64,000 nt of DNA from positions 124,001 through 188,000 of the forward strand of contig CP069394.1 in the NCBI GenBank assembly GCA_016887485.1, read 5' to 3'. A program made the translations under genes and the position numbers. Below the pieces are notes generated by a model. That model searched no databases. It saw nothing but the letters and a program-made list of their open reading frames with translations, and had not been told where the DNA came from. The first letter of the stretch is position 1. Every line of letters starts with the position of its first letter. Below are positions 1 through 64,000 of the stretch, in pieces. The stretch is from Chloroflexota bacterium (GTDB lineage: Bacteria > Chloroflexota > Anaerolineae > Anaerolineales > Anaerolineaceae).

Positions 1-376
1 AGTCGAATGAGGTCGGGAAGTAGTCATCCAGTGCAACCAGGTCACCTTGAGCGACAAATTCGGGGATGGATTCATCTGCTAATTGCATAATGTCCGGTGC
101 AGCGCCAGCAGTGAACATGGTTTGCAGGCGGGTATCGTAATCTCGATCCGCGACAGCTTCCAATTGAACCAGAACATCCGGGTTGTCTGCTTCATAGAGG
201 GCGATGGTCGATTGATGCAGGTCCAGCAAGGTGCTGCCGTCACGGGTGCCTAGCCGCAACACGGCTGTACCGCTGGTTTCAGGGGCTGCGGGTGTTTCAG
301 CCGCCTTGGATTGGCAGGCTGTCAGCACGAAGATGGTGATGAATAGAAGAAGTATTAATTTAGATGTTTTTTTCAT
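1..376 (-). CDS. Extracellular solute-binding lipoprotein (N-terminal part, runs off window)
   Basis: Partial gene; only the first 125 codons lie in the window. Start ATG at 376-374 follows an AGAGGAGA ribosome site. The N-terminus MKKTSKLILLLF is a lipoprotein signal with lipobox LTAC, so the mature protein is predicted to be lipid-anchored outside the membrane. The following segment (VLRLGTRDGSTLLDLHQ, a TRLQTMFTAGAAPDIMQL-like stretch, then LVALDDYF) has the pattern of family 1 solute-binding proteins that feed sugar ABC importers. The permeases would lie beyond the left edge. The ligand cannot be told from this piece. Confidence 0.8.
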   Translation of the reverse strand, partial: MKKTSKLILLLFITIFVLTACQSKAAETPAAPETSGTAVLRLGTRDGSTLLDLHQSTIALYEADNPDVLVQLEAVADRDYDTRLQTMFTAGAAPDIMQLADESIPEFVAQGDLVALDDYFPTSFD

Positions 377-471
377 TTTCTCCTCTTAGGTGACCCTTAT
401 TTCTTCAATTTGTTAATTTGTTTTATTGTATTTATCATAGACCAAGCCCAATGGCTTGGCAAGGTATTGTT

Positions 472-508
472 CAGCCGCCAGGAGGATATTGTGTAACCCT
501 GGCGGCTG
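472..508 (-). terminator. Hairpin after the ABC exporter operon
   Basis: An 11-bp perfect inverted repeat (CAGCCGCCAGG at 472-482 and CCTGGCGGCTG at 498-508) lies just downstream of the last ABC permease. It lacks a clear T-run, so it may end the transcript or only protect its 3' end. A second smaller hairpin (CCAAGCC/GGCTTGG, 442-459) follows it. Confidence 0.45.
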
Positions 509-539
509 GTATATTACTATTATTCGTTAACTAAAGGGG

Positions 540-1535
540 TTATTTCAGGCGCAGCTTTTTCCTCAGGATCGGGGTGAGGATTGCCAGATAGACCATCGTG
601 ACCGCCAGGGTCAGTCCACAAGCAGCCAAGAACCCAACCGGTGCGGACCTGGGTCTGACGAAGATGTTTTGAAAGATCACAAACATCCAATAGTTCGGGA
701 AGGGGTAAAAGAGCAGCCGCCATGAATCGGGGACGAAGATGGACAGGATGGGCAATACGGAATAGAGCCCCATGATGAATTTCGTGGTCGCCATCATTTG
801 CAATTGGGTGTTAGAGAGGCCACCGAGTAGGAAGCCGATCAACACAGCAATGCCAACGGAAGACAGATAGCCGATCAGGATTTGCCCCCAAGGGACGGAG
901 ACACCAGCAATGATGATGATGGCGGTGACGGTCATCACCAGCCCGGCAAGCATTGCAAAAATTGCTCTGGCGATGGTCCATTCAGCCATCCGCAGGGGGG
1001 AAACGGCCCAGGCGCGGATCATGCCGCTTTCCTTATCCCGGACCATGTTGAAGGATTCCACAATGGCACCCAGCATGACCGCGGTGATCAGCACTAAGAT
1101 CAGGGCATACTCGGTGAAGAGGGATTCCTTTGGATGGGTTATCACCGTGAAATCAGCCGTCTCTTCAGGCGAGGTTGCGGCGGAGAGCAGGATTTGGGAA
1201 AGTTCTTCACCCTCCTGTTCGTTACCCTGTAGGATGATCTCATATTGACCGTCTTCCCAGTAAATGCCGGGGACATCATCGTTCTTTTCCACTCGTGTGA
1301 TGATGGAATTGCGGTCAGGGACCACAAAGACTTTGGCAAATTCGGTCAGATTCTCCTGAATGGCTTGGGGCATGGCTTCATTGACTGCCACGCGGACACT
1401 AACCGTTTCGATGGAGGGGGCTAAGAGGCGAACGGCTACCGCCATGATGACGGGGGCCAGGAAAATGTAGAACAGGAGGTTGTCACGCAGAACATTGGTC
1501 CAGTCCTGTTTGATGATCGTTAGTATTCGCTTCAT
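540..1535 (-). CDS. ABC-2 type transporter permease
   Basis: 331-residue membrane protein and last gene of the TetR-ABC operon. One N-terminal membrane helix (about 20-40) is followed by a soluble extracytoplasmic region (about 45-140), then about five helices from residue 143 on. This is the layout of ABC-2/DrrB-NatB type exporter permeases. It starts one base after the stop of the related upstream permease, so the two probably form a heterodimer with the ATPase at 2577-3431. The cargo (drug, lipid or Na+) is unknown. Confidence 0.85.
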   Translation of the reverse strand: MKRILTIIKQDWTNVLRDNLLFYIFLAPVIMAVAVRLLAPSIETVSVRVAVNEAMPQAIQENLTEFAKVFVVPDRNSIITRVEKNDDVPGIYWEDGQYEIILQGNEQEGEELSQILLSAATSPEETADFTVITHPKESLFTEYALILVLITAVMLGAIVESFNMVRDKESGMIRAWAVSPLRMAEWTIARAIFAMLAGLVMTVTAIIIIAGVSVPWGQILIGYLSSVGIAVLIGFLLGGLSNTQLQMMATTKFIMGLYSVLPILSIFVPDSWRLLFYPFPNYWMFVIFQNIFVRPRSAPVGFLAACGLTLAVTMVYLAILTPILRKKLRLK

Positions 1536-1536
1536 G

Positions 1537-2580
1537 TCATAACCCCGCTTTCATCAGGCGTTTATAAACAGCGAGGTAACAAACGGCGAAGCTGACCAAT
1601 ACGCTTATTCCCAGGATCAGGAAGGTCTGGTTGAGTGCAGCCGCGCTGCCCATCTCAAAGAGGACATTCCGGAAGCCGAAGATGATCTCATAGGTGGGGA
1701 TCCAGGTGATGAAGGCCGGGGAGAAAACCGGCATGGCATAGGACAACATCGGCAGCATGGCCCCGATCAGGAGCGTGGCCCCGGCAAAGAACCACTCGGA
1801 GATATTGGTAAAGAAAACCGCAATCGCTAGGCCCAGCAGCGTCATCAGGGTGCTGCTGCCAATGATCAGCAAGCTGAGCTGCATGTAATTGGGTGAAGTT
1901 CCGAAGGCAATCAGCGAAACCACCAGGCCATAGATCAGCGAGATCACGTCATAGAGCAGGACCTTGGATAGGATGAAAATCAATGTCCCACCAGGGCTGA
2001 CCCGGTAGGCACGGATAGTTCCTTCCTGTTTGGATTGGAAGATCAACACGGCGCCGATCAGGAAGCCCAACAGGATCACTTCAAAGCTCATGAAGATTGG
2101 GATCATGTTCTTGTTGAGCGGGATTGGTTCGCTGTTTTCGTTCAGGATGGTCAATTCGGCCTCTGTGGGCTGATAGGTGCCCTGCAGTGTTTGGATGATG
2201 GTATCCAGGGACTTCTCTAGCAGGTTGATGTTCTCCTGGGAGATATTGCCCTGAACGATGATCTCAAATTCGGGGGCTTCGAGCGAACCTTGAAAGATCA
2301 CACCCAGCGCCCGTTGGCTTTCAGTAAGGGTTGAATGCAATTCGGATTTGCTGGAGAGCAGCACTTCCGGTTCCGCGCCGAGGGCAACCAGATACTGCTC
2401 AAAAATACCGGCCTCGCTGCCATCATAGAAATATTCCTGGGCGTCGGTGTTGATTTCCACCGGCAGCGCAAAGACCAGGATCAGGATGAGCGCCGCCATC
2501 GCCAGGATGACATAGATATGACCGCTGCGGAATGTGAGCAGAAAATCCTGAGCGATCATGTTGGAGAACTTTCGGATCAT
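1537..2580 (-). CDS. ABC-2 type transporter permease
   Basis: 347-residue membrane protein with the same plan as its downstream neighbour: a helix near residues 22-42, a soluble extracytoplasmic loop of about 120 residues, then helices from about residue 165. Its ATG overlaps the stop of the ATPase gene as ATGA, which suggests translational coupling. It is likely one half of the membrane channel of the exporter. Substrate unknown. Confidence 0.85.
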   Translation of the reverse strand: MIRKFSNMIAQDFLLTFRSGHIYVILAMAALILILVFALPVEINTDAQEYFYDGSEAGIFEQYLVALGAEPEVLLSSKSELHSTLTESQRALGVIFQGSLEAPEFEIIVQGNISQENINLLEKSLDTIIQTLQGTYQPTEAELTILNENSEPIPLNKNMIPIFMSFEVILLGFLIGAVLIFQSKQEGTIRAYRVSPGGTLIFILSKVLLYDVISLIYGLVVSLIAFGTSPNYMQLSLLIIGSSTLMTLLGLAIAVFFTNISEWFFAGATLLIGAMLPMLSYAMPVFSPAFITWIPTYEIIFGFRNVLFEMGSAAALNQTFLILGISVLVSFAVCYLAVYKRLMKAGL

Positions 2581-3431
2581 GCCAGTCTCCGTCCGGTTAG
2601 CTTCAGGAAGATCTCCTCCAGAGTAGCTTCCTGGGTGTGGATGGTCTGGATGGATTTGGTTTCAACTAATTTGCTGAAGGCTTCCTTTTCCTCGGGGTTA
2701 TCCAGTGAGAAGCTGGCCGTTTTGAACTGGTCGCCATTGCCATATTCCACCTGGACGCTATTTTGACCGTGTTGGAGCTTGAGATTGCGGGGGGTATCCA
2801 TCGCCACCAGCTTACCTTCATTGATGAAGGCCACCCGGTCACAAAGCTCATCAGCAGTGAACATATTGTGGGTGGTTAGGAAAATCGTGGCCCCGCGGTC
2901 AATCTGCTGGTGGATAATGTCCTTGATCATCGCAGCGGTGCCGGGGTCAAGGCCGGCAGTGGGTTCATCGAGGAACAGGATTTCCGGCTTGTTGACCAGT
3001 GAACGGGCAAAGTTCAGCCTTTGCTTCATGCCGCGGGAATATTTTCCGGCTTTCTGGTGGGCTGATTCGGCGATGCCGACCATCGTCAGCAGCTTGATAG
3101 GGTCTTCTGTGGGGACATCGAACAACCCGGCATAGAATTTGAGGTTTTCAAAGCCGGTCAATCTTTCGTAGATGTAAGGTAGTTCAAAGGACACGCCCAA
3201 CCGATTGAAGAAGGATTTCCCCAGTTTGGTTACCGGAACGCCATCCACCGAAACTTCGCCTTGCTGTAAGGGGAGCAGACTGGTGATGATCGCCTGGGTG
3301 GTGCTTTTGCCTGCGCCGCTGGGCCCCAGGAAACCAAAGATTTCCCCTTTTTCAATGGTAAAGGTGATGTCTTCCAGGGCGTTTTTATCCGCACCGGGAT
3401 AACGATGGGTGAGGTGCTTAATTTCAATCAT
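2577..3431 (-). CDS. ABC transporter ATP-binding protein (exporter)
   Basis: 284-residue ATPase. Walker A GPSGAGKST (36-44), signature YSRGMKQR (131-138, the form common in ABC-2 exporters), Walker B ILFLDEP (151-157) and an H-loop in TTHNM are intact. The C-terminal 70 residues past the nucleotide-binding domain resemble the extension of drug/Na+ exporters of the NatA/DrrA group. It lies between the TetR regulator and two permeases in one operon. It should power export of an unknown compound whose presence is probably sensed by the TetR protein. Confidence 0.92.
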   Translation of the reverse strand: MIEIKHLTHRYPGADKNALEDITFTIEKGEIFGFLGPSGAGKSTTQAIITSLLPLQQGEVSVDGVPVTKLGKSFFNRLGVSFELPYIYERLTGFENLKFYAGLFDVPTEDPIKLLTMVGIAESAHQKAGKYSRGMKQRLNFARSLVNKPEILFLDEPTAGLDPGTAAMIKDIIHQQIDRGATIFLTTHNMFTADELCDRVAFINEGKLVAMDTPRNLKLQHGQNSVQVEYGNGDQFKTASFSLDNPEEKEAFSKLVETKSIQTIHTQEATLEEIFLKLTGRRLA

Positions 3432-3489
3432 GGGTTGTCCTTAAATTGGAAAAGTAAGTTAATAATACAAGCTTGAATTATATCAAGGT

Positions 3490-4137
3490 TTATTTATAGG
3501 CAATGCCTTTTTCAAATACCCTGATCAGGTTATCCAGTAGGGCTTGCGCTTCCGGATCTTCGAAGATCTGGTCTGGATCGACATTCGGATCATCCAGTTT
3601 CAGGCGTTTGATGGCATAGCGGCCGAACTGGTAGAAGGTGGTTTCCATAATGAATGCTGCCAGGTTTACATCAGCCCAAGGGCTGATCTCACCGTGGTGG
3701 ATGCCCTGGGTAAGCAGCTGTTTGAAGAGCTGGGTGGGCCCGCGCCGGCGCATCTCCTCCGCCATTTTTGGGAAGGGGACTTCTTCAACAAAAGCGCGAT
3801 AAGCTACCCGGGCAAGGCCGGGTTCATTCACCTCAAATTGGACTGCCGATTGGAAAAGGCGCCGGACATAATCAAAAAGGTTGCCGGAGAGGTCCCCGGC
3901 AGGTAAATCCTTGAGTAGATTGAGTTTTTCTTCGATCCCGAGTTCGATCAGGTATTTGTAAAGGTCCTGTTTATCCTCGAAGTATTGGTAAAAGGTGCCT
4001 TTGGTAATTTCTGCCTCCCGGACGATATTGGAAATGGAAGCGACGTCATACGGATTGTCCGCAAATTCCTGAATGGCAATGTCGATGATCCGGTCGCGTT
4101 TGTCAGCTGCGAGGTTGAAGAAGGTCTCTTTTAGCAT
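3490..4137 (-). CDS. TetR/AcrR family transcriptional regulator
   Basis: 215 residues. The N-terminal TetR helix-turn-helix spans about 8-55 (RIIDIAIQEFADNPYDVASI then ITKGTFYQYFEDKQDLYKYL). The C-terminal ligand-binding part is all helical and has no recognisable ligand motif. It is first in the ABC exporter operon, 58 nt before the ATPase, so it probably represses the operon and itself until a substrate is bound. No clear palindromic operator was found by eye upstream. Confidence 0.92.
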   Translation of the reverse strand: MLKETFFNLAADKRDRIIDIAIQEFADNPYDVASISNIVREAEITKGTFYQYFEDKQDLYKYLIELGIEEKLNLLKDLPAGDLSGNLFDYVRRLFQSAVQFEVNEPGLARVAYRAFVEEVPFPKMAEEMRRRGPTQLFKQLLTQGIHHGEISPWADVNLAAFIMETTFYQFGRYAIKRLKLDDPNVDPDQIFEDPEAQALLDNLIRVFEKGIAYK

Positions 4138-4306
4138 AGTGTTAAATTCTTTTGTAATGGAGTCAGATTCGGTTTTGATTTTGCATTCTAGGCGAGAAGG
4201 CTGAAACTGTCAACCTGGAGTTACCAAGGCAGTAATCCTGTTTTCCGAGGGTGAAAATACTGTAAAATGGAATTATTGCCCCGCCCCCAACACTAAAGGA
4301 TAATCT

Positions 4307-4446
4307 ATGACTGCAGTGAGTGCACCCCAGAAACGGTTGAGTTTTGTAATAGATCGATCTTTGGGTTGGTACCACACCTTAATTCAAGCATGTTCAATTT
4401 CGGCGTGACCTCAGAAACGATGAACGCTTTTATCGGTATGAGTTAA
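4307..4446 (+). pseudogene. Possible remnant of a deleted gene
   Basis: A 33-codon frame (4307-4408) begins with a good ribosome site (AAAGGA, 6 nt before ATG) and is followed in the next frame by 18 codons ending at 4446 (from ATG 4390). The two overlap, and both read like ordinary protein sequence (first frame contains RLSFVIDRSLGWYHTLIQ). This fits the two ends of a gene that lost its middle, just before chrA. The family is not recognised. It may also be an unrelated leader peptide or chance. Confidence 0.3.
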
Positions 4447-4461
4447 TAAGAAAGGGTGAAA

Positions 4462-5619
4462 ATGACTGATAACGGCGGTCAGCGGCAGCGTTTAGGGGAA
4501 ATTGCATCTGTTTTCCTGCGCCTGGGCTTCACAGCTTTTGGGGGTCCGGCGGCGGCCCTGGCGATGATGCGCCAGGAAGTTGTGCTGAAACGTAAATGGC
4601 TGACCGAGGATGAATTTCTCGATTTTTGGGGGATTTCCAACCTGGTGCCGGGCCCGAATGCCACGGAACTGGCGATTCACATTGGATACCGCTACGCAGG
4701 ATGGCCAGGATTGGTTCTGGCAGGGGTCTGCTACATTATCCCCGCTATGGCAATTGTGCTGGGGCTGGCGTGGGCTTATGTTGCGTATGGGGGCTTGCCG
4801 GCGCTGACCGGGGTTTTGGATGGAGTCAAACCGGTCGTGGTTGCTATATTGTTATGGGCATTATGGGGGATGCTGCGACCAAGAATCAAAAAAATTCTCG
4901 GACTGGTCGTCACCGGTGCTGTTTTCGTTGGATATCTCTGGAGTGGCCGCCCGATCCTCTGGCTTTTAGCTGGGGGCGTGGTGATGTGGCTGATGTATTG
5001 GTTGAAATCCCACAAAACACCGCCATCTCTATTGCTCGCTGGCGCGCCGTTGATCGTAAGGGCCCGAGTCTTGCTCAGGCCGCTGGTGCCATTCAACCTC
5101 TGGCGGCTTTTCTGGGTGTTCCTGAAAGCCGGGTCGCTGATGTATGGCAGCGGGTATGTCTTGCTGGCCTTCATTCAGGATGATCTGGTGAACAAGCTGG
5201 GGTGGCTGACCCAAAGCCAACTGCTGGATGCGATTGCCGTGGGTCAGGTGACGCCCGGTCCCCTGGCAACCACAGCGACCTTTGTTGGCTACCTGACCGG
5301 GGGCTTGGGTGGGGCAGCCCTGGCGACCTTGGGTATGTTCCTGCCGGGGTTCATTTTTGTGCTGCTAACCCATCCATTATTGCGCCGGATGCAGGAATCG
5401 GCACCCTGGCGGCACTTTCTGGATGGAGTTAACTTCGCTGCCCTGGGATTGATGGCGGGGGTGATTTGGGATATTGGCCGGACAGTGGCTTTGGAACCGC
5501 TGGGGATCGGGGTTGGACTGATCTCCCTGCTTCTGCTGGTCATCTTTGAGCTGCCTGCTCCCTGGCTGATACTCGGTGGGGCGATGGTGGGGGTAGGTAA
5601 GGTGCTGTTGGGATTTTAA
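4462..5619 (+). CDS. chrA: Chromate transporter, CHR family (two-domain ChrA)
   Basis: 385-residue membrane protein made of two homologous CHR halves. Half one carries FTAFGGPAAALAMM and LVPGPNATELAIHIG; half two (from about residue 215) carries GYVLLAFIQDDLV and TPGPLATTATFVGY. Long CHR proteins export chromate, or in some cases other oxyanions. I prefer ATG 4462 over GTG 4456 because the AGAAAGGG ribosome site would sit on top of the GTG. Its 3' end overlaps the converging peptidase gene by 4 nt. Confidence 0.9.
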   Translation: MTDNGGQRQRLGEIASVFLRLGFTAFGGPAAALAMMRQEVVLKRKWLTEDEFLDFWGISNLVPGPNATELAIHIGYRYAGWPGLVLAGVCYIIPAMAIVLGLAWAYVAYGGLPALTGVLDGVKPVVVAILLWALWGMLRPRIKKILGLVVTGAVFVGYLWSGRPILWLLAGGVVMWLMYWLKSHKTPPSLLLAGAPLIVRARVLLRPLVPFNLWRLFWVFLKAGSLMYGSGYVLLAFIQDDLVNKLGWLTQSQLLDAIAVGQVTPGPLATTATFVGYLTGGLGGAALATLGMFLPGFIFVLLTHPLLRRMQESAPWRHFLDGVNFAALGLMAGVIWDIGRTVALEPLGIGVGLISLLLLVIFELPAPWLILGGAMVGVGKVLLGF

Positions 5620-6308
5620 GCTTTTTGATGGGTATCTTGATCAATAATTGAAATTTTCCTCATCTGACTCATGATGTGCTGCCCGCGTGTGGTCTCATTA
5701 AATTCTTTGTGGTTTGTTCCCCAATCCCAGTCTGATTTTTCACCCCGTTTGGCGGCTTTAGTTGCTCGTCCTTTGGCAACCTCGGGGAAAACGGATGATG
5801 CAAAGCATTCCGCCAGGTCCTCGCTGGCATTGAAGTTACGATCCGAGCCGCAGGGTGGGGCCGCAATGCCGGTGTGGTACCAAAGGGCCTGCCAGTCGAG
5901 TCGTTTCTTGAGTCCCAATGAGCGTTCCAGCCATTTCTCGAAGTGGCGCAGGGGACGTTTGAGCCATTCCAGCCGTCCGGCCTGGAGCCGTGTCCGCAGG
6001 TCACGCTCAGGTGAGCGCTGCCAGGCATTGTTCCAGCGATGACCGAGTTCATGCGCAAGAGTCCAGTCCGTCCATTCCGCATCCAATTCTACCGTGCCGC
6101 CGATGGTTCGCCCGACGCGGCCTGCGCGTGAGCTGTGGCGGAAGATGGTTTCCTGTCCATTGAACACACTGGCGACATTTTTTCCCGCCAGGGCCTCGAT
6201 CCGTTGCATAACTGCCAGGATCCTCCGGGCTTCATCCTCAGCCCAATCGCCCTCCAAAACCACTTTACTTTTGATTAATGCCGACCTTACATCATCCAAA
6301 ACTCGCAC
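5616..6308 (-). CDS. Putative zinc metallopeptidase (HELGH)
   Basis: 230 residues, no signal peptide. A zinc-binding helix TLAHELGHRWNNAW carries HELGH at 86-90; the later ASEDLAECFASS (about 170) could give the glutamate third ligand, as in gluzincins. The family is not recognised beyond that. The start is uncertain: GTG 6308 has its GAGG too close, and TTG 6299 would have better spacing. It converges on chrA with a 4-nt overlap, so it has its own promoter and probably an unrelated role. Confidence 0.6.
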   Translation of the reverse strand: MRVLDDVRSALIKSKVVLEGDWAEDEARRILAVMQRIEALAGKNVASVFNGQETIFRHSSRAGRVGRTIGGTVELDAEWTDWTLAHELGHRWNNAWQRSPERDLRTRLQAGRLEWLKRPLRHFEKWLERSLGLKKRLDWQALWYHTGIAAPPCGSDRNFNASEDLAECFASSVFPEVAKGRATKAAKRGEKSDWDWGTNHKEFNETTRGQHIMSQMRKISIIDQDTHQKA

Positions 6309-6392
6309 CTCGTTTTAAACTCGGTTGGTTTATGATAATAGTAATGTAATTATATCTGGGTTGATTGAGAAATTTGCCCTGAGGGAGGGTGG

Positions 6393-7205
6393 ATGGCAGT
6401 TAAGTACCCGGTACCTGATCGAGAATTAAATGAAATTTTAAATCGTTTGGTGGATGGTATTAAACCCGTCCTGGGACCGAATTTCCTGGGTGGTTATCTG
6501 GGCGGTTCTTTTGCGCATGGTGGTTGGGATGTTTATAGCGATGTCGATTTTACGATTGTCATTGAAGAGGAACTGGACCCCAGAATATTGGAAGACCTGA
6601 AAGTTGTTCATGCCAGGGTTTTTACGATCAATCATTATTGGGCCAGACATTTGGAAGGTTCTTATTTTCCCAGGTCTGTGCTTTCAGATTTGAACCGGAC
6701 AAATGAGCCGCTTTGGTATCTGGATAATGGCAGCCTCAATTTTGAACGCTCCATGCATGACAATACACTGGTTAACCGCTGGGTGCTGCGGGAATATGGG
6801 CTGATTCTGCAAGGGCCGGAGCCATCCATTTGGATCCCCCGCATCCCTGAAATTTTTTTGAAGGCGGAAGTCTGGTGGATGATGCGGGAATGGGGTGGGG
6901 ATATCCTCTCTGGCGCGTACCGGATTTCTTCCCGTTTCTCCCAGACATTCACCGTGCTGAACTTCTGCCGGATGCTCTACACACTTTCCACCGGGCGGGT
7001 GCAATCGAAACAAACCGGCGCAGCCTGGGCCAGAGCAATCCTCGCGACCAAATGGGTCCCTCTGATTGATGACGCACTGAGCGCTCGGGTGAATCAGTAT
7101 CAGCGGGTATATGATCAGGCTGACCCGGGTAAGATCCGGGATACACGCGATTTTATCCGCTATGCCCTGATGGAAGTCAAGAATCTCACTGGTTTTCAAA
7201 ATTAG
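6393..7205 (+). CDS. Nucleotidyltransferase with DUF4111 (aminoglycoside adenylyltransferase-like)
   Basis: 270 residues. The N-terminal polymerase-beta fold carries GSFAHGG (38-44) and SDVDF (49-53), with metal-binding D50 and D52, as in ANT(3'')/ANT(9). The C-terminal all-helical part (about 150-265) matches the DUF4111 cap of those enzymes. Family members add AMP to aminoglycosides, but many chromosomal homologues have no proven drug substrate. ATG 6393 follows GGGAGGGTGG. Stand-alone gene; resistance is only a possibility. Confidence 0.75.
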   Translation: MAVKYPVPDRELNEILNRLVDGIKPVLGPNFLGGYLGGSFAHGGWDVYSDVDFTIVIEEELDPRILEDLKVVHARVFTINHYWARHLEGSYFPRSVLSDLNRTNEPLWYLDNGSLNFERSMHDNTLVNRWVLREYGLILQGPEPSIWIPRIPEIFLKAEVWWMMREWGGDILSGAYRISSRFSQTFTVLNFCRMLYTLSTGRVQSKQTGAAWARAILATKWVPLIDDALSARVNQYQRVYDQADPGKIRDTRDFIRYALMEVKNLTGFQN

Positions 7206-7230
7206 ATTAAATTTCAACCTTAAGGCTGGG

Positions 7231-7236
7231 TATAAT
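7231..7236 (+). promoter_or_regulatory. Minus-10 box of the PFK-like gene
   Basis: TATAAT, 38 nt before the start codon at 7274. No good minus-35 match stands at 17 nt. A GAAGG ribosome site follows. Confidence 0.5.
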
Positions 7237-7273
7237 GGGGGATAATAGCGCCCCGATTTGAAAGAAGGTCAAG

Positions 7274-8395
7274 ATGGCTGATAAGGTTGGAATCCTCACA
7301 GCAGGAAGTGATTGTCCTGGGCTGAACGCCTCCATTCGCGGATTTGGCAAGGCTGCCCGGAATACATATGGCATGGCGTTGGTTGGGTTCAGGGATGGCT
7401 TCCGCGGCCTGGTGGAAAACCGCACCCTTGACCTGAGCGGCGATGCCCTTTCGAACATCCTCACGGCCGGTGGCACCATTTTGGGTACCAGCCGGGACAT
7501 TCCGCAGGCCTTTGTGAAGGGGGGCAAAACGCTGGACCTGACGGAAGATGCAGTGAAGGCTTATCATGCCAATAAACTGGATGCCCTCGTCTGCATTGGC
7601 GGCCGCGAGACTCAGGAAGCTGCAACCCGCCTGAAGCAGGAGGGTTTACATGTCCTTACCCTGCCGAAATCAGCGGATAATGACGTCCCGATGACGGATA
7701 CCACCATTGGCTTTGACACGGCTAAGGATATTGCTACCGAGGCGATTGACCGGCTGCATAGCACAGCCAACAGCAATCACCGGATCATCATTGTGGAGAT
7801 CATGGGGCGCGAGGTGGGCTGGCTGACATTAGGCGCGGGAATCGCGGCTGGGGCGGATGTGATCCTGATCCCTGAGATTCCTTATAACATTGATGAAATT
7901 TCCAGAGCAATCCTCCAGCGTAACCAGGCTGGGAAGATGTTCAGCATTGTGGCTGTCGCTGAAGGCGCAACATCCTCAGAACTTGTGGCATTTTTTGAGC
8001 GTTCGATCAAGATTGACCAAAAGAAGCATGCCAGCAGCGCAGAAGAGGATATGGCGCAAAAGATGGAAGCCCTCAAGCGCAAATATGGCGGCCAGACGCT
8101 TTTGCTGGCGAACCGTTTGGAAGAATCGACCGGGTTGGAAAGCCGGATCACGATCCTGGGTTACCTGCTACGGGGCGGCGCTCCTTCGGCAAGTGACCGG
8201 GTGTTGGCGACACAATTGGGTACCCGTGCGGCTGATCTGATCCATGATGGACAGTTTGGCTTCATGGTCGGCTACCGTCATGGCGGAGCGGATTGTGTTC
8301 CACTGGAAGATGTGGCTGGATGCCAGAAGAAAGTCCCGCTGGATCATTCCTGGATCAAGAGCGCCCGGCATGTCGGCACCATCCTGGGTGATTGA
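7274..8395 (+). CDS. 6-phosphofructokinase family protein with altered active site
   Basis: 373 residues, full-length PFK fold. Recognisable blocks are GSDCPGLNASIRG (11-23), GGTILGTSRD, PKSADND (131-137), EIMGREVGWLTLG (M177, G178, R179) and GYLLRGGAPSASDR. The catalytic D135 and D137 are present. Three places differ from the classical enzyme: the GGD loop near the N-terminus is GSD, the metal/phosphate-donor motif GGDG(S/T) or GGEDT is GGRET (109-113), and the usual GHxQRGG histidine is Y297. It may use another phosphate donor, be regulatory, or be inactive. A strong terminator follows. Confidence 0.8.
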   Translation: MADKVGILTAGSDCPGLNASIRGFGKAARNTYGMALVGFRDGFRGLVENRTLDLSGDALSNILTAGGTILGTSRDIPQAFVKGGKTLDLTEDAVKAYHANKLDALVCIGGRETQEAATRLKQEGLHVLTLPKSADNDVPMTDTTIGFDTAKDIATEAIDRLHSTANSNHRIIIVEIMGREVGWLTLGAGIAAGADVILIPEIPYNIDEISRAILQRNQAGKMFSIVAVAEGATSSELVAFFERSIKIDQKKHASSAEEDMAQKMEALKRKYGGQTLLLANRLEESTGLESRITILGYLLRGGAPSASDRVLATQLGTRAADLIHDGQFGFMVGYRHGGADCVPLEDVAGCQKKVPLDHSWIKSARHVGTILGD

Positions 8396-8414
8396 AACAG
8401 AACATTAATTATTT

Positions 8415-8446
8415 AAACCTCCCGGTTTTCCTGACGGGAGGTTTTT
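8415..8446 (+). terminator. Rho-independent terminator
   Basis: Ten-bp stem AAACCTCCCG/CGGGAGGTTT around a 10-nt loop, followed by TTTTTG-type U-run. It ends the PFK-like transcript. Confidence 0.85.
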
Positions 8447-8501
8447 GTTGCCTTTATGAGTTTTCGTTCTTATAGGATAAAATCAGGCTGAGGAGTGAAC
8501 T

Positions 8502-8897
8502 ATGAATTTTTTGATGAGTATATTTGATTTACACGGATTGAAGATATGGCGGATTATCGTCGCTTTGGCCCTGAACTTGGTCGTTATGAGCCTGTTCTTT
8601 GTGGGGCTGAATGCCTTGCTGATCCAACAGGGGGGGTGGGCGGACGGAATGGATATCAGCCTGATGTTGTGGGTTTTCCTGGTCAGTGGATTGCTTGGTT
8701 TTGGGATCGCCTTTCTGACGCGGGCGGAACGGGGGATCAGCTATGCGGCCTGGGGTTCGATTGGTTCCTTCGCCGTGGTCACAATTTTAATGTTAGAGGC
8801 TGGACTGCTGGCGCTGCTGGTGGCCCTAATGGCGCTGATGGGCGGCTATAACGGCGGCTTGATTGGTCAGTGGCTGCGGCAAAAACGAGATATGTAA
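8502..8897 (+). CDS. Small four-helix membrane protein, unknown
   Basis: 131 residues with about four hydrophobic helices (about 15-40, 52-72, 80-103, 105-123) and a short basic tail. ATG 8502 follows GAGGAG at good spacing, and a TAAAAT-type minus-10 lies upstream. No family recognised. It stands alone between terminator 8415 and the mannosidase gene, which starts 46 nt later and could be co-transcribed. Confidence 0.65.
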   Translation: MNFLMSIFDLHGLKIWRIIVALALNLVVMSLFFVGLNALLIQQGGWADGMDISLMLWVFLVSGLLGFGIAFLTRAERGISYAAWGSIGSFAVVTILMLEAGLLALLVALMALMGGYNGGLIGQWLRQKRDM

Positions 8898-8943
8898 TTA
8901 TGTGATTTTCTTGGTCATCATATAGATTTTTCGAGGTTGGATC

Positions 8944-11900
8944 ATGGCGCTGAATTTAGAATGGCAACATCGGATCATGGGGTGGCGGCAGGAACTATCC
9001 AAGCACATATATCAGCCCTTGGGGGAGCTGAAGCTGGAAGCGGCATTCACCTTTAAGCAGCTGACATTGGATGAGGCCCTCACGCAATTGGAGTTTGAGC
9101 CGATTGCTCCTGGGACGACCTGGGGCGCGAAATGGGAATATGGCTGGTTCAAAGGTGAGATCACGATCCCTGAGTTTGGTGAGGGGCAGATGATTGCCTT
9201 GATGCCGGATGTGGGTATCGAGCCAACCATGATTATTGAGATCATTGACGGTAAGGTAACACCAATCTTGTCCGACACTGTGGCCGAAGCGGTGGTTTAT
9301 GTCAACGGGGAATATGCCGGGGCAATTGACCATAAGCACAAAGTGATCCACCTGACTGATTCAGCACACGCCGGGGAGACCTTCTCGATTGTGCTGGAAG
9401 CCTATGCCGGGCATGGCCCCCGTGAGTGGCATGCCGGGCCGACCCCACCTGAACGCGAGACCGTGCCGGAGCCCCCGGATCAACAGTGCAAGGTTGGGCA
9501 GAGCCATTTTGGAATTTGGATGGAACCGGTTTATCAATTGCTAATGGATGTTGAAACCTTGTGGGACATCCGTGAGAACATCGATCCCGAATCGCTGCGC
9601 TTGATGGAGATTGATGACGGACTGAAGGATTTCTCTTTGATCGTTGATTTCGAGACAGACTTAGCAACAATGTTGGGTACCATTGAGGCGGCGCTTGAAA
9701 GGCTCAAACCACTGCTGGAAAAGCACAACGGGGATACCACCCCGGAGATGATCGGCTTTGGGCACGCGCATATTGACGTGGCCTGGCTTTGGCCACTGGC
9801 CGAGACGGAGCGTAAATGCGTGCGGACTTTCAGCACCCAACTTGCCCTGATGAAGCGTTATCCAGACTATAAATTCCTGCAGAGCCAGCCCCACCTTTAC
9901 CGGATGGTCAAGCAGCATTACCCGGACCTCTACGCGCAGATACTGGATGCTGTCCAGCGAGGGCAATGGATTGCCGACGGAGCGTCTTGGGTGGAGCCGG
10001 ACACTAACATCAGCAGTGGTGAAAGCCTGATCCGCCAGTTGATCCACGGCAAGCGGTTCTACCGCGAAGAATTCGGTGTGGAGAGCAAGCTGCTCTGGCT
10101 GCCGGATGTCTTTGGATACTCCGGCGCATTGCCGCAGATCATGCGGGGCTGTGGGGTGGAATATTTCTCGACCCAGAAGATCCTTTGGGCCTATAATGGC
10201 GGTGAGCAGTTCCCCTATAACACATTTATTTGGGCGGGGATTGATGGCTCCAAGGTGAAGGCCCATTTCCATAACGATTACAACAGTGAGACTAAACCGT
10301 CCACGGTGATCAAGCGCTGGCGGGAACGGCTGCAAAAGGAAGGCTTCTCCAAACGCCTTTATCCATTTGGGCATGGGGATGGTGGCGGCGGTCCGACGCG
10401 TGAACACCTGGAATATGTCCAGCGGGAAGGGGATCTGGAAGGCGTGCCGAAGTTCAGGATGGCTGCCCCAATGGATTTCTTCCGGGCGCAGGATGAAGAG
10501 GGCTGGCCGGATGTGATGTATACCGGTGAGCTTTATTTCCAGGCCCACCGCGGCACCTACACATCACAGGCTCGTACCAAAACGCTCAACCGGCGCAGTG
10601 AATTTGCCCTGCGGGAGGCGGAACTTTGGGGCGCGGCGGCTGGCCTGCTGGCAGATTTCAACTTCCCCTATGCGCTCTGGGATGAATCCTGGAAAACGGT
10701 GCTCTTGAACCAGTTCCATGATATTCTGCCAGGTTCTTCCATCCATCGGGTGTATGAGGAAGCTGAGGCCCAACTTGGCAGTGTGGTGAGCACAGCGGAA
10801 GGGATTGCTGAGGATGCTCGTGAAGCCCTGGTGGCGGGGGGAGAGGGGCTGACGGTGTTCAACTCACTTTCCTGGGATCGCAAGGAGATCATCCCCCTGC
10901 CGGACGGCATGACTGGATTAGTGGATGAAGCGGGGAAGCCAGTACCCACCCAGGTGGAGAGCGGGAAAACTTTTGCGGAAGTGACGATTCCTTCCTGCGG
11001 TTGGGCTGGATTTGGAATTGGAGAAGCAGAAATTCCCGAATCTAAGGTTATCGTGACTCCTAATTCGCTGGAAAACGACCTAATGAGAATTGAATTCAAC
11101 GAATTCGGTGAAATTTGCAGCGTTTTCGATAAAATTGAGCAAAAAGAACTGGCGGCGGGGCTGTGTAACCGCTTCCGGATGTATCAGGACATCCCCAGTG
11201 CGTTTGATGCCTGGGATATTGATAGTATGTACAAGCTCTCCCCGGTAGACTTGCCTGAAAAGGCTGTTATTAAAATCTCTGCGGAAGGACCGCTGTTTGG
11301 CTCGCTGGTCATCACCCGCAAGCTGAACGAATCGATGGTCACTCAGACGGTAACCCTCAGACGGGGGTCCCGCCAGGTGGACTTTCACACGGTAGTCGAC
11401 TGGCAGGAGCGGCATAAGCTGTTGAAGGTGGATTTCCCCGTGGAATATCATGTTACGGAAGCGTTGCACGAGATCCAATTCGGCCACCTGGCCCGGCCAA
11501 CCCATCGCTCTAGGTCAATTGACCAGGATCGCTTCGAGGTCTGCAATCAAAAGTGGACAGCGCTGGCAGAACCAAAGCGCGGTTTCGCTATCCTGAACGA
11601 TTCCAAGTATGGTGTGGATGTGCTGGGTAACAGCATCAACCTGACCCTGCTCAAATCCGCTATGGCGCCGGATATGACCGCTGACCGGGGCAGGCAGGAA
11701 TTTACCTATGCCTTTACCTTCTGGAATACACCGCTGGCGGAAAGTGATCTTGTGCGGGAGGGGTACGAACTCAATATTCCGCTGCGGGTGACCTCCGGCT
11801 ACCGGAAATCAGCCTCCCTGTTCCAGGTGAGCAAGGCCAATATTATTATCGAGACAGTAAAACCCGCTGAGGAGTCTGGCGCAGGGGATGTGGTGGTGCG

Positions 11901-12096
11901 GTGCTATGAAGCGCTGGGCAATACGACCCGCGCAACCCTGAGCACCAGCCTGCCCTTTGCCCATGCCTACCTGACGGATATGCTTGAAAATCCGCTGGAG
12001 GCGTTAGCGTTGGATGAGGGCGGGGTGAAACTTGAATTCCATCCCTTCGAAATCAAGACCTTGCGCCTTCGGGCTGGTGCTGGGTTGAAAGTGTAG
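8944..12096 (+). CDS. Alpha-mannosidase, glycoside hydrolase family 38
   Basis: 1050 residues, no signal peptide, so probably cytoplasmic. The catalytic domain has the zinc motif GHAHIDVAWLWP (H274, H276, D278) and WLPDVFGYSG with the expected nucleophile D388. The N-terminal 250 residues and the C-terminal beta-rich part (about 660-1050) follow the GH38 layout of bacterial and vacuolar-type enzymes. It likely trims alpha-linked mannose from imported oligosaccharides. It ends at a strong terminator. No sugar transporter is adjacent. Confidence 0.95.
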   Translation: MALNLEWQHRIMGWRQELSKHIYQPLGELKLEAAFTFKQLTLDEALTQLEFEPIAPGTTWGAKWEYGWFKGEITIPEFGEGQMIALMPDVGIEPTMIIEIIDGKVTPILSDTVAEAVVYVNGEYAGAIDHKHKVIHLTDSAHAGETFSIVLEAYAGHGPREWHAGPTPPERETVPEPPDQQCKVGQSHFGIWMEPVYQLLMDVETLWDIRENIDPESLRLMEIDDGLKDFSLIVDFETDLATMLGTIEAALERLKPLLEKHNGDTTPEMIGFGHAHIDVAWLWPLAETERKCVRTFSTQLALMKRYPDYKFLQSQPHLYRMVKQHYPDLYAQILDAVQRGQWIADGASWVEPDTNISSGESLIRQLIHGKRFYREEFGVESKLLWLPDVFGYSGALPQIMRGCGVEYFSTQKILWAYNGGEQFPYNTFIWAGIDGSKVKAHFHNDYNSETKPSTVIKRWRERLQKEGFSKRLYPFGHGDGGGGPTREHLEYVQREGDLEGVPKFRMAAPMDFFRAQDEEGWPDVMYTGELYFQAHRGTYTSQARTKTLNRRSEFALREAELWGAAAGLLADFNFPYALWDESWKTVLLNQFHDILPGSSIHRVYEEAEAQLGSVVSTAEGIAEDAREALVAGGEGLTVFNSLSWDRKEIIPLPDGMTGLVDEAGKPVPTQVESGKTFAEVTIPSCGWAGFGIGEAEIPESKVIVTPNSLENDLMRIEFNEFGEICSVFDKIEQKELAAGLCNRFRMYQDIPSAFDAWDIDSMYKLSPVDLPEKAVIKISAEGPLFGSLVITRKLNESMVTQTVTLRRGSRQVDFHTVVDWQERHKLLKVDFPVEYHVTEALHEIQFGHLARPTHRSRSIDQDRFEVCNQKWTALAEPKRGFAILNDSKYGVDVLGNSINLTLLKSAMAPDMTADRGRQEFTYAFTFWNTPLAESDLVREGYELNIPLRVTSGYRKSASLFQVSKANIIIETVKPAEESGAGDVVVRCYEALGNTTRATLSTSLPFAHAYLTDMLENPLEALALDEGGVKLEFHPFEIKTLRLRAGAGLKV

Positions 12097-12115
12097 ATGT
12101 AGAAATAAAGTTATC

Positions 12116-12140
12116 AAAAAGCCCCTTTATGGGGCTTTTT
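12116..12140 (+). terminator. Rho-independent terminator
   Basis: AAAAAGCCCC, loop TTTAT, GGGGCTTTTT. Ends the mannosidase transcript; symmetrical, so it could also serve the converging flavin reductase gene. Confidence 0.9.
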
Positions 12141-12150
12141 GATATCAATT

Positions 12151-12180
12151 TGTCATCGCGAGGAACGAAGCGATCTCAAT
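12151..12180 (+). repeat. Single short copy of the TGTCATTGCGAGGAACGA repeat family
   Basis: TGTCATCGCGAGGAACGAAG then CGATCT. It matches the unit found in tandem at 56179 and 57573, but here is one truncated copy with no inverted partner. Confidence 0.75.
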
Positions 12181-12201
12181 AATCTTGTTTGTCGATGAAT
12201 T

Positions 12202-12801
12202 TTACTTCGCGACATCCGGCGCAGAGATGGCTTTCCCTTCCTGATAACCCGTACCGATGGGATCGCCAATTTTATAATAGCGGTTATCCAGCGCATAGAT
12301 CAGAGGATCGAGAACGGTCAGGTCTGCTAGATGCTGTTTGCCTTCCACTTCAACAAAACAGTCCTCGTTGACATAGGTCTGGATGACCTTGCCAATGAAG
12401 ATGTTGCGGTGCTCCAGGGTGACATGCTCCAATACTTCGCAGGCCAGGTTGACGGGACAGTCCTCGATCAGGGGGAGATCGGGCAGGCCTTCCGGGTCGG
12501 TGAAGAGCGTGAAGAGGTTGGCTTTATCCACATCGCGGCCGCTGACCCTGCCGCAGTAATCAGTTTTGGCCATCAGAGTGGTATTGGGGAAATTTAAACT
12601 AAATTGACCGGTCTGGGTGATTCCCAATTTGGAATGGGATTTCTCCCCTAGCGAGACGAACACATAAGGCGGTTTGATGCCCATGATCCCCACATCACCC
12701 ACTTCAGTGACGTTGGGTTTGCCATCCACCAACACGCCCACCAGGGCAATTGGGACGGGATAGATCAGCGGGACCGGGCCGACGTGTTTTTTAGTTTTCA
12801 T
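12202..12801 (-). CDS. Flavin reductase family protein (FMN-binding split barrel)
   Basis: 199 residues from ATG 12801. I choose this start because the ATG overlaps the stop of the upstream gene as TGATG and the protein then begins MKTKKHVGPVPLIYPVPIAL, the usual start of this family. FMN-binding split-barrel pattern: PNVTEVGDVGIMGIKPPYV, then a FSLNFPNTTLM region. Such proteins bind FMN and either supply reduced flavin or act as small flavoproteins in anaerobes. It is coupled to the unknown gene upstream. Confidence 0.8.
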   Translation of the reverse strand: MKTKKHVGPVPLIYPVPIALVGVLVDGKPNVTEVGDVGIMGIKPPYVFVSLGEKSHSKLGITQTGQFSLNFPNTTLMAKTDYCGRVSGRDVDKANLFTLFTDPEGLPDLPLIEDCPVNLACEVLEHVTLEHRNIFIGKVIQTYVNEDCFVEVEGKQHLADLTVLDPLIYALDNRYYKIGDPIGTGYQEGKAISAPDVAK

Positions 12802-13727
12802 CAAGCCTCCGGCCAATAGGGTCCATAGGTCAGCACGGACTGAAACCAATCTACCAATCCAGGGCTGGCGATGACCTTCTCCTGCCAGTTCGGGAGGGCA
12901 AAGAAGTCATGGAAGCGGCCGGTCGTGATCTGGTCCAATGTCAGGGGGCGTTCCTTGGGAGGATAATCGAAGAAGTTGTCCACGGAGAAGAGATAGGTGT
13001 TTGGCAGGATCTCCCGCTCTTCCGCCGTGGTGGTCATCACAGTGGCGGCGGTGAGGGCGGCCTGGTGCATGAAGATGCCGTAGGCCTGGTTTTGTTGATA
13101 GAAAGCTTTGAACTCCGGAAGAGCAAAGGTCTGCTCGAGGCAATCCGCCCAGGTTCGCATCAGGCGCTTTTCAGGGCGCACTACCAGCAGGCCGGCATTC
13201 ACATACAGCCGCAGTTCCACTTTATCAATGGCCGTAGTGATGGGGGTGAGGGCTTCAGCATCCATCGAGAAATGGACGAGGTACTTCTGCCAGAACTCGG
13301 GCAGCGGCGCATCAAGGGGCGCGCCGATGTTGGCAATATCCGTGGGCCTGAAGGCCAGGGCAACATTCTTGGGCAGGATGAAATCAAAAGGCGCCTGGTG
13401 GATGAAACCGGTTCGGTCATGCCAGGCCAGGATGACATCTTCCTTTTCGGCGCGTTCTTCGGCAACCGCGGCAGCCAGGACTTTCCCGGCAAAGGGGAAT
13501 CGGCTGATGGCATCATCGAGGGGGAAGGGGATGATCTCAACATCGAGGTCTTGAAGCGCTTCCAAAGCTTGTCCCTGCAGGGACTGGCCTTCGGGTGTAT
13601 AGATCCAAACCGGCAAATCAGCAAGTACGCCGCCGAAATCCCGCAGGCTCTTGACCAGCATCAGAGATTGCACTTCATAATTTTGGGCAGCAAAGAAACC
13701 TAAAACAACCTTTTCTTGATTACCCAT
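12801..13727 (-). CDS. Unknown protein, possibly glycosyltransferase-like fold
   Basis: 308 residues, no signal or membrane helix. It starts VVLGFFAAQNYEVQSLMLVKSL, and the centre has VNAGLLVVRPEKRLMRTW, a pattern like the N-G-L-x-x-x segment of GT-A glycosyltransferases of the glycogenin/GT8 type. A clear DxD motif is not seen, so this is a weak guess. ATG 13727 has AAGGAG upstream. Its stop overlaps the start of the flavin reductase gene, so the two are translated together, which is an odd pairing. Confidence 0.5.
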   Translation of the reverse strand: MGNQEKVVLGFFAAQNYEVQSLMLVKSLRDFGGVLADLPVWIYTPEGQSLQGQALEALQDLDVEIIPFPLDDAISRFPFAGKVLAAAVAEERAEKEDVILAWHDRTGFIHQAPFDFILPKNVALAFRPTDIANIGAPLDAPLPEFWQKYLVHFSMDAEALTPITTAIDKVELRLYVNAGLLVVRPEKRLMRTWADCLEQTFALPEFKAFYQQNQAYGIFMHQAALTAATVMTTTAEEREILPNTYLFSVDNFFDYPPKERPLTLDQITTGRFHDFFALPNWQEKVIASPGLVDWFQSVLTYGPYWPEA

Positions 13728-13829
13728 TGTCTCTCCTTTTTGCGATGAAAGCGGTTTAATTTACAGTATAAAGGAAAAATCAATTAACTGGGCCCTCCTT
13801 AGGTGTCGTTTTTCCAATCTGGAAATAAA

Positions 13830-13857
13830 AATCCCGTAAGGCAAACCTCCCGGGATT
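13830..13857 (-). terminator. Terminator of the DUF438 operon
   Basis: On the minus strand AATCCCG, 14-nt loop, CGGGATT, then TTTATTT. Lies 8 nt past the DUF438 stop codon. Confidence 0.6.
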
Positions 13858-13865
13858 AAATTTCA

Positions 13866-15095
13866 TTAATTGGAATAACCTGGAGCATCATCCAAAAGGC
13901 GTTTCTCACCCTCCAGTGAGCGAATATGGGAGATTTCCTGCGAAACCTCGATGCAACCCCGATAGGCGCCACTCTCATCTCTTAGGGCAAAATAGCGGAT
14001 ATGGACAAAGGCTTCGCCAGCCTGGATCCAGAACTCAGCAACGTCCCGTTTGCCGGAACGGAAATCTTCCAGAATGATCTGCACCTTATGGACACTCTGT
14101 GGCGGGTGGCATTTGGTCACCGCCCGGCCGATGATCGCAGGGGAGCGATCAAAAATACGGTGCTTGCCCTGAGTGAAGTAGCGGACTTCGTCGTGCTCGT
14201 CAACAAAAGTGACATCTATGGGCAGGTTTGTGAGCATTAAATTGATTTGTTCCTGGCTCAAAAGGCCGGTATCAAGGTTTAGCAGGTTTTCCATATCTGT
14301 TCCTTTTAGTTGGGTAGTCAGAAGGGAGTCAGGGGATGGCTCAGGCTGCCAGCCGCTTTGCGGTTCGACATTGAAATAGCCGATCTGATCTTCCTGTGAG
14401 CGAATTTCTGACCATTCAGCATCGGTCAGACGGGTTATTGCCTCGGGAAAGAGAATTTTTTCTTCCTTGTATATCATTTCACGAATGGCATTGCCCAGGG
14501 GAACGAAGAGCCTGGCAACAGTTTCCTGGTCCGGCATATCCGCATTGAGAGCAGCCTGGAATTCCCGGAGCTGTTCTCTGATTTCATTATGGACGCCCCA
14601 CATCACCGTAGATGGGCCCTCAAAGCCCTTCTTTTCCAGATAAGGGAAGAGCAGGTTTTCTTTGCGGGAATAGTGCTTTTCGATATTCCGAAGGTCATCA
14701 GTTTCACGGCGAAGGGCATCCAGTGCCTCAGGTTGGTCTTCATCCCAGCGGTTGATGCTTTCGGCCATCACTTCCAACAGGCGGACGATGACTTCATTTT
14801 CCATTCGGAAGGTGAAGACGGGATGGCCGGGGAGCGATTCGGGGGTTGGTTCTTCATCGAGGGAATCTCGGAAGACGGCAACATGCAGGTCGCAGAGGCG
14901 TTGAATCTCACCAACAGGAACACCCTCGGAAATCATGGCACGTTCAGCATCTGCAATTTCAGAAGCCGATGCGCCGCGGATAGCCTCACCAAACTCTTCT
15001 TGAAGGTCTGCCACACTTTCGCCTTTGTGGAGACGTTTGATGACTTCCAACAGGGCTTGCTTACGTTTTGTTACATTATCAATATGCTCGCTCAT
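13866..15095 (-). CDS. DUF438 / hemerythrin / PAS protein
   Basis: 409 residues in three parts. DUF438 spans about 10-75 (RKQALLEVIKRLHKGESV). A hemerythrin HHE four-helix domain spans about 90-225, with likely diiron ligands in GHPVFTF, EKHYSRKENLLFP, WGVHNEIREQ and YKEEKILFP. A PAS-like domain spans about 280-395 and ends in VHIRYFALRDESGAYRG. Proteins of this build occur in anaerobes and are thought to sense or bind O2/NO-type species. ATG 15095 follows AGGAGAG. The next genes upstream are a ferredoxin and a Crp/Fnr regulator on the same strand. Confidence 0.9.
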   Translation of the reverse strand: MSEHIDNVTKRKQALLEVIKRLHKGESVADLQEEFGEAIRGASASEIADAERAMISEGVPVGEIQRLCDLHVAVFRDSLDEEPTPESLPGHPVFTFRMENEVIVRLLEVMAESINRWDEDQPEALDALRRETDDLRNIEKHYSRKENLLFPYLEKKGFEGPSTVMWGVHNEIREQLREFQAALNADMPDQETVARLFVPLGNAIREMIYKEEKILFPEAITRLTDAEWSEIRSQEDQIGYFNVEPQSGWQPEPSPDSLLTTQLKGTDMENLLNLDTGLLSQEQINLMLTNLPIDVTFVDEHDEVRYFTQGKHRIFDRSPAIIGRAVTKCHPPQSVHKVQIILEDFRSGKRDVAEFWIQAGEAFVHIRYFALRDESGAYRGCIEVSQEISHIRSLEGEKRLLDDAPGYSN

Positions 15096-15126
15096 ATGAC
15101 TCTCCTAATTTGTAATGGATAAGGAT

Positions 15127-15342
15127 TTACATGCCTTGGGACCAGCGGAAGGTCAATGGTGCCCGGATTGCATCGGTGGGACAGATATCTTCGCAAAGGG
15201 TGCAATAGGTGCAATTTTCCGGATGCAAATAGGTTGGACCTTGTTTTTCCATGACCAGGGCTCCCTCAGGACAGCCGGTGACACAAGCGCCACAAAGGGT
15301 GCATAGATTTTTGTTGATGATCGGCAGGGCTAGTTCATTCAT
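15127..15342 (-). CDS. 2[4Fe-4S] ferredoxin
   Basis: 71 residues with two CxxCxxCxxxCP clusters (CTLCGACVTGCP and CTYCTLCEDICP), all eight cysteines present, so two [4Fe-4S] clusters. Electron carrier in the cytoplasm. ATG 15342 follows AAGGAGCACCG. It lies 31 nt ahead of the DUF438-hemerythrin gene on the same strand, so the two are probably one operon, with the ferredoxin as possible redox partner. Confidence 0.93.
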   Translation of the reverse strand: MNELALPIINKNLCTLCGACVTGCPEGALVMEKQGPTYLHPENCTYCTLCEDICPTDAIRAPLTFRWSQGM

Positions 15343-15446
15343 CGGTGCTCCTTAATTAATCTATATAAATAGTATCAAATATATCCAAATAAGAATACGA
15401 CTTAAGTCAGATTATGCAGGAGTCTGGGATGAATAAAAATTTTGGG

Positions 15447-16118
15447 CTAGGGCAGCGGAAGTTCAGCGATCTGATACAGCTTGGTTTTATCCAATAGGAG
15501 AATCTCGGAGTGGTCCTTTGTGATGAGATTCTCCTGTTCAAATTCTCGGAGTATACGCCCCACAATGTCCCGAGTGGTGCCGATTTCAGCAGCAATCTCA
15601 TCTTGGGTCCAGCCATTGGCATTGGGATGGAGACTATCAGCGAGTTGTAGGAGGAATCGCGCCAATCTTGTCCGCACGGGAAAAAGAGACAGGTTGGTGA
15701 TCTTATCTGTCAGATTTCCAATCCTACCGGCTAATTGCTTCAATAGTCGGGTCGAAAAATCAGGGTATTTCGTGATGAGATAATCAAAATCCGCTGCTGA
15801 GACGGCATAGAGGTCGACATCACTCAGGGCGTCGATAGTGGCTCGATTGTGTTGTGGGTTGGATAGCAAGGAGATGATATTTACAGGCTCGGGGCGGGAA
15901 AACCTGGCTAACACCTGAATGCGCCCCTCAGAATTCGTCCGGATAGTGCGCAAAATCCCCGAACGGATGAAGTAACCGTATTCCGCAGGCTCTTTTTCAA
16001 TCAACAGGATCTCTCCACAGGAGATGTGACGCGGAATCAGGCGTGCCTCAATCGCACGTTGGGTTTCCGGTGATAGCTGCCTAAAGAGTGGAAAATTGTC
16101 GAGATCAGGGTCATTCAT
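15447..16118 (-). CDS. Crp/Fnr family transcriptional regulator
   Basis: 223 residues. An N-terminal cyclic-nucleotide-type beta-barrel (about 10-120) is followed by a long helix and a winged helix-turn-helix (about 168-200: TQDEIAAEIGTTRDIVGRIL). The cysteine set for an FNR iron-sulfur cluster is absent (only one Cys, in RHISCGE), so it is not a classical O2-sensing FNR. It could use haem, a nucleotide or another ligand. It precedes the ferredoxin and hemerythrin genes by about 100 nt and may control them. Confidence 0.9.
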   Translation of the reverse strand: MNDPDLDNFPLFRQLSPETQRAIEARLIPRHISCGEILLIEKEPAEYGYFIRSGILRTIRTNSEGRIQVLARFSRPEPVNIISLLSNPQHNRATIDALSDVDLYAVSAADFDYLITKYPDFSTRLLKQLAGRIGNLTDKITNLSLFPVRTRLARFLLQLADSLHPNANGWTQDEIAAEIGTTRDIVGRILREFEQENLITKDHSEILLLDKTKLYQIAELPLP

Positions 16119-16211
16119 GCAGGTGGAATCCTAATTAACCGAGACTTGATTCATTTTACCAGACCGGAATACTTAAGTTGTCGAGATTACCAGAGGACTA
16201 TTTCTGGTCTT

Positions 16212-17240
16212 TTACCACTTTGCGTGGTGATCCTCCGCCCAGCCGATGGCATCCTCAATCTGGTAAACTTCGCCCGAATCCGATTTCACGGTACCGCTGA
16301 AACGGCCGATCATCTGGTGCACTTCAGACCGAATCACGACAGCATCGGTTTTGGCGGTGCGCTCGAAGAAGGGGGTGAAGACCAGGTTGACTCGGTCAGT
16401 CTCAGTGGTTGTGAGCTTCCAGGGAGCCATGAAGTTCTGATTATCATAGGTGAAAGCGACATCTTCACTGAGCTTGAACAGCTTTCCATCCAGGCAGAGG
16501 CCGTTTTCGTTCAGCCCTGTGCCATCGGTCCAGCCGGCACCCAGGTTCACGCCCACCGTCCGGCTGTCCGCCAGGCGGGTGGAAAAACTGGACCAGTTCC
16601 AGAAGCACTCGTAGGGCCAAACACCGCGACCAAAATCCAAACAGGCGAAGGTGTCTTCACGGCTGAAGGTGATGACCTCATCGCCCCACTTCACCGTGCC
16701 CTCAGCGGGGAGGGTGTTTTGTTTGCTGGTGAATTGGAAGCGGTTGGATGACCAGGGGATGACGACATTGAGTGATTCGTGGTTTTCTGGATAGTAGACC
16801 TGGATGTCCACCTCAAGCGGTTTCCCTTCAAAATCCGGACAGCTTACTTTGATCTGTACGCCTTGATCGTTTTGCAGCAGGGCAACTGGCATGGCGGGGC
16901 TGTTATCCCGAACGTCCGCGGCTACCTCTGGGGGCATTTCGATACCGCCGCCAAAGGGATTGAGCAGGGTTTTCTCAACAAAGGCTTTGGTTTCAAAATC
17001 AAGAAGGTAGACAAAGGGCATTCCGAGGTAATCCACATCGGATAAGGTGACGGAGAACAGGTGGGTTGGGCTGACAATCGCCCAATAATTCCATTGTTTT
17101 TTGCGTAGCCAGTGCCCTTTGAGGTTGCAGTGATGCAGAGGATGGCGGCTCCAGCCAACGGCGGCCGGGTTCAGGTTGCCTTTGTCGTCACAAAGGTTGA
17201 CGGGTTCGATAAGTTCGGGTTCCGGGTTTTTGGTGTTCAA
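16212..17240 (-). CDS. DUF2804 domain protein
   Basis: 342 residues, soluble. The pattern GWSRHPLHHCNL, KKQWNYWAIVSPTHLFSVT and the later FWNWSSFSTR and VGVNLGAGWTDGTG are those of DUF2804, a beta-rich family of unknown function found in many bacteria and some fungi. Start is TTG 17240, supported by AGGAGAG at proper spacing; no better ATG lies near. Its stop is about 90 nt beyond the start of the Crp/Fnr gene. No partner suggested by neighbours. Confidence 0.85.
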   Translation of the reverse strand: MNTKNPEPELIEPVNLCDDKGNLNPAAVGWSRHPLHHCNLKGHWLRKKQWNYWAIVSPTHLFSVTLSDVDYLGMPFVYLLDFETKAFVEKTLLNPFGGGIEMPPEVAADVRDNSPAMPVALLQNDQGVQIKVSCPDFEGKPLEVDIQVYYPENHESLNVVIPWSSNRFQFTSKQNTLPAEGTVKWGDEVITFSREDTFACLDFGRGVWPYECFWNWSSFSTRLADSRTVGVNLGAGWTDGTGLNENGLCLDGKLFKLSEDVAFTYDNQNFMAPWKLTTTETDRVNLVFTPFFERTAKTDAVVIRSEVHQMIGRFSGTVKSDSGEVYQIEDAIGWAEDHHAKW

Positions 17241-17261
17241 AGATCTCTCCTGAAGTGAAAA

Positions 17262-17864
17262 TTAGATAGGCCAGCCCCAGGGGCGCTGGTGAATGGTTTC
17301 AAAGGGTTGAATCTGGAATTTAAGCTCTGTCTCAGCCTCAATTAGGACGGCGTCAAAGGCGTTTTCAAGGGCGGCGCTAGCCCCTCTGATCTGGGAGACG
17401 ACATCGGCTGCCCATTGGACGTAATCCCGCCGCCGTTTCAGGTTCCAACCATTAGGGGGTAATTCAAGCACGTCAGTGCAATTGGCCAGCTTATCCCCAA
17501 GTTTGACCAGGCGGGCTGGGTGAGATAGATCTGGTGCATGCAGGACCTGACGACGTTTGCGTTCAATCTTAGGAAGGGATTTGTCATCCGTGACTTCGAG
17601 GACAATTGTCAGGACGAAATCCCCAAAGCGGCTGGCGAGTTCAGTTCGGGTTGTGGATGTATCTTCAAGGGTATCGTGCAGAATGGCTGCTGAGAGTATT
17701 TCAGTATTTTGGATGCCGCCCACTTCCCATAGGATTTGAGCGACAGTGAGGGGGTGGGTGATGTAGGGGGAGCTGCGCTGGTCCTTGCGCACCTGGCCGC
17801 GGTGTTTTTTAGCGGCAAAGATCGCTGCAGAAAGAAGGGCGTTTACCTGAATTCCATCGGGCAT
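17262..17864 (-). CDS. HD-domain phosphohydrolase, MESH1/SpoT-hydrolase-like
   Basis: 200 residues consisting only of an HD hydrolase. Motifs match the ppGpp hydrolase half of RelA/SpoT: HRGQVRKDQ and YITHPLTVA near the N-terminus, AAILHDTLEDT, and VKLGDKLANCTDV. There is no synthetase, TGS or ACT part, so it resembles small alarmone hydrolases (MESH1 type), which remove the 3' pyrophosphate from ppGpp or act on NADPH. Activity is inferred. The DUF2804 gene starts 21 nt downstream; co-transcription is likely. Confidence 0.8.
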   Translation of the reverse strand: MPDGIQVNALLSAAIFAAKKHRGQVRKDQRSSPYITHPLTVAQILWEVGGIQNTEILSAAILHDTLEDTSTTRTELASRFGDFVLTIVLEVTDDKSLPKIERKRRQVLHAPDLSHPARLVKLGDKLANCTDVLELPPNGWNLKRRRDYVQWAADVVSQIRGASAALENAFDAVLIEAETELKFQIQPFETIHQRPWGWPI

Positions 17865-17896
17865 CTATTTCCCCTGGATCGTGATTAATAATCAAG

Positions 17897-17918
17897 CGGT
17901 GCAGCCTGAGCTGCACCG
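17897..17918 (-). terminator. Hairpin after the NYN gene
   Basis: Perfect 9-bp stem CGGTGCAGC/GCTGCACCG with a 4-nt loop, between the NYN and HD genes. The U-run is poor (CTTGATTATT), so it may only weaken read-through. Confidence 0.5.
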
Positions 17919-17939
17919 GAGTTGGTCAAAATAGAATGA

Positions 17940-18698
17940 TTAATCTTTCAGGCGGATCTCAATGATGGCGCCGTTAGCCACCTTGCGCATTTCGATCTGC
18001 TGGCTCTGGCTCTTCACCATGTGGCTGAGCTGGCGAGAACCGTAGGTGCGGGGGTCAAAGCCGGGGTCAATCCGGCGAAGCGCTGTACCGACTTCTGAGA
18101 GCCGGGTCCAGCCGTCATCGTCCGGGCCAACCATATCTACAGCCTGGCTGATCATATCCATCAGTTCGCGCTCCTGGGCGCTCATGTGGTTGGTTTTGCC
18201 CTTCCCATTGCTGCCATTCCGGCTTCGGCGACGCAGGTTTTCCGTATAGATGAATACGTTGCATGCGCTAACGAAAGCTCGCGGGGTGCTCTTCCGGCCA
18301 ATTCCCACTACTAAGAGGCCGCTTTCCCGGATCCGAGTTGCCAGGCGGGTGTAATCGCTGTCACTGGAAACCAGGCAGAAGCCATCCACCTGGTGCATGT
18401 GGAGGATATCCATTGCGTCGATGATCATGGCGCTGTCGGTGGCGTTCTTGCCGACCGTGTAACGGAATTGCTGAATGGGTTGGAAGGCGTGAATGTTCAG
18501 AGTGTCCTTCCAGGAATTCATGTTGGGGGTGGTCCAATCGCCATATACCCGGCGGATGGTGGCGCTGCCGTATTTACCGGCTTCCACCAGGATCTCTTCG
18601 ATCAAGGTCGCCTGGGCGTTATCACCATCAATTAGAATGGCGATTCGACGCTCAATATCCTCGAGTGTGTCTTGTGAAATTTGGTTGTGTCTTGCCAT
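17940..18698 (-). CDS. NYN (PIN-like) nuclease-type protein with LOTUS/OST-HTH domain
   Basis: 252 residues. NYN/LabA domain at about 17-160 with acidic residues in AILIDGDNAQ (D24, D26), NATDSAMIIDAMD and SSDSDYTRL, the metal centre expected of PIN-like RNases. A basic linker (RRRSRNGSNGKGK) leads to an OST-HTH/LOTUS domain (about 178-252), which in other proteins binds RNA (G-quadruplex). Probably acts on RNA; substrate unknown. The minus-10 box sits 6 nt before the ATG, so the mRNA is probably leaderless. Confidence 0.88.
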   Translation of the reverse strand: MARHNQISQDTLEDIERRIAILIDGDNAQATLIEEILVEAGKYGSATIRRVYGDWTTPNMNSWKDTLNIHAFQPIQQFRYTVGKNATDSAMIIDAMDILHMHQVDGFCLVSSDSDYTRLATRIRESGLLVVGIGRKSTPRAFVSACNVFIYTENLRRRSRNGSNGKGKTNHMSAQERELMDMISQAVDMVGPDDDGWTRLSEVGTALRRIDPGFDPRTYGSRQLSHMVKSQSQQIEMRKVANGAIIEIRLKD

Positions 18699-18704
18699 AG
18701 ATAA

Positions 18705-18733
18705 ATTATACCTGTCCTTATAGAGCCGACCAA
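18705..18733 (-). promoter_or_regulatory. Promoter of the NYN gene (leaderless)
   Basis: On the minus strand TTGGTC, 17-nt spacer, TATAAT (18710-18705), then 6 nt TTATCT and the start ATG at 18698. The transcription start should fall on or next to the ATG. Confidence 0.75.
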
Positions 18734-18832
18734 CAGTCAGACTCCGTGTTTTTTTATTGGTTATATTGTCTGCTGTGTTGTTTCGATTAATCTTATCATA
18801 CCTTATTGGATGTAAATTGAATTAACTAAAAT

Positions 18833-18857
18833 GCCAGGTGCGAACAAGGCACCTGGC
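18833..18857 (-). terminator. Terminator of msrB-msrA
   Basis: GCCAGGTGC/GCACCTGGC stem with a 7-nt loop, followed on the minus strand by ATTTTAG. Lies 28 nt past the msrA stop. Confidence 0.75.
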
Positions 18858-18884
18858 TGATAAACCCTTTCCGAAAAATTAGGG

Positions 18885-19349
18885 TTAGTGGGTTCGGTTT
18901 TTCGCGTAGTATTTCTGGTGATATTCTTCGGCTTCGTAGAAATCACCGGAAGGGACAATTTCGGTCACGATTGGGAAGGGGAATTTGCCGGAATGGTTCA
19001 ATTCTTCCAAAACGCGTTCCGCAATTTGGCGCTGCTCGTCGTTATGATAGAAAATGGCGGAGCGATATTGGCTGCCGATATCCGGCCCCTGACGATCCAA
19101 GGTGGTGGGGTTGTGGATCTCGAAGAAACGCCTGACCAGGGTCTCATAGTTGATTTTGTCCGGGTCATAACTCACCCGAACGGCTTCAGCATGCCCGGTT
19201 TGGTTGGTGCAAACCATCCGGTAGGTGGGGTTTTTAACCTCGCCGCCGGTATAGCCGACCATTGTTTCCAGGACGCCTGGGATCTTGCCAAGTTTATCTT
19301 CAACACCCCAGAAGCAGCCTGCTGCAAAAGTGGCACTTTTGATGGACAT
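18885..19349 (-). CDS. msrA: Peptide methionine-S-sulfoxide reductase MsrA
   Basis: 154 residues. The catalytic motif GCFWG is near residue 11, and GVLETMVGYTGG and GHAEAVRVSYDP are typical. It reduces the S form of methionine sulfoxide in proteins. The C-terminus is short and lacks the usual resolving cysteines of the E. coli enzyme. Its ATG overlaps the msrB stop as TAATG, so the two are translated together. Confidence 0.97.
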   Translation of the reverse strand: MSIKSATFAAGCFWGVEDKLGKIPGVLETMVGYTGGEVKNPTYRMVCTNQTGHAEAVRVSYDPDKINYETLVRRFFEIHNPTTLDRQGPDIGSQYRSAIFYHNDEQRQIAERVLEELNHSGKFPFPIVTEIVPSGDFYEAEEYHQKYYAKNRTH

Positions 19350-19762
19350 TATTCAGCCTCCTTACTTATTAAGGGTTCAAAGCGTAGAGAAACCGAATTC
19401 ACGCAATACCGTAAGCCCGTTGGCTTGGGGCCGTCGTTAAAAACATGGCCCAGATGGGCGTCACAGCGGGCACAGGCGATTTCCGTCCGCCGCATGCCGT
19501 AGCTGTTATCGGGATGATACAGGATATGATCTTCAGCGACGGGTTGGAAGAAACTTGGCCAGCCGGTACCGGAGATGAACTTGTGGGTGGCGGAAAAGAG
19601 CGGCAGCCCGCAGCAAACGCAGTAATAGGTGCCGTCCTGCTTGTGGTCATAAAATGCCCCACAGAAGGGCGGTTCGGTGCCTTTACGCCGGGTGACCTGA
19701 TATTGTTCCTCGGTCAGCTGCGCTCGCCATTCTTCATCGGTTTTGGTGATTCTCTCTATCAT
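19349..19762 (-). CDS. msrB: Peptide methionine-R-sulfoxide reductase MsrB
   Basis: 137 residues. Two zinc pairs (CVCC and CARC), [20 protein letters not shown] and the catalytic RYCVNS are all present. It reduces the R form of protein methionine sulfoxide, the partner activity to MsrA encoded next. A T/A-rich promoter region lies upstream. Together the pair repairs oxidised methionine, useful in an anaerobe exposed to oxygen. Confidence 0.97.
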
Positions 19763-19864
19763 CTAAGCCTGCTCTTTCGCAATATTTATATATATTTTAC
19801 CATTAATATGACAATAATGGTAAAATAAATCTGTAAATATACTGCTTCGATAAGCCATTTAAAA

Positions 19865-19884
19865 AGGCTGCCGAAAGGCAGCCT
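19865..19884 (-). terminator. Terminator of the SGNH hydrolase gene
   Basis: AGGCTGCC, loop, GGCAGCCT, then TTTTT on the minus strand, directly after the stop at 19912. Confidence 0.9.
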
Positions 19885-19911
19885 CTGTTTTATATTGGAG
19901 AAAATGGTAAT

Positions 19912-20550
19912 TTATAAGCGGAAACCGCATGCCCGGAGGATGGTGAGGGCGATCAGCATGTGGCCGACATCCGTGGGGTGCACCCGGTCTGCGGTCCAGA
20001 AATCAGCGGGCTGGGAAAGCATGGCCCAGTCGAAGGCAGGCTGCAGGTGGATGACGGAGAGGTCAAATTCTTCGCCAAGGCGATCAATGGCGGCCTGGTA
20101 ATCACTCAGCATTGCCCGGAAGGGGTCTTCGTGATTGGTTTCTGCCAGGAAGGGGGACACCAGTCGGACCTGAGATTGCGTGTTGGCCACGGTTTCCCTC
20201 AGACATTCGCGGTAGACCTTCTCGAATTCCGGCAGGGGAACAGCTTCTCTGCGGTCGAACTCAAAAAAGCGCCAGACATCATTGACCCCGATCAGGATAA
20301 AGAGCCAATCAGGATTGACAGCGATCACGTCTTCTGCCCAGCGATCCTTCAGGCTGGTGACACGGTCGCCATTCACGCCTTTATTGAGGACGGATAATTT
20401 AAGTTCCGGATAACCTGCTTGTAATAATTGCTGGATCTTGCAGACATAGCCATTCCCGAGGGGGGCAAAAGGTAAATCCCTGCGTCCGGAATCGGTCACA
20501 CTGTCGCCGATGAATTCGATGGTCTGTTTGGCTTTGAATATCAGGGTCAT
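19912..20550 (-). CDS. SGNH/GDSL-type hydrolase
   Basis: 212 residues from ATG 20550, chosen because CAGGAG lies 8 nt upstream and the protein then begins just before the catalytic block (IEFIGDSVTDSG). Further SGNH blocks are IGVNDVW (block III Asn) and DRVHPTDVGH (Asp-His of the triad). No signal peptide, so an intracellular esterase or acyl/acetyl hydrolase acting on lipids or acetylated sugars. Single-gene transcript. Confidence 0.9.
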   Translation of the reverse strand: MTLIFKAKQTIEFIGDSVTDSGRRDLPFAPLGNGYVCKIQQLLQAGYPELKLSVLNKGVNGDRVTSLKDRWAEDVIAVNPDWLFILIGVNDVWRFFEFDRREAVPLPEFEKVYRECLRETVANTQSQVRLVSPFLAETNHEDPFRAMLSDYQAAIDRLGEEFDLSVIHLQPAFDWAMLSQPADFWTADRVHPTDVGHMLIALTILRACGFRL

Positions 20551-20690
20551 TCTCAATTCTCCTGTCTCGGATGGGCGAATACGGGAATGCAATTACCTTT
20601 TTTTGACTATATTTTTTATTATAATCATGCTTGGTGCAACTGAACCTGGCCCAACGACCGGTTAATGGGCTGTACCGGAGAAGTGGAAAT

Positions 20691-20722
20691 CAAAATATTT
20701 GGTTAAATAACCAAAATATTTG
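20691..20722. promoter_or_regulatory. Palindromic operator at the DUF2089 promoter
   Basis: Near-perfect inverted repeat: CAAAATATTTGGTT, 4-nt centre, AACCAAAATATTTG. Its right end overlaps the minus-35 box. Position and symmetry suggest a dimeric repressor, possibly the DUF2089 protein itself. Confidence 0.65.
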
Positions 20723-20748
20723 ACAACTTCCCAAAAATATGCTATTCT
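20720..20748 (+). promoter_or_regulatory. Sigma70-type promoter of the DUF2089 operon
   Basis: TTGACA (20720-20725), 17-nt spacer, TATTCT (20743-20748). Transcript start near 20755, followed by AAGGAG and ATG 20769. Confidence 0.85.
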
Positions 20749-20768
20749 CTGACCATAAGGAGTCACTC

Positions 20769-21155
20769 ATGAGCGCTTTACCCCATAAATGTCCCAGTTG
20801 TTCAGCCCCACTTCAGGTCTCTCAACTTAGTTGTACTGAATGTGATACGGTTGTGATGGGGAGATATGATCTGAGCCCCCTTTTCAGGTTATCGGCCGAG
20901 AGCCTGAAATTTCTTGAAACCTTCATTCTCAACCGCGGGAACGTCAAGGAAATGGAACGGAATACCGGTCAATCCTATTGGGCGATCCGGCGGCGATTGG
21001 ATGAAGTGATTGAGGAGATGGATCTTGAATCGGAGCCAGTAGAGCGGAATCTGCGCGATGAGCGCAAGGATATCCTGGCAAAGCTGAGCGCTGAAGAAAT
21101 TGATGTCCATCAGGCGGCAGAACTATTGCGTCAACTGGGGAAGGAAAATCAATAA
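20769..21155 (+). CDS. DUF2089 domain regulator (zinc ribbon, HTH, SHOCT-like)
   Basis: 128 residues from ATG 20769 (AAGGAG upstream; an earlier in-frame ATG at 20739 lies inside the promoter). A zinc ribbon CPSC-CTEC (about 8-30) is followed by a helix-turn-helix (about 45-85: FLETFILNRGNVKEMERNTG then YWAIRRRLDEVIEEM) and a short C-terminal helical pair (ILAKLSAEEIDVHQAAELLRQL) of the SHOCT/YvlB type. Likely DNA-binding and probably autoregulating through the palindrome. 14 nt ahead of the repeat protein. Confidence 0.88.
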   Translation: MSALPHKCPSCSAPLQVSQLSCTECDTVVMGRYDLSPLFRLSAESLKFLETFILNRGNVKEMERNTGQSYWAIRRRLDEVIEEMDLESEPVERNLRDERKDILAKLSAEEIDVHQAAELLRQLGKENQ

Positions 21156-21169
21156 CAAAGGAGTACGCA

Positions 21170-22390
21170 ATGGAAAACGAAATGGATGTGATGGCTATAT
21201 TGGATATGGTCTCATCCGGAAAGATTTCACCGGATGAGGGTGTTGAGCTTTTGGAAGCTCTGAAAGCAAGCCATCCCAAGCAAAGTACGCCCTATGAGGC
21301 CAGGGATACCCGCAGAATTGCAGATTTACGGGCCTCGTTGGAAGACGTCGGATTGAATGATGTGGATTTTGACGAGTTGAATCAGCTCCGCAGTTTTGGG
21401 CTGACTCCGGAAGGAGTACGCGAATTTTATGAGTTAGGCGTGGCACCGAAAGATTTGGATGATTGGGAATCGGTTACCATTCACAAGGTGACCCCAGGCT
21501 ATATCCGTGAAATGATTGATGCAGGCTTGAAGGACCTGAACATTGACGAATTGGTCAACGCCAGGATTCACAAGGTAACTCCAGCGGTGGTCAGGGAGTT
21601 CACTGAATTGGGATATGTAGATCTGCCAATGGATAATCTGGTGGAATTTGCCATTCACCGGGTGCGTCCTGAGATGATCAAAGAATTTAAGGAAGCCGGC
21701 CTGGAGGACTTGACCACGGATGAATTGGTTGAGTGCCGGATTCACAAGATCACCCCTGAGTTTATCTGTGAATTTCGAGATTTGGGTTTGACGGATCTGC
21801 GGATGGACCAGCTCGTGGAGCTTCGGATCCATAATGTATCTGCCAAACTGCTCAAGGCTTTTCGTGACGTGTTGGGGGAGGATGTCAGCCTGGATGATGT
21901 GGTTGAGTTTCGGATTCACAGGGTTTCCCCAGAAGTAGTACGTGAATATTATGATCTGGGCGTTGAAGACTTTGACCGCGATAATCTGGTAGAATGCGCC
22001 ATCCACCGGGTAAGGCCGGAATATATCCGCAAAATGCGTTCCACCGGCCTGGATTTCTCCATAGAAGATTTGGTGGAATGCCGGATCCACCGGGTGAGCG
22101 CTGAGTTTGTGCAATCCTTCCTGATTGATGAATTGGAAGGGCTCACGCTGCGGGATATCATCACTGCCAGGATCCACAAGATGCCGCCAGAGTTCCCGGT
22201 GGCTTACCGGCAGGCAGGTTTGTCGAATTGGCGTCCTGGGGACATCGGTGGATTTTATCAGTATCGTGTACCCGCCGAATATGTGAAGGGAATGCAAGCT
22301 GCCGGCATCGTGGAGGAAAGGGAAATTATCAAGGCTTTCAGGGCTGGCGTGAAGGTGGAAGAGGTCCAGACCGTTTTGAAAAACGGCTAG
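21170..22390 (+). CDS. Helical-repeat protein of about ten 28-residue units
   Basis: 406 residues. The N-terminus (MDVMAILDMVSSGKISPDEG, then VELLEAL) is the same SHOCT-like helical hook as at the end of the DUF2089 protein. From about residue 66 to 385 there are 10-11 units of 27-29 residues, consensus LVExRIHxVxPExxxEFxxx then GLxDLxxDE. Similar VTPEYIREM-type repeats occur in Bacteroidota and Chloroflexota proteins, often beside M56/BlaR or anti-sigma modules; function unknown. No signal or membrane helix. Probably a scaffold that pairs with DUF2089. Confidence 0.8.
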   Translation: MENEMDVMAILDMVSSGKISPDEGVELLEALKASHPKQSTPYEARDTRRIADLRASLEDVGLNDVDFDELNQLRSFGLTPEGVREFYELGVAPKDLDDWESVTIHKVTPGYIREMIDAGLKDLNIDELVNARIHKVTPAVVREFTELGYVDLPMDNLVEFAIHRVRPEMIKEFKEAGLEDLTTDELVECRIHKITPEFICEFRDLGLTDLRMDQLVELRIHNVSAKLLKAFRDVLGEDVSLDDVVEFRIHRVSPEVVREYYDLGVEDFDRDNLVECAIHRVRPEYIRKMRSTGLDFSIEDLVECRIHRVSAEFVQSFLIDELEGLTLRDIITARIHKMPPEFPVAYRQAGLSNWRPGDIGGFYQYRVPAEYVKGMQAAGIVEEREIIKAFRAGVKVEEVQTVLKNG

Positions 22391-22427
22391 GATGGAGCCT
22401 AAACTGCATTGCATTCTAAGACTCATC

Positions 22428-22454
22428 AAGGCGTCCATTTGGACGCCTTTTTTT
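22428..22454 (+). terminator. Rho-independent terminator
   Basis: AAGGCGTCC, loop ATTT, GGACGCCTT, then a run of T. Ends the DUF2089/repeat-protein operon. Confidence 0.92.
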
Positions 22455-22473
22455 CTGCAGGAGGAAAGTCATG

Positions 22474-22502
22474 TTGACATGGGCTGTGATCGGGATTATT
22501 AT
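22474..22502 (+). promoter_or_regulatory. Promoter of the arsR-permease operon
   Basis: TTGACA (22474-22479), 17-nt spacer, TATTAT (22497-22502). The first of the twin ATGCAGA sites begins at the next base. Confidence 0.8.
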
Positions 22503-22521
22503 ATGCAGAGAAATATATATA
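22503..22521 (+). promoter_or_regulatory. Putative ArsR binding site, copy 1
   Basis: ATGCAGAGAAATATATATA, placed over the expected transcription start of the operon, a usual spot for an ArsR operator. 17 of 19 bases match the copy at 22876. Confidence 0.5.
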
Positions 22522-22537
22522 TTATTCTTTGAATATT

Positions 22538-22858
22538 ATGACCTACACATCAACTTCTGACATTTTCCAATTGCTATCCCATCCTGTCCGGCTGCAGATT
22601 TTGGATGAGCTCCGCAGACGCGAATCCTGCGTTTGCCACCTGCAGGCCCTGACCGGCCGCCCTCAGGCCTATATCTCTCAACAGCTGCGTATCCTGCGGG
22701 AAGCGGACCTGGTGGTGGATGAGAAAGATGGCCAAAATGTCTATTATTACCTCCATGATGACCTGGTGAGAGATGTGCTGGACCAAACTTTGGGAAAAGC
22801 CGAAGGACCGCATCATTTACCGAATTGCAATTGCCCTTTTTGTTCCGGGGAGAAATAA
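22538..22858 (+). CDS. ArsR/SmtB family metalloregulator
   Basis: 106 residues from ATG 22538 (a TTG nine bases upstream is also possible). Winged HTH (about 12-80: FQLLSHPVRLQILDEL, QAYISQQLRILREADLV, DGQNVYYYL). Metal-binding candidates are CVCHL in the alpha-3 helix, as in ArsR (As/Sb), and a C-terminal NCNCPFCSG group, giving several thiols. It likely represses the operon and releases on binding a soft metal or metalloid. First gene of the operon with permease and thioredoxin-like protein. Confidence 0.92.
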   Translation: MTYTSTSDIFQLLSHPVRLQILDELRRRESCVCHLQALTGRPQAYISQQLRILREADLVVDEKDGQNVYYYLHDDLVRDVLDQTLGKAEGPHHLPNCNCPFCSGEK

Positions 22859-22875
22859 AAAATTTAGCGGATTAC

Positions 22876-22894
22876 ATGCAGAAAAACATATATA
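22876..22894 (+). promoter_or_regulatory. Putative ArsR binding site, copy 2
   Basis: ATGCAGAAAAACATATATA, just ahead of the AAGGAG of the permease. Matches copy 1 in 17 of 19 bases. May be a second operator or a secondary promoter control site. Confidence 0.45.
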
Positions 22895-22904
22895 AGGAGT
22901 TCGC

Positions 22905-24263
22905 TTGAACATTTTTAGTTATCTTAGTGGTTTACTGCAAGCAGGGTTGGGCGGCCTGGCCGCTTACCTTGCAGCGCATGTGTTATTATGCTTGCTGCCG
23001 GCCTTTTTCATCGCCGGTGCGCTGGCGGCCCTTCTGCCAAAGGAAGCGATCACACGTTTCCTCGGACGGGATGCTTCGCCCTGGATTTCCTATCCGGCTT
23101 CGGCCTTGGGCGGCTTCTTGTTGGCGGTCTGTTCCTGCACGATCATGCCGCTTTTTGCCAGCATCTATAAGAAGGGCGCAGGGATCGGCCCAGCTGTGAC
23201 CTTCCTATTCGTGGGTCCGGCGGTGAATATCCTGGCGATTTCCTTCACCGGCGTTCAGATCGGGATGGACATTGCCCTGGCTCGGATCATTCTTTCCATC
23301 ATTTTTGGTATTCTGATAGGTTTGGTAATGGCCTGGGTCTTCCGCAAGGATGATGCTGACCATGCTAAAGAGGCGGCGGAAAGCCAGGTTTTCAATGCTA
23401 AGGCAACCATTCCAGGGCGGGTGGTAGTTTTCTTCCTGCTGCTTCTCGGTGTGTTGATTGCCGGGACACTGCAGGTCGGTTTGCTGCGCGATGTGATCTT
23501 CTCGATCAATTTGCCAGGCACCTGGGCAATGACCCTTCAAGAGAGCCTGAACGGATTGATCCCACCCAATCCCGCGTTGGGGATTGAGGGTGTTTCTGTT
23601 CACGGTCTGCTGTTGATCGGACTGCTGGTGTTGATCGGATTGGCTTCCATTAAAGGCTTTAAGAACGTGGAAGAGGGGCTTTCTGGTTGGACTTTCCTAA
23701 CCCTGGGTTTGATCACGTTGACCCTCGTTGTGGCTTCGTTGGGTGTCTCCGTGACTGAGGCTGGCCTGGCCCTGGGCGTCAATGGCCGTTTGATTTCGGA
23801 AATTGCGCTTTTCGGTGCGATCTGGTGGATGGGTGCGAAAGTGTTCTCGGCCACAGAGCGGCAGGAATGGCTGTGGGAAACATGGCGCTTCGTCAAGCAG
23901 ATCATCCCGTTGTTGATCATAGGCGTCTTTGCTGCTTCCATGGCCCGGGCGTTGATCCCCGCTTCATGGATCCAGACGCTTGCCGGACGGAATACCATTT
24001 GGGCGAACCTGGTTGCGGTACTCTTCGGCGTGTTCATGTACTTCCCGACCCTGGTTGAGGTGCCGGTGGCGCAGACTTTCCTTTCGTTGGGTATGCACCG
24101 TGGACCGCTATTGGCCTATCTTCTGGCTGATCCGGAATTGAGCCTGCAATCGATCCTGATCACCAATTCCGTAATTGGCAAGAAAAAAACTGCGGTGTAT
24201 GTATCCATGGTAACCGTATTCAGCACACTATCCGGCCTCATCTTTGGCTGGTTTATCAAATAA
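22905..24263 (+). CDS. Permease of the DUF318/ArsP type
   Basis: 452 residues with about ten membrane helices in two halves. Key motifs are VCSCTIMPLFASIYKKGAG in half one and a matching segment in half two (LVEVPVAQTFLSLGMHRG). The CSC motif in a membrane helix is typical of DUF318 permeases (ArsP for trivalent organoarsenicals; relatives for Cu/Zn). Start is TTG 22905, fixed by AAGGAG. Lies between arsR and a thioredoxin-like gene, so probably metal or metalloid efflux. Confidence 0.88.
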   Translation: MNIFSYLSGLLQAGLGGLAAYLAAHVLLCLLPAFFIAGALAALLPKEAITRFLGRDASPWISYPASALGGFLLAVCSCTIMPLFASIYKKGAGIGPAVTFLFVGPAVNILAISFTGVQIGMDIALARIILSIIFGILIGLVMAWVFRKDDADHAKEAAESQVFNAKATIPGRVVVFFLLLLGVLIAGTLQVGLLRDVIFSINLPGTWAMTLQESLNGLIPPNPALGIEGVSVHGLLLIGLLVLIGLASIKGFKNVEEGLSGWTFLTLGLITLTLVVASLGVSVTEAGLALGVNGRLISEIALFGAIWWMGAKVFSATERQEWLWETWRFVKQIIPLLIIGVFAASMARALIPASWIQTLAGRNTIWANLVAVLFGVFMYFPTLVEVPVAQTFLSLGMHRGPLLAYLLADPELSLQSILITNSVIGKKKTAVYVSMVTVFSTLSGLIFGWFIK

Positions 24264-24276
24264 AAGGAGAATGGAA

Positions 24277-24516
24277 ATGATTATCAAAGTTTTAGGCGGC
24301 GGCTGTCCGAAATGCAAGCGAGTGGAAGCAGAGACTCGAGCTGTGGCTGAAGAAATGGGTCTTGAGCCGGAATTAATCAAGGTGAAGGATATGGCGGAGA
24401 TCATGGCATATGATGTGATGTCCACCCCGGCGTTGGTTATTGATGAAAAAGTAATGTGCTTTGGCCGGATCCCCGAAAAATCAGAAATTCGGGAATGGCT
24501 GGACGCGGCTAAATAA
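24277..24516 (+). CDS. Thioredoxin-like small disulfide protein
   Basis: 79 residues; start ATG 24277 (AAGGAG 8 nt upstream; ATG 24271 would be too close). The N-terminus IIKVLGGGCPKCKRVEAET holds the redox motif CPKC, and MSTPALVIDEKV gives the cis-proline. This is the redox-active disulfide protein 2 (TM0996/MTH895) family, commonly found after DUF318 permeases. It may hand over or reduce the metal(loid) cargo. Confidence 0.9.
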   Translation: MIIKVLGGGCPKCKRVEAETRAVAEEMGLEPELIKVKDMAEIMAYDVMSTPALVIDEKVMCFGRIPEKSEIREWLDAAK

Positions 24517-24536
24517 TAAAATTATCTCCATCCTAA

Positions 24537-24568
24537 AAAGGCTGCTGGGTTTCAGTCCAGCAGCCTTT
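24537..24568. terminator. Bidirectional terminator
   Basis: AAAGGCTGCTGG, 8-nt loop, CCAGCAGCCTTT. Serves the arsR operon (plus) and, having AAA/TTT flanks on both sides, the converging MFS operon (minus). Confidence 0.9.
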
Positions 24569-24569
24569 A

Positions 24570-25937
24570 TTAATTTAAATTTTCTTCAAGAGGGTTGTCC
24601 AATTGTTCCTCGGGTTCGTCGAGGACAACGGGGGAGGGCAAAGTGACTTCCTTGACGAGGATCAGGAAGAGCAGCCCTGCCAGCCAGCGGCCAATAGCGG
24701 AGAGAACCGCCACGCCTTTGAAGGCGATGGTGGAGAAGAGCAGAGATCCCAGTGCCGCACCGCCAGCCAATGAAAGGGTCACCACGATTTGGTAGAGTGC
24801 GGAGAAACGAGCTCGCTTTTCCGGGGGCGTTTGGGTCAACAGGATATTGAAGCTCACAAGGTTAAAAGCGCCCCAAAGCGCACCGCTGAAGATTTCAATC
24901 AGGATCAATTGCCATGCTGTCTTGGCCCACAGGCCCCAAACAAGGGGGATAAAGGGGATCAGGAAAAGGGTGATGATTGCCAGCGTACGATTGCCCCATT
25001 TATCCGAAAGAGCGCCAATCTTGCGCTGCACCAACAGATTGGCGACGGTGTTGGTCACTGTGATCACACCGATGGTGGCAGCGGACATTTTCAGGGTATC
25101 CACCATATAGACATTGAAGAAAGGTCCGGCGATATTGAGAGAGAAATTCCAGAAGGCCGTAAAAGCACAGAAGAGTAAGAAGGCTTTTTGGCCTTTGACG
25201 GACTGGAAAATCTGCGATAGAGAGCTGTGTTCGGTCCGCAGGGTTCCATTTTCCTGGTTGTGATCTCTTAGCCGACTGAAGAAATACATGGAGGCCATCC
25301 CGAGGACAACCGCCGCGAGAAAAGCCAGTTCATATCCCAGCGGGGACCCAATGGCCGTGATGAGATTGCCGACGACCAGGGCAGCAACGATGCCTGAGAC
25401 CCCCATAATGAAATTGCGGGTGCCAAAGTAGCGTCCCCGGCCTTCCAGGGGGATGATGTCCCCAGTGAGGGCGACCCAGCCGGGATAGGCAAAGTTATTG
25501 AGAGTCTCACGGAGCAAGGCCATACCCAGGATAACCCAGATCAGCCCGGCGGTTGGCACAAAGATCATGGGCAGCAAGGCGATCAGCAGGAGCATTAACC
25601 GGCTGCCACCGGATGCCCAGAGGGTGGTTTTCTTGCGTTCGCCGGTCCGCTCCACCAGCATGGCGGCGGGGAGCAATAACAGTGCTGCGGCCAGGTTGCT
25701 CAGGGAACTGAGCAGGCCGATTTGTTGGCTGGAAGCACCCAAATCTAATAGATAGATTGTAAGATAGGTTAGGATGATCTTGTCACTTGCCGCGGAGAAG
25801 AGACCATCGAAGAAGAAGAGGGTCAGGTTCCGGCGCTGACCTTCTGGCAGCATGGCAGCCCAGGCTCCACCCCAGGTAAATCGGATAAAATGACGCTTGA
25901 ACCGCGCCCATCGTACATAAAAATTTTGAAAATTCAT
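24570..25937 (-). CDS. Major facilitator superfamily transporter
   Basis: 455 residues, 12 predicted helices in two bundles split by a loop near residue 215. The loop after helix 2 has ERTGERKKTTLW and the second half LVQRKIGALSDKWGNR, both typical MFS A-motif variants. Substrate not deducible. ATG 25937 is preferred; a TTG at 25952 would overlap the stop of the P-II-like gene. It lies in one operon with two P-II-like genes, which suggests control by a small nucleotide. Confidence 0.88.
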   Translation of the reverse strand: MNFQNFYVRWARFKRHFIRFTWGGAWAAMLPEGQRRNLTLFFFDGLFSAASDKIILTYLTIYLLDLGASSQQIGLLSSLSNLAAALLLLPAAMLVERTGERKKTTLWASGGSRLMLLLIALLPMIFVPTAGLIWVILGMALLRETLNNFAYPGWVALTGDIIPLEGRGRYFGTRNFIMGVSGIVAALVVGNLITAIGSPLGYELAFLAAVVLGMASMYFFSRLRDHNQENGTLRTEHSSLSQIFQSVKGQKAFLLFCAFTAFWNFSLNIAGPFFNVYMVDTLKMSAATIGVITVTNTVANLLVQRKIGALSDKWGNRTLAIITLFLIPFIPLVWGLWAKTAWQLILIEIFSGALWGAFNLVSFNILLTQTPPEKRARFSALYQIVVTLSLAGGAALGSLLFSTIAFKGVAVLSAIGRWLAGLLFLILVKEVTLPSPVVLDEPEEQLDNPLEENLN

Positions 25938-25948
25938 TTCACCCGAGA

Positions 25949-26212
25949 TCAAACTTTCATATATTCGGGCATATCCAGCACGAAAATTGTTGCAGCATGT
26001 AGATTAGGTTTGTGAACTGTGCACCTGTTCTTGACGATGTCAATTACCAAGTCCACCTGTTTGGCTTCGAGACCCAGCAAAAGGGTTACATTGCCCTTCC
26101 GCAGGAAACCACCGGTACTTGTCAGACGGGTTACCGAAAAATCCATTCCGACCAAAGCTTCCAGCACGCGGTCGCTATCCTTATCTTGTATGATGATGGT
26201 CATCAACTTCAT
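25949..26212 (-). CDS. Cyclic-di-AMP receptor, P-II-like (DarA/PstA family, DUF970)
   Basis: 87 residues. The start MKLMTIIIQDKDSDRVLEAL and the motif TSTGGFLRKGNVTLLLGL (about 31-48) are the DarA/PstA hallmarks; the TTGGFLRxGNxT segment contacts c-di-AMP in characterised members. The C-terminal half is shorter than in Bacillus DarA. It is the middle gene of a three-gene operon with a divergent paralogue upstream and an MFS transporter downstream. Likely a cytoplasmic trimeric sensor. Confidence 0.9.
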   Translation of the reverse strand: MKLMTIIIQDKDSDRVLEALVGMDFSVTRLTSTGGFLRKGNVTLLLGLEAKQVDLVIDIVKNRCTVHKPNLHAATIFVLDMPEYMKV

Positions 26213-26220
26213 CGGAAACC

Positions 26221-26562
26221 TCAGATCTGATTGAATTCTTCAATGGGCAAGGCATAGAGGGTTGCACCACCTTCCTGGCTCTCCATAACCGGCAGTGACC
26301 CAAGTTCTCGCATCGAACGCATTTCAACCGGGATGAACTTGCGATATGGCTGGCAGTATTTGCGCACCAGAGTTTTGAGTGTATCCAGACGTTCATGTTT
26401 CAGTCCCAGCAGCAAGCACACTGTCGGCTCATGGAACAGGCTGCTCGCGCTGTCGATGGTAGTGAAGTAGAAATGTTGACGATTGAGGTTCGCTTCCAGC
26501 TTTTTGGATTGGGAGAGCGAAACAACGATCAAAACTAAAAGGTCAATATCCGGGTCGGGCAT
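26221..26562 (-). CDS. Divergent P-II-like paralogue of DarA type
   Basis: 113 residues. The fold pattern follows the neighbour: a strand LLVLIVVSLSQSKKLEANL, then FYFTTIDSASSLFHEPTVCLLLGL, where the ligand loop of DarA (TGGFLRxGNxT) is replaced by DSASSLFHEPT. The longer C-terminus (RKFIPVEMRSMRELGSLPV, GGATLYALPIEEF) keeps a beta-strand typical of this family. It may bind another ligand or form mixed trimers. It starts the operon; 8 nt separate it from the DarA-like gene. Confidence 0.7.
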   Translation of the reverse strand: MPDPDIDLLVLIVVSLSQSKKLEANLNRQHFYFTTIDSASSLFHEPTVCLLLGLKHERLDTLKTLVRKYCQPYRKFIPVEMRSMRELGSLPVMESQEGGATLYALPIEEFNQI

Positions 26563-26704
26563 GCCTCATCTCCAGATCAATAGATAATTTACTGCTTTCA
26601 TTTTACAATAAGATTATCATAACAATAGAGCAAATAACCCTCTTGGGCAAGAAAAGCTTCGTGGTAAAATCGGATTTAACCGCCCTTTAATACATAAGGT
26701 AAAC

Positions 26705-27025
26705 ATGAGCAATAAAAAACGTTCCACGCTGCTGATCGTCTTATTGGTTTCCATATTTATTTGCGCTTGTCCTGGTTTTGCGTTATTAATTCCTGGGGTT
26801 AATGCCTTCTTTGATGTGCTGCAAACTGGCAATGTCGTGAGCCAGGAAGATTACATTTGGGATATGGTTTTGAGCGGTGGGGCGATCCTCCTTGCATTGC
26901 TGGCGATTGCCGTCCCGATAATCTTATTTGTGGTCTGGCTCTTCACGCGAAAGTCAAAAGATCCCTATGACCAACGGGAACCCACTGGTGCTTCAGCGGA
27001 TGACCCACTTCCCCCAACGCGATAA
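26705..27025 (+). CDS. Small membrane protein, unknown
   Basis: 106 residues with two hydrophobic helices (about 9-30, 56-82) and a basic then proline-rich cytoplasmic tail. A TAAAAT-type minus-10 (near 26664) and AAGG upstream support expression. No family recognised. Flanked by divergent P-II operon and a repeat/terminator block, so it is a one-gene unit. Confidence 0.6.
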   Translation: MSNKKRSTLLIVLLVSIFICACPGFALLIPGVNAFFDVLQTGNVVSQEDYIWDMVLSGGAILLALLAIAVPIILFVVWLFTRKSKDPYDQREPTGASADDPLPPTR

Positions 27026-27031
27026 TAATTC

Positions 27032-27109
27032 GTAGGTTACGCTTACAGCGTGACTTCTCATTGATTGTCACGCAGGTGAGGCCTGAGGGCCTCACCATGC
27101 AGTGACCTA
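27032..27109. repeat. GTAGGTCACG-type palindromic repeat pair
   Basis: Two imperfect hairpins: GTAGGTTACGCTTACAGCGTGAC (27032-27054) and GTCACGCAGGTGAGGCC... ending GTGACCTA (27067-27109). The outer ends GTAGGT and ACCTA face each other. Same family as the blocks at 48369 and 57537. Confidence 0.7.
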
Positions 27110-27115
27110 AAAAAT

Positions 27116-27144
27116 AAAATCCCGGTGAAAAGACCGGGATTTTT
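27116..27144. terminator. Bidirectional terminator
   Basis: AATCCCGGT, loop GAAAAG, ACCGGGATT with A-run before and T-run after. Ends the small membrane gene and the converging KamA gene. Confidence 0.9.
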
Positions 27145-27162
27145 GTTTTATTTATAATCTAG

Positions 27163-28500
27163 TTATTCATCTTCCTGTTTGCCATCCCCAATACCGCGGG
27201 GGATCCACTTTTCTTTGTTCTCTCGCAAACGGTGAACGCCGCCGCCCCGGTTATGCAGCTCATCAAAGCCATGCGGCTTGAGGAACATCTCTTCGCCTTC
27301 CAGAAGGCCGAAGACACCGCTCTGGCCGGGTTCCAATGTTTCATCTTTGAAGGGCGCTACCAGGGCCGGGTCTATCGGCTTATAATCGGTCGGCTCCTCA
27401 TAAGTGGTGATATAGCCTTCATAGTTTCGCAGGACAACCTTGTGGTCCGAATAGCTGATGAGGTAATTCGGGTTCAAAGGAATCTTCCCGCCGCCACCAG
27501 GCGCATCCACCACATATGTTGGGACAGCGAAACCGGATGTGTGGCCGCGCAGTGCTTCGATGATCTCGATACCTTTGCCGACAGGTGTGCGGAAGTGCCC
27601 GGCGCCGTGGACCAGGTCGCATTGATAGAGGTAATAGGGCCGTACCCGCATTCGAACCAAATCGTGCACCAGACGGCGCTGGATCGTGGGGTCATCATTG
27701 ACGCCCGCCAGCAGCACGGACTGGTTGCCCAGAGGGATGCCCGCCCGAGTGAGTTTGTCACAGGCTTCCGCCAGTTCACCGGTGATCTCGTTGGGATGGT
27801 TGACGTGGATATTGATCCACAGCGGGTGGAATTTCTGCAGCATGTCGGTCAGCTCTTTGGTGATGCGCTGTGGCATGAACACCGGGACGCGTGAGCCAAT
27901 GCGAACGACCTCAATATGCGGGATTTCTCGCAGGGCTGTAAGCAGGCGTTCCAAAATGCGAGGGGCCAGGGTTAATGGGTCACCACCGGAGAGCAGCACA
28001 TCACGGACCTGAGGGGTGCGGCGGAGGTAATCCAGTTGGGCTTCAAAATCCTTGGAAGAGAAGGTCTGGGTGGGATCGCCAACGATCCGGGAACGGGTGC
28101 AATAGCGGCAGTAGCTGGCGCACTGGGTGGTGACCAGCATCAGAACCCGGTCGGGATAGCGATGGACCAAGCCGGGGACAGGAGAGTGAGCATCTTCCGC
28201 CAGGGAATCGCCCATTTCGCCTGTGAACGTCGATATTTCATCTGCAGTGGGGATGATCTGCCGTCGGACGGGGTCCTGCGGGTCATCTGGATCGATCAAA
28301 GATGCAAAGTAGGGTGTGATATCCACCCTAAAAAGGCCAGGTTGACTGAGTGCTTTGCGTTCACTCTTGGTGAGGGTCAGTACCTGTTCAAAATCCTCTA
28401 CTGAGTTCAGCCGATGGCTGAGCTGCCAGCGCCAGTCGTTCCATTTTTCATCGGGAATGTCTGCAAAGGCGGCGGCACGCTTCGACGGAAAAGGTAACAT
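27163..28500 (-). CDS. kamA: Lysine 2,3-aminomutase family radical SAM enzyme
   Basis: 445 residues. Radical SAM cluster motif CASYCRYCTRSR, SAM motif GGDPLTL, and the PLP motif PGGGGKIPLNP are all present, in the order seen in KamA (L-lysine to beta-lysine). This step starts lysine fermentation or, with AblB, the osmolyte N-epsilon-acetyl-beta-lysine. No ablB acetyltransferase is adjacent; the GNAT at 30075 is of another type. ATG 28500 is chosen over TTG 28503 by spacing from AAGGAG. Confidence 0.9.
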   Translation of the reverse strand: MLPFPSKRAAAFADIPDEKWNDWRWQLSHRLNSVEDFEQVLTLTKSERKALSQPGLFRVDITPYFASLIDPDDPQDPVRRQIIPTADEISTFTGEMGDSLAEDAHSPVPGLVHRYPDRVLMLVTTQCASYCRYCTRSRIVGDPTQTFSSKDFEAQLDYLRRTPQVRDVLLSGGDPLTLAPRILERLLTALREIPHIEVVRIGSRVPVFMPQRITKELTDMLQKFHPLWINIHVNHPNEITGELAEACDKLTRAGIPLGNQSVLLAGVNDDPTIQRRLVHDLVRMRVRPYYLYQCDLVHGAGHFRTPVGKGIEIIEALRGHTSGFAVPTYVVDAPGGGGKIPLNPNYLISYSDHKVVLRNYEGYITTYEEPTDYKPIDPALVAPFKDETLEPGQSGVFGLLEGEEMFLKPHGFDELHNRGGGVHRLRENKEKWIPRGIGDGKQEDE

Positions 28501-28595
28501 CAATTTATCTCCTTTGGTTTTGATTGCCCTTATTCTAATATGGCTGCCAGGCTCAGGTCAATGAGAAACCCACTGTTCTGAGCCTGTTATTTTTA

Positions 28596-29045
28596 TTATG
28601 TTTCGGATTCGATGGTATTAAGCTCCTTGAAGAAATATTCCCGATCCTCTTCGCTGTTGATTTTTTCACCAGCCTCTTGCCCCAGGATGATGAATTTCGC
28701 CGTTTCCATCAGGTCACCAGTCAGGTGACAGGCCCGCGCCATAGCTTCATAGGCGAAAGCCAGATCAAAATCGACAAGGTTGTTTTCGAGGGTGACCTGC
28801 AGGCAGCGCTCAGCGTGATAGAGGCAGGGCTCCGATCTGCCTACCACAGCGTAAACGCGGCTGATCTGCCATTCACCCCTGGCGATATTGACCGCTTCAC
28901 CAGCAATTTCCCAATGGTACCGTGAGGCATGAGCGGCATTGATCATCCGATCCGTCTCGGCCTGGGTCCGGTCGGTCTTTTCCATCAGGTCCCAAGTGAG
29001 GTTGAAGAGGTCGATAGCCATTTGCCGGTGAATGGATTTATCCAT
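28596..29045 (-). CDS. Unknown helical protein (TPR-like)
   Basis: 149 residues, almost all helical and without signal peptide. The pattern of paired helices (AIDLFNLTWDLMEKTDR; AHASRYHWEIAG; ACHLTGDLMETAKFIILGQE) resembles tetratricopeptide-like units, including a LxxAxxAxxxC-type segment LYHAERCLQVTLENNL. Family not recognised. It lies 26 nt downstream of prs on the same strand and may be co-transcribed. Confidence 0.65.
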   Translation of the reverse strand: MDKSIHRQMAIDLFNLTWDLMEKTDRTQAETDRMINAAHASRYHWEIAGEAVNIARGEWQISRVYAVVGRSEPCLYHAERCLQVTLENNLVDFDLAFAYEAMARACHLTGDLMETAKFIILGQEAGEKINSEEDREYFFKELNTIESET

Positions 29046-29071
29046 TGGAATCCTTTCGAGTAAGCAGCTGA

Positions 29072-30061
29072 TTATTCGTTGAACATTTCTCCGACACTGG
29101 TCCCTTCGTTAGCCCGTTTGATGACTTCGCCCAACAATTTGCTTATTGAAAGGATGACCAGCCGATCGCCAAAGAGTGCTTTCTTCTCAGGTGGGATCGG
29201 AACAGTGTTGGTAGTCACAAATTGTTTGACTGGTAGGGCAGCCAGACGTTCTGCGGCGTTATTGGAAAGGATGGGGTGCACGAAGATCATGTAGATATCC
29301 TGTGCGCCCTGTTCTTTCAAAATTTCCACGGCATGCACCATGGACCCGCCGGTGTTGATTTCATCATCGACCAGGAGGACATCCTTGCCTTTGACATCGC
29401 CGATGATCGTCAGGGATTTCGGGTTGGTGATGTCGGTGGTCCGTTTCTTCTCGATAAATGCCAGGCTGGTATGCAGCAAATCGGCATAGACCCGACCTTT
29501 CTTGGCAAAACCCAAGTCGGCTGTAACAACAACGGGATCGTTGAGGGTGGGGGCCAGTTCGACCAGGTAATCCTTGAGGATGTGGAAACCGCGCAGGACA
29601 TCACCGGGGATTGAGAAGAAGCCCTGAATCTGGCCGGCATGCAGATCAAAGGTCATGTAGCGGTCAGCGCCGGCAGCAACGATCATATCCGCCACCAGAC
29701 GGGCTGTGATCGGTACGCGGGGTTTGTCTTTTTTATCGGAACGTCCGTAGCAAAGGTAGGGGACGACCGCAGTGATCCGCCCAGCTGAGTCCAGCTTGAG
29801 GGTTTGGATCAGGATCAGCAGTTCCATCAGGTTGCGATGGACGGGTGTGGAGGTTGTCTGGATGACGTAGCAGTCCTGCCCGCGAACGCTGGATTGGAGT
29901 TGGACGAAGAGGTTTTCATTGGGGAACTGGGTAATCTCACGACCGCAGAGGTCGGTCTTCAGATAGTCTGCGATCTCCTGAGAGAGTTCCGGTGAGCCGG
30001 TGCCTGCAAATAGCTTGATGTTTCCAAAAAGCAGCTCATGCTGCATATGAGGGGTTGGCAT
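29072..30061 (-). CDS. prs: Ribose-phosphate pyrophosphokinase
   Basis: 329 residues; start ATG 30061, because an upstream start at 30103 would run into the preceding gene and this ATG has AAAGGAT. Typical blocks: FAGTGSPELSQEIADYL, FPNENLFVQLQSSVRGQDCY, PYLCYGRSDKK (ATP loop), DLHAGQIQGFF and the PRPP loop VLLVDDEINTGG. It makes PRPP from ribose-5-phosphate and ATP for nucleotide, His and Trp synthesis. Cytoplasmic. Confidence 0.95.
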   Translation of the reverse strand: MPTPHMQHELLFGNIKLFAGTGSPELSQEIADYLKTDLCGREITQFPNENLFVQLQSSVRGQDCYVIQTTSTPVHRNLMELLILIQTLKLDSAGRITAVVPYLCYGRSDKKDKPRVPITARLVADMIVAAGADRYMTFDLHAGQIQGFFSIPGDVLRGFHILKDYLVELAPTLNDPVVVTADLGFAKKGRVYADLLHTSLAFIEKKRTTDITNPKSLTIIGDVKGKDVLLVDDEINTGGSMVHAVEILKEQGAQDIYMIFVHPILSNNAAERLAALPVKQFVTTNTVPIPPEKKALFGDRLVILSISKLLGEVIKRANEGTSVGEMFNE

Positions 30062-30074
30062 TAATTCGATCCTT

Positions 30075-30644
30075 TTATTTCTGATTCTCAGATTTTTGTT
30101 CATCCCATTCAGGGCGGAGTACGCTCATGAAGTGGAGGTCGTAATATTGGCCGTGCTGGTAATGACCATCACGGAATTTGCCTTCATACTTATAACCGGC
30201 TTTTTCGTAAGCCCTGATCCCGCGATTGTTCTTGGCATAGACTCGCAGCCAGATCCGGTGCAGGTTGAGCGATTCGAAGCCATGCTTGAGCAGGAGTTTC
30301 ATGGTCTCGGTGCCATAGCCCCGGTTCCAGAAATCCTTCTCGCCAATCATGATGCCGACTTCAGCAGACCGGCAGCGCCAATCCACATTATGAAATTGGC
30401 AGGTGCCAATGGGGCGATAACCGCCAGACTGGCTTTCATCCTGAATGTCAATGACAAAGGGATGTTCAACCGCTGGTAGGGACATCATGTTCTCGTACCA
30501 GCGGTCTTCTTCAAATTGCGACATGGGATAAACCAGCGTCAGATGTTCGGTCACCTCCGGGTCGTTCACCCAGGTCAGGAACAGGCTGGTCTCTTCTTTT
30601 TCTGCTGACCGAAGGCGTATTCTCTCGCCAATAATATGTGCCAT
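30075..30644 (-). CDS. GNAT N-acetyltransferase (RimJ/RimL type)
   Basis: 189 residues. GNAT pattern: IRLRSAEKEE at the start, GTCQFHNVDWRCRSAEVGIM and the acetyl-CoA loop KDFWNRGYGTETMKLLL, then NLHRIWLRVYAKNNRGIRAY. Such proteins acetylate small amines or protein N-termini; the substrate is unknown. It starts 18 nt after aspS and is followed by prs after 13 nt, so the three probably share a transcript. Confidence 0.9.
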   Translation of the reverse strand: MAHIIGERIRLRSAEKEETSLFLTWVNDPEVTEHLTLVYPMSQFEEDRWYENMMSLPAVEHPFVIDIQDESQSGGYRPIGTCQFHNVDWRCRSAEVGIMIGEKDFWNRGYGTETMKLLLKHGFESLNLHRIWLRVYAKNNRGIRAYEKAGYKYEGKFRDGHYQHGQYYDLHFMSVLRPEWDEQKSENQK

Positions 30645-30662
30645 GTCAGAACTTCCTTAGTC

Positions 30663-31979
30663 TTACGGATTGAGGCGGGTCGGCCCACGGAAGATGTAGA
30701 CCGCTTCGCGAATATTCGGAAGATCCAACAGGATCATCAGGAAACGGCTGAGGCCGAAGCCGAAGCCGCCATGGGGTGGGGTGCCATACTTGAAGAAGTT
30801 AAGATAATCCTGAATGGGTTCATCGGTGAGGCCTTTGATATGGGCCTGTTCCCGCAAAACCTCATAGCGGTGTTCACGCTGCGCACCGGTGGAGACTTCC
30901 AAACCCTTTCCAAGCAAGTCGAAACTGCGGGTGGTTTTGTCTTCGGGGTCCAGCATGTGATAGAAGGGGCGGGCCTCAAAGGGCCAATCGGTCACAAACA
31001 CATAGTCATGGCCTTCCTTCTCCTTGAAGTAAGCGCCCAGTGCCCGTTCAGCGCCTGGGTCAAGATCGTGGAGTTTATCAGGAGGGAGCTTGTAGCCCAG
31101 TTCCTTCAAGAGCTTATGAGCATCCGCCATCTTGATGCGGGGGAAGGGCACGGAGGGGACTTCCAGTTCCACACCAAAGACTTCTTTGATAGCTTCGCCA
31201 TGCTTTTCGATGACTTTTTCGTAGGTGTAGGCCAGCCAACGCTCCATGAAAGCCATCACGTCTTCATGGGAGTCAACCCAGGACATTTCCATATCCACAC
31301 CGGTGAACTCGGTCATATGGCGGGAGGTGAAGGAGGGGTCTGCTCGGAAGACGGGGCCGATCTCGAAGACGTTTTCAAAACCGGCAGCCATCGCCATCTG
31401 TTTGTAGAATTGGGGCGATTGAGCCAGATAAGCGGTCTTTTCAAAGTAGGGCAGGGAGAACAGTTCAGCGCCACTTTCACTGGGAGCGCCGACGATCTTG
31501 GGGGAATGGATTTCGATGAATTCGTGCTGCAGCCAATATTCCCGCATGGCATGTTCAGCAGTGGTTTCCACTGCAAAAATTAACTGGTTGACATCCCGGC
31601 GTAAATCCAAATAGCGCCAATCCAGCCGAAAATCCTGCTCGGGTAAGTATTCGCCGAAAGGCTCGAAGGCCACTGGGATCTCCGCTGCACCTTCAACCGT
31701 GAGTTCTTCCAGCTGTAATTCGATGCCGCCCAATTTGACAACGTCGTTCTTGACGACTTTACCGGTGACGGTCAGCGCAGATTCGGTCCCAACGTTGGAG
31801 ATCAAGTCGGCGAGTTCGGGATTGCCTTTTTTCCAGTGGGCAACCTGAACCAGGCCGGTGCGGTCCCGGATGATCAGGAACTGCATATTTTTCTGGTCAC
31901 GCAGGGTCTGCAGCCAGCCCTTAATGGTTACCTGTTCGTCGATATGTTGTCCAAGGTTTTTAATCAGCGTACGTTTCAT
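30663..31979 (-). CDS. aspS: Aspartate--tRNA ligase, archaeal type (probably non-discriminating)
   Basis: 438 residues, the length of archaeal AspRS2, not the about 590 of ordinary bacterial AspRS, and without the bacterial GAD insertion. An N-terminal OB fold (to about 105) is followed by class II motif 1 (IEIHSPKIVG), motif 2 (FRADPSFTSRHMTEF) and motif 3 (GGFGFGLSRFLM). Archaeal-type enzymes in bacteria often charge both tRNAAsp and tRNAAsn, with GatCAB finishing Asn-tRNA. That dual use is inferred only. Confidence 0.9.
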   Translation of the reverse strand: MKRTLIKNLGQHIDEQVTIKGWLQTLRDQKNMQFLIIRDRTGLVQVAHWKKGNPELADLISNVGTESALTVTGKVVKNDVVKLGGIELQLEELTVEGAAEIPVAFEPFGEYLPEQDFRLDWRYLDLRRDVNQLIFAVETTAEHAMREYWLQHEFIEIHSPKIVGAPSESGAELFSLPYFEKTAYLAQSPQFYKQMAMAAGFENVFEIGPVFRADPSFTSRHMTEFTGVDMEMSWVDSHEDVMAFMERWLAYTYEKVIEKHGEAIKEVFGVELEVPSVPFPRIKMADAHKLLKELGYKLPPDKLHDLDPGAERALGAYFKEKEGHDYVFVTDWPFEARPFYHMLDPEDKTTRSFDLLGKGLEVSTGAQREHRYEVLREQAHIKGLTDEPIQDYLNFFKYGTPPHGGFGFGLSRFLMILLDLPNIREAVYIFRGPTRLNP

Positions 31980-32047
31980 GTTGTTCTTCTCCTGAATAAG
32001 CTTCTACCATCCATAATAACTTAAATTTTGCATCAAACCTATATAAC

Positions 32048-33061
32048 TTAGGTCAATAATTCCAGGGCGGACTGGGGGCTGATCTTTCGTTCGATCACAT
32101 CATTCAAAACGGCATCATAACGTGCCGGGTCCAGGCTTTCATGCCAATTGCGCACAAGGTAGTCCTGGATCAATGCCTGAAGGTCTTTTTCCAGCCGCTG
32201 GGCCTCTTTCACCTGCCAAAGACCGGATTGGCGCAAGTGATCCCGGTGGGATTTGATGGCTTCCACCAATTCGGGAATGCCCTGTCCTTGGGTGGCGGTC
32301 ACAGGTAGCACCGGTGTTTTCCAATCTATCTGGGCTTCCCCGGTTTCGTGTTGTTCCGTTTGTGATTGGCGGAGGTGTTTGCCTGCCACGGGGAGACTGC
32401 CGCCGCCCTTTGACATTTCCAGCATGGCCTGCAGGGCACGCACGGCGTTTTCTGAACCGGGCTGGTCGGCTTTGTTGACCACCAGGATATCCCCGATCTC
32501 GAGAATCCCGGCTTTGATCGCCTGAATATCATCGCCGAGGCCCGGTGCTTCCACCACGATGACTGTATGGGCCAGTTGGGCGATATCCACTTCAGCCTGA
32601 CCAGCGCCAACCGTTTCGACCAGGATCAGGTCAAAACCAGCGCCATCCAACAGGGTAGTAAAGGCAGCGGTGCTGTGGGCAAGGCCGCCCAGAGCACCGC
32701 GTGAAGCCATCGAACGTATGAAAATGCCGGGATCGCCGATCAGGTCCTGCATCCGGATTCGGTCCCCCAAAAGGGCACCTCCGGTGAAGGGGCTGGTGGG
32801 ATCAACGGCAACAATGGCAATCTTGAGCTGCTCCCCCGAATGTGGGTCTTTTCTGAAGGCGCGGGCAAGCTGGTTCACCAGCGTGCTCTTACCTGTGCCG
32901 GGCGCACCGGTGATGCCGACCAGAAACGCGTTGCCGGTATGGGGGAAAAGGGTGGAGATCAACGCCTGACCTGCCGGATCTCCATTTTCAACGGCGGTCA
33001 GGGCGCGGGAAAGCGCGAGCCGATTACCCTGGCGGAGTGCTTCAGGATCGAGGTGCTTCAT
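32048..33061 (-). CDS. meaB: Methylmalonyl-CoA mutase-associated GTPase MeaB
   Basis: 337 residues from ATG 33061, 4 nt after the stop of the mutase subunit; a longer frame would overlap that gene. P-loop GAPGTGKST, switch region DPTSPFTGGALLGDRIRM, LVETVGAGQAEVDIA and NKADQPG are those of the MeaB/ArgK G3E GTPases. It guards loading and reactivation of B12 in methylmalonyl-CoA mutase. Translationally coupled to the B12 subunit. Confidence 0.95.
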   Translation of the reverse strand: MKHLDPEALRQGNRLALSRALTAVENGDPAGQALISTLFPHTGNAFLVGITGAPGTGKSTLVNQLARAFRKDPHSGEQLKIAIVAVDPTSPFTGGALLGDRIRMQDLIGDPGIFIRSMASRGALGGLAHSTAAFTTLLDGAGFDLILVETVGAGQAEVDIAQLAHTVIVVEAPGLGDDIQAIKAGILEIGDILVVNKADQPGSENAVRALQAMLEMSKGGGSLPVAGKHLRQSQTEQHETGEAQIDWKTPVLPVTATQGQGIPELVEAIKSHRDHLRQSGLWQVKEAQRLEKDLQALIQDYLVRNWHESLDPARYDAVLNDVIERKISPQSALELLT

Positions 33062-33065
33062 GTGA

Positions 33066-33473
33066 TTAATTGGCTTGTGCTTGCAGCGCAAACCGGATGT
33101 CTTCAGCCACTTTCTTGGTGTCGGTGCCAGGTCCATACACTGCATAGACTCCCAGGGCCATTAACCCAGGGATATCATTTTCGGGAATGATTCCCCCAAC
33201 AAAAACTTTTACATCGTCCAAGCCCAATTCGACCAGTTTATTGATAACTGCCGGGACGAGGGCGTTATGTGCACCGGAAAGGATCGACATACCAACCACA
33301 TCCACATCTTCCTGCAAGGCGGCTTCGGCGATCATTTCAGGGGTTTGGCGTAGGCCGGTGTAGATCACTTCCATACCGGCATCTCGCAAAGCTCGGGCGA
33401 CTACTTTTGCGCCGCGATCGTGCCCATCAAGGCCGGGCTTGGCGACTAAAACACGAATTTTTCTGTCTACCAT
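33066..33473 (-). CDS. Methylmalonyl-CoA mutase, B12-binding subunit
   Basis: 135 residues containing only the cobalamin domain: [18 protein letters not shown] with the base-off DxHxxG motif, [24 protein letters not shown] and [13 protein letters not shown]. It is the small subunit (like the C-terminal domain of MutB/ScpA) that interconverts succinyl-CoA and methylmalonyl-CoA together with a separate catalytic subunit not found here. A TATAAT (about 33510) and GGAGATGTGA precede it. Operon with meaB. Confidence 0.92.
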
Positions 33474-33608
33474 TCACATCTCCATTGTGTCAGATTGCAA
33501 TTTTGATTATACCGCGTTCGCTTATCTGGACGAGGGTTTCACCCCCTGATATTTCATTAAAAGAATAGCTCAATCATAGAAAAAGTGGTGGATCGGGATT
33601 TAAAAATA

Positions 33609-33635
33609 AAAAGAGCCGATTTTACCGGCTCTTTT
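33609..33635 (-). terminator. Rho-independent terminator
   Basis: AAAAGAGCCG, loop, CGGCTCTTTT; U-run on the minus strand. Lies after the flavin reductase stop at 33652. Confidence 0.85.
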
Positions 33636-33651
33636 GATGTCTTATGATTGT

Positions 33652-34218
33652 TCAGGCATGTTTCAACATGGGAAGGGCTTGTTTATCCTTGTTGAATTGA
33701 TAGGATTCGATCGCTGAAGCATAGAGGATCTCACCGTAGTAGATGCGGTGAATATCCTTATTGGGATAGTGACGGTCAATGGTCACATCCAGAAAATGCG
33801 CCGGGTTGAGGTCATTGGCGTAAATTTTATTGCATTCAATGGTGAGTTCGGCTTCTTCATAAACCGGGGCGGTAACAGTATTCGCCCGCTGCAGAGTTAG
33901 GCCGGATTCGGCGATTTTGTCATGATCCCTGCCGGATTGCGTACCCATTATGGTCAACGCTTCGTGGCAGCTTCTGGGGAAAATGGAGATTGTGAAATTA
34001 TCATACTTCTCCATGAATTTGAAGGTGTAGCGGGAGTGGCGGACGGCGACAAACGCAAAGGGTTTGCCCCACATCGTGCCCAGAGCTCCCCAGCCAATTG
34101 TCATTCCGTTATAATCATCCTGATCATAATCGCCAGCGGTCAGCAGAGCCCATTGGTTATGGAAGAGGTAGTGCGGTCTAAGGATAAGTTTCCTGATTTC
34201 AACTGGTAATCGATCCAT
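33652..34218 (-). CDS. Flavin reductase family protein
   Basis: 188 residues from ATG 34218 (AAGGAC upstream; an earlier frame start lies in the divergent promoter). FMN-binding split barrel: WALLTAGDYDQDDYNGMTIGWG, PFAFVAVRHSRYTF, NFTISIFPRSCHEALTIMGT. Related to the PP-loop style flavoredoxins of anaerobes. It is divergent from the flippase-like gene, with only 70 nt between the two starts. Confidence 0.85.
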   Translation of the reverse strand: MDRLPVEIRKLILRPHYLFHNQWALLTAGDYDQDDYNGMTIGWGALGTMWGKPFAFVAVRHSRYTFKFMEKYDNFTISIFPRSCHEALTIMGTQSGRDHDKIAESGLTLQRANTVTAPVYEEAELTIECNKIYANDLNPAHFLDVTIDRHYPNKDIHRIYYGEILYASAIESYQFNKDKQALPMLKHA

Positions 34219-34275
34219 GTTGTGTCCTTTCTTTCGAGAAGATAGTAACATAAGCGAGTTTAAGAAAGGTTTGAG

Positions 34276-34281
34276 TATAAT
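34276..34281 (+). promoter_or_regulatory. Minus-10 box of the flippase-like gene (leaderless)
   Basis: TATAAT, 7 nt before ATG 34289. No ribosome site can fit between, so the mRNA likely starts at the ATG. Confidence 0.6.
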
Positions 34282-34288
34282 TGGCATC

Positions 34289-35302
34289 ATGATACCTAAC
34301 GAGCCTCAAACACAATCTGAGAAGGTTAAACCTCCTCAGAGCCGGATTGGTAAAACATTTGCCGCTTTGCAGGCGTGGTTTGGCCGGAATAAGTGGGCCA
34401 GCACAGTTTTGACGGTGCTGCTGGTCATCATCCCGGTATATTTCCTGGGGCGCAGCCTGTGGGCAAACTGGCAGACCCTGACCACTGCGGAGATTGAGAT
34501 TGACTGGGGCCGGATGGTGCTTTCCCTGGCAATCCTGATGGTGGCTTTTGCCTTGTTCCCTTCCGGTACCTTGATCGGATTGCGGGGATTGGGTACACGA
34601 GTGACTTATGGGCAGGCGTATTATGGTTACCACGCCTCGCAATTGGGGAAATACATCCCTGGCCGGATCTGGATCATCCCAGGCAGGGTGGTTACGATGC
34701 GGCGGTTTGGCGTCGATGGGTTGAAAGCGGCTGCGAGCACATTGATAGATATGTATGTCTTGCTCGTGGCGGGGGTCGTCGTTTTTATCCCCACGCTTCT
34801 TAACTCGGCACAGGAGACCATGCGCCAGCTAGGCTGGGTGGGGTTGCTGGGCTGTATCCCGCTTCTGATCTCGATCATTTTCCCGAGTGTATTGAATAAA
34901 CTATTTTCCCTGGGTATGAAATGGATCGGTCGGGGTGAGGTGAGCTTTCATTTCGCCTGGTACCATTTTGCCCTGATGCTGGTCAATGACCTGCTGCTGT
35001 GGCTTATCGCCGGTTTCGGACTGTATCTGCTAGCGGATAGTTTTTCTCCACTGACCCTTGCCCAACTCCCGGCCGTGACCGGGGCGATGGGCTTCTCCTG
35101 GGTGCTGGGAACGGTTTCCTTCCTGACGCCGGCAGGATTGGGCGTGCGAGAAGGGGCAATGGGCGTGCTGCTGTCCGGTATTTTGCCGGTACCGCTGCCG
35201 GCACTGGTCGCCATCGTGGCGCGCTTTTGGTGGTCACTGGCGGATTTTGGTTCCATTGGCCTGGCTTTTTTGGCTTTTGGGCGGTGGGGGAAGAAAGAAT
35301 AA
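34289..35302 (+). CDS. Lysylphosphatidylglycerol synthase transmembrane-region (UPF0104) protein
   Basis: 337 residues from ATG 34289. About eight membrane helices; the segment YHASQLGKYIPGRIWIIPGR and the C-terminal TPAGLGVREGAMG followed by ARFWWSLAD are typical of the UPF0104/LPG_synthase_TM (flippase-like) family. No catalytic acyltransferase part is attached. Such proteins are associated with lipid or sugar-lipid translocation. The substrate here is unknown. Confidence 0.85.
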   Translation: MIPNEPQTQSEKVKPPQSRIGKTFAALQAWFGRNKWASTVLTVLLVIIPVYFLGRSLWANWQTLTTAEIEIDWGRMVLSLAILMVAFALFPSGTLIGLRGLGTRVTYGQAYYGYHASQLGKYIPGRIWIIPGRVVTMRRFGVDGLKAAASTLIDMYVLLVAGVVVFIPTLLNSAQETMRQLGWVGLLGCIPLLISIIFPSVLNKLFSLGMKWIGRGEVSFHFAWYHFALMLVNDLLLWLIAGFGLYLLADSFSPLTLAQLPAVTGAMGFSWVLGTVSFLTPAGLGVREGAMGVLLSGILPVPLPALVAIVARFWWSLADFGSIGLAFLAFGRWGKKE

Positions 35303-35424
35303 ATAAATATTCTCTGTTAATTAGGGGATATGAAAGTCCTTATTAAAAACGACCATCTAGTCTATTGTTTTTCTTTTGAAAATAATCGACCCCTTCCTGC
35401 CTGCTGCACTTTGTTTGCAGGCAT

Positions 35425-35448
35425 CCTTCCCCTGATTTCAGGGGAAGG
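35425..35448. repeat. CTTCCCC hairpin repeat, single copy
   Basis: CCTTCCCCTGATTTCAGGGGAAGG, an almost perfect hairpin, followed by ACTGAGGATGGGGT. Related to the double copy at 57353-57460. The remaining 280 nt between 35303 and 35582 hold no gene. Confidence 0.6.
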
Positions 35449-35569
35449 ACTGAGGATGGGGTAAATACTATGATTTAATAACATTTGTCATGTTCTTTTT
35501 TCTGAGTTACTTGCCCTTGATTGTTCCGGATTATTTCAGTTATGCGCAAGCTGCCCGGTGATGTTCGGG

Positions 35570-35575
35570 TATAAT
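35570..35575 (+). promoter_or_regulatory. Minus-10 box of ruvB (leaderless)
   Basis: TATAAT, 7 nt before ATG 35583; no proper ribosome site fits in the gap. Confidence 0.6.
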
Positions 35576-35582
35576 CGAGGCT

Positions 35583-36614
35583 ATGATGACAGAAACCAAG
35601 GATCGCTTCATCAACCGGGATGAACAGCCCGAAGATCACGAAGATCGTTCATTGCGCCCATCCTTTTTGGGTGAAATGATCGGTCAGCAGCAGGTTAAAG
35701 AGAACCTGCGCATCCTGATTGAAGCGGCCAAATTGCGCACTGAAGCGCTGGACCATGTGCTTTTCTACGGTCCTCCCGGCCTGGGCAAGACCACCCTGGC
35801 GCATATCCTGGCCAATGAAATGGATGTGGCGATCAAGGTGACCTCCGGCCCGGCGATTGAACGGGCGGGGGACCTGGCGGCGATCCTGACCAACCTGCAT
35901 GCCGGGGATATCCTCTTTATTGATGAGATCCACCGCCTGGGACGGGCAGTTGAAGAAGTGCTCTATCCAGCCATGGAGGATTTCTCGCTGGATATCGTGA
36001 TCGGCAAGGGCCCGGCGGCCCGTTCGATCCGCCTGAAGCTGCCGCATTTCACCGTGGTCGGGGCTACCACCCGGCTGGCATTGGTGACATCACCGCTGCG
36101 CGCCAGGTTTGGCGTGATCCACCGGCTGGATTTCTATGATCAGGATGCCCTGATTGAGATCGTTCAGCGCGGGGCTGGCCTGCTGGGTGTGACCTATGAC
36201 GACCAGGGACTGGTGGAGATTGCTTCCCGCTCCCGTGGGACACCCCGGGTGGCCCTGCGAATGCTGCGGCGGGTGCGCGATTACGCCCAGGTGCGTGCGG
36301 AAGGGCAGATCAATGGCGAAGTTGCCAAGGCGGCTCTTGACCTTTTGAATATCGACGGCCAGGGGCTGGATGACCTGGACCGCCGGGTTTTACTCTGCGT
36401 GATTGAAAAATATGACGGCGGCCCAGTTGGGCTGAATACGATTGCGGCCTCGGTCAGCGAGGAACCGGATACGATCATGGATGTGGTCGAACCCTATCTG
36501 CTGCAGCTTGGGTTCCTGGAACGGACCTCACAGGGCAGGATGGCCACCCGGATTGCCTATGACCATCTCGGGCTGGATTTTCGTGACGGAAAAGCTCAGC
36601 AGCCGCTATTTTAA
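35583..36614 (+). CDS. ruvB: Holliday junction ATP-dependent DNA helicase RuvB
   Basis: 343 residues. Walker [10 protein letters not shown] (about 63), Walker B FIDEIHRL, sensor 1 [10 protein letters not shown], arginine finger region [15 protein letters not shown] and the C-terminal winged helix ([19 protein letters not shown]) are all intact. Motor that drives branch migration with RuvA. No ruvA/ruvC nearby. queA begins 17 nt downstream (a common arrangement). Confidence 0.98.
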
Positions 36615-36631
36615 GGATGGACCACCCCTGA

Positions 36632-37654
36632 ATGAAAACAACTGACTTTTATTATGATCTGCCGCAAGAGCGGATTGCCCAGACACCTGTTTACCCGCGC
36701 CATAATTCCCGTCTGTTGGTTTTGGACCGTGAAATGGATACGCTTGAACATACCCACTTTTGGGATATTGAACGCTTTCTGAAGTCCGGTGACCTGCTGG
36801 TGATCAACGAGACTCGGGTGATCCCGGCTCGTATTTTTGCAAAAAAGCTGCCAGGTGGCGGCAAAGCAGAGATTCTGCTGCTGGAAAAGAAAGATGAGCG
36901 CACCTGGACGGCACTGGTCGGGGGGAAGGGGTTGAAGGAAGGCCGCAAACTGGCAATTGACCAGGGACCCGAAGTGGAAGTGTTGCAGGTTTTGGACGGC
37001 CCGAAACGCTTGATTCAGTTCAGCGAGCCGATTGAGCCTTATTTCAGTCAGGTGGGGCATGTACCGCTGCCACCGTATATTCATGAAGAGTTGAACGACC
37101 CTGAGCGCTATCAGACGGTCTATGCCCGAGAGCCTGGTTCAGCTGCTGCGCCGACCGCGGGGCTGCACTTCACCCCGGATTTGATGCAAAAACTGGAAGC
37201 GAAGGGCGTGCAGTTTGCCCGGGTGGATCTGCATGTCGGGCTGGATACCTTTGCCCCGGTGACGGAGGATGACCCCACAGAGCATAAGATCCATACCGAG
37301 TGGTGTGAGTTAACGCCTGAGACGGCGGAAACCATCAACGCAGCCAAGGCCAAGGGCGGGCGGATCATTGCCGTGGGCACGACCAGCGTACGTACCCTGG
37401 AAACGGCAGCCCGGGGAGCGAAAGCAGGCGATGTGGTTGCACCTTTCAGCGGGCCAACTAACCTTTTCATCCTGCCAGGCTTTGAATTCAGGGCTGTGGA
37501 TGCGATGGTGACCAATTTTCACCTGCCAAAATCCACTCTGCTGATGCTGGTCAGCGCCTTTGCGGGCAGGGAGCGCATGTTAAAGACTTATCAGATTGCC
37601 ATTGAGGAGGACTACCGCTTTTTCTCTTTTGGTGACGCGATGCTGATTGTTTAG
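36632..37654 (+). CDS. queA: S-adenosylmethionine:tRNA ribosyltransferase-isomerase QueA
   Basis: 340 residues. Hallmarks: YDLPQERIAQTPVYPRHNSRLL near the N-terminus in parts, RVIPARIFAKK, GSAAAPTAGLHFTPDLM, GTTSVRTLETA, TNLFILPGFEFRAVDAMVTN in parts, LPKSTLLMLVSAFAGRE. It transfers the ribosyl part of SAM to preQ1 in tRNA anticodons to form epoxyqueuosine. Follows ruvB in one transcript. Confidence 0.97.
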   Translation: MKTTDFYYDLPQERIAQTPVYPRHNSRLLVLDREMDTLEHTHFWDIERFLKSGDLLVINETRVIPARIFAKKLPGGGKAEILLLEKKDERTWTALVGGKGLKEGRKLAIDQGPEVEVLQVLDGPKRLIQFSEPIEPYFSQVGHVPLPPYIHEELNDPERYQTVYAREPGSAAAPTAGLHFTPDLMQKLEAKGVQFARVDLHVGLDTFAPVTEDDPTEHKIHTEWCELTPETAETINAAKAKGGRIIAVGTTSVRTLETAARGAKAGDVVAPFSGPTNLFILPGFEFRAVDAMVTNFHLPKSTLLMLVSAFAGRERMLKTYQIAIEEDYRFFSFGDAMLIV

Positions 37655-37719
37655 GCCAGTTACTTGGTCGCTACCTGGTAAAGGTCTAAATATTTTATAA
37701 ATTTCTTATAAAAATTAGT

Positions 37720-37747
37720 TTGGTTTTACCCCGTTAGATGCTATAAT
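37720..37747 (+). promoter_or_regulatory. Promoter of clpC
   Basis: TTGGTT (37720-37725), 16-nt spacer, TATAAT (37742-37747) with an extended-minus-10 TGC before it. No CtsR or CIRCE-type repeat is visible nearby. Confidence 0.65.
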
Positions 37748-37805
37748 TCATTTGTTCTAAAATATATAAAAAGACCCATTCTGCCTGACAAGGATTAAGA
37801 ATATT

Positions 37806-40271
37806 ATGATGCGATTTGATCGTTTCACAGAACGTGCCCAGGAAGCGGCACAGCGCGCGGCTGAAATTATTCAGCGCTATGGGCATAACCAAATTGATAC
37901 TGAACACATCCTCCTGGCGTTGATCGAACAGCCCCAGGGCGTTATTACTCAACTGCTTGAGATCCTCAAAGTGGACTCCGAAAACTTCAAAGAACGCCTG
38001 GATTACATCCTGCGCACCAGCCCAAAGGCCAATATCTTTGGCGGTGGGGCAGGTCAGGTATTCATCACCCCTCGGGTGAAGCGGATCATTGACCAGGCGA
38101 ATGAAGAAGCCAACCGGCTGAAGGACGAATATATCTCCACAGAGCACATCTTTCTGGCGATTCTCGGTGAGCGTAACACACCGGCAGCCCGGCTGCTGGA
38201 GGACCTGGGAATCACCCGCCAGCGTGTCCTGGATGCAGTTGACGAATTACGCGGTGGCCAGAAAGTGAATGACCCTAAAGCCGAATCCCGGTACCGCACA
38301 CTGGAAAAATACTCCCGTGACCTGACGACCATGGCCCGCGAAGGGAAGCTGGACCCCGTGATTGGGCGCGATACCGAAATCCTGCGCTTGATCCAGATCC
38401 TCTCCCGCCGCACAAAGAACAACCCGGTGCTGATTGGTGAAGCCGGGGTAGGCAAGACTGCCATTGTGGAAGGACTGAGCCAAAAGGTTGCTAGCAACGA
38501 TGTCCCCGAGATCCTGATGGGCAAGAAAGTTGTCTCTCTGGATTTGGGCGCAATGATTGCCGGTTCCCGGTTCCGGGGTGAATTTGAAGAACGGCTCAAG
38601 GCTGCTATTGAAGAAATTCAACGGTCAGAAGGGGAGATCATCCTCTTCATTGATGAGTTGCATACCGTGGTTGGCGCTGGCGCAGCGCAAGGCGCAATGG
38701 ATGCCTCCAACATGCTCAAGCCTGCCCTTTCACGGGGTGAGCTGCAGTGTATTGGGGCGACCACGCTGGATGAATATCACAAACATATAGAAAAAGATGC
38801 AGCCCTTGAGCGGCGTTTTGCACCGGTCTATGTCGAAGAACCGAGTGTGGAAGACACGATTGAGATGCTGCGCGGCCTGCGGGACCGCTATGAAGCGCAC
38901 CATAAGGTGACCTTCTCCAATGAAGCCCTGGTGGAAGCAGCCAAGCTCTCCGCCCGTTATGTGACGGACCGGCGTTTGCCTGATAAGGCAATTGACCTCA
39001 TGGATGAGGCCGCGGCGAAATTGCGTGTGGCGCTTTATTCTCTGCCGGATGACCTGAAGGAAATGAAAACCGAGATTGATCGGCTCCTGAAGGAAGAGGA
39101 ACAGGCTGGCGTGGAGCGCAACTATGAACGCGCCGCCCAGATGAAATCAGACCGGCTGCGAGCCGAAGAAGAATTTAATACCCACCGGGATATTTGGGAA
39201 CAGGAACACAAACTGGATGAAATTGTGGATGTCAATGACATCGCCGAAGTGATCAACCAGTGGACAGGTATCCCTGTTTCGCAGATGATGGAAGATGAAA
39301 AGGATAAACTCCTGCAAATGGAAGACCGGCTGCATGAGCGGCTGATTGGGCAGGATGAAGCCATTGTGGCGATCTCTGACGCTATTCGCCGGGCCCGCAG
39401 CGGTCTGAAAGACCCCCGCCGGCCGATTGGTTCCTTTGTGTTTATCGGTCCTTCTGGTGTGGGCAAGACGGAACTGGCAAAAGCGCTGGCTGAATTCATG
39501 TTCGATGATGAAGAAGCGCTGGTGCGGATTGACATGAGTGAATATCGGGAACAGCATACAGTTTCCCGTTTGTTTGGCGCCCCTCCTGGTTATGTTGGCT
39601 ATGAAGAAGGCGGTCAACTGACCGAAGCTGTCCGGCGCCGGCCTTACCGGGTGATCCTCTTTGATGAGGTCGAAAAAGCACATCCCGAAGTCTGGAATGC
39701 TCTGCTGCAGATCCTTGATGACGGCCGTTTGACCGATGGTCAGGGGCGGGTGGTGGATTTCCGCAATACCGTCCTGATCATGACCAGTAACCTCGGCACG
39801 GAATATGTGAACAAGAGCGGCACCCTCGGTTTCCTCGGTTCGATGGAAAATGGCGACCAGGGCAATCGTGAAAAGATCGAAAAAGCGCTCAAAGGCACCT
39901 TCCGCCCAGAGTTTCTCAACCGGATTGATGAGATTATTGTGTTCTCCTCACTTTCCATTGAGCATATGGAGCAAATTGTTGAATTGCAGATGAGTGATAT
40001 CCGGGAAAGACTAGCGGAGCACGGCTTGGGTGTAGAATTGACCAGTGCCGCCAAGGAATGGTTGGCGAATGAAGGTTTTGACTCAGCCTTTGGCGCTCGG
40101 CCACTCAAACGAGCTTTGCAGAAGCATGTCGAGAGCCCGCTTTCCGTCAGCCTGCTTTCCGGCGACTTCAAAACAGGCGATACCGTTCTGGTGGATGTTG
40201 CCGATGATAAGGTCATCTTCACTAAGAAGGAAGGGATCAAGATTGAAAAGTTGGATGAGGCGGAAATCTGA
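37806..40271 (+). CDS. clpC: ATP-dependent Clp protease ATP-binding subunit ClpC
   Basis: 821 residues. N-terminal Clp repeats (about 1-145), AAA1 with GEAGVGKTA (about 218) and [13 protein letters not shown], a UVR segment in the middle (about 420-455), AAA2 with GPSGVGKTE (about 552), [11 protein letters not shown] and the D2-small domain with FGARPLKRA. No ClpP-loop call is made; the middle UVR marks the ClpC branch. It unfolds proteins for ClpP. Start ATG 37806 (ATG 37809 equally possible). Not followed by mcsA/mcsB. Confidence 0.96.
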
Positions 40272-40290
40272 GAACTAACGTAAAGAATTA

Positions 40291-40324
40291 AAAGAGCTGT
40301 CAAACTATTGACAGCTCTTTTTTG
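40291..40324 (+). terminator. Rho-independent terminator of clpC
   Basis: 13-bp stem AAAGAGCTGTCAA/TTGACAGCTCTTT with loop ACTA, then TTTT. Confidence 0.95.
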
Positions 40325-40388
40325 ATTTTACTTTTTACCAAAAGTCGGCTGAAGATCTAGGTGAATCGGGAATATGGATATGATTATT

Positions 40389-43300
40389 TCATTCTTTTTT
40401 GATCACGATCAGCGTCACATCGTCCAGGCGGGGTGTTGAGCCCGTGAATGCCTGAACGGATATCAGAAGGCTGTTGAGGAGTTCCTGGGCTGTGTCTGCT
40501 TTACAGGTGTAAAGCGTATCCTTCAACCGTTGAAGGCCATAGAATTTCCCTTCATGGTTCTGAGATTCCGTAATGCCGTCCGTATAGAAGATCAAATATT
40601 CCCCGGATTGAAGTGTGATCGTGTTCGTTTCCCAGGTATTGTCTTTAAAGATCCCAACCAAGGTGCCTGTTTTATCCAAAGTTATGCAGCTCTTGTCATT
40701 TCCTTCGCTTCGTAATACGCAGGGGGGATTATGTCCTGCGTTGACATAAGTGAAGGTGCCATTCTGGGGGTTGAGGATGCCATACACCACTGTTAGAAAA
40801 ATCCCATTTTGGGTATCGGTGAGGATGCGGCGGTTCACTTGGTGGATGACATCTTCCGGATCACGGGCTTCTTCACCGGCATAGGTGCGGATCAGTGTCC
40901 GGCTCATTGCCATATATAATGCAGCCCCAGCGCCCTTATCGCCAACGTCAGCGATGACCACGCCCAGCTTGCCACCTTCCAACTCAATGAAGTCATAAAA
41001 GTCCCCCGACGTCTCATGGGCGGGTAGCAGCACACCAGCCACTTGATAACCTGCTATGGTGGGGGAATGAGTCGGGATAAAAGTGTTTTGCACTCTTCCT
41101 GCTTCTGCAAGTTCCTGAGTGATCTTGCGATGGGCGATAGCCTGGGCTTTGGAGATGCACTTAAGCTGTCGTAGTTTCTCAATGATTACATCTTGATAGT
41201 AACTCACATCCATATCTTTGAATTCTGAGAGGACTTCCCGGAAGATGTTTTGTGCCTGGTCAATATCCTCTGGTTCATTGCGTTTCAGGAGGATAATGCC
41301 GATTTCCAGCATTACCCTTGCGTGCCACCAACGGCCTTCCATTTCTTCCAACCACTGCGCTGCAGCAGAAAGGTGTTCAAGCGCATGGTTCTCCTGACCA
41401 TGAGCTAATGCCAACCGAGCTTGGGCTAGGGTGATCCAAATTCTATCCTGTTTATTTGGATGGTTCTGATAGATGTTATCCGCTTTTGCCACTGCCGCTT
41501 CGGCCAGATCCAGGTTGCCCTTGAGCGTATAGATCACGCCAATCAGGCATTGGGTGGCAAGTTCTGATTGAGCATGAACTTTTTGGGGTGTTTTTATGAC
41601 GTCTGCGAGCATATCTAGGACAATGTCCAATTCTGAAGAATTGGTATTGTCAGATTCCAGAAGGTGGGATTCAAGGATGATCTCAGCCATGCAGTGATTG
41701 GCCAGAAGGTTTTGTTTGTAATCATGGGTTTGCCGGCTTCGTTCAATCAACTCAGTGAATGTATTGATCGCACTCCTGAAATCCCCTTTGTAGCGTTGTA
41801 AACACCCTTTCAGATAGAGATTATTGAGTGTAGTCTCGCCCAAATAAGATTCTGATTTCAGCAAATCTCTGTCAATAACTTCAAGGCGTTGTTCAACGTC
41901 TTTGAAATCTGCCAGCCAGAGTGAGGCATAGATAATTGATTGGTTTAAAGATAATTCATCTGATATGCCACCGGCTTTCACACCCAACTGGAGGACGCGC
42001 TTTCGGTAATCTCGGGCCAAACTAGTTTTGCCAAGGTCATCTACCACGAATGCAAGGTTGATATACGCTCTGGAGGCGGGGCCGAAAAGGTTATGCGCTT
42101 CACTGACTTTTACTGCCATTTCAAGAGATTCAATGGCTTGTTCAGGCTTGAGATTGGGGAGGACGCCTATGGTTGCGAGGGCTTCAGCTTGAACGTCATA
42201 GGCATTCAACCGTTTGGCCATTTCAAGCGCTTGCTCACAATACGTCTGGGCTTTCTCCGGTTGATCATTGAAGAAATAGGCCCGTCCGGTTTCGTGGATG
42301 AGGTAGGCGATATCGGCGCTTTCGGTTTTATCTCTGACAGCTTCAAGGCCTTCCAGGCATATCTCAAGTCCGTGCTTACGGTCATATCCCCACCAGGCGG
42401 ACCGGGCTGACCACGCATAGACCCTTGCCAGCTGGTCAAAGTCCTGAAATTCCTGATGAAAATCGATTGCCTTCCGCCAGGCCTGGACGGCCGGACGATG
42501 CCTGCCTTGTTGGGCAAGAGCCTCTCCCAAATCTGTATATAGATGGGCTAAAGTGGCATGATCTTTAGTGATCTGGATCGCTTGGCTGAAATAATATTCA
42601 GCTTCTGCATTAGCAAATGAGTCTCGTGAGACATGACCTGCTTTATCAAGATAGTGGATGGCCTTTTCAGTGTGCTTGCCTTTCGAGAAGTGGTAGGCGA
42701 GCTGCGATGCAAGCCGCTCGAGCTGATCAGGGTAGAGGTCTTCAAGAGCCGTACCTACGGCGAGATGAAGCTTATTGCGATCCTCCTCGATGATGGAATG
42801 ATAGGCTGCGTCATGGAGAAGGATATGTTGAAAAGTGTAAATCAGTTCAGGATGGACCTGGCTCACCTGGATCATCCCAATGGATTCCAAAACGTTGAGT
42901 TGTTCCATGAGGGCAATATTGGGAGACTGCGTCAGGAGGACTCGTTCAATCACCTTCTCCGGAAAAGTTCGCCCGATCACGCTGGCAACCCGCATTGTAT
43001 CTCTGGCTTCTGCAGGGAGGCGATCAATCCGGGCAGTTAGCAGACCTTGCAGGCTGTCCGGGATTCGTTCGGTATTAACTTCCGATGCGACCTGCCAATG
43101 ATCATTCTTCTGGACCAACATGCCTTCATTGGTCAGCATCCGCAGCAACTCTTCAATAAAAAATGGGTTGCCTTCAGATTTTTTCAGGATTAAATCTCGA
43201 ACTTCATCCGGGAGTTTTTGGAGGTCAATCAGTTCGTTGACCAGTTCCTCGCTCTCATTTTCATCAAGGTTTTGCAGTGTGATCTCGTTCAGCCTTGGGC

Positions 43301-44735
43301 CGATTTGTTCCCGAGCAGCATTGATCAGGGCCCAACCATCCGAATCCCGATAAAGACGGGTGACCAAGCAGATCAGGATGGGAGCTGTTGTGGTGATGGG
43401 CAAAAAGTCCATCAGGATCTCTATTGAAGATTTGTCAGCCCAATGGAGGTCCTCCAGAACGATCACAAGGGGTTGCTCCATAGCCAGGGCCTTAAAGAAT
43501 GATTGCAGGGCATTTAGATATTTTCCCTGCAATTCACTTGCTTTCAGTTGGTGGATATAGGTTTCTTTTTCTTCGGTCAACTGGACATCCAGAAGGTGGG
43601 CCAGATAGGTAATGATATTTTCGGGGTTTCCGCCCAACAAATTATTGGCTTTATTTGTAATTTTGGAGAGGATCTCTTCGGACGAATCTTCTCTGTCTAT
43701 CTCAAGAGCTGACCGCAGTAAGGACTTTAATAAGTGATAGGCCAGTTCTTTACCGAAGGACTGACCATGGGCTTCGATCCAGTGCAGCCTTGTGGGCTGG
43801 TGCAAGGTCCTTAACTGCTGTTTCCATTCCATTACTAAACGAGATTTTCCAATACCGGGATCTCCAAGGATCATACTCAGCCGCCCCAAACCAGCGAGAA
43901 CTGTTTCAGAAAGCTCAAGGAGGATCTCCAGTTCACTTTTACGGCCAATAAGCGGGGTGCTGCTGTTGATCGGGGTTCTCAAAAAGGATGCACCGGGTCG
44001 GTTGATCTGGTCAACTTGCCAAAGGTGATGCTCCTCATCAACTTTGGAGCAATAGGGATCAGATAATTCCGTGCATTGAACAAAGGGTTTGACGAACCGG
44101 AAGGTGTCTTCAAAGAGGATGATCGCATTGCTGGGAATCACCATCCGGGTGGCACGGTCCATACATTCGAGGGTTTCATTTACGGATTGGAAATCGAACC
44201 TTAGGTTGGATTTTAACTCGCCAATCAGAATTGGGCCGGTATTTAGGACAATGTGAAGATCAAAAGGGACGCCGAATTTCTCTTTGATGGTCTGGCTATA
44301 CTTTCCAATTTCCAAGAGGATTGTGCCTGCTGCGTGAATGGCCCGTTGAGGGTCGTCCTCATGGGTCACTGGTGCGCCAAAGAACGCCAGAACCGTGTTT
44401 TTCCATAGTTTTGCGATGGACCCTTCAAACTCAAAAACGATTCCAGCAATTCGGTCCAGAACGGCGTTCAATATTGAACTTTGGTCTTCTTCCGGAATTT
44501 TTTCTGAGAAGTCACCCGCATTTGCAATGGTCAGCATCATGGCTGTAACATTGCGCTGCTCCTTGGAAAGGTACGGCACAGAGCGGACCTTCTGGACGAA
44601 TCTTTTGGGTGCTGTGGCGGCGAGCCTGGAAAAATAAAGTTGTTCGAGAGTGGGGTTATTGGAAATGGGATAACCACAGAAACCACAAACCCGGGTTTTT
44701 GGATTGATTTCAGCCTGGCAGGAGGTGCAATTCAT
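40389..44735 (-). CDS. Pseudo-cyclase / ATPase / TPR / SpoIIE phosphatase fusion protein
   Basis: 1448 residues. Zinc ribbon (C3, C6, C17, C20); class III nucleotide-cyclase fold (about 60-245); AAA/STAND ATPase (about 265-620; Walker A GDPGIGKSR near 291, Walker B LVIVLEDLHWAD); TPR-like helical region (about 640-1190); SpoIIE PP2C phosphatase (about 1220-1445). The cyclase metal aspartates are lost: FADI is MLTI (LTIANAG) and GDAV is KNTV, so it should be inactive. The phosphatase acidic residues are kept (SGDFYD, IADVGDKG, YTDGITES, LDDVTL). Divergent from the CNB-PH gene. Confidence 0.9.
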   Translation of the reverse strand: MNCTSCQAEINPKTRVCGFCGYPISNNPTLEQLYFSRLAATAPKRFVQKVRSVPYLSKEQRNVTAMMLTIANAGDFSEKIPEEDQSSILNAVLDRIAGIVFEFEGSIAKLWKNTVLAFFGAPVTHEDDPQRAIHAAGTILLEIGKYSQTIKEKFGVPFDLHIVLNTGPILIGELKSNLRFDFQSVNETLECMDRATRMVIPSNAIILFEDTFRFVKPFVQCTELSDPYCSKVDEEHHLWQVDQINRPGASFLRTPINSSTPLIGRKSELEILLELSETVLAGLGRLSMILGDPGIGKSRLVMEWKQQLRTLHQPTRLHWIEAHGQSFGKELAYHLLKSLLRSALEIDREDSSEEILSKITNKANNLLGGNPENIITYLAHLLDVQLTEEKETYIHQLKASELQGKYLNALQSFFKALAMEQPLVIVLEDLHWADKSSIEILMDFLPITTTAPILICLVTRLYRDSDGWALINAAREQIGPRLNEITLQNLDENESEELVNELIDLQKLPDEVRDLILKKSEGNPFFIEELLRMLTNEGMLVQKNDHWQVASEVNTERIPDSLQGLLTARIDRLPAEARDTMRVASVIGRTFPEKVIERVLLTQSPNIALMEQLNVLESIGMIQVSQVHPELIYTFQHILLHDAAYHSIIEEDRNKLHLAVGTALEDLYPDQLERLASQLAYHFSKGKHTEKAIHYLDKAGHVSRDSFANAEAEYYFSQAIQITKDHATLAHLYTDLGEALAQQGRHRPAVQAWRKAIDFHQEFQDFDQLARVYAWSARSAWWGYDRKHGLEICLEGLEAVRDKTESADIAYLIHETGRAYFFNDQPEKAQTYCEQALEMAKRLNAYDVQAEALATIGVLPNLKPEQAIESLEMAVKVSEAHNLFGPASRAYINLAFVVDDLGKTSLARDYRKRVLQLGVKAGGISDELSLNQSIIYASLWLADFKDVEQRLEVIDRDLLKSESYLGETTLNNLYLKGCLQRYKGDFRSAINTFTELIERSRQTHDYKQNLLANHCMAEIILESHLLESDNTNSSELDIVLDMLADVIKTPQKVHAQSELATQCLIGVIYTLKGNLDLAEAAVAKADNIYQNHPNKQDRIWITLAQARLALAHGQENHALEHLSAAAQWLEEMEGRWWHARVMLEIGIILLKRNEPEDIDQAQNIFREVLSEFKDMDVSYYQDVIIEKLRQLKCISKAQAIAHRKITQELAEAGRVQNTFIPTHSPTIAGYQVAGVLLPAHETSGDFYDFIELEGGKLGVVIADVGDKGAGAALYMAMSRTLIRTYAGEEARDPEDVIHQVNRRILTDTQNGIFLTVVYGILNPQNGTFTYVNAGHNPPCVLRSEGNDKSCITLDKTGTLVGIFKDNTWETNTITLQSGEYLIFYTDGITESQNHEGKFYGLQRLKDTLYTCKADTAQELLNSLLISVQAFTGSTPRLDDVTLIVIKKE

Positions 44736-44854
44736 TGATAGTGACCCTTATGCTTCCTAATACGACCATTTGTGTCATATTCATTTGATTATATCATTAT
44801 TGCTATTCAACAATCAATACAATCAGTCAGGGTTTATTGTTTTGATTTCAAACG

Positions 44855-44883
44855 TTGGATTAACCCATAATTTGTTTTATACT
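44855..44883 (+). promoter_or_regulatory. Promoter of the CNB-PH gene (leaderless)
   Basis: TTGGAT (44855-44860), 17-nt spacer, TATACT (44878-44883), then six bases and ATG 44890. Transcription should start at the ATG itself. Confidence 0.75.
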
Positions 44884-44889
44884 AAAGTC

Positions 44890-46602
44890 ATGCGAGTTGA
44901 ACAATCTGAACGCATCGAAATTCTCAAACAGTCTTCCTTGTTTGGCTATTTGACCCCCGGAGAACTTAATCGACTGGCGGGTTTGTTCAAGTCGTCAACT
45001 TGCGCTGAAGGGGAGCCAATATTCGAAGAAGGTGAACCCTCGGAGACGATTTTTTTCGTCTTCGAAGGGGAAGTGGACCTGACGGCAATTCATAAACGGG
45101 AAGAAAGGGTGTTCACTTCCCTTCGCCGGGGGGATTATTTTGGTGAGGAATCGCTTTTTGAGGATGACCCACGCTATTACACGGCTATTGCTGCAACCGA
45201 TGTGGTTCTGTTGACATTGGATGTGGATAGTTACCTTTATATTTACCCCGATCTACCGGATATTGAAGAGCGGCTTGAGATAGCCGTGGACAGCCGAAAA
45301 CTGGCGTCGCGGATGCCATTCCCCTGGTTGGGGAAAGACGAGTATCCTCTGGTTGTTGCCCGGCGGCACCCAGCCGTTCTCTGGGCCAAAGAGGTCACAT
45401 CCATTGTCGTTGGCCTGGTCGCCATCGTGGCGGGATTTTTTACATCAGCGCTTTGGCTGCCGGACAGACCCTATGGCTGGCTGATGATGGGTTTGGGTGG
45501 GGGCATTGCCTTGATTTGGTCCATCTGGACTTATTTTGACTGGCGAAATGATTTCTTCCTGCTGACGAATAAGCGGGTGGTTTGGGTTGAAAAGGTGGCC
45601 CTGATTTATGACAGTCGAAAGGAAGCGCCCCTGCGGACGATCATGTCTATTGGTGAGTCGCGGACACGGCTGGGAAGTATTTTCGGGTTCTCGGATGTGG
45701 TTGTGACGACCTATGTTGGCACGATCCGACTGCACGATCTGGCCCGTGCCAAGCTGATCTCCAGCTTGATTGAGATTTATTGGCACCACGCGGATGATTT
45801 CAACCGGCGTGAAGAGGCTGACCTGATGGACTTGAAGCTCCGGCAGAAACTGGACGATCTGGCCTATCCAGATGACCTGACCCGGCCGGCGGTGACGCAA
45901 AGGGTTGAGCCTGAACCTGAGGAGCAGATCAAGGAAACTGGTTTCCTCGCCTGGCTGTTCTCAGATTTCATTCGGCTGCGCTATGAGGCGAACGGCGCAA
46001 TTACCTATCGCAAACATTGGTTTGTGCTTGTCAGGGCGGCGTGGCTGCCGGTTTTGTTGATGTTTGGGATGCTTGCGGTGGTGATCGTCCGGGTGACAGG
46101 CGGCCTAGCTTTCATACCGATGAATTCAGCGTTATTTGGTTTGATTGCCCTGATGTTTGTTGATTTCCTCTGGATCCTCTATCAATATGCGGACTGGCGG
46201 AATGACATCTTCCAGGTAACCCTGGATCAGATCATTGACTTTGATCGGAAGCCTTTGGGGAAGATGCGAAAGCGGTCCGCTCCTTTGGAAAATGTACTGA
46301 GCATTGAATATGATCGCCGTGGCTTTTGGGGTTTTGTTTTCAATTTTGGTACGGTTTATATCACGGTGGGTAATACCCGCCTGACCTTTGATTTCGTGTA
46401 TAATCCATCCGCTGTCCAACAGGATATCTTTTACCGGATGGGAGAGCGGCTGGAAAAATTACGGCAATATGAAATTGATTCGGAGCGTGAGCGAATTTCC
46501 GAATGGATAGCCAGCTATCACCGTCGGATGGTGAAGAACCAGGATGGGGATGGCGGGAGTGAGAATCCGATGAAATCAACGGAACCATATGACGGACGTT
46601 GA
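44890..46602 (+). CDS. Cyclic-nucleotide-binding-like / bacterial PH domain membrane protein
   Basis: 570 residues from ATG 44890; a longer frame from 44770 would place the promoter inside the gene. A CNB fold (about 1-125) is followed by two membrane helices and a bacterial PH (bPH2) domain (about 215-310), then a second helix pair (about 380-430) and a second bPH domain (about 445-520). In the CNB phosphate cassette FGEESLFEDDP is kept, but the phosphate-binding Arg is replaced (RYYTAIA), so cyclic nucleotide binding is doubtful. Divergent to the pseudo-cyclase protein. Confidence 0.85.
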   Translation: MRVEQSERIEILKQSSLFGYLTPGELNRLAGLFKSSTCAEGEPIFEEGEPSETIFFVFEGEVDLTAIHKREERVFTSLRRGDYFGEESLFEDDPRYYTAIAATDVVLLTLDVDSYLYIYPDLPDIEERLEIAVDSRKLASRMPFPWLGKDEYPLVVARRHPAVLWAKEVTSIVVGLVAIVAGFFTSALWLPDRPYGWLMMGLGGGIALIWSIWTYFDWRNDFFLLTNKRVVWVEKVALIYDSRKEAPLRTIMSIGESRTRLGSIFGFSDVVVTTYVGTIRLHDLARAKLISSLIEIYWHHADDFNRREEADLMDLKLRQKLDDLAYPDDLTRPAVTQRVEPEPEEQIKETGFLAWLFSDFIRLRYEANGAITYRKHWFVLVRAAWLPVLLMFGMLAVVIVRVTGGLAFIPMNSALFGLIALMFVDFLWILYQYADWRNDIFQVTLDQIIDFDRKPLGKMRKRSAPLENVLSIEYDRRGFWGFVFNFGTVYITVGNTRLTFDFVYNPSAVQQDIFYRMGERLEKLRQYEIDSERERISEWIASYHRRMVKNQDGDGGSENPMKSTEPYDGR

Positions 46603-46649
46603 GTTCAGGGCTTGATCTTACTGGTAGAATCCTATATGAGGTGTAAACA

Positions 46650-47159
46650 ATGACAATATTGAATATCGTAACATTTCCCGATAAAGTGTTACGCACAGAA
46701 ACAGAAACAATTTCAGAATTTAACCACGAGTTGAACACTTTGGTAGAAAACATGGTTGAGACCATGCGTGTGGCCCCAGGCGTGGGCCTGGCGGCGCCGC
46801 AGGTTGGTGTCTCGAAGAAGCTGGTTGTGGTTGAATATGGCAGCGAAATGGATGAATCCTTCCCCAAACAGCTTTATGTTTTGGTGAATCCCGAAATCAC
46901 GGAGCGCTCTGAAGAAATCGTGCGCGGGATTGAAGGCTGCCTGTCCGTTCCGGACCTGGTCGGCACCGTGGACCGTGCCCAGGTGGTAACTGTTAAAGCC
47001 CAGGACCAGCAGGGCAAACCCTTGAAGATCAGGGCGGAAGGCTGGTTGGCACGGATTTTTCAGCATGAGATCGATCATATTAACGGCATTCTCTATACGG
47101 ACCGGACCAATGATATTTGGCAGCCGGATGAGGATGACGAGGACATCCCTGACGTTTAA
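46650..47159 (+). CDS. def: Peptide deformylase
   Basis: 169 residues. Motif 1 GVGLAAPQVG, motif 2 EGCLSVPD, motif 3 QHEIDHING: the metal ligands Cys and two His are complete. It removes the formyl group from new proteins. ATG 46650 with GAGGTG upstream; TAGAAT minus-10 near 46624. Its stop overlaps the recF start as TAATG. Confidence 0.97.
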   Translation: MTILNIVTFPDKVLRTETETISEFNHELNTLVENMVETMRVAPGVGLAAPQVGVSKKLVVVEYGSEMDESFPKQLYVLVNPEITERSEEIVRGIEGCLSVPDLVGTVDRAQVVTVKAQDQQGKPLKIRAEGWLARIFQHEIDHINGILYTDRTNDIWQPDEDDEDIPDV

Positions 47160-48364
47160 TGTACCTGAAGCGGCTTTCCCTGACTGATTTCCGTCAATTT
47201 TCCCGGCTGGATCTTGATGTTCCCCGGGAAATATTTCTGTTGGTGGGCGCTAATGCACAGGGGAAGACCACACTTTTGGAAGCCATTTATTTCCTTTCAA
47301 CTTTCTCTTCCTTCCACGCCAGCTCTGACCGGCAGCTGATCAATTTTAGCCTGCCGGATGTCGGCACAACTGTTGGCCGGATCGTTGGCGATTTTGTGCG
47401 CAAAGACGGGGAACATCAGATTGAAGTCCGCCTGATCCGGGAGAATATCAACGGCAATGGGCGTTCACGCTTCCGCAAGGAGGTGCTGCTGGACGGCGTC
47501 AAGAGGAAGATGAGCGAAGTCGTGGGCCAGTTCAATGCCGTGATCTTCCTGCCGCAGATGGCGAGGATTATCGAGGAAAGTCCTTCAGACCGCCGGCGCT
47601 ATCTGGATATGCTGATCTCTCAGGTTTCCCCTCAATATCTCCAACATTTGTCAGCTTATGCTCAAACTCTGACCCAGCGTAACGCCTTGTTGAAGCTGTT
47701 GGCGGAACGGGGCGGGGATGTGGAACAATTGGCCGTTTGGGATGGGATGTTGGCCCGGCATGGCGCGTTCATAATGAAGGAACGCATCAAGGCTATTTGT
47801 GAATTGGAAGAAGAAGCGCGACGAATCCATTACAGCCTGACAAGCGGCAAGGAAGTGCTGCGACTGGATTACCAGCCAGCTTATGACCCGCTTGAAAAAC
47901 CCGAGGGGCAGATGATGTTGAATGTGTCCACGGTGGCGGATCGGTCAGGGTTCACCCTGGAAGAGATGGAAAAGGGGATGGTGGCAGCTCTGGGTAAGCA
48001 CCAGCGGGAAGAGATCGCCCGAGGGGTGACCACCCTTGGCCCCCACCGGGATGAGCTGCGTTTTCTCAGCAATCAGGTGGACTTGGGCGAGTATGGCTCG
48101 CGGGGCCAGGGGCGAACGGCTTTGTTGGCGTTGAAGCTGGGGGAAGTGAACTGGCTGCGAACCAAGACCGGTGAATGGCCTGTGCTGCTGCTGGATGAGA
48201 TCATGTCCGAGTTGGACGTCCAACGCCGGGTGGATTTGTTGGCGACGCTGGCGGAGTGTGATCAGGCGATCCTGACCTCAACGGATCTGAGTATGTTTGA
48301 GCAGGATTTTGTGGAGAGTCATGCGGCGTGGCGGGTTGAAGGTGGCATGGTGCACCGCGAATAA
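47159..48364 (+). CDS. recF: DNA replication and repair protein RecF
   Basis: 401 residues. Walker A GANAQGKTTLLEAIYFLS; signature region GRTALLALKLGEVNWL; Walker B WPVLLLDEIMSELD. It loads RecA at gaps with RecO/RecR. Here it is translationally coupled to def rather than in the usual dnaA-dnaN-recF-gyrB cluster. Confidence 0.96.
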   Translation: MYLKRLSLTDFRQFSRLDLDVPREIFLLVGANAQGKTTLLEAIYFLSTFSSFHASSDRQLINFSLPDVGTTVGRIVGDFVRKDGEHQIEVRLIRENINGNGRSRFRKEVLLDGVKRKMSEVVGQFNAVIFLPQMARIIEESPSDRRRYLDMLISQVSPQYLQHLSAYAQTLTQRNALLKLLAERGGDVEQLAVWDGMLARHGAFIMKERIKAICELEEEARRIHYSLTSGKEVLRLDYQPAYDPLEKPEGQMMLNVSTVADRSGFTLEEMEKGMVAALGKHQREEIARGVTTLGPHRDELRFLSNQVDLGEYGSRGQGRTALLALKLGEVNWLRTKTGEWPVLLLDEIMSELDVQRRVDLLATLAECDQAILTSTDLSMFEQDFVESHAAWRVEGGMVHRE

Positions 48365-48368
48365 ACAA

Positions 48369-48480
48369 GTAGGTCATGTGCTGCGAAGCGCACGTGACAA
48401 TATAAAGTTGTCCCCATTGCTTTTCTCAAAACAATGAATAGAAGTCACGTAGGCGGCCGGAGCCGCCATACGTGACCTAC
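48369..48480. repeat. GTAGGTCACG-type palindromic repeat pair
   Basis: Hairpin 1 GTAGGTCATGTGCTGCGAAG.. ending CGTGAC (48369-48397) and hairpin 2 GTCACGTAGGCGGCC.. ending CGTGACCTAC (48443-48480). Outer ends are exact complements (GTAGGTCA/TGACCTAC with one gap). Same plan as at 27032. Confidence 0.75.
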
Positions 48481-48539
48481 TACCTGATGCACTAAAAAAT
48501 CGGGAATACTCCAGTGTAAAGAAAAAGTATTTTAATCTC

Positions 48540-49913
48540 TTAATTTGGTATCGGTCGATAAAAACCAAACTCTCTATATTCTGCACCGCCTGCTGCCAAA
48601 TTAATTGTGTAATGATCTGGTGTACTATAAGCATACCGGCTTGTGATTTTTAAGCAGTATGTTCCTGCCGACAAGCCAGAGAATGTTGATGAGTTAGCAG
48701 TTGTTGAATACAGATTTGAAGATGACGATGGACATGCGCCCGATTGGAGAGTAACAACAAAATACCTGTCGGTATTTAACGACTCACCTGGGTCTTTTGT
48801 TCCGAGATTGTAATTATCATCGTAAACTATGTAGCTGATACTTCCCGGCTGGGGAGAGTTCGATTTTTCCGTGGGTTCTGCTGGAACATAGCATAATCCC
48901 ATGATGGGTGTTGTGGCATCAAAGCCATAGGTTTCCCGGCAGGTGTTATCGACCAGGTTGAGGGCTTTGAGGGGGTATGTGCTGTGAGATTTGTAGGGTG
49001 AACCGGCCTCAGATTCGGTGAAATTATCATGCAGGTCAATCAGGGCGGGATCAAGTAAGCTATCAGCAGACCAGACGCCCCATACAAAGGTGCCCATCCC
49101 AACCAGTGATTTCTTGAAAGCCAAGGTCACGGTTGGAGGTGTGCCTGTGTTGATCCTGGCCCAGGCGGCATCCGGGTCATCCAGGACGGCGTTTGAGAAA
49201 ACCACCTGGTCAAAACCATTTCCGGCATAGCCGCTATCCGGCCGCATGATGGAAGAGCCGCCTACGTCATTATTGCTATCACGATAGACGCTCACGCCAT
49301 CTATGCTCCAGCTGGTTGAGGTTGGATGATCTGCGATCACCAAAAGGTCCCCGCGGCCATCTCGATCCTCATCAATCTCGACGCCATAGGCGGCTTGCAA
49401 CCCGCCACCTGGGTGTTCCCCTGCAAGGGTGAGGGTGACATAATAGAACGTGTCATCTGATGATATTTCGGCCTTGTTGATATCAATATCTGGTCGATAG
49501 ATCATATCTTCTTCTGTGAATGGCCGTTCATATAAATTCGCAACATAATCATCTCCCCCATTGACGGTTTTATCATCAGCGGTTTTACTGGAATCGGTAT
49601 CATAGAACCATTTTGAAACCCAGCCCGGTTCGCTCGGTGTGATTTCATGGGAGATTTCCGTTGGTGCGGGAGTTTCTTCCTCTTCTTCTGCCTCTACTGT
49701 GTCCTCAACAATTTCCGTTTCGGTAATATCTAGTGGTGCTTCAGTGGACTCAATTGAACTCTCTTCGGCATTAGCAGTTTGAGTAAATGCTCTCGCAACG
49801 GCAGTTTGGCCGATGCTTTCTTCCATTTCACTATCAACGCCTTGGGAGCATGCTGTAAGAATGAGTATTAGAAAAGTAACAATACAGATCACTCGCAGTC
49901 TTGACACTTTCAT
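48540..49913 (-). CDS. Lipoprotein with SdrD-like C-terminal domain (paralogue A)
   Basis: 457 residues from ATG 49913 (GGAGGAAG upstream). Signal with lipobox LTAC, an acidic low-complexity stalk (about 25-95), a beta-rich central domain (about 95-345; motif VEIDEDRDGRGDLLV), and a C-terminal Cna-B/SdrD-like module (YDDNYNLGTKDPGE). Predicted to be anchored on the outer face of the membrane. The central domain is nearly identical to the next gene; the ends are not. Function unknown. Confidence 0.8.
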   Translation of the reverse strand: MKVSRLRVICIVTFLILILTACSQGVDSEMEESIGQTAVARAFTQTANAEESSIESTEAPLDITETEIVEDTVEAEEEEETPAPTEISHEITPSEPGWVSKWFYDTDSSKTADDKTVNGGDDYVANLYERPFTEEDMIYRPDIDINKAEISSDDTFYYVTLTLAGEHPGGGLQAAYGVEIDEDRDGRGDLLVIADHPTSTSWSIDGVSVYRDSNNDVGGSSIMRPDSGYAGNGFDQVVFSNAVLDDPDAAWARINTGTPPTVTLAFKKSLVGMGTFVWGVWSADSLLDPALIDLHDNFTESEAGSPYKSHSTYPLKALNLVDNTCRETYGFDATTPIMGLCYVPAEPTEKSNSPQPGSISYIVYDDNYNLGTKDPGESLNTDRYFVVTLQSGACPSSSSNLYSTTANSSTFSGLSAGTYCLKITSRYAYSTPDHYTINLAAGGAEYREFGFYRPIPN

Positions 49914-50033
49914 ATTCTTCCTCCGTCTGATTAAACAAAATAAAACCCAATCCTGCAACGAATAAATGGGCTGGGGGACGTTTATTGCAGGTTTTTATTA
50001 GCCGGATTAGTGGAGTAGGTCAGGTATGAAAAA

Positions 50034-50058
50034 GGGGCACCTGAATTACAGGTGCCCC
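50034..50058 (-). terminator. Terminator of lipoprotein paralogue B
   Basis: GGGGCACCTG, loop AATTA, CAGGTGCCCC; on the minus strand followed by TTTTTC. Just after the stop at 50080. Confidence 0.92.
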
Positions 50059-50079
50059 CTTTTGTTTCTTAACGATGCA

Positions 50080-51465
50080 TTATTGAATTACGTAAAATCC
50101 AAATGGAACGAAACGCGATTGTCCCGGTGAGAGGGTAAATGTATATTGGGTGGGTGTGGTCGGGTTGGTGCCACCGACGATTCTGACACAATAGGGACCG
50201 GCAGGCAGCCCAGACCAGTTGAAAGCCCTAATTGAGGTGGATCTTATTGCTCCTGAGCACGATGTGTTGGGATAAAGATATATCGTGACATTGTAAATTG
50301 TGTAGGGTTCACCTGAGTTGTATACACCATTATTGTTGATGTCGTCAAAAGCCACCCCGTAGATCGTCACCGGGTCGGGTGCAGTCGTTGGGCGTTGGGT
50401 TGGTTCAGGTGTCGGCTCTGGTGTGGGTTCTTCTGGCACATAGCATAGGCCAGCAATTGGGGTTGTAGCATCAAAGCCATAGGTTTCCCGGCAGGTGTTA
50501 TCGACCAGGTTGAGGGCCTTGAGGGGATAGGTGCTATGAGATTGATAGGGCGAACCGGCCTCAGATTCGGTGAAGTTGTCATGCAGGTCGATAAGGGCGG
50601 GATCGAGCAGGCTTTCGGCTGCCCAAACGCCCCACACAAAGGTACCCATGCCAACCAGCGATTTCTTGAAGGCAAAGGTCACGGTTGGGGGGGTGCCAGT
50701 GCTGATCCTGGCCCAGGCGGCATCCGGGTCATCCAGGACGGCGTTTGAAAAGACCACCTGGTCATAGCCGTTCCCGGCATAGCTGCTATCCGGCCGCATG
50801 ATAGAAGAGCCGCCCACGTCATTATTACTATCACGGTGGACGCCCACGCCATCAATGCTCCAGCTTGTTGCAGTTGGATGGTCTGCGACCACCAATAGGT
50901 CCCCGCGGCCATCTCGATCTTCATCAATCTCGACCCCATAGGCGGCTTGCAACCCGCCATCTGGGTGTTCCCCTGAGAGGGTGATGATGACATAATAAAA
51001 CGTGTCATCCGATGAGATTTCCGCTTTCTTGATATCCACATCCGGACGATAAACCATTTCGCTATCTGTGAATGGCCGTTCATACAGGTTGGCCACGAAA
51101 TCATCGCCACCGGTCACATAACCATTGCTGGCGTTTTTAGAGGAATCGGTATCATAGAACCATTTATAGATCCAACCCGGTTCTCCTGGTGTGATGTCGT
51201 GGGTTACCTCAACAATGGGTTCCTCAGTTTCTTCGATTTCTTCTGTGTCCTCAACACTCTCTTCCGGCACAACAGCTTCCTCGGTTTCCTGTCCACCCTC
51301 GGGTTGGGTTTCAGCCATGGCGGTTTGAGTCGCAGAAAGGGCAACTGCAGTTTGGGCGACGCTTTCTGCCTCCGAATTGTTTGTGGTGATTGTAAAACCG
51401 CAGGCAGAAAGCATCAATGAGAGCACGGTCAATAGACACAATCCAACCAGCATAGTTTTCTTCAT
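50080..51465 (-). CDS. Lipoprotein with SdrD-like C-terminal domain (paralogue B)
   Basis: 461 residues. Signal with lipobox LSAC, an acidic stalk (EETEEIEETEE), the same central domain as paralogue A (motif VEIDEDRDGRGDLLV), a Pro-Thr linker (EPTPEPTPEPTQRP) and a SdrD-like module (VAFDDINNNGVYNSGEP). Surface lipoprotein of unknown role. Together with paralogue A it is a tandem duplicate; the Pro-Thr linker is seen only in B. Confidence 0.8.
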   Translation of the reverse strand: MKKTMLVGLCLLTVLSLMLSACGFTITTNNSEAESVAQTAVALSATQTAMAETQPEGGQETEEAVVPEESVEDTEEIEETEEPIVEVTHDITPGEPGWIYKWFYDTDSSKNASNGYVTGGDDFVANLYERPFTDSEMVYRPDVDIKKAEISSDDTFYYVIITLSGEHPDGGLQAAYGVEIDEDRDGRGDLLVVADHPTATSWSIDGVGVHRDSNNDVGGSSIMRPDSSYAGNGYDQVVFSNAVLDDPDAAWARISTGTPPTVTFAFKKSLVGMGTFVWGVWAAESLLDPALIDLHDNFTESEAGSPYQSHSTYPLKALNLVDNTCRETYGFDATTPIAGLCYVPEEPTPEPTPEPTQRPTTAPDPVTIYGVAFDDINNNGVYNSGEPYTIYNVTIYLYPNTSCSGAIRSTSIRAFNWSGLPAGPYCVRIVGGTNPTTPTQYTFTLSPGQSRFVPFGFYVIQ

Positions 51466-51520
51466 TATTACCTCCTATAGTCTCTCTTAAATACTTAAAT
51501 ACTCAAACAAGAAGTACTGG

Positions 51521-51532
51521 TTCGTTAACGAA
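51521..51532. promoter_or_regulatory. Perfect 12-nt palindrome upstream of lipoprotein B
   Basis: TTCGTTAACGAA, 56 nt before the start of paralogue B. Could be an operator. The rest of the 310-nt gap 51466-51775 shows only T/A-rich sequence and the terminator at 51736. Confidence 0.3.
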
Positions 51533-51735
51533 AACAAACGGGCCATGACTGAGATGAGGGGTATTGATTTGGGTCACGCTACGGTGGGAAAATTGTTGTA
51601 TGCTTATTGTATATTAAAATGATTAGCCCCGGCAAGTTGGATTTATTTTAATTTCATCTCATGACAAAGGCTTTTCGTGTGATTTATGCTGATTTGTGAG
51701 GGAGAACCTGAGGAGTTAAAAAGGTAAATAAAAAA

Positions 51736-51758
51736 AATCCCCGGTTATTCCGGGGATT
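51736..51758 (-). terminator. Terminator of the NDK-like/SIS operon
   Basis: AATCCCCGG, loop TTATT, CCGGGGATT, followed on the minus strand by a run of eight T. Confidence 0.93.
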
Positions 51759-51775
51759 CTCTTTTAATTTAAGGA

Positions 51776-52828
51776 TTACCAGGTCTTTGTGACCTTGTTC
51801 AAGCCACGGGGCTGATCAACATCAAAACCACGAGAGGCTGCTAGGTACATGCCGAACAACTGACCGGGAATGATGGCCGATATGGGAGAAAGCCATTCCG
51901 GAATGCCGGTGGGCAAAACCAGCTTTTGGTCGGACAATTTCAATGGTTCGGATTCGTCGCTGATCACGACAACTTCCGCTTCCCGTTGTTGGACATGTTT
52001 GATCAGGGAGATCATTTCAGCGTTCATCTTGCCGCTGGGGGCAAAGACAAAGACCGGGAAGCCCTGATCCACCAAAGCGACGGGACCATGCAGGAAATCA
52101 GCACTGGAATATGGCTCAGCGATTGTATATGTCAGCTCTTTCACTTTGAGCGCGAATTCAAAGGCTGAGGCATAGTTGTAACCCCGGCCGATCATCACAC
52201 AGTGGGACATATAGCGATAGCGTTCCACCAACTGGGCGGCGTGTTCTTCAATGGCGAAAACATTCTGAACCTGATCCGGGAAAGCGGCCAGGTCTTCTAC
52301 GTATTGGGGGAGGGGATTGAGCGCAGTGGAGAGCAGGGCCAGGGTAGTTAGTTGGGTGGAATAGGTTTTAGTAGCGGCCAGGGATATCTCCGGCTCGGCC
52401 TGCAGGTCCATAACGATATCGGCTGCGTTGCCAAGGTCCGAATCCGGGATATTGGTGATCGCAGCGGTCAGCGCACCTTGTTTGCGGCCTTCCGTCAGGA
52501 CGGAGACGATATCCGGGCTTTTTCCGCTCTGGCTGATGCCCAGCACCAGGCTGTCCTTGAGATAAGGAGGCTGGTCATAGATGGTGAAAAGGCTGGGGGT
52601 TGCCAGGCTGACAACAAGCTGGTTATGCGCGCCTAACAGATACTTCGCATAGCGACCGGCGTTATCGCTGGTGCCGCGAGCCGCAATGAACACATGCCGG
52701 ATCCCACGCGACAGAATTTCCTCAGCCAGGGCGCTGATGCTGTTCTGGGTGTTCTCAATCAAGTTTCGGATCAGGTTTGGCTGTTGGTGAATTTCCTGAT
52801 AGAGGTGAGACTCTGGAATGGGTTTCAT
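51776..52828 (-). CDS. SIS-domain sugar-phosphate isomerase/deaminase
   Basis: 350 residues, two SIS domains, no glutaminase half. Motifs HVFIAARGTSDNAGRYAKYL, SQSGKSPD, SLAATKTYSTQL, LIGRGYN-like MIGRGYNYASAFEFALK, and the final DQPRGLNKVTKTW are those of the GlmS isomerase-half group (AgaS/NagB-II/FrlB-type). It probably deaminates or isomerises an amino-sugar phosphate. ATG 52828 with AAGGAGCC. 39 nt downstream of the NDK-like gene in the same operon. Confidence 0.88.
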   Translation of the reverse strand: MKPIPESHLYQEIHQQPNLIRNLIENTQNSISALAEEILSRGIRHVFIAARGTSDNAGRYAKYLLGAHNQLVVSLATPSLFTIYDQPPYLKDSLVLGISQSGKSPDIVSVLTEGRKQGALTAAITNIPDSDLGNAADIVMDLQAEPEISLAATKTYSTQLTTLALLSTALNPLPQYVEDLAAFPDQVQNVFAIEEHAAQLVERYRYMSHCVMIGRGYNYASAFEFALKVKELTYTIAEPYSSADFLHGPVALVDQGFPVFVFAPSGKMNAEMISLIKHVQQREAEVVVISDESEPLKLSDQKLVLPTGIPEWLSPISAIIPGQLFGMYLAASRGFDVDQPRGLNKVTKTW

Positions 52829-52867
52829 GGGGCTCCTTTAGGGGCGTGCTTGGTCAAAGATAAAAAA

Positions 52868-53866
52868 TTAAACGGGGTTGTCCAGCACAAAGTGGATCGC
52901 ATCCTTGGTGTCCATGTTTTCCGTTTCGGAGAACAGATCGCTGTCATCCACTTCGGGATTTTCCAGCAGTTTGAAGGCCAGATCACGGGGGACGCCCGCG
53001 TCAATCGAACGCTGGATGGCGGCAGGCGGGGTGATGGCAGGGTCAAGGTTCAGCAGATTGCCGAAGAAATTGACTACCTCATAGGCCGCTTCGTAGGGGC
53101 CGGCGGAGAGGTGAACGCCGTTGGTGTTGATCCCGACTTCGGCCTGGCCATATTTCTCAGGGTCGGCGTGGAGCATGCCCCGAATGGAATCTGGGATCGC
53201 ACGCTCCGGGAAGGTGTCACCTACCAGGCTGAATTTCATCCGTTCCCAATCTGTGTTGGTGTGCAGGAGCATCAGGACAATGCGATGGTCCGACCGGGTG
53301 AAGTGGGCCAGTTGGGAGGGATGAAAGCCGTTGACCAGCAGGATTGGCTGTCCCTGGAAGGTCTCTTCCACAAAATAGAAGCCGCTGCGCATTTTCTCTG
53401 CGCCTTTACCAAACCACACATCCGAAAGGGTATCCAAATCGGTATTGAAGTTTGTTAAGAATTCATGACCGCCGAGGATCTTATGATCGCCAGTGTCTTT
53501 GATGCCTAATTTAGCAAACATCGCCTGGCGGGTTTCGCCATCAATCAGAGTGGATGCAAATCGGGAGAGCTGATTGATGAATCCATAGTGACGGTTCATG
53601 ATCTCATATTGCTCAAGAATTGCACCGGGGACAATGGCGGCACCGCTGATGGTGACTTCGTATTCTTCGAATTTCTTCTGAATCAGATGCAGGCTGTTTT
53701 CGATCTTGGCATCGTCCTGCACTTCCAACAGTTCAGGCTTGATGAAGAAGACCAGCTCATTTTCGGCATTGGTCGTTCCAACTTCAATCGGTTGGATGAT
53801 CTCCGCTTCTTCGGCAGATCGGATCTTGGAGATGATGGATGGTTGGAAAATTGGATTTTCGGTCAT
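52868..53866 (-). CDS. Large protein with nucleoside-diphosphate-kinase-like segments
   Basis: 332 residues, about twice a normal NDK. The N-terminus resembles the NDK start (ELVFFIKPELLEV; then EEYEVTISGAAIV and EIMNRHYGFI). The later part resembles the NDK end (AIPDSIRGML and NGVHLSAGPYEAAYEV, compare GTIRG and NVIHGSDS). About 120 residues are inserted between (about 100-220). A histidine sits where NDK keeps its phospho-His (NGVH). Kinase activity is unproven. Operon with the SIS gene. Confidence 0.55.
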   Translation of the reverse strand: MTENPIFQPSIISKIRSAEEAEIIQPIEVGTTNAENELVFFIKPELLEVQDDAKIENSLHLIQKKFEEYEVTISGAAIVPGAILEQYEIMNRHYGFINQLSRFASTLIDGETRQAMFAKLGIKDTGDHKILGGHEFLTNFNTDLDTLSDVWFGKGAEKMRSGFYFVEETFQGQPILLVNGFHPSQLAHFTRSDHRIVLMLLHTNTDWERMKFSLVGDTFPERAIPDSIRGMLHADPEKYGQAEVGINTNGVHLSAGPYEAAYEVVNFFGNLLNLDPAITPPAAIQRSIDAGVPRDLAFKLLENPEVDDSDLFSETENMDTKDAIHFVLDNPV

Positions 53867-53926
53867 GTAACCTCTTTTTTTCTTGTGATATGCCTAATTA
53901 TACCCAGAACAAAGGGGACAATAAAA

Positions 53927-53955
53927 AAGGTGCAGGTCAATTTGGCCTGCACCTT
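53927..53955 (-). terminator. Terminator of the NBR1-Ig lipoprotein gene
   Basis: AAGGTGCAGG, loop, CCTGCACCTT; on the minus strand followed by TTTTTTATT. Confidence 0.92.
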
Positions 53956-53976
53956 AAATTTGATTCTGGATATGGA

Positions 53977-55563
53977 CTAGGGGGAATAACAAATGCCATA
54001 GCCGAAGAGAAGTTTCTGCGTTCCAGTGTTGTTACGGGCATAGACCTGCCACGCATTACCGGTAATAGTTTCGTTGTAGATGACCGCGCCGGTATTGACT
54101 GCGAAGCCACCACCGGTCACGTAACTGCCAGAGGGGCAATCCATCACGAGATGTTCGATATCACCGGGTGGGATCACACCGGTGGTATTGCTGACGGATG
54201 TTGTTGTACCGGATGTGTCGGCAAGGCAGACCGCATATACATTAACCAGAGGTGTGCCGCCGCCATCGTTTTGGACGTAGATTTGCCAGCCATTGCCGGA
54301 TTTCGTGGAGTTATAGAGCGATACATTGGCATCAGAGCCGATCACCCAGCCGCCGCCCGTCACCACTGAGCCGGAGGGGCAGTTGGCGACGATTTGGGTA
54401 TAGGTGCTGGCATTGATGTATTTCTGGGTGTATTCCACATCTGTGGTTCCACCGCTGTTATGCAGGCAGACGGCATAAACATTCACGGCCTTGTTCGATC
54501 CGGTGGTGTTGGTGGCGTAGACCCGCCAGCCGTTGCCATCTTTAGTCGAGTGCCAGACTCGAACGCCGTCATTGGCGGCATATCCACCGGAGACAACTAC
54601 TGATCCGGCAGGACAATTCACTGTGGTATGGACCGTAGCGCCTGCACTGATCGAGAGGCCTTCATAATGCTGGCTGACGGAGACCGGACCTGTGGTCGCT
54701 GTTGGCGTGACGGTAGCCGTGGCTGTTGGATTGGGTGTGTTGGTGGCGTTCTCAGGAATGACGATGATTACCGTCAGGGTTGGGCCAAAGATGCTGCCAT
54801 CTGACCCACGGATCCGCCAGGAGGAAGTGTAGGTTCCTGGAGAGGCGGGGGCGGTCATATCCACACTGAGATCGCCATTGCTGCCGGCGTTGACCAGGGG
54901 AATGGCCTGGGGCGAGGAGGCGCCTAAGAGGTCATTACTGGCATGGACGAGTTGGTAGCTGACCCAATCGCAGCTGCCGGTATTGGTGACCCGCCAGATC
55001 TTAGTGAAATTCGAACCGGCAGTCATGACGGTGTTGTCGGGGATGGTGACATCCGAGACAAATGAGGCACCATTGGTGCAGCCCACGGAAGCCGTCTGGG
55101 TCTGGTCCAGTCCCTGCGGCGTGAGGGTGATGGTAGGTGTCGGTGGCTCAACAGTCTCAATGGTCTCATCAACGCCTTCCAGAGATTGAACGACAGTCAG
55201 CGAAATGCTAACCGGTTCGGAATGGTTCCCTTTGGTGTCATAGGCCACCACAGTGATAATGACATTGCCTTCTTCAGTTGGCGTGTAGGCCTGGTTGGCC
55301 GTAAATTCTTTAGGTGTGCCATCCGGGGGTTCAGCGGTTTCCAGCAGGACGCCGCTGATATAAAGTTCGACAGACGAAATCCCCCTGGAAGAGGTTGCAA
55401 CCGACACGATCCGGGCCTCCTGGCTGAGGACGACCGCTTGTCCATTCTCATGGCTGGTGATGGCGATTTGGACTGCTGCGCGGCTGGGCAGGTTGCAGCT
55501 GGCGAGGATCAGGGCTAACAGGGTGGATATGATGATTAATTTCGAGCGGTTGGATGGTTTCAT
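53977..55563 (-). CDS. Lipoprotein with Ig-like, NBR1-Ig-like and three C-terminal repeats
   Basis: 528 residues from ATG 55563 (GAGG five bases before; GTG 55569 less likely). Signal with lipobox LASC; bacterial Ig-like domain (about 30-125); NBR1-Ig-like domain (about 165-275, motif FTKIWRVTNTGSCDW); Pro-Thr linker; then three units of about 68 residues, consensus NCPSGSVVTGGG, 10-15 residues, GNGWQVYxxN, 10-12 residues, VNVYAVCL. Each unit has a Cys pair. Likely a surface adhesin or binding protein. Confidence 0.85.
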   Translation of the reverse strand: MKPSNRSKLIIISTLLALILASCNLPSRAAVQIAITSHENGQAVVLSQEARIVSVATSSRGISSVELYISGVLLETAEPPDGTPKEFTANQAYTPTEEGNVIITVVAYDTKGNHSEPVSISLTVVQSLEGVDETIETVEPPTPTITLTPQGLDQTQTASVGCTNGASFVSDVTIPDNTVMTAGSNFTKIWRVTNTGSCDWVSYQLVHASNDLLGASSPQAIPLVNAGSNGDLSVDMTAPASPGTYTSSWRIRGSDGSIFGPTLTVIIVIPENATNTPNPTATATVTPTATTGPVSVSQHYEGLSISAGATVHTTVNCPAGSVVVSGGYAANDGVRVWHSTKDGNGWRVYATNTTGSNKAVNVYAVCLHNSGGTTDVEYTQKYINASTYTQIVANCPSGSVVTGGGWVIGSDANVSLYNSTKSGNGWQIYVQNDGGGTPLVNVYAVCLADTSGTTTSVSNTTGVIPPGDIEHLVMDCPSGSYVTGGGFAVNTGAVIYNETITGNAWQVYARNNTGTQKLLFGYGICYSP

Positions 55564-55634
55564 TTTCACCTCTTTTTTTGTTTTTATAATTTATTAAACG
55601 ATAGCAATAGGAAAAGGTGGTGATTTATCAATAA

Positions 55635-56117
55635 CTAAAATAATTCCGGTTGTTTGGGGGAATCGGATTCCTGCCAGGCTTCCATCAGGCCGCCATTTTG
55701 GAGGATATGGGTCACTTTGATTTCCCGACTAAGTAAGGTTTGGGCGATGACGTTCTGGCGAATGCAGTGGGCTGGGTCGCCTTCAGCGCAAAGTAGGGCG
55801 ATCTGTCGTTTTTCAGCGGCGGAGACAACGCTGGCAACTGCGTCATTGTAGGCCTGAGCGGAATCTTGTTGCGGCGTCTGGCCGTGATGGGTGAAGGATT
55901 GGCTTTTATCGTTAAATTTATGCCCGAGGTAGGTATAACGGATACCAATAGGCTTCAGAAGCTGAGAGAGGCGCGACTTATTACTCCAGGGAGCTCTTCG
56001 GCTGTAGGGAATGCTGCGAATGTCGATGATTTGAGTGATGTTATTCGCCTGGATCAGTGAGACGAACTTCATGAAGGATAGATTGCCGTGCCCAATTGTA
56101 TAGATGACATCCGGCAT
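55635..56117 (-). CDS. DUF488 family protein
   Basis: 160 residues, full length. Start IYTIGHGNLSFMKFVSLI, then IIDIRSIPYSRRAPW and ALLCAEGDPAHCIRQNVIA are characteristic of DUF488. These are small cytoplasmic proteins with a Cys (CAEGDP) in a likely active site; biochemistry is unknown. A TATAAT 5 nt before the ATG (56128-56123) suggests a leaderless mRNA. Confidence 0.93.
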   Translation of the reverse strand: MPDVIYTIGHGNLSFMKFVSLIQANNITQIIDIRSIPYSRRAPWSNKSRLSQLLKPIGIRYTYLGHKFNDKSQSFTHHGQTPQQDSAQAYNDAVASVVSAAEKRQIALLCAEGDPAHCIRQNVIAQTLLSREIKVTHILQNGGLMEAWQESDSPKQPELF

Positions 56118-56122
56118 ACTTC

Positions 56123-56128
56123 ATTATA
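56123..56128 (-). promoter_or_regulatory. Minus-10 box of the DUF488 gene
   Basis: TATAAT on the minus strand, five bases from ATG 56117; no minus-35 match is clear. Confidence 0.45.
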
Positions 56129-56177
56129 TATAGAATGGCGGGGATAAATCAATATCTGACAGGGAGGGAATAGGTTC

Positions 56178-56426
56178 TTGTCATTGCGAGGAACGACAGG
56201 GTTACCGAAGGGCAGCGCAGTGGGAAGCAATCAATATTTACCCTATCTTGTCATTGCGAGGAACGACTTAGTCCCCGAAGCATAGCGGAGTGGGAAGTAA
56301 TCAATATTTTTTCTATCTTGTCATTGCGAGGAACGAAGCAATCTTTTGTTTCGCCAAAAACTAACAGTAATAATATCGAGCAAACAAAAAAAACAGATTG
56401 CTTCACAAGTTTGCAATGACAAAACT
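56178..56426. repeat. 70-bp tandem repeat block with inverted end (copy 1)
   Basis: TTGTCATTGCGAGGAACGA starts at 56179, 56249 and 56319 (two full 70-bp units, third truncated at AAGCAATCTT). Each unit ends AGTGGGAAG(C/T)AATCAATATTT. After about 50 nt of spacer the inverted form CAGATTGCTTCACAAGTTTG then CAATGACAAAA (56394-56424) closes the block. No gene in 56118-56457. Confidence 0.85.
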
Positions 56427-56457
56427 GTGCCGCATTAAACCACGCACAGGATTTGGC

Positions 56458-57219
56458 TTACAACAAAATGGAAAAATCGCCATAGTCGAAAGCTCCACCA
56501 CCATGATGTAAATGGCCGTCAGCATTGATCTGGCGGAAGGCATCCCGTATCCTTGAGATGATCCCCGGTTCAACATCCAAACTATGATGGCCTGGGAAAA
56601 CGCGGTTCACGGGAAGGGCGGCAACCCGCTCAATGGATTTTTGGTAGAGCTCCGGATCCGTAGAGGGGAAATTGGCATAGAGAACATCTTTGTAGATCAA
56701 ATCTCCGGTGAAGAGCCAGCCTTTTGATTCCTCATAAAAACACATGTGACCGGGTGAATGCCCCGGCGTATGCAGCACCTGAAGGACACGGTCCCCAAGA
56801 TCAATCAAATCATTATCCACCAGCACTTTTGTCGGGATTCCCTGAAATAATCCATATTCGTCCACATTGAAGTCTTCTGGCAGGTCACAGTCCGACACTA
56901 AGAAATGTTTGATCCGCTCCTGTTGCAGGGGATATTCTCCGTCTAACCATTTCAACTCGTCTTCGTGGACATAGAAATCGGGGAAATATTTATGGCCGCC
57001 GATATGATCCCAATGGATATGCGTGGCAACGGCTGTAACCGGTTTGTCGGTCAGTTTTCTCACTTCTTTATAGATATTGCCAATGCCAAGGCCCGTATCA
57101 ATCAGAAGCGCTCTTTCTGTGCCAATGAGTAAATAACTTTGCGTTTCCTCCACATGGCGGTATTCGCTGAGGATATGAGTGTTTTCATCAATATGCGTGA
57201 CTGTGAACCATGGTTTCAT
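56458..57219 (-). CDS. MBL-fold metallo-hydrolase
   Basis: 253 residues. Metal motif THIHWDHIGGHKYF (HxHxDH), TPGHSPGHMCF, LFTGDLIYKD and the last His in VFPGHHSLD. Metallo-beta-lactamase fold hydrolase of the glyoxalase II-like group; substrate unknown. It sits alone between the two 70-bp repeat blocks, with about 30 nt to the left block. Confidence 0.92.
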   Translation of the reverse strand: MKPWFTVTHIDENTHILSEYRHVEETQSYLLIGTERALLIDTGLGIGNIYKEVRKLTDKPVTAVATHIHWDHIGGHKYFPDFYVHEDELKWLDGEYPLQQERIKHFLVSDCDLPEDFNVDEYGLFQGIPTKVLVDNDLIDLGDRVLQVLHTPGHSPGHMCFYEESKGWLFTGDLIYKDVLYANFPSTDPELYQKSIERVAALPVNRVFPGHHSLDVEPGIISRIRDAFRQINADGHLHHGGGAFDYGDFSILL

Positions 57220-57352
57220 TACGGTTGTCCTTTAGTTATTTGGCGCTAGGATTTGCAAAGATTATTATAACAAGCTGAGGAGTGGATATTGACTGAGAGA
57301 CACGAGATTTTTATTTGCGCTGTGCGGAACAGGATTTACGAACTAAGGTTAT

Positions 57353-57460
57353 GGCTTCCCCTCGAGGGGAAGCTGTCTGCATAGCAGACTGATGAGGTGG
57401 GGGAGAAGTTTTCCCCTCATCCGGCGTTTCACGCCACCTTCCCCCCCAGGGGGAAGGCTT
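57353..57460. repeat. Head-to-head CTTCCCC hairpin repeats
   Basis: Left copy: GGCTTCCCCTCGAGGGGAAG then a CTGTCTGCATAGCAGAC hairpin and TGATGAGGTGGGGGA. Right copy is the inverse: TTCCCCTCATCCGGCGTTTC, ACGCCACCTT, then CCCCCCAGGGGGAAGG. The two share the order hairpin, hairpin, GATGAGG and face each other. The stretch 57220-57352 shows nothing coding. Confidence 0.65.
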
Positions 57461-57536
57461 AAAATGAATCGCCAAAGGTCTTGGCTTAATTATTGTTGTG
57501 GTGTTGTATTGTGAGGATTAATGAGTTTTGGCATTT

Positions 57537-57567
57537 GTCACGTGCGCTGCGCGGCACATGACCTACA
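57537..57567. repeat. GTAGGTCACG-type repeat, single hairpin
   Basis: GTCACGTGCGCTGCGCGGCA then CATGACCTAC. Matches the second hairpin of the blocks at 27032 and 48369. Confidence 0.65.
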
Positions 57568-57570
57568 ATT

Positions 57571-57745
57571 TCTTGTCATTGCGAGGTACGACATCGTCCC
57601 CGAAGCGCAGAGGAGTGGGAAGCAATCAATTTTTCTTCTATTTTGTCCTTGCGAGGAACGAAGCAATCCTTTTTTTTACCCTATTCAAATTATCACGCCA
57701 AAAGATCAAACATCAGATTGCGTCACAAGTTCGCAATAACAAAAT
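57571..57745. repeat. 70-bp tandem repeat block with inverted end (copy 2)
   Basis: Units start at 57573 (TTGTCATTGCGAGGTACGA) and 57643 (TTGTCCTTGCGAGGAACGA), again 70 bp apart; the second is truncated at AAGCAATCC. A spacer of about 45 nt and the inverted CAGATTGCGTCACAAGTTCG then CAATAACAAAA end the block. Confidence 0.85.
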
Positions 57746-57770
57746 AAATCCCCTCTGCGTTAAATGAAAA

Positions 57771-58140
57771 TCAGGTTGGCCTATAAGCCGCATCCTGTCC
57801 AGCGGGAATCCCGCCTGGATGGACATCTATCTAGGCTGAGGGTTACCCCAAAGCTCCAGCGGTCTACCCGGAGATGGTTGGGAAACGGGTGCTTCCCGCC
57901 CGAAGGCTTCTCTCCTGCTTGACCTTGCACCGCACGGGGGTTGCCTGGCCAGACGCATTACGGCGCCTGCCGGTGGTCTCTTACACCACCTTTTCACCCT
58001 TACTCCCCGAAGGGAGCGGTCTGTTTTCTGTGGCCCTGTTCCAAGCGTTTACACGCTTCCGGGCGTTACCCGGCGTGCTGCCCTGTGGTGTGCGGACTTT
58101 CCTCGCGACCGAAGTCGCGCGTCCATCCGGCCAACCTGAT
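57771..58140 (-). ncRNA. rnpB: RNase P RNA component
   Basis: Minus-strand RNA of about 370 nt. The 5' end AATCAGGTTGGCC pairs exactly with the 3' end GGCCAACCTGATT (helix P1). Conserved cores are present: GAGGAAAGTCCG, CCACAGAAAACAGACCG, GTGCAAGGTCAAGC, and GGATGCGGCTTATAGGCC near the 3' end. The general layout fits bacterial type A. It is the catalytic part that trims tRNA 5' ends; no tRNA gene lies nearby. TATAAT (58149-58144) precedes it. Confidence 0.96.
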
Positions 58141-58143
58141 TCT

Positions 58144-58149
58144 ATTATA
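58144..58149 (-). promoter_or_regulatory. Minus-10 box of rnpB
   Basis: TATAAT on the minus strand, with the RNA 5' end expected about 7 nt downstream. Confidence 0.65.
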
Positions 58150-58293
58150 ACGGATGAGTATTATACGCTGTTAATCATAGAATCGCATTAAAGAAGGGGA
58201 GAATATCGTGCTTTATGGTCGTATCAGATTCTTGACTCAATTGGTCGGATTAATGTATGCTGAATGAAAATTGAAGATCAGGAGGCCTTTCAG

Positions 58294-59625
58294 ATGGTTG
58301 ATTCTTATTCCCGTGAACAACTGCAGGAAGTGATGGAATCCGCGAAGCGGATGAAGGTTGAGCTGGATGAAGCTGAGGCCATCGCCTGGCTGGACGCAAT
58401 CCACAAGGCAGGCGATAGCCGCGAGATTGTGTTTGATGAGCGTTCAGGCGTCTTCGGTCAGAACATCGCCATGCTGGATTTCAGCTCGGAGCGCCTGGAA
58501 TATTTCCGTGCCATTGGGGGCCTGGTGGAGTTTTTGGATATCCCCGGCAAGGTCGAAACGGCGCTGGCACTTTCAGGCTCTTCAGCGCAATCTAAGATCC
58601 AGCGTTACCCCGGTGACTGCGATTATTTCGAGCGGGTCAATATCATTGCGCCAACTAAGGAAGAAGCTTGCCAGATTTTGGCAGAGATCATGAAGAAAAA
58701 AGCCCTCGACTTTCGGCAAGGGCCAACCTATCAGTTGATTGAAGTCAAGCTGGGCTCCTACCCGGCGCCTTTTGTCAAGGGGAAGGCCACTTTTGCGGCA
58801 GGTTCCCCGATCTCCTGGCGGCCGGATGAGATCGAGGATGGGAAGAAGGTTGGCTTTACCGAGGATGGCAAGCCTTTTGAGATCCTTTGGGAAGATGCTG
58901 CCCAAAATCCAGGTTGGTGCAAGCTGGATTGGGTGGTGGCGGACCCGATTCGAGGCTCGTTGGCCAATGCAAGCAATATGCTGGATGTGACCTGGGAGGC
59001 CCCGGATGGCACGATCATACCCCTTGATGGCTATTTGGATCCTTATTTCCAGGAGGTCTATCTGCAGGCCGAATCCGTGCCGATCTTCTCCAAACTGGCT
59101 CAACATGTCAGTGCAGATGCGCTTGAGGATTACGTGAAGGCGCTGGAAGGGGAGGTCCGCAAGTATGTGACAAAGCACATTAACTATGGCAAGGCTGCCA
59201 AGCGGATGTATAACATCTTCCGCCTGACGGGACGCTATGAAGAAGCTGTGTTCCTGCGGGAGTTGTTCGATGAGCCGACTTCGATGCTCTATCAGGTCTG
59301 GTCACTGATCCGCACGGTGGATGATGCTGTACAGGTCAAGGCCGCCTTTAAGCAGGAACAGCTGTTGAAACAGGCGGAGGACCTGATGCTGGAGGTGATC
59401 CGAGTGATGGAAGATGCCCGTGAGGCGGAAATTGTCTCCAGAATCCTACGTTTTCGGGATGCGATCAAGAATCAGGATAATTACGCTGAACTCAGCACCC
59501 AGGCGGAAGCGGCCCGGGAGGAGCTGATCAATGTGGTCAATAACTTCTTCTATGACCGGCTGGTGGCTGTTCCGGAGATTAAGAACTATATGGAGCAATT
59601 TCATTTGGATGAGAACGAAGGTTAA
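58294..59625 (+). CDS. Unknown protein with nucleotidyltransferase-like motif
   Basis: 443 residues from ATG 58294, chosen by AGGAGG 8 nt upstream; ATG 58264 has no ribosome site. ALALSGSSAQSKIQ then RYPGDCDYFERV (about 95-120) looks like a GS...DxD nucleotidyltransferase core. The rest does not match a family I know: a mixed middle part (about 150-260) and a C-terminal helical half (about 270-443). No signal or membrane helix. Stand-alone, about 75 nt before the rpsT leader. Confidence 0.6.
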   Translation: MVDSYSREQLQEVMESAKRMKVELDEAEAIAWLDAIHKAGDSREIVFDERSGVFGQNIAMLDFSSERLEYFRAIGGLVEFLDIPGKVETALALSGSSAQSKIQRYPGDCDYFERVNIIAPTKEEACQILAEIMKKKALDFRQGPTYQLIEVKLGSYPAPFVKGKATFAAGSPISWRPDEIEDGKKVGFTEDGKPFEILWEDAAQNPGWCKLDWVVADPIRGSLANASNMLDVTWEAPDGTIIPLDGYLDPYFQEVYLQAESVPIFSKLAQHVSADALEDYVKALEGEVRKYVTKHINYGKAAKRMYNIFRLTGRYEEAVFLRELFDEPTSMLYQVWSLIRTVDDAVQVKAAFKQEQLLKQAEDLMLEVIRVMEDAREAEIVSRILRFRDAIKNQDNYAELSTQAEAAREELINVVNNFFYDRLVAVPEIKNYMEQFHLDENEG

Positions 59626-59720
59626 TGCCTGAACTGACTGGACAAATTGGAACGCGTCAGGTAAAATATTCTTTCGTAATTATAAGAAGAGCGATCCAGT
59701 AAGTTATTGGAGGAAGTACC

Positions 59721-59984
59721 TTGGCAAATATTAAATCGCAGATCAAGCGCAATCGTCAGAATGAAAAGCGACGTATTCAGAACCGTGTTTATCGTGGCAC
59801 TGCCCGTAAAGCCGTCCGCAACACCCTTGTTGCAATTGAGACCGGCGAACCGGAAGATGCCCGCAGCAAAGCCATGGCTGCCCTGAAAGCCCTGGACAAA
59901 GCCGCTGCGAAAGGCGTTATCCACAAAAATAACGCAGCACGCCGCAAGAGCCGCCTGATGAAGCAGATCAATAGCATGGAGTAA
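59721..59984 (+). CDS. rpsT: 30S ribosomal protein S20
   Basis: 87 residues, very basic. ANIKSQIKRNRQNEKRRIQN at the N-terminus, and KNNAARRKSRLMKQIN at the C-terminus, are standard S20. The start is TTG 59721, fixed by GGAGGAAG. It binds 16S rRNA early in 30S assembly. A perfect terminator follows at 60036. Confidence 0.97.
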   Translation: MANIKSQIKRNRQNEKRRIQNRVYRGTARKAVRNTLVAIETGEPEDARSKAMAALKALDKAAAKGVIHKNNAARRKSRLMKQINSME

Positions 59985-60035
59985 GTCGGCAGACCTAAGC
60001 GTCAGCAAACTTCTTCAACGTATTGAAGTAAAATT

Positions 60036-60064
60036 AGCGGGAGCGAATTCGCTCCCGCTTTGCG
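60036..60064 (+). terminator. Rho-independent terminator of rpsT
   Basis: AGCGGGAGCGAATTCGCTCC CGCTT, a perfect palindromic stem, followed by TTTGCGCTTTT. Confidence 0.85.
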
Positions 60065-60085
60065 CTTTTGGAAAAGGAGAACGTG

Positions 60086-61228
60086 ATGAAAAACAGAGCC
60101 TGGTTAGTTGGTCTAATACTGATATTGGCCTTGTCGGCATGCAGTTTACCTACCCAAACGGTCGAAACGCCCACTGTTGAAGAGACATCCGTTGCTCACT
60201 CCACCGAGGAAATCGTTACTGAAACGGAAGTGGCAACGGAGACCGCGGCCGCAACCGAAGGGCCGGAATTGCCGCTCCCGATCGTTTATGGCGTCGGAGA
60301 GGAGCTGGTGGTGCTTGATCCAGCCACCGGGGCGGAAATTAACCGGATAGCGGCCCCTGGCTTTGGTTATGGGGGGAATGGGGGCGTTACGGAAAACGGT
60401 GTTTTCTATGTTGATTCTGACTATCAGAATGCCTTCCGGGTGGGTTTTGATGGCGTTGTGCAGGAACTGCTCTTCCTCAACCCGGATGGTGGCTATTTTG
60501 AGGGCGTGATCCTGCCTTCTCCTGATGGCTCGAAAATTGCGCAAGGGGCTGTATTGAGCTTTGATGCCAGCGGCAGCCATGTGCAGTTGAAGGTCGTCAA
60601 TGTGGATGGCTCGGGTGAACAAATCCTGGTCGATCTCACACTGGATCGGCCATTGCGCCCGACACCGATCAAATGGTCTGCGGATGGTGAGACCCTTTAT
60701 TACATGAATGTAATGGAAGGCATTGAGGGATATGGCGGCCAGGACTTATTCAAGGTGTATCTTGACACGAGTATGCGGGAGCAAACCTTCCCGGAGACCA
60801 GTCCACTTGTCTCCACCTCCGTGTCGCCAAATGAAACCTATGCAGCCCGGGCTGTTCCTGGCGACCCCACGGGGATCATGATCCGTGACCTGGTCAATCT
60901 GACCAATCAAACGGTGACCCTGCCTGATAAATATAAACAGGTCTGGCAAATGGTCTGGGCGCCCGATGAGAGTGCACTGCTGGTGACGGTGGGGCTGGGG
61001 ATGTTTATGGAAGGGGACACCTACAGTGTGATCAAGATTGACATGACCACCCTGGAGCTCTCCTATTTGGTTACTGATGATGTCAACTTGCTCCGAGCGG
61101 TCGCCTGGCAGGTGCCGGAAACGATCTGGTTCCAGGATACGGACAGCACGCTCTGGATGATGAACGCCGGTGACCTGACTCTCACGATGGTTGCATTAGA
61201 TGCAAGGTTCGTCCCAATCAGTCAGTAA
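60086..61228 (+). CDS. Lipoprotein with beta-propeller-like repeats
   Basis: 380 residues from ATG 60086 (AAGGAG, 6 nt). Lipobox LSAC in MKNRAWLVGLILILALSAC; an acidic/Thr-rich stalk (about 25-70), then repeated four-strand units with GxxxxLxxLDPATG, SPDGSKIAQGA, WSADGETLYYMN and WAPDESALLVTVG, as in TolB/WD40-like propellers. Surface-anchored; ligand unknown. No adjacent partner except argS 80 nt downstream. Confidence 0.8.
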   Translation: MKNRAWLVGLILILALSACSLPTQTVETPTVEETSVAHSTEEIVTETEVATETAAATEGPELPLPIVYGVGEELVVLDPATGAEINRIAAPGFGYGGNGGVTENGVFYVDSDYQNAFRVGFDGVVQELLFLNPDGGYFEGVILPSPDGSKIAQGAVLSFDASGSHVQLKVVNVDGSGEQILVDLTLDRPLRPTPIKWSADGETLYYMNVMEGIEGYGGQDLFKVYLDTSMREQTFPETSPLVSTSVSPNETYAARAVPGDPTGIMIRDLVNLTNQTVTLPDKYKQVWQMVWAPDESALLVTVGLGMFMEGDTYSVIKIDMTTLELSYLVTDDVNLLRAVAWQVPETIWFQDTDSTLWMMNAGDLTLTMVALDARFVPISQ

Positions 61229-61262
61229 AACAGTCGGAAAGGCTGTTCTTCGGTTGAGGCAA

Positions 61263-61271
61263 TGTTATAAT
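61263..61271 (+). promoter_or_regulatory. Extended minus-10 promoter of argS
   Basis: TGT followed by TATAAT (61266-61271), a TGn extended minus-10, 38 nt before ATG 61309. The minus-35 region is weak. Confidence 0.6.
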
Positions 61272-61308
61272 ACGGTCTGTTCCGACTCGATTTGAAAAAA
61301 GAGAAAAC

Positions 61309-63066
61309 ATGTTTGATCAAGAAAAAGCACTGATTGCAGAACAAATCAAAACTTACCTGACCCAACAGGGGATCGAAGACCCCAATATTGAATTTCGGCA
61401 GATCCCTTTTAGTGGTGAATGGGGCTTGGCGATCCCGTTATTCCCGATTGCAGCGGCTGAAGCCCGAACGGGGAAAAAGGTGAACGTCCCGCAGCGAGCC
61501 ACTGAGTTGGCGGAGGGCCTGCAAGCAGCCTTGGCCCCCGATGAGTTGGGGCTCTCTCATATCGAAGCGGTGAAGGGCTATCTCAACCTTTATTTCTCCA
61601 CAGCAGAATATGCCCGCCGGGTGGTGGATACCGTCCTGGCGGAAGATGGTGACTATGGCCGCGGTGCGGAAAAGCACCAGACGGTGATGGTGGAATATTC
61701 GCAGCCCAATACGCACAAATCTTTCCATGTTGGTCACTTGCGGAATGTGATCCTGGGCGGCAGTGTCTGCCGGATCCTGGAGTTTGCAGGTAATGATGTC
61801 ATCCGGGCCAACTATCTCGGCGACATCGGGCTGCACGTGGTCAAGTGGATGTGGAATTACCTCAAGAATCACAACGGCGAGCAGCCCGGTGAGGATAAAA
61901 CCCACTGGATGAACGAGATCTATGCTGAAGCAGACCGGCTCTTTCAGGAACCTGAGAACGAAGCCGAAGTCCGGGCGCTTTATGCCCGCTGGAACGCCCG
62001 CGATCCGGAGATCGTTGAGCTGTGGAAGACAACCCGTCAATGGTCATTGGAAGGGTTCGAACAGATCTATGATTTGCTGGGTGAACACTTTGACCGGATT
62101 TATTTCGAGAGCGAAGTGGAAGATTCCGGCTCAGAATTGGTGGAACAGTTGATTTCGGACGGGCTGGCAACCGATGACCGCCCCGAGGAACCCGTCTACA
62201 TTGACCTGGACGCGGCTTTGGGCACGGACGACGAGTATCGGGTGCTGGTGATCCTGCGCTCCGATAGTTCTTCGCTCTATGCCACCAAGGACCTGCCGCT
62301 CGCCATTCAGAAATTCAATGAATATCAACTGGACCGCTCAATCTACGTGATTGACGTACGCCAGTCCCTCTACCTCAAACAGATCTTCAAGACTTTGGAG
62401 CTTCTGGGATATGACTGGTCGGATAAGCTTTACCACCTGGCTTATGAACTGGTGAATCTGCCCGGAAATGTCACCATGGCATCCCGGGAGGGGACGGTGG
62501 TGCTGTTTGATGATCTGGTGGCCGAGGCGACCAGCCGGGCCAAGCAGATCGTTGAGGAAAAGAATCCTGAGCTGGCTGATGATGCTAAGGAATCCATTGC
62601 CCTGGCAGTTGCCCTGGGTGCCTTGAAATACACCATGCTCTCGAGGGATAATACAAAGGTGGTCACCTTTGATTGGGACGCTGCGCTGGACTTTAATGGC
62701 CAGGCTGCACCTTATATCCAATACGCTCACGTCCGGGCGGGCAGCATTCTGCGTAAGGCGGGTACTGAAATGCCCGATGCGGTCGTTTTCCCCGCTGACC
62801 TTGAAAAGACAGAGGTAGACCTGATAGAATTGATGACCCGGCTGCCGGCAGAGGTTCAGAGGGCTGCAGAAGACCTGCGGCCGCTGGTGATTGCCAATCT
62901 GGCGTTTGACCTGGCCAAGGCCTTCAATGATTTCTACAACACCTGCCAGGTGCTGAACGCCGAACCGGAAGTCCGGGCCTATCGGTTGCGTCTGGTGGCT
63001 GCGGCCAAACAGGTGATTGCAACAAGCTTGAGTTTGCTGGGCATCGAAGCTCCCAACATGATGTAA
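61309..63066 (+). CDS. argS: Arginine--tRNA ligase
   Basis: 585 residues. N-terminal additional domain (about 1-110), HIGH-type motif HKSFHVGHLRN, the ArgRS insert with YLGDIGLHVVKWM, the KMSK counterpart MASREGTVVLFDDLV, and the C-terminal anticodon domain ending SLGIEAPNMM-like (LLGIEAPNMM). Class I enzyme that charges tRNAArg. Followed 54 nt later by the GTPase gene. Confidence 0.96.
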   Translation: MFDQEKALIAEQIKTYLTQQGIEDPNIEFRQIPFSGEWGLAIPLFPIAAAEARTGKKVNVPQRATELAEGLQAALAPDELGLSHIEAVKGYLNLYFSTAEYARRVVDTVLAEDGDYGRGAEKHQTVMVEYSQPNTHKSFHVGHLRNVILGGSVCRILEFAGNDVIRANYLGDIGLHVVKWMWNYLKNHNGEQPGEDKTHWMNEIYAEADRLFQEPENEAEVRALYARWNARDPEIVELWKTTRQWSLEGFEQIYDLLGEHFDRIYFESEVEDSGSELVEQLISDGLATDDRPEEPVYIDLDAALGTDDEYRVLVILRSDSSSLYATKDLPLAIQKFNEYQLDRSIYVIDVRQSLYLKQIFKTLELLGYDWSDKLYHLAYELVNLPGNVTMASREGTVVLFDDLVAEATSRAKQIVEEKNPELADDAKESIALAVALGALKYTMLSRDNTKVVTFDWDAALDFNGQAAPYIQYAHVRAGSILRKAGTEMPDAVVFPADLEKTEVDLIELMTRLPAEVQRAAEDLRPLVIANLAFDLAKAFNDFYNTCQVLNAEPEVRAYRLRLVAAAKQVIATSLSLLGIEAPNMM

Positions 63067-63120
63067 TGATGCCCGTTATCGTTAACCAACCAACTATTTA
63101 GATAAGGAGTACACACTTCA

Positions 63121-64000
63121 ATGGCACGAATTCGAACGATCATCATGGGCGCTGCAGGGCGAGATTTTCATAATTTCAATACCTTCTATCGTGACAATAA
63201 GGATTATGAAGTTGTCGCTTTCACAGCCACCCAGATCCCCAATATCGAGGGTCGGAAATACCCTGCGGAATTGGCTGGTGAACTCTATCCGGCTGGCATC
63301 CCGATTTATCCCGAATCCGAGCTGGTCAAGCTCATCAAGGAAAATGATATTGACCAGGTTGTTTTCGCGTATAGCGATGTCCCCGGGGAATATGTGATGC
63401 ACAAAGCTGCTTTAGTGAATGCAGTTGGAGCGGATTTCCGTCTGATGGGCATTGATAAGACCCAGATCAAATCGACCAAACCCGTTGTGGCCGTCTGTGC
63501 TGTGCGGACCGGTTCCGGCAAGAGCCAGACCACCCGCCGCGTCTCCCTGATCCTGCGCGAGATGGGCTACAAAGTGGCTGCTATCCGGCACCCAATGCCT
63601 TATGGCGACCTGGTCAAGCAGAAAGTACAACGCTTTGCCGATTACAGTGACCTGGACAAGCACGAATGCACGATCGAGGAACGCGAGGAATATGAACCCC
63701 ACCTGGATAACGGTGTGATCGTTTATGCCGGTGTGGATTATGAAGCGATCCTGCGTGAAGCCGAGAAGGAAGTGGACATCGTCCTTTGGGATGGCGGCAA
63801 TAACGACTTCTCCTTCTATGTTTCCGATCTGCTGATCGTTGTGGCTGACCCCCACCGTCCTGGCCATGAAATGCGCTATTACCCCGGCGAGACCAATGTC
63901 CGACTGGCGGATGTCTTTGTGATCAACAAAGTCGATACCGCCAATCCTGACGATGTGATCACCGTCCGTGATAACCTCTATGCCCTCAATCCCGACGCAA
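63121..64000 (+). CDS. Cyclic 2,3-diphosphoglycerate synthetase-like GTPase (partial, runs off window)
   Basis: The first 293 codons are present. N-terminal Rossmann-type part (IRTIIMGAAGRDFHNFNTFY), then P-loop VCAVRTGSGKSQTTRRV (about 120-137), RHPMPYGDL, VLWDGGNNDFSFY and LLIVVADPHRPGHEM. This is the CpgS-like family, named for the methanogen enzyme; in bacteria its product is not proven. AAGGAG stands 11 nt before the ATG. Confidence 0.8.
   Translation, partial: MARIRTIIMGAAGRDFHNFNTFYRDNKDYEVVAFTATQIPNIEGRKYPAELAGELYPAGIPIYPESELVKLIKENDIDQVVFAYSDVPGEYVMHKAALVNAVGADFRLMGIDKTQIKSTKPVVAVCAVRTGSGKSQTTRRVSLILREMGYKVAAIRHPMPYGDLVKQKVQRFADYSDLDKHECTIEEREEYEPHLDNGVIVYAGVDYEAILREAEKEVDIVLWDGGNNDFSFYVSDLLIVVADPHRPGHEMRYYPGETNVRLADVFVINKVDTANPDDVITVRDNLYALNPDA

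Follow-up and report, generated by a model that had tools for sequence, protein, structure and literature searches.

An Anaerolineaceae genus of the Chloroflexota carries a 1448-aa protein in which a class III cyclase fold, a STAND ATPase, a winged-helix/TPR arm and a SpoIIE phosphatase are joined in one chain. It is proposed that this is a STAND-type sensor phosphatase, made of a cyclase-ATPase core and an arm bearing SpoIIE, in which the ancestral cyclase output has been lost whilst the fold stays on as a structural part; this proposal has about an equal chance of being right or wrong.

In such a protein the TPR arm would bind a signal, the signal would switch the STAND ATPase (the motifs are present, the activity is presumed) and the switch would alter the packing of the pseudo-cyclase/ATPase core. 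The long helix predicted ahead of the phosphatase would then draw a pair of SpoIIE domains together as an active dimer, as might be expected from RsbU, and the phosphatase would take the phosphate off a STAS anti-sigma antagonist. Control of SpoIIE-type phosphatases by dimerising helical linkers is described in PMC12143880. As to its history, the cyclase would have been the ancestral output, with the phosphatase joined to the same chain as a second output, after which the cyclase would have ceased to catalyse while its domain was kept for a structural and probably dimerising role.

The gene lies within the window, that is the whole stretch of 64,000 nucleotides that was analysed, and from N to C terminus it encodes a zinc ribbon, the class III cyclase fold, the STAND ATPase, the winged helix/TPR region, a linker helix and the SpoIIE phosphatase:

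40389..44735 (-), whole gene, 1448 aa; a single unbroken ORF, from translation and Pfam
44676..44729 (-), zinc ribbon, residues 3-20 (C3, C6, C17, C20); Pfam Zn_Ribbon_1 E 0.0084, below cut-off
43998..44564 (-), pseudo-cyclase domain, residues 58-246, class III cyclase fold; predicted model, Foldseek and VIA-align, dN/dS
44529..44531 (-), T69, replacing the first metal Asp; alignments
44397..44399 (-), N113, replacing the second metal Asp; alignments
44166..44168 (-), E190, replacing the transition-state Asn; alignment
42936..43955 (-), STAND nucleotide-binding domain, residues 261-600; Pfam AAA_16, Walker motifs aligned
42918..42935 (-), putative fusion joint, about residues 601-606; stop and new start here in relatives L009/L153, L035 and L037
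41205..42935 (-), winged helix and TPR solenoid, residues 601-1177; Pfam TPR families, helical repeats in the model of residues 560-1448
41079..41204 (-), predicted long helix, residues 1178-1219, from the last repeats to the phosphatase; helix 619-660 of the residues 560-1448 model
40392..41060 (-), SpoIIE (PPM) phosphatase, residues 1226-1448; Pfam SpoIIE, invariant metal Asp
44770..46602 (+), adjacent divergent gene for a protein with a cNMP-binding domain, its start codon uncertain; Pfam cNMP_binding 65 bits

The four cysteines of the zinc ribbon are invariant in all five full-length proteins aligned. A full-length match is present in 11 of 16 genomes of the genus, the host genome counted. 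The cNMP-binding gene is divergent from the 1448-aa gene at all nine genus loci with enough flank; it is a constant neighbour in the genus and may or may not belong to the same system.

The ATPase, the phosphatase and its substrate

The sequence-only reading held that the ATPase and phosphatase motifs are whole, and this is borne out. AAA_16 scores 72 bits against a Pfam cut-off of 32.6, with a complete Walker A (GDPGIGKS, 291-298) and Walker B (IVLEDLHWAD, 425-434), and the domain is followed by a winged helix and repeats as in a STAND ATPase. Several TPR families exceed their Pfam cut-offs, and the model of residues 560-1448 has helical repeats and a long helix ahead of the phosphatase, the second half of helix 1178-1219 being of low confidence (pLDDT 53-58). 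SpoIIE (PF07228) scores 169.1 bits over residues 1254-1446 with a Pfam cut-off of 25, and D1245, D1263, D1386, D1438 and D1439, which we take to be the aspartates of the phosphatase metal motifs, are invariant in 17/17 aligned sequences. To judge from these residues the phosphatase is apparently whole.

A role in partner switching had also been suggested from the sequence alone, and here only part of the claim stands: the host genome has STAS proteins and an RsbW-like kinase, and none adjoins the five-part loci examined. These genes form a STAS, RsbW-like kinase and SpoIIE operon, together with one lone STAS protein (STAS2, G000:C1:2704911-2705246). No STAS or kinase gene was found within the window, nor in flanks of 0.6 to 8 kb beside L034, L035, L037, L152, L153 and L182. 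Pfam scans covered 20 other ORFs of the window. As the partner-switch genes are present in the genome and not beside the 1448-aa gene, the substrate can be put no more strongly than as probably a STAS anti-sigma antagonist.

It is somewhat unlikely, if still worth weighing, that the substrate is instead a non-STAS protein outside partner switching; the lack of a partner-switch gene beside the five-part loci examined would fit such a substrate, whereas the STAS proteins and kinase of the host genome speak against it, as does the finding that 11 of 20 examined loci with similar SpoIIE domains adjoin STAS and/or RsbW genes. Compared with the two STAS proteins of the host, the 10 from those loci have higher scores to the lone STAS2 than to STAS1 and group with STAS2 at 100/100 support. 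A STAS antagonist remains the preferred substrate, with STAS2 the best candidate. In the SpoIIE tree the genus falls outside the STAS-adjacent subclade; both lie in a 40-row group with a support of only 84/95. The lone STAS is present in G154 (79% complete), which has no match to the 1448-aa gene; G157 (81% complete) carries the gene and yielded no STAS.

The cyclase fold and its lost residues

The loss of both cyclase metal aspartates was the starting point of the sequence-only reading and is confirmed by alignment. MLTI (67-70) occupies the position of, for example, FADV in relatives and KNTV (112-115) that of GDAI, with T69 and N113 in place of the aspartates, and both are absent in 11/11 genus orthologs, so that the loss is not due to chance. 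Beyond what the sequence-only reading noted, the transition-state Asn and base-specifying Thr are also lost (E190, Q183), whilst the Lys (K109) and Arg (R194) are retained, R194 being variable in congeners. Reading by eye found no substitute acidic residue near the lost aspartates that is constant across all 11 orthologs. By its residues the cyclase domain is dead and should no longer work as an enzyme. A few distant homologs, read by eye, also lack metal aspartates, L081 and L095 at both sites, and the metal-Asp loss alone is therefore not unique.

That a dead domain has been retained as a fold, as was also supposed from the sequence, is upheld by the model. At thresholds as loose as E 1, Pfam assigned no cyclase family to the 1448-aa protein, PF00211 included, and in one ortholog PF00211 reached 17.3 bits, below its cut-off of 21.9. 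Despite this silence the cyclase fold is considered real because of three kinds of match: phmmer finds CyaB (2e-8) and 2w01 (Cya2, 3.5e-8), NCBIfam TIGR03903 aligns over residues 58-715, with 229 bits far under its cut-off of 705.75, and residues 1-262, as modelled by AlphaFold (mean pLDDT 89.7), match class III cyclases with Z 21.9 in VIA-align (2w01_D, 197 residues, 2.5 A), with which Foldseek agrees. In the predicted model the dead domain is kept as an intact cyclase fold.

A fold of this kind might be more than structural. The pseudo-cyclase could be a nucleotide sensor that takes ATP, GTP or a cyclic nucleotide as ligand with no metal-dependent catalysis and gates the ATPase or phosphatase. 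In favour of this, all 11 orthologs agree in K109, which stands where the base-recognising Lys is expected, and in W111, though among 25 relatives beyond the genus the K109 position varies (Arg 15, Gln 7, Lys 2, His 1), and the gene is divergent from that of a cNMP-binding protein at all nine testable loci. A sensor is unlikely all the same: the domain has lost the Asn, the base-specifying Thr and its metal ligands, and R194 is variable in congeners.

The domain could also be a decaying remnant without a role, kept only since the chain cannot easily shed it. Of the large domains it is indeed the one that varies most across the 11 orthologs, with 43/189 positions invariant, against 104/340 in the ATPase and 90/223 in the phosphatase. 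Against decay, residues 58-199 are free of gaps in all 11 orthologs, the model is of high confidence, and dN/dS is 0.066-0.091 in three close pairs, similar to that of the ATPase (0.061-0.069). In these close pairs selection on the dead domain is purifying; in a more distant pair, P0001/L005, dN/dS is 0.18 with dS near saturation. A mere remnant is quite improbable. Least credible of all, and very improbable, is a metal-free half of a heterodimeric cyclase partnered by another class III domain, comparable to the C2 half of mammalian adenylyl cyclases: K109 and R194 are kept, as such a half would supply, and another class III cyclase occurs in 3/16 genus genomes, yet the Asn that it must supply is missing (E190), in 13/16 no such cyclase exceeds the Pfam cut-off, and the host genome has no other class III domain by Pfam or a 50-row profile, the search being for class III domains as distinct from classes I, II, IV and others.

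Split genes, arms and a proposed order of events

The preferred reading, a sensor phosphatase that retains the cyclase as a structural fold, gains a possible history from its relatives. Some of these have two adjacent genes with the break at the ATPase/winged-helix boundary, and in L009/L153, L035 and L037 the stop and the start overlap or lie close. Of 120 ORFs, 8 share the break at one profile position (331-341), most of them inside long contigs, which makes a contig-end artefact unlikely as its cause. L012 does stop at a contig end. A programmed frameshift at the split point is also unlikely, the downstream ORFs having their own starts that variously overlap or follow the stop. A purine-rich stretch precedes the downstream start in L009/L153 and L035.

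In other Anaerolineae a cyclase-ATPase gene is followed by between one and eight winged-helix/TPR 'arm' genes in an array. Short cores are adjoined by a same-strand gene of winged helix and TPR only in 16/16 cases, and single-chain homologs in 6/68, with all six of those loci also carrying a short core; no arm gene follows directly on the short cores L011, L013 and L016. The 1448-aa protein looks like a secondary fusion of two genes, with the order of split then joined depending on an assumed root among the single-chain homologs. On the preferred reading an arm lineage acquired the phosphatase and was fused to the core, and the cyclase of this genus died afterwards.

The SpoIIE-linked N-halves form one clade of 16 rows (SH-aLRT 97 and 98 in two trees). 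Outside the genus, alignment of 25 split or SpoIIE-linked relatives has both Asp and the Asn kept in all 25 and the Arg in 24. Five of the relatives, L152, L182, L153, L035 and L037, keep the cyclase metal residues beside SpoIIE, with L182 lacking the Arg and with T, A, N, R or S at the base-specifying position. The death of the cyclase probably followed the arrival of the phosphatase in the chain, because SpoIIE-linked relatives outside the genus still hold the metal-binding residues. Whether the five are active as cyclases is uncertain from their residues, and, since most of them differ at the base-specifying position, the confidence placed in the main reading is lower.

More tentatively, and with some doubt, the Anaerolineae may have a split combinatorial STAND system in which one core serves exchangeable arms; one arm lineage would have gained a phosphatase and been welded to the core, after which the cyclase was switched off and the output changed from a second messenger to protein dephosphorylation. 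The arrays of core plus arms suggest a STAND protein that works as separate, mixable polypeptides, and this, if true, would be a new way of wiring many signals into one ATPase. The relatives may also be living intermediates of a change in sensor output, in which a second enzyme is joined at the other end, both coexist, the old one dies and the fold is kept. Comparing L152, L182, L153, L035 and L037 with the dead members of the genus would make the role of the dead cyclase domain testable between relatives.

Comparison with known systems

Proteins with a class III cyclase, a STAND ATPase and TPRs include the mammalian soluble adenylyl cyclase and the mycobacterial cyclase-ATPase regulators. The 1448-aa protein arranges its cyclase fold, STAND ATPase and helical repeats in the same order, and its zinc ribbon is common to many Chloroflexota members; it differs in its dead cyclase and C-terminal SpoIIE, and in its TIGR03903 score (229 vs 705.75 bits). 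An anti-phage STAND system was considered and set aside, as PADLOC gives only weak matches to Pycsar cyclases (E 0.0017 and 0.0024), which are put down to the shared cyclase fold. Among the matches listed in the literature, no title or abstract opening pointed to a paper on the five-part build or the split arrays.

Within the host itself the nearest comparison is L149, the SpoIIE phosphatase of the partner-switch operon, whose SpoIIE domain is 37% identical. It differs in standing in a row with STAS and kinase genes and in falling outside the 40-row SpoIIE group, and its input region, which matches NifA-type sensor regions, is presumably GAF-like.

With the SpoIIE/RsbU/RsbP-type sensor phosphatases the 1448-aa protein shares a PPM phosphatase with whole metal sites and a long helical linker ahead of it. 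The inputs of SpoIIE-type phosphatases named in PMC12143880 are PAS, GAF, HAMP, response-receiver or RsbU N-terminal domains, whereas that of the 1448-aa protein is a chain of pseudo-cyclase, STAND and TPR.

A cyclase domain without its metal aspartates

The gene considered here codes for a zinc ribbon, a cyclase-like domain, a STAND ATPase, a winged helix with TPRs and a SpoIIE phosphatase.

40389-44735, minus strand: focal gene, a single open frame of 1448 codons

In its product SpoIIE (169 bits), AAA_16 (72 bits) and the TPRs score above their Pfam cut-offs, the zinc ribbon scores under its own, and there is no Pfam match to the cyclase family. The cyclase region is matched to CyaB and 2w01 by phmmer, and a predicted model of residues 1-262 (pLDDT 89.7) matches class III cyclases with Foldseek E-values of 1e-13 to 1e-12 and a Z of 21.9 over 197 residues at 2.5 A; because of these sequence and model matches the cyclase domain is judged to be real despite the silence of Pfam. 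The sequence-only reading had held that both metal aspartates are gone while the ATPase and phosphatase motifs are whole, and alignment bears this out, with T69 and N113 at the metal positions and both sets of motifs complete. E190 occupies the transition-state Asn position, Q183 the base-specifying Thr position, and K109 and R194 are retained.

A full-length match to the focal protein is found in 11 of the 16 genomes of its Anaerolineaceae genus, the focal genome counted, and both metal aspartates are absent from all 11 orthologs. Both aspartates and the Asn are retained in all 25 relatives compared, and the Arg in 24; 20 of these relatives are short cores (cyclase-ATPase genes without a fused winged-helix/TPR arm), and the other five are SpoIIE-linked forms from outside the genus, of which two are single-chain. 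The five SpoIIE-linked forms vary at the base-specifying position (T, A, N, R or S), and the Arg is missing from the G164 protein (L182). Two distant homologs (L081:3191-7819 and L095:3-3380) also seemingly have cyclase domains without both metal aspartates on visual reading of the alignment, so dead cyclases appear to recur in the family.

In the three closest ortholog pairs, all from one trio of close species, dN/dS is 0.066-0.091 for the dead domain, 0.061-0.069 for the ATPase and 0.097-0.121 for the phosphatase. Distant pairs, near saturation, give 0.081 (L119/L120) and 0.18 (focal protein/L005) for the dead domain, the pair L116/L117 being not computable. Conservation across the 11 orthologs is lower in the dead domain than elsewhere in the protein (43/189 positions invariant, against 104/340 in the ATPase and 90/223 in the phosphatase), but the dead domain includes the constant stretch EG.IAK.W....L.FFGAP..HE.DP.RA.

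The Pfam cyclase family scores above cut-off in 3/16 genus genomes and has no such match in the focal genome, where a 50-row profile detected no second class III domain (next match E 0.06) and there are three cNMP-binding proteins. A protein with an N-terminal cNMP-binding domain is encoded at 44770-46602 and a CRP-type regulator (cNMP-binding and HTH_Crp_2) at 15447-16118, both in this genome, where no class III cyclase was detected. A DUF438-hemerythrin-PAS protein at 13866-15095 is possibly an oxygen or NO sensor.

Within the genus clpC ends toward the focal gene in 10/10 loci checked, and the gene for the cNMP-binding protein at 44770-46602 in the focal locus is divergent from it in all nine loci with enough flank (L117 has none). 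Neither neighbour was found beside the SpoIIE-linked relatives L035, L037, L152, L153 and L182, and the conserved neighbourhood is therefore shared descent within the genus and no proof of function.

The same build in other genomes

A search for the five-part build elsewhere, which had been proposed from the sequence, recovered it in other genomes of the genus and, outside it, as a single chain in G020 and G164 and as two genes in G114, G210 and CP070785. SpoIIE-linked builds of both halves occur in at least six of the 151 order genomes searched, namely four from the genus itself, G020 (L152) and G114 (L153), and at least two more came from a class set of 298 genomes overlapping the first (G164; G210, L037/L183); these counts are lower bounds, since at most three candidates per genome were scored, at strict E-values. 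A contig scan, among its best 80 loci, added CP070785 (L035) plus copies of G053 and G210. Where the build is divided over two genes, the break falls at the close of the nucleotide-binding domain: the upstream gene stops at profile position 341, and the downstream one, which has a start codon of its own, opens with the winged helix. In L037 a single core gene is followed by a tandem pair of second genes that each carry a phosphatase (L037:6063-13125), with overlapping stops and starts.

A tree built from 121 cyclase-ATPase halves groups all 16 SpoIIE-linked rows in a single clade (SH-aLRT 97); within it the genus (support 100) has a long branch and is placed next to G020 (96). With array cores added, in a 66-row tree, the clade has support 98, and the split or single state requires five changes. 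Both were quick trees drawn at the midpoint, and the root is therefore an assumption. If it is set among single-chain homologs, the SpoIIE clade is nested in split forms; because of this nesting the likely order would be a single chain that was split, gained a phosphatase on an arm, was rejoined and lost its cyclase in the genus. Rejoining probably happened in G020 and the genus together, and in G164 separately or earlier.

Split core-plus-arm arrays

At L036 one cyclase-ATPase gene is followed by four winged-helix/TPR genes without a phosphatase (L036:7878-16630), and comparable arrays are seen in L219-L233 of Anaerolineae. With this core as query 39/396 class genomes were matched at E 1e-135, 17 of the matches listed being open frames of 599-690 aa. 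Sixteen stretches were examined, 15 picked for a short core gene and one for a single-chain homolog; all 15 short-core stretches carry 1-8 arm genes on the strand of the core, seven have a single-chain homolog ahead of it, and two array cores each have one in-frame stop.

Adjacency was counted in L035-L113 and L219-L234 where there were at least 1500 bases of room, with the arm within 2500 bases, L222 and L230 being left out for too little room. An arm gene adjoins 16/16 short cores, among which L036 and L035 match by construction because their arms, with those of L153 and the focal protein, seeded the arm profile. It adjoins 6/68 single-chain homologs, and all six of these sit in loci that have a short core as well. 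Counter to this pattern, among short loci outside this count no arm gene stands directly behind the short core in L011, L013 and L016, and L012 stops at a contig end. The Anaerolineae arrays are possibly a split, combinatorial STAND system.

Partner-switch genes and a possible mechanism

The focal genome has three STAS and eight HATPase_c_2 matches, none of them inside the window.

C1:482500-491500: consecutive genes for STAS1, an RsbW-like kinase and a SpoIIE protein of 1292 aa
C1:2704911-2705246: lone STAS2

Both STAS proteins pass TIGR00377. Twenty of the 26 SpoIIE-only matches listed from the order genomes, at 44-47% identity, were examined, and STAS and/or RsbW adjoins SpoIIE in 11 of these loci (RsbW only at L163, at a contig edge). 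Ten STAS proteins encoded at these loci each score higher against STAS2 than against STAS1, and in a 29-row tree, from which fragments, duplicates and one STAS-kinase fusion were excluded, they fall together with STAS2 and the eight orthologs of STAS2 in the genus, apart from the operon STAS (100/100). In the SpoIIE tree the genus is not within the STAS-adjacent clade, G154 has STAS2 but lacks a match to the focal gene, and a search of G157, which carries the focal gene, detected no STAS, both genomes being ~80% complete. Because of that placement and these two genomes the pairing of the focal phosphatase with STAS2 is a candidate, a lead rather than a result.

A model of residues 560-1448 (pLDDT 87.8, pTM 0.63) has a small domain at the expected winged-helix site, then a long helical-repeat solenoid, and then a 42-residue helix (1178-1219, pLDDT 53-58 in its second half) that enters the phosphatase. 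It may be that the TPR arm receives a signal, upon which the ATPase would switch, the core would dimerise, and the linker would relay this to a phosphatase dimer that dephosphorylates STAS. RsbU is switched by dimerising helical linkers and other SpoIIE-type phosphatases are predicted to be so (PMC12143880), and which STAS protein such phosphatases act on is set by substrate docking (PMC11418112).
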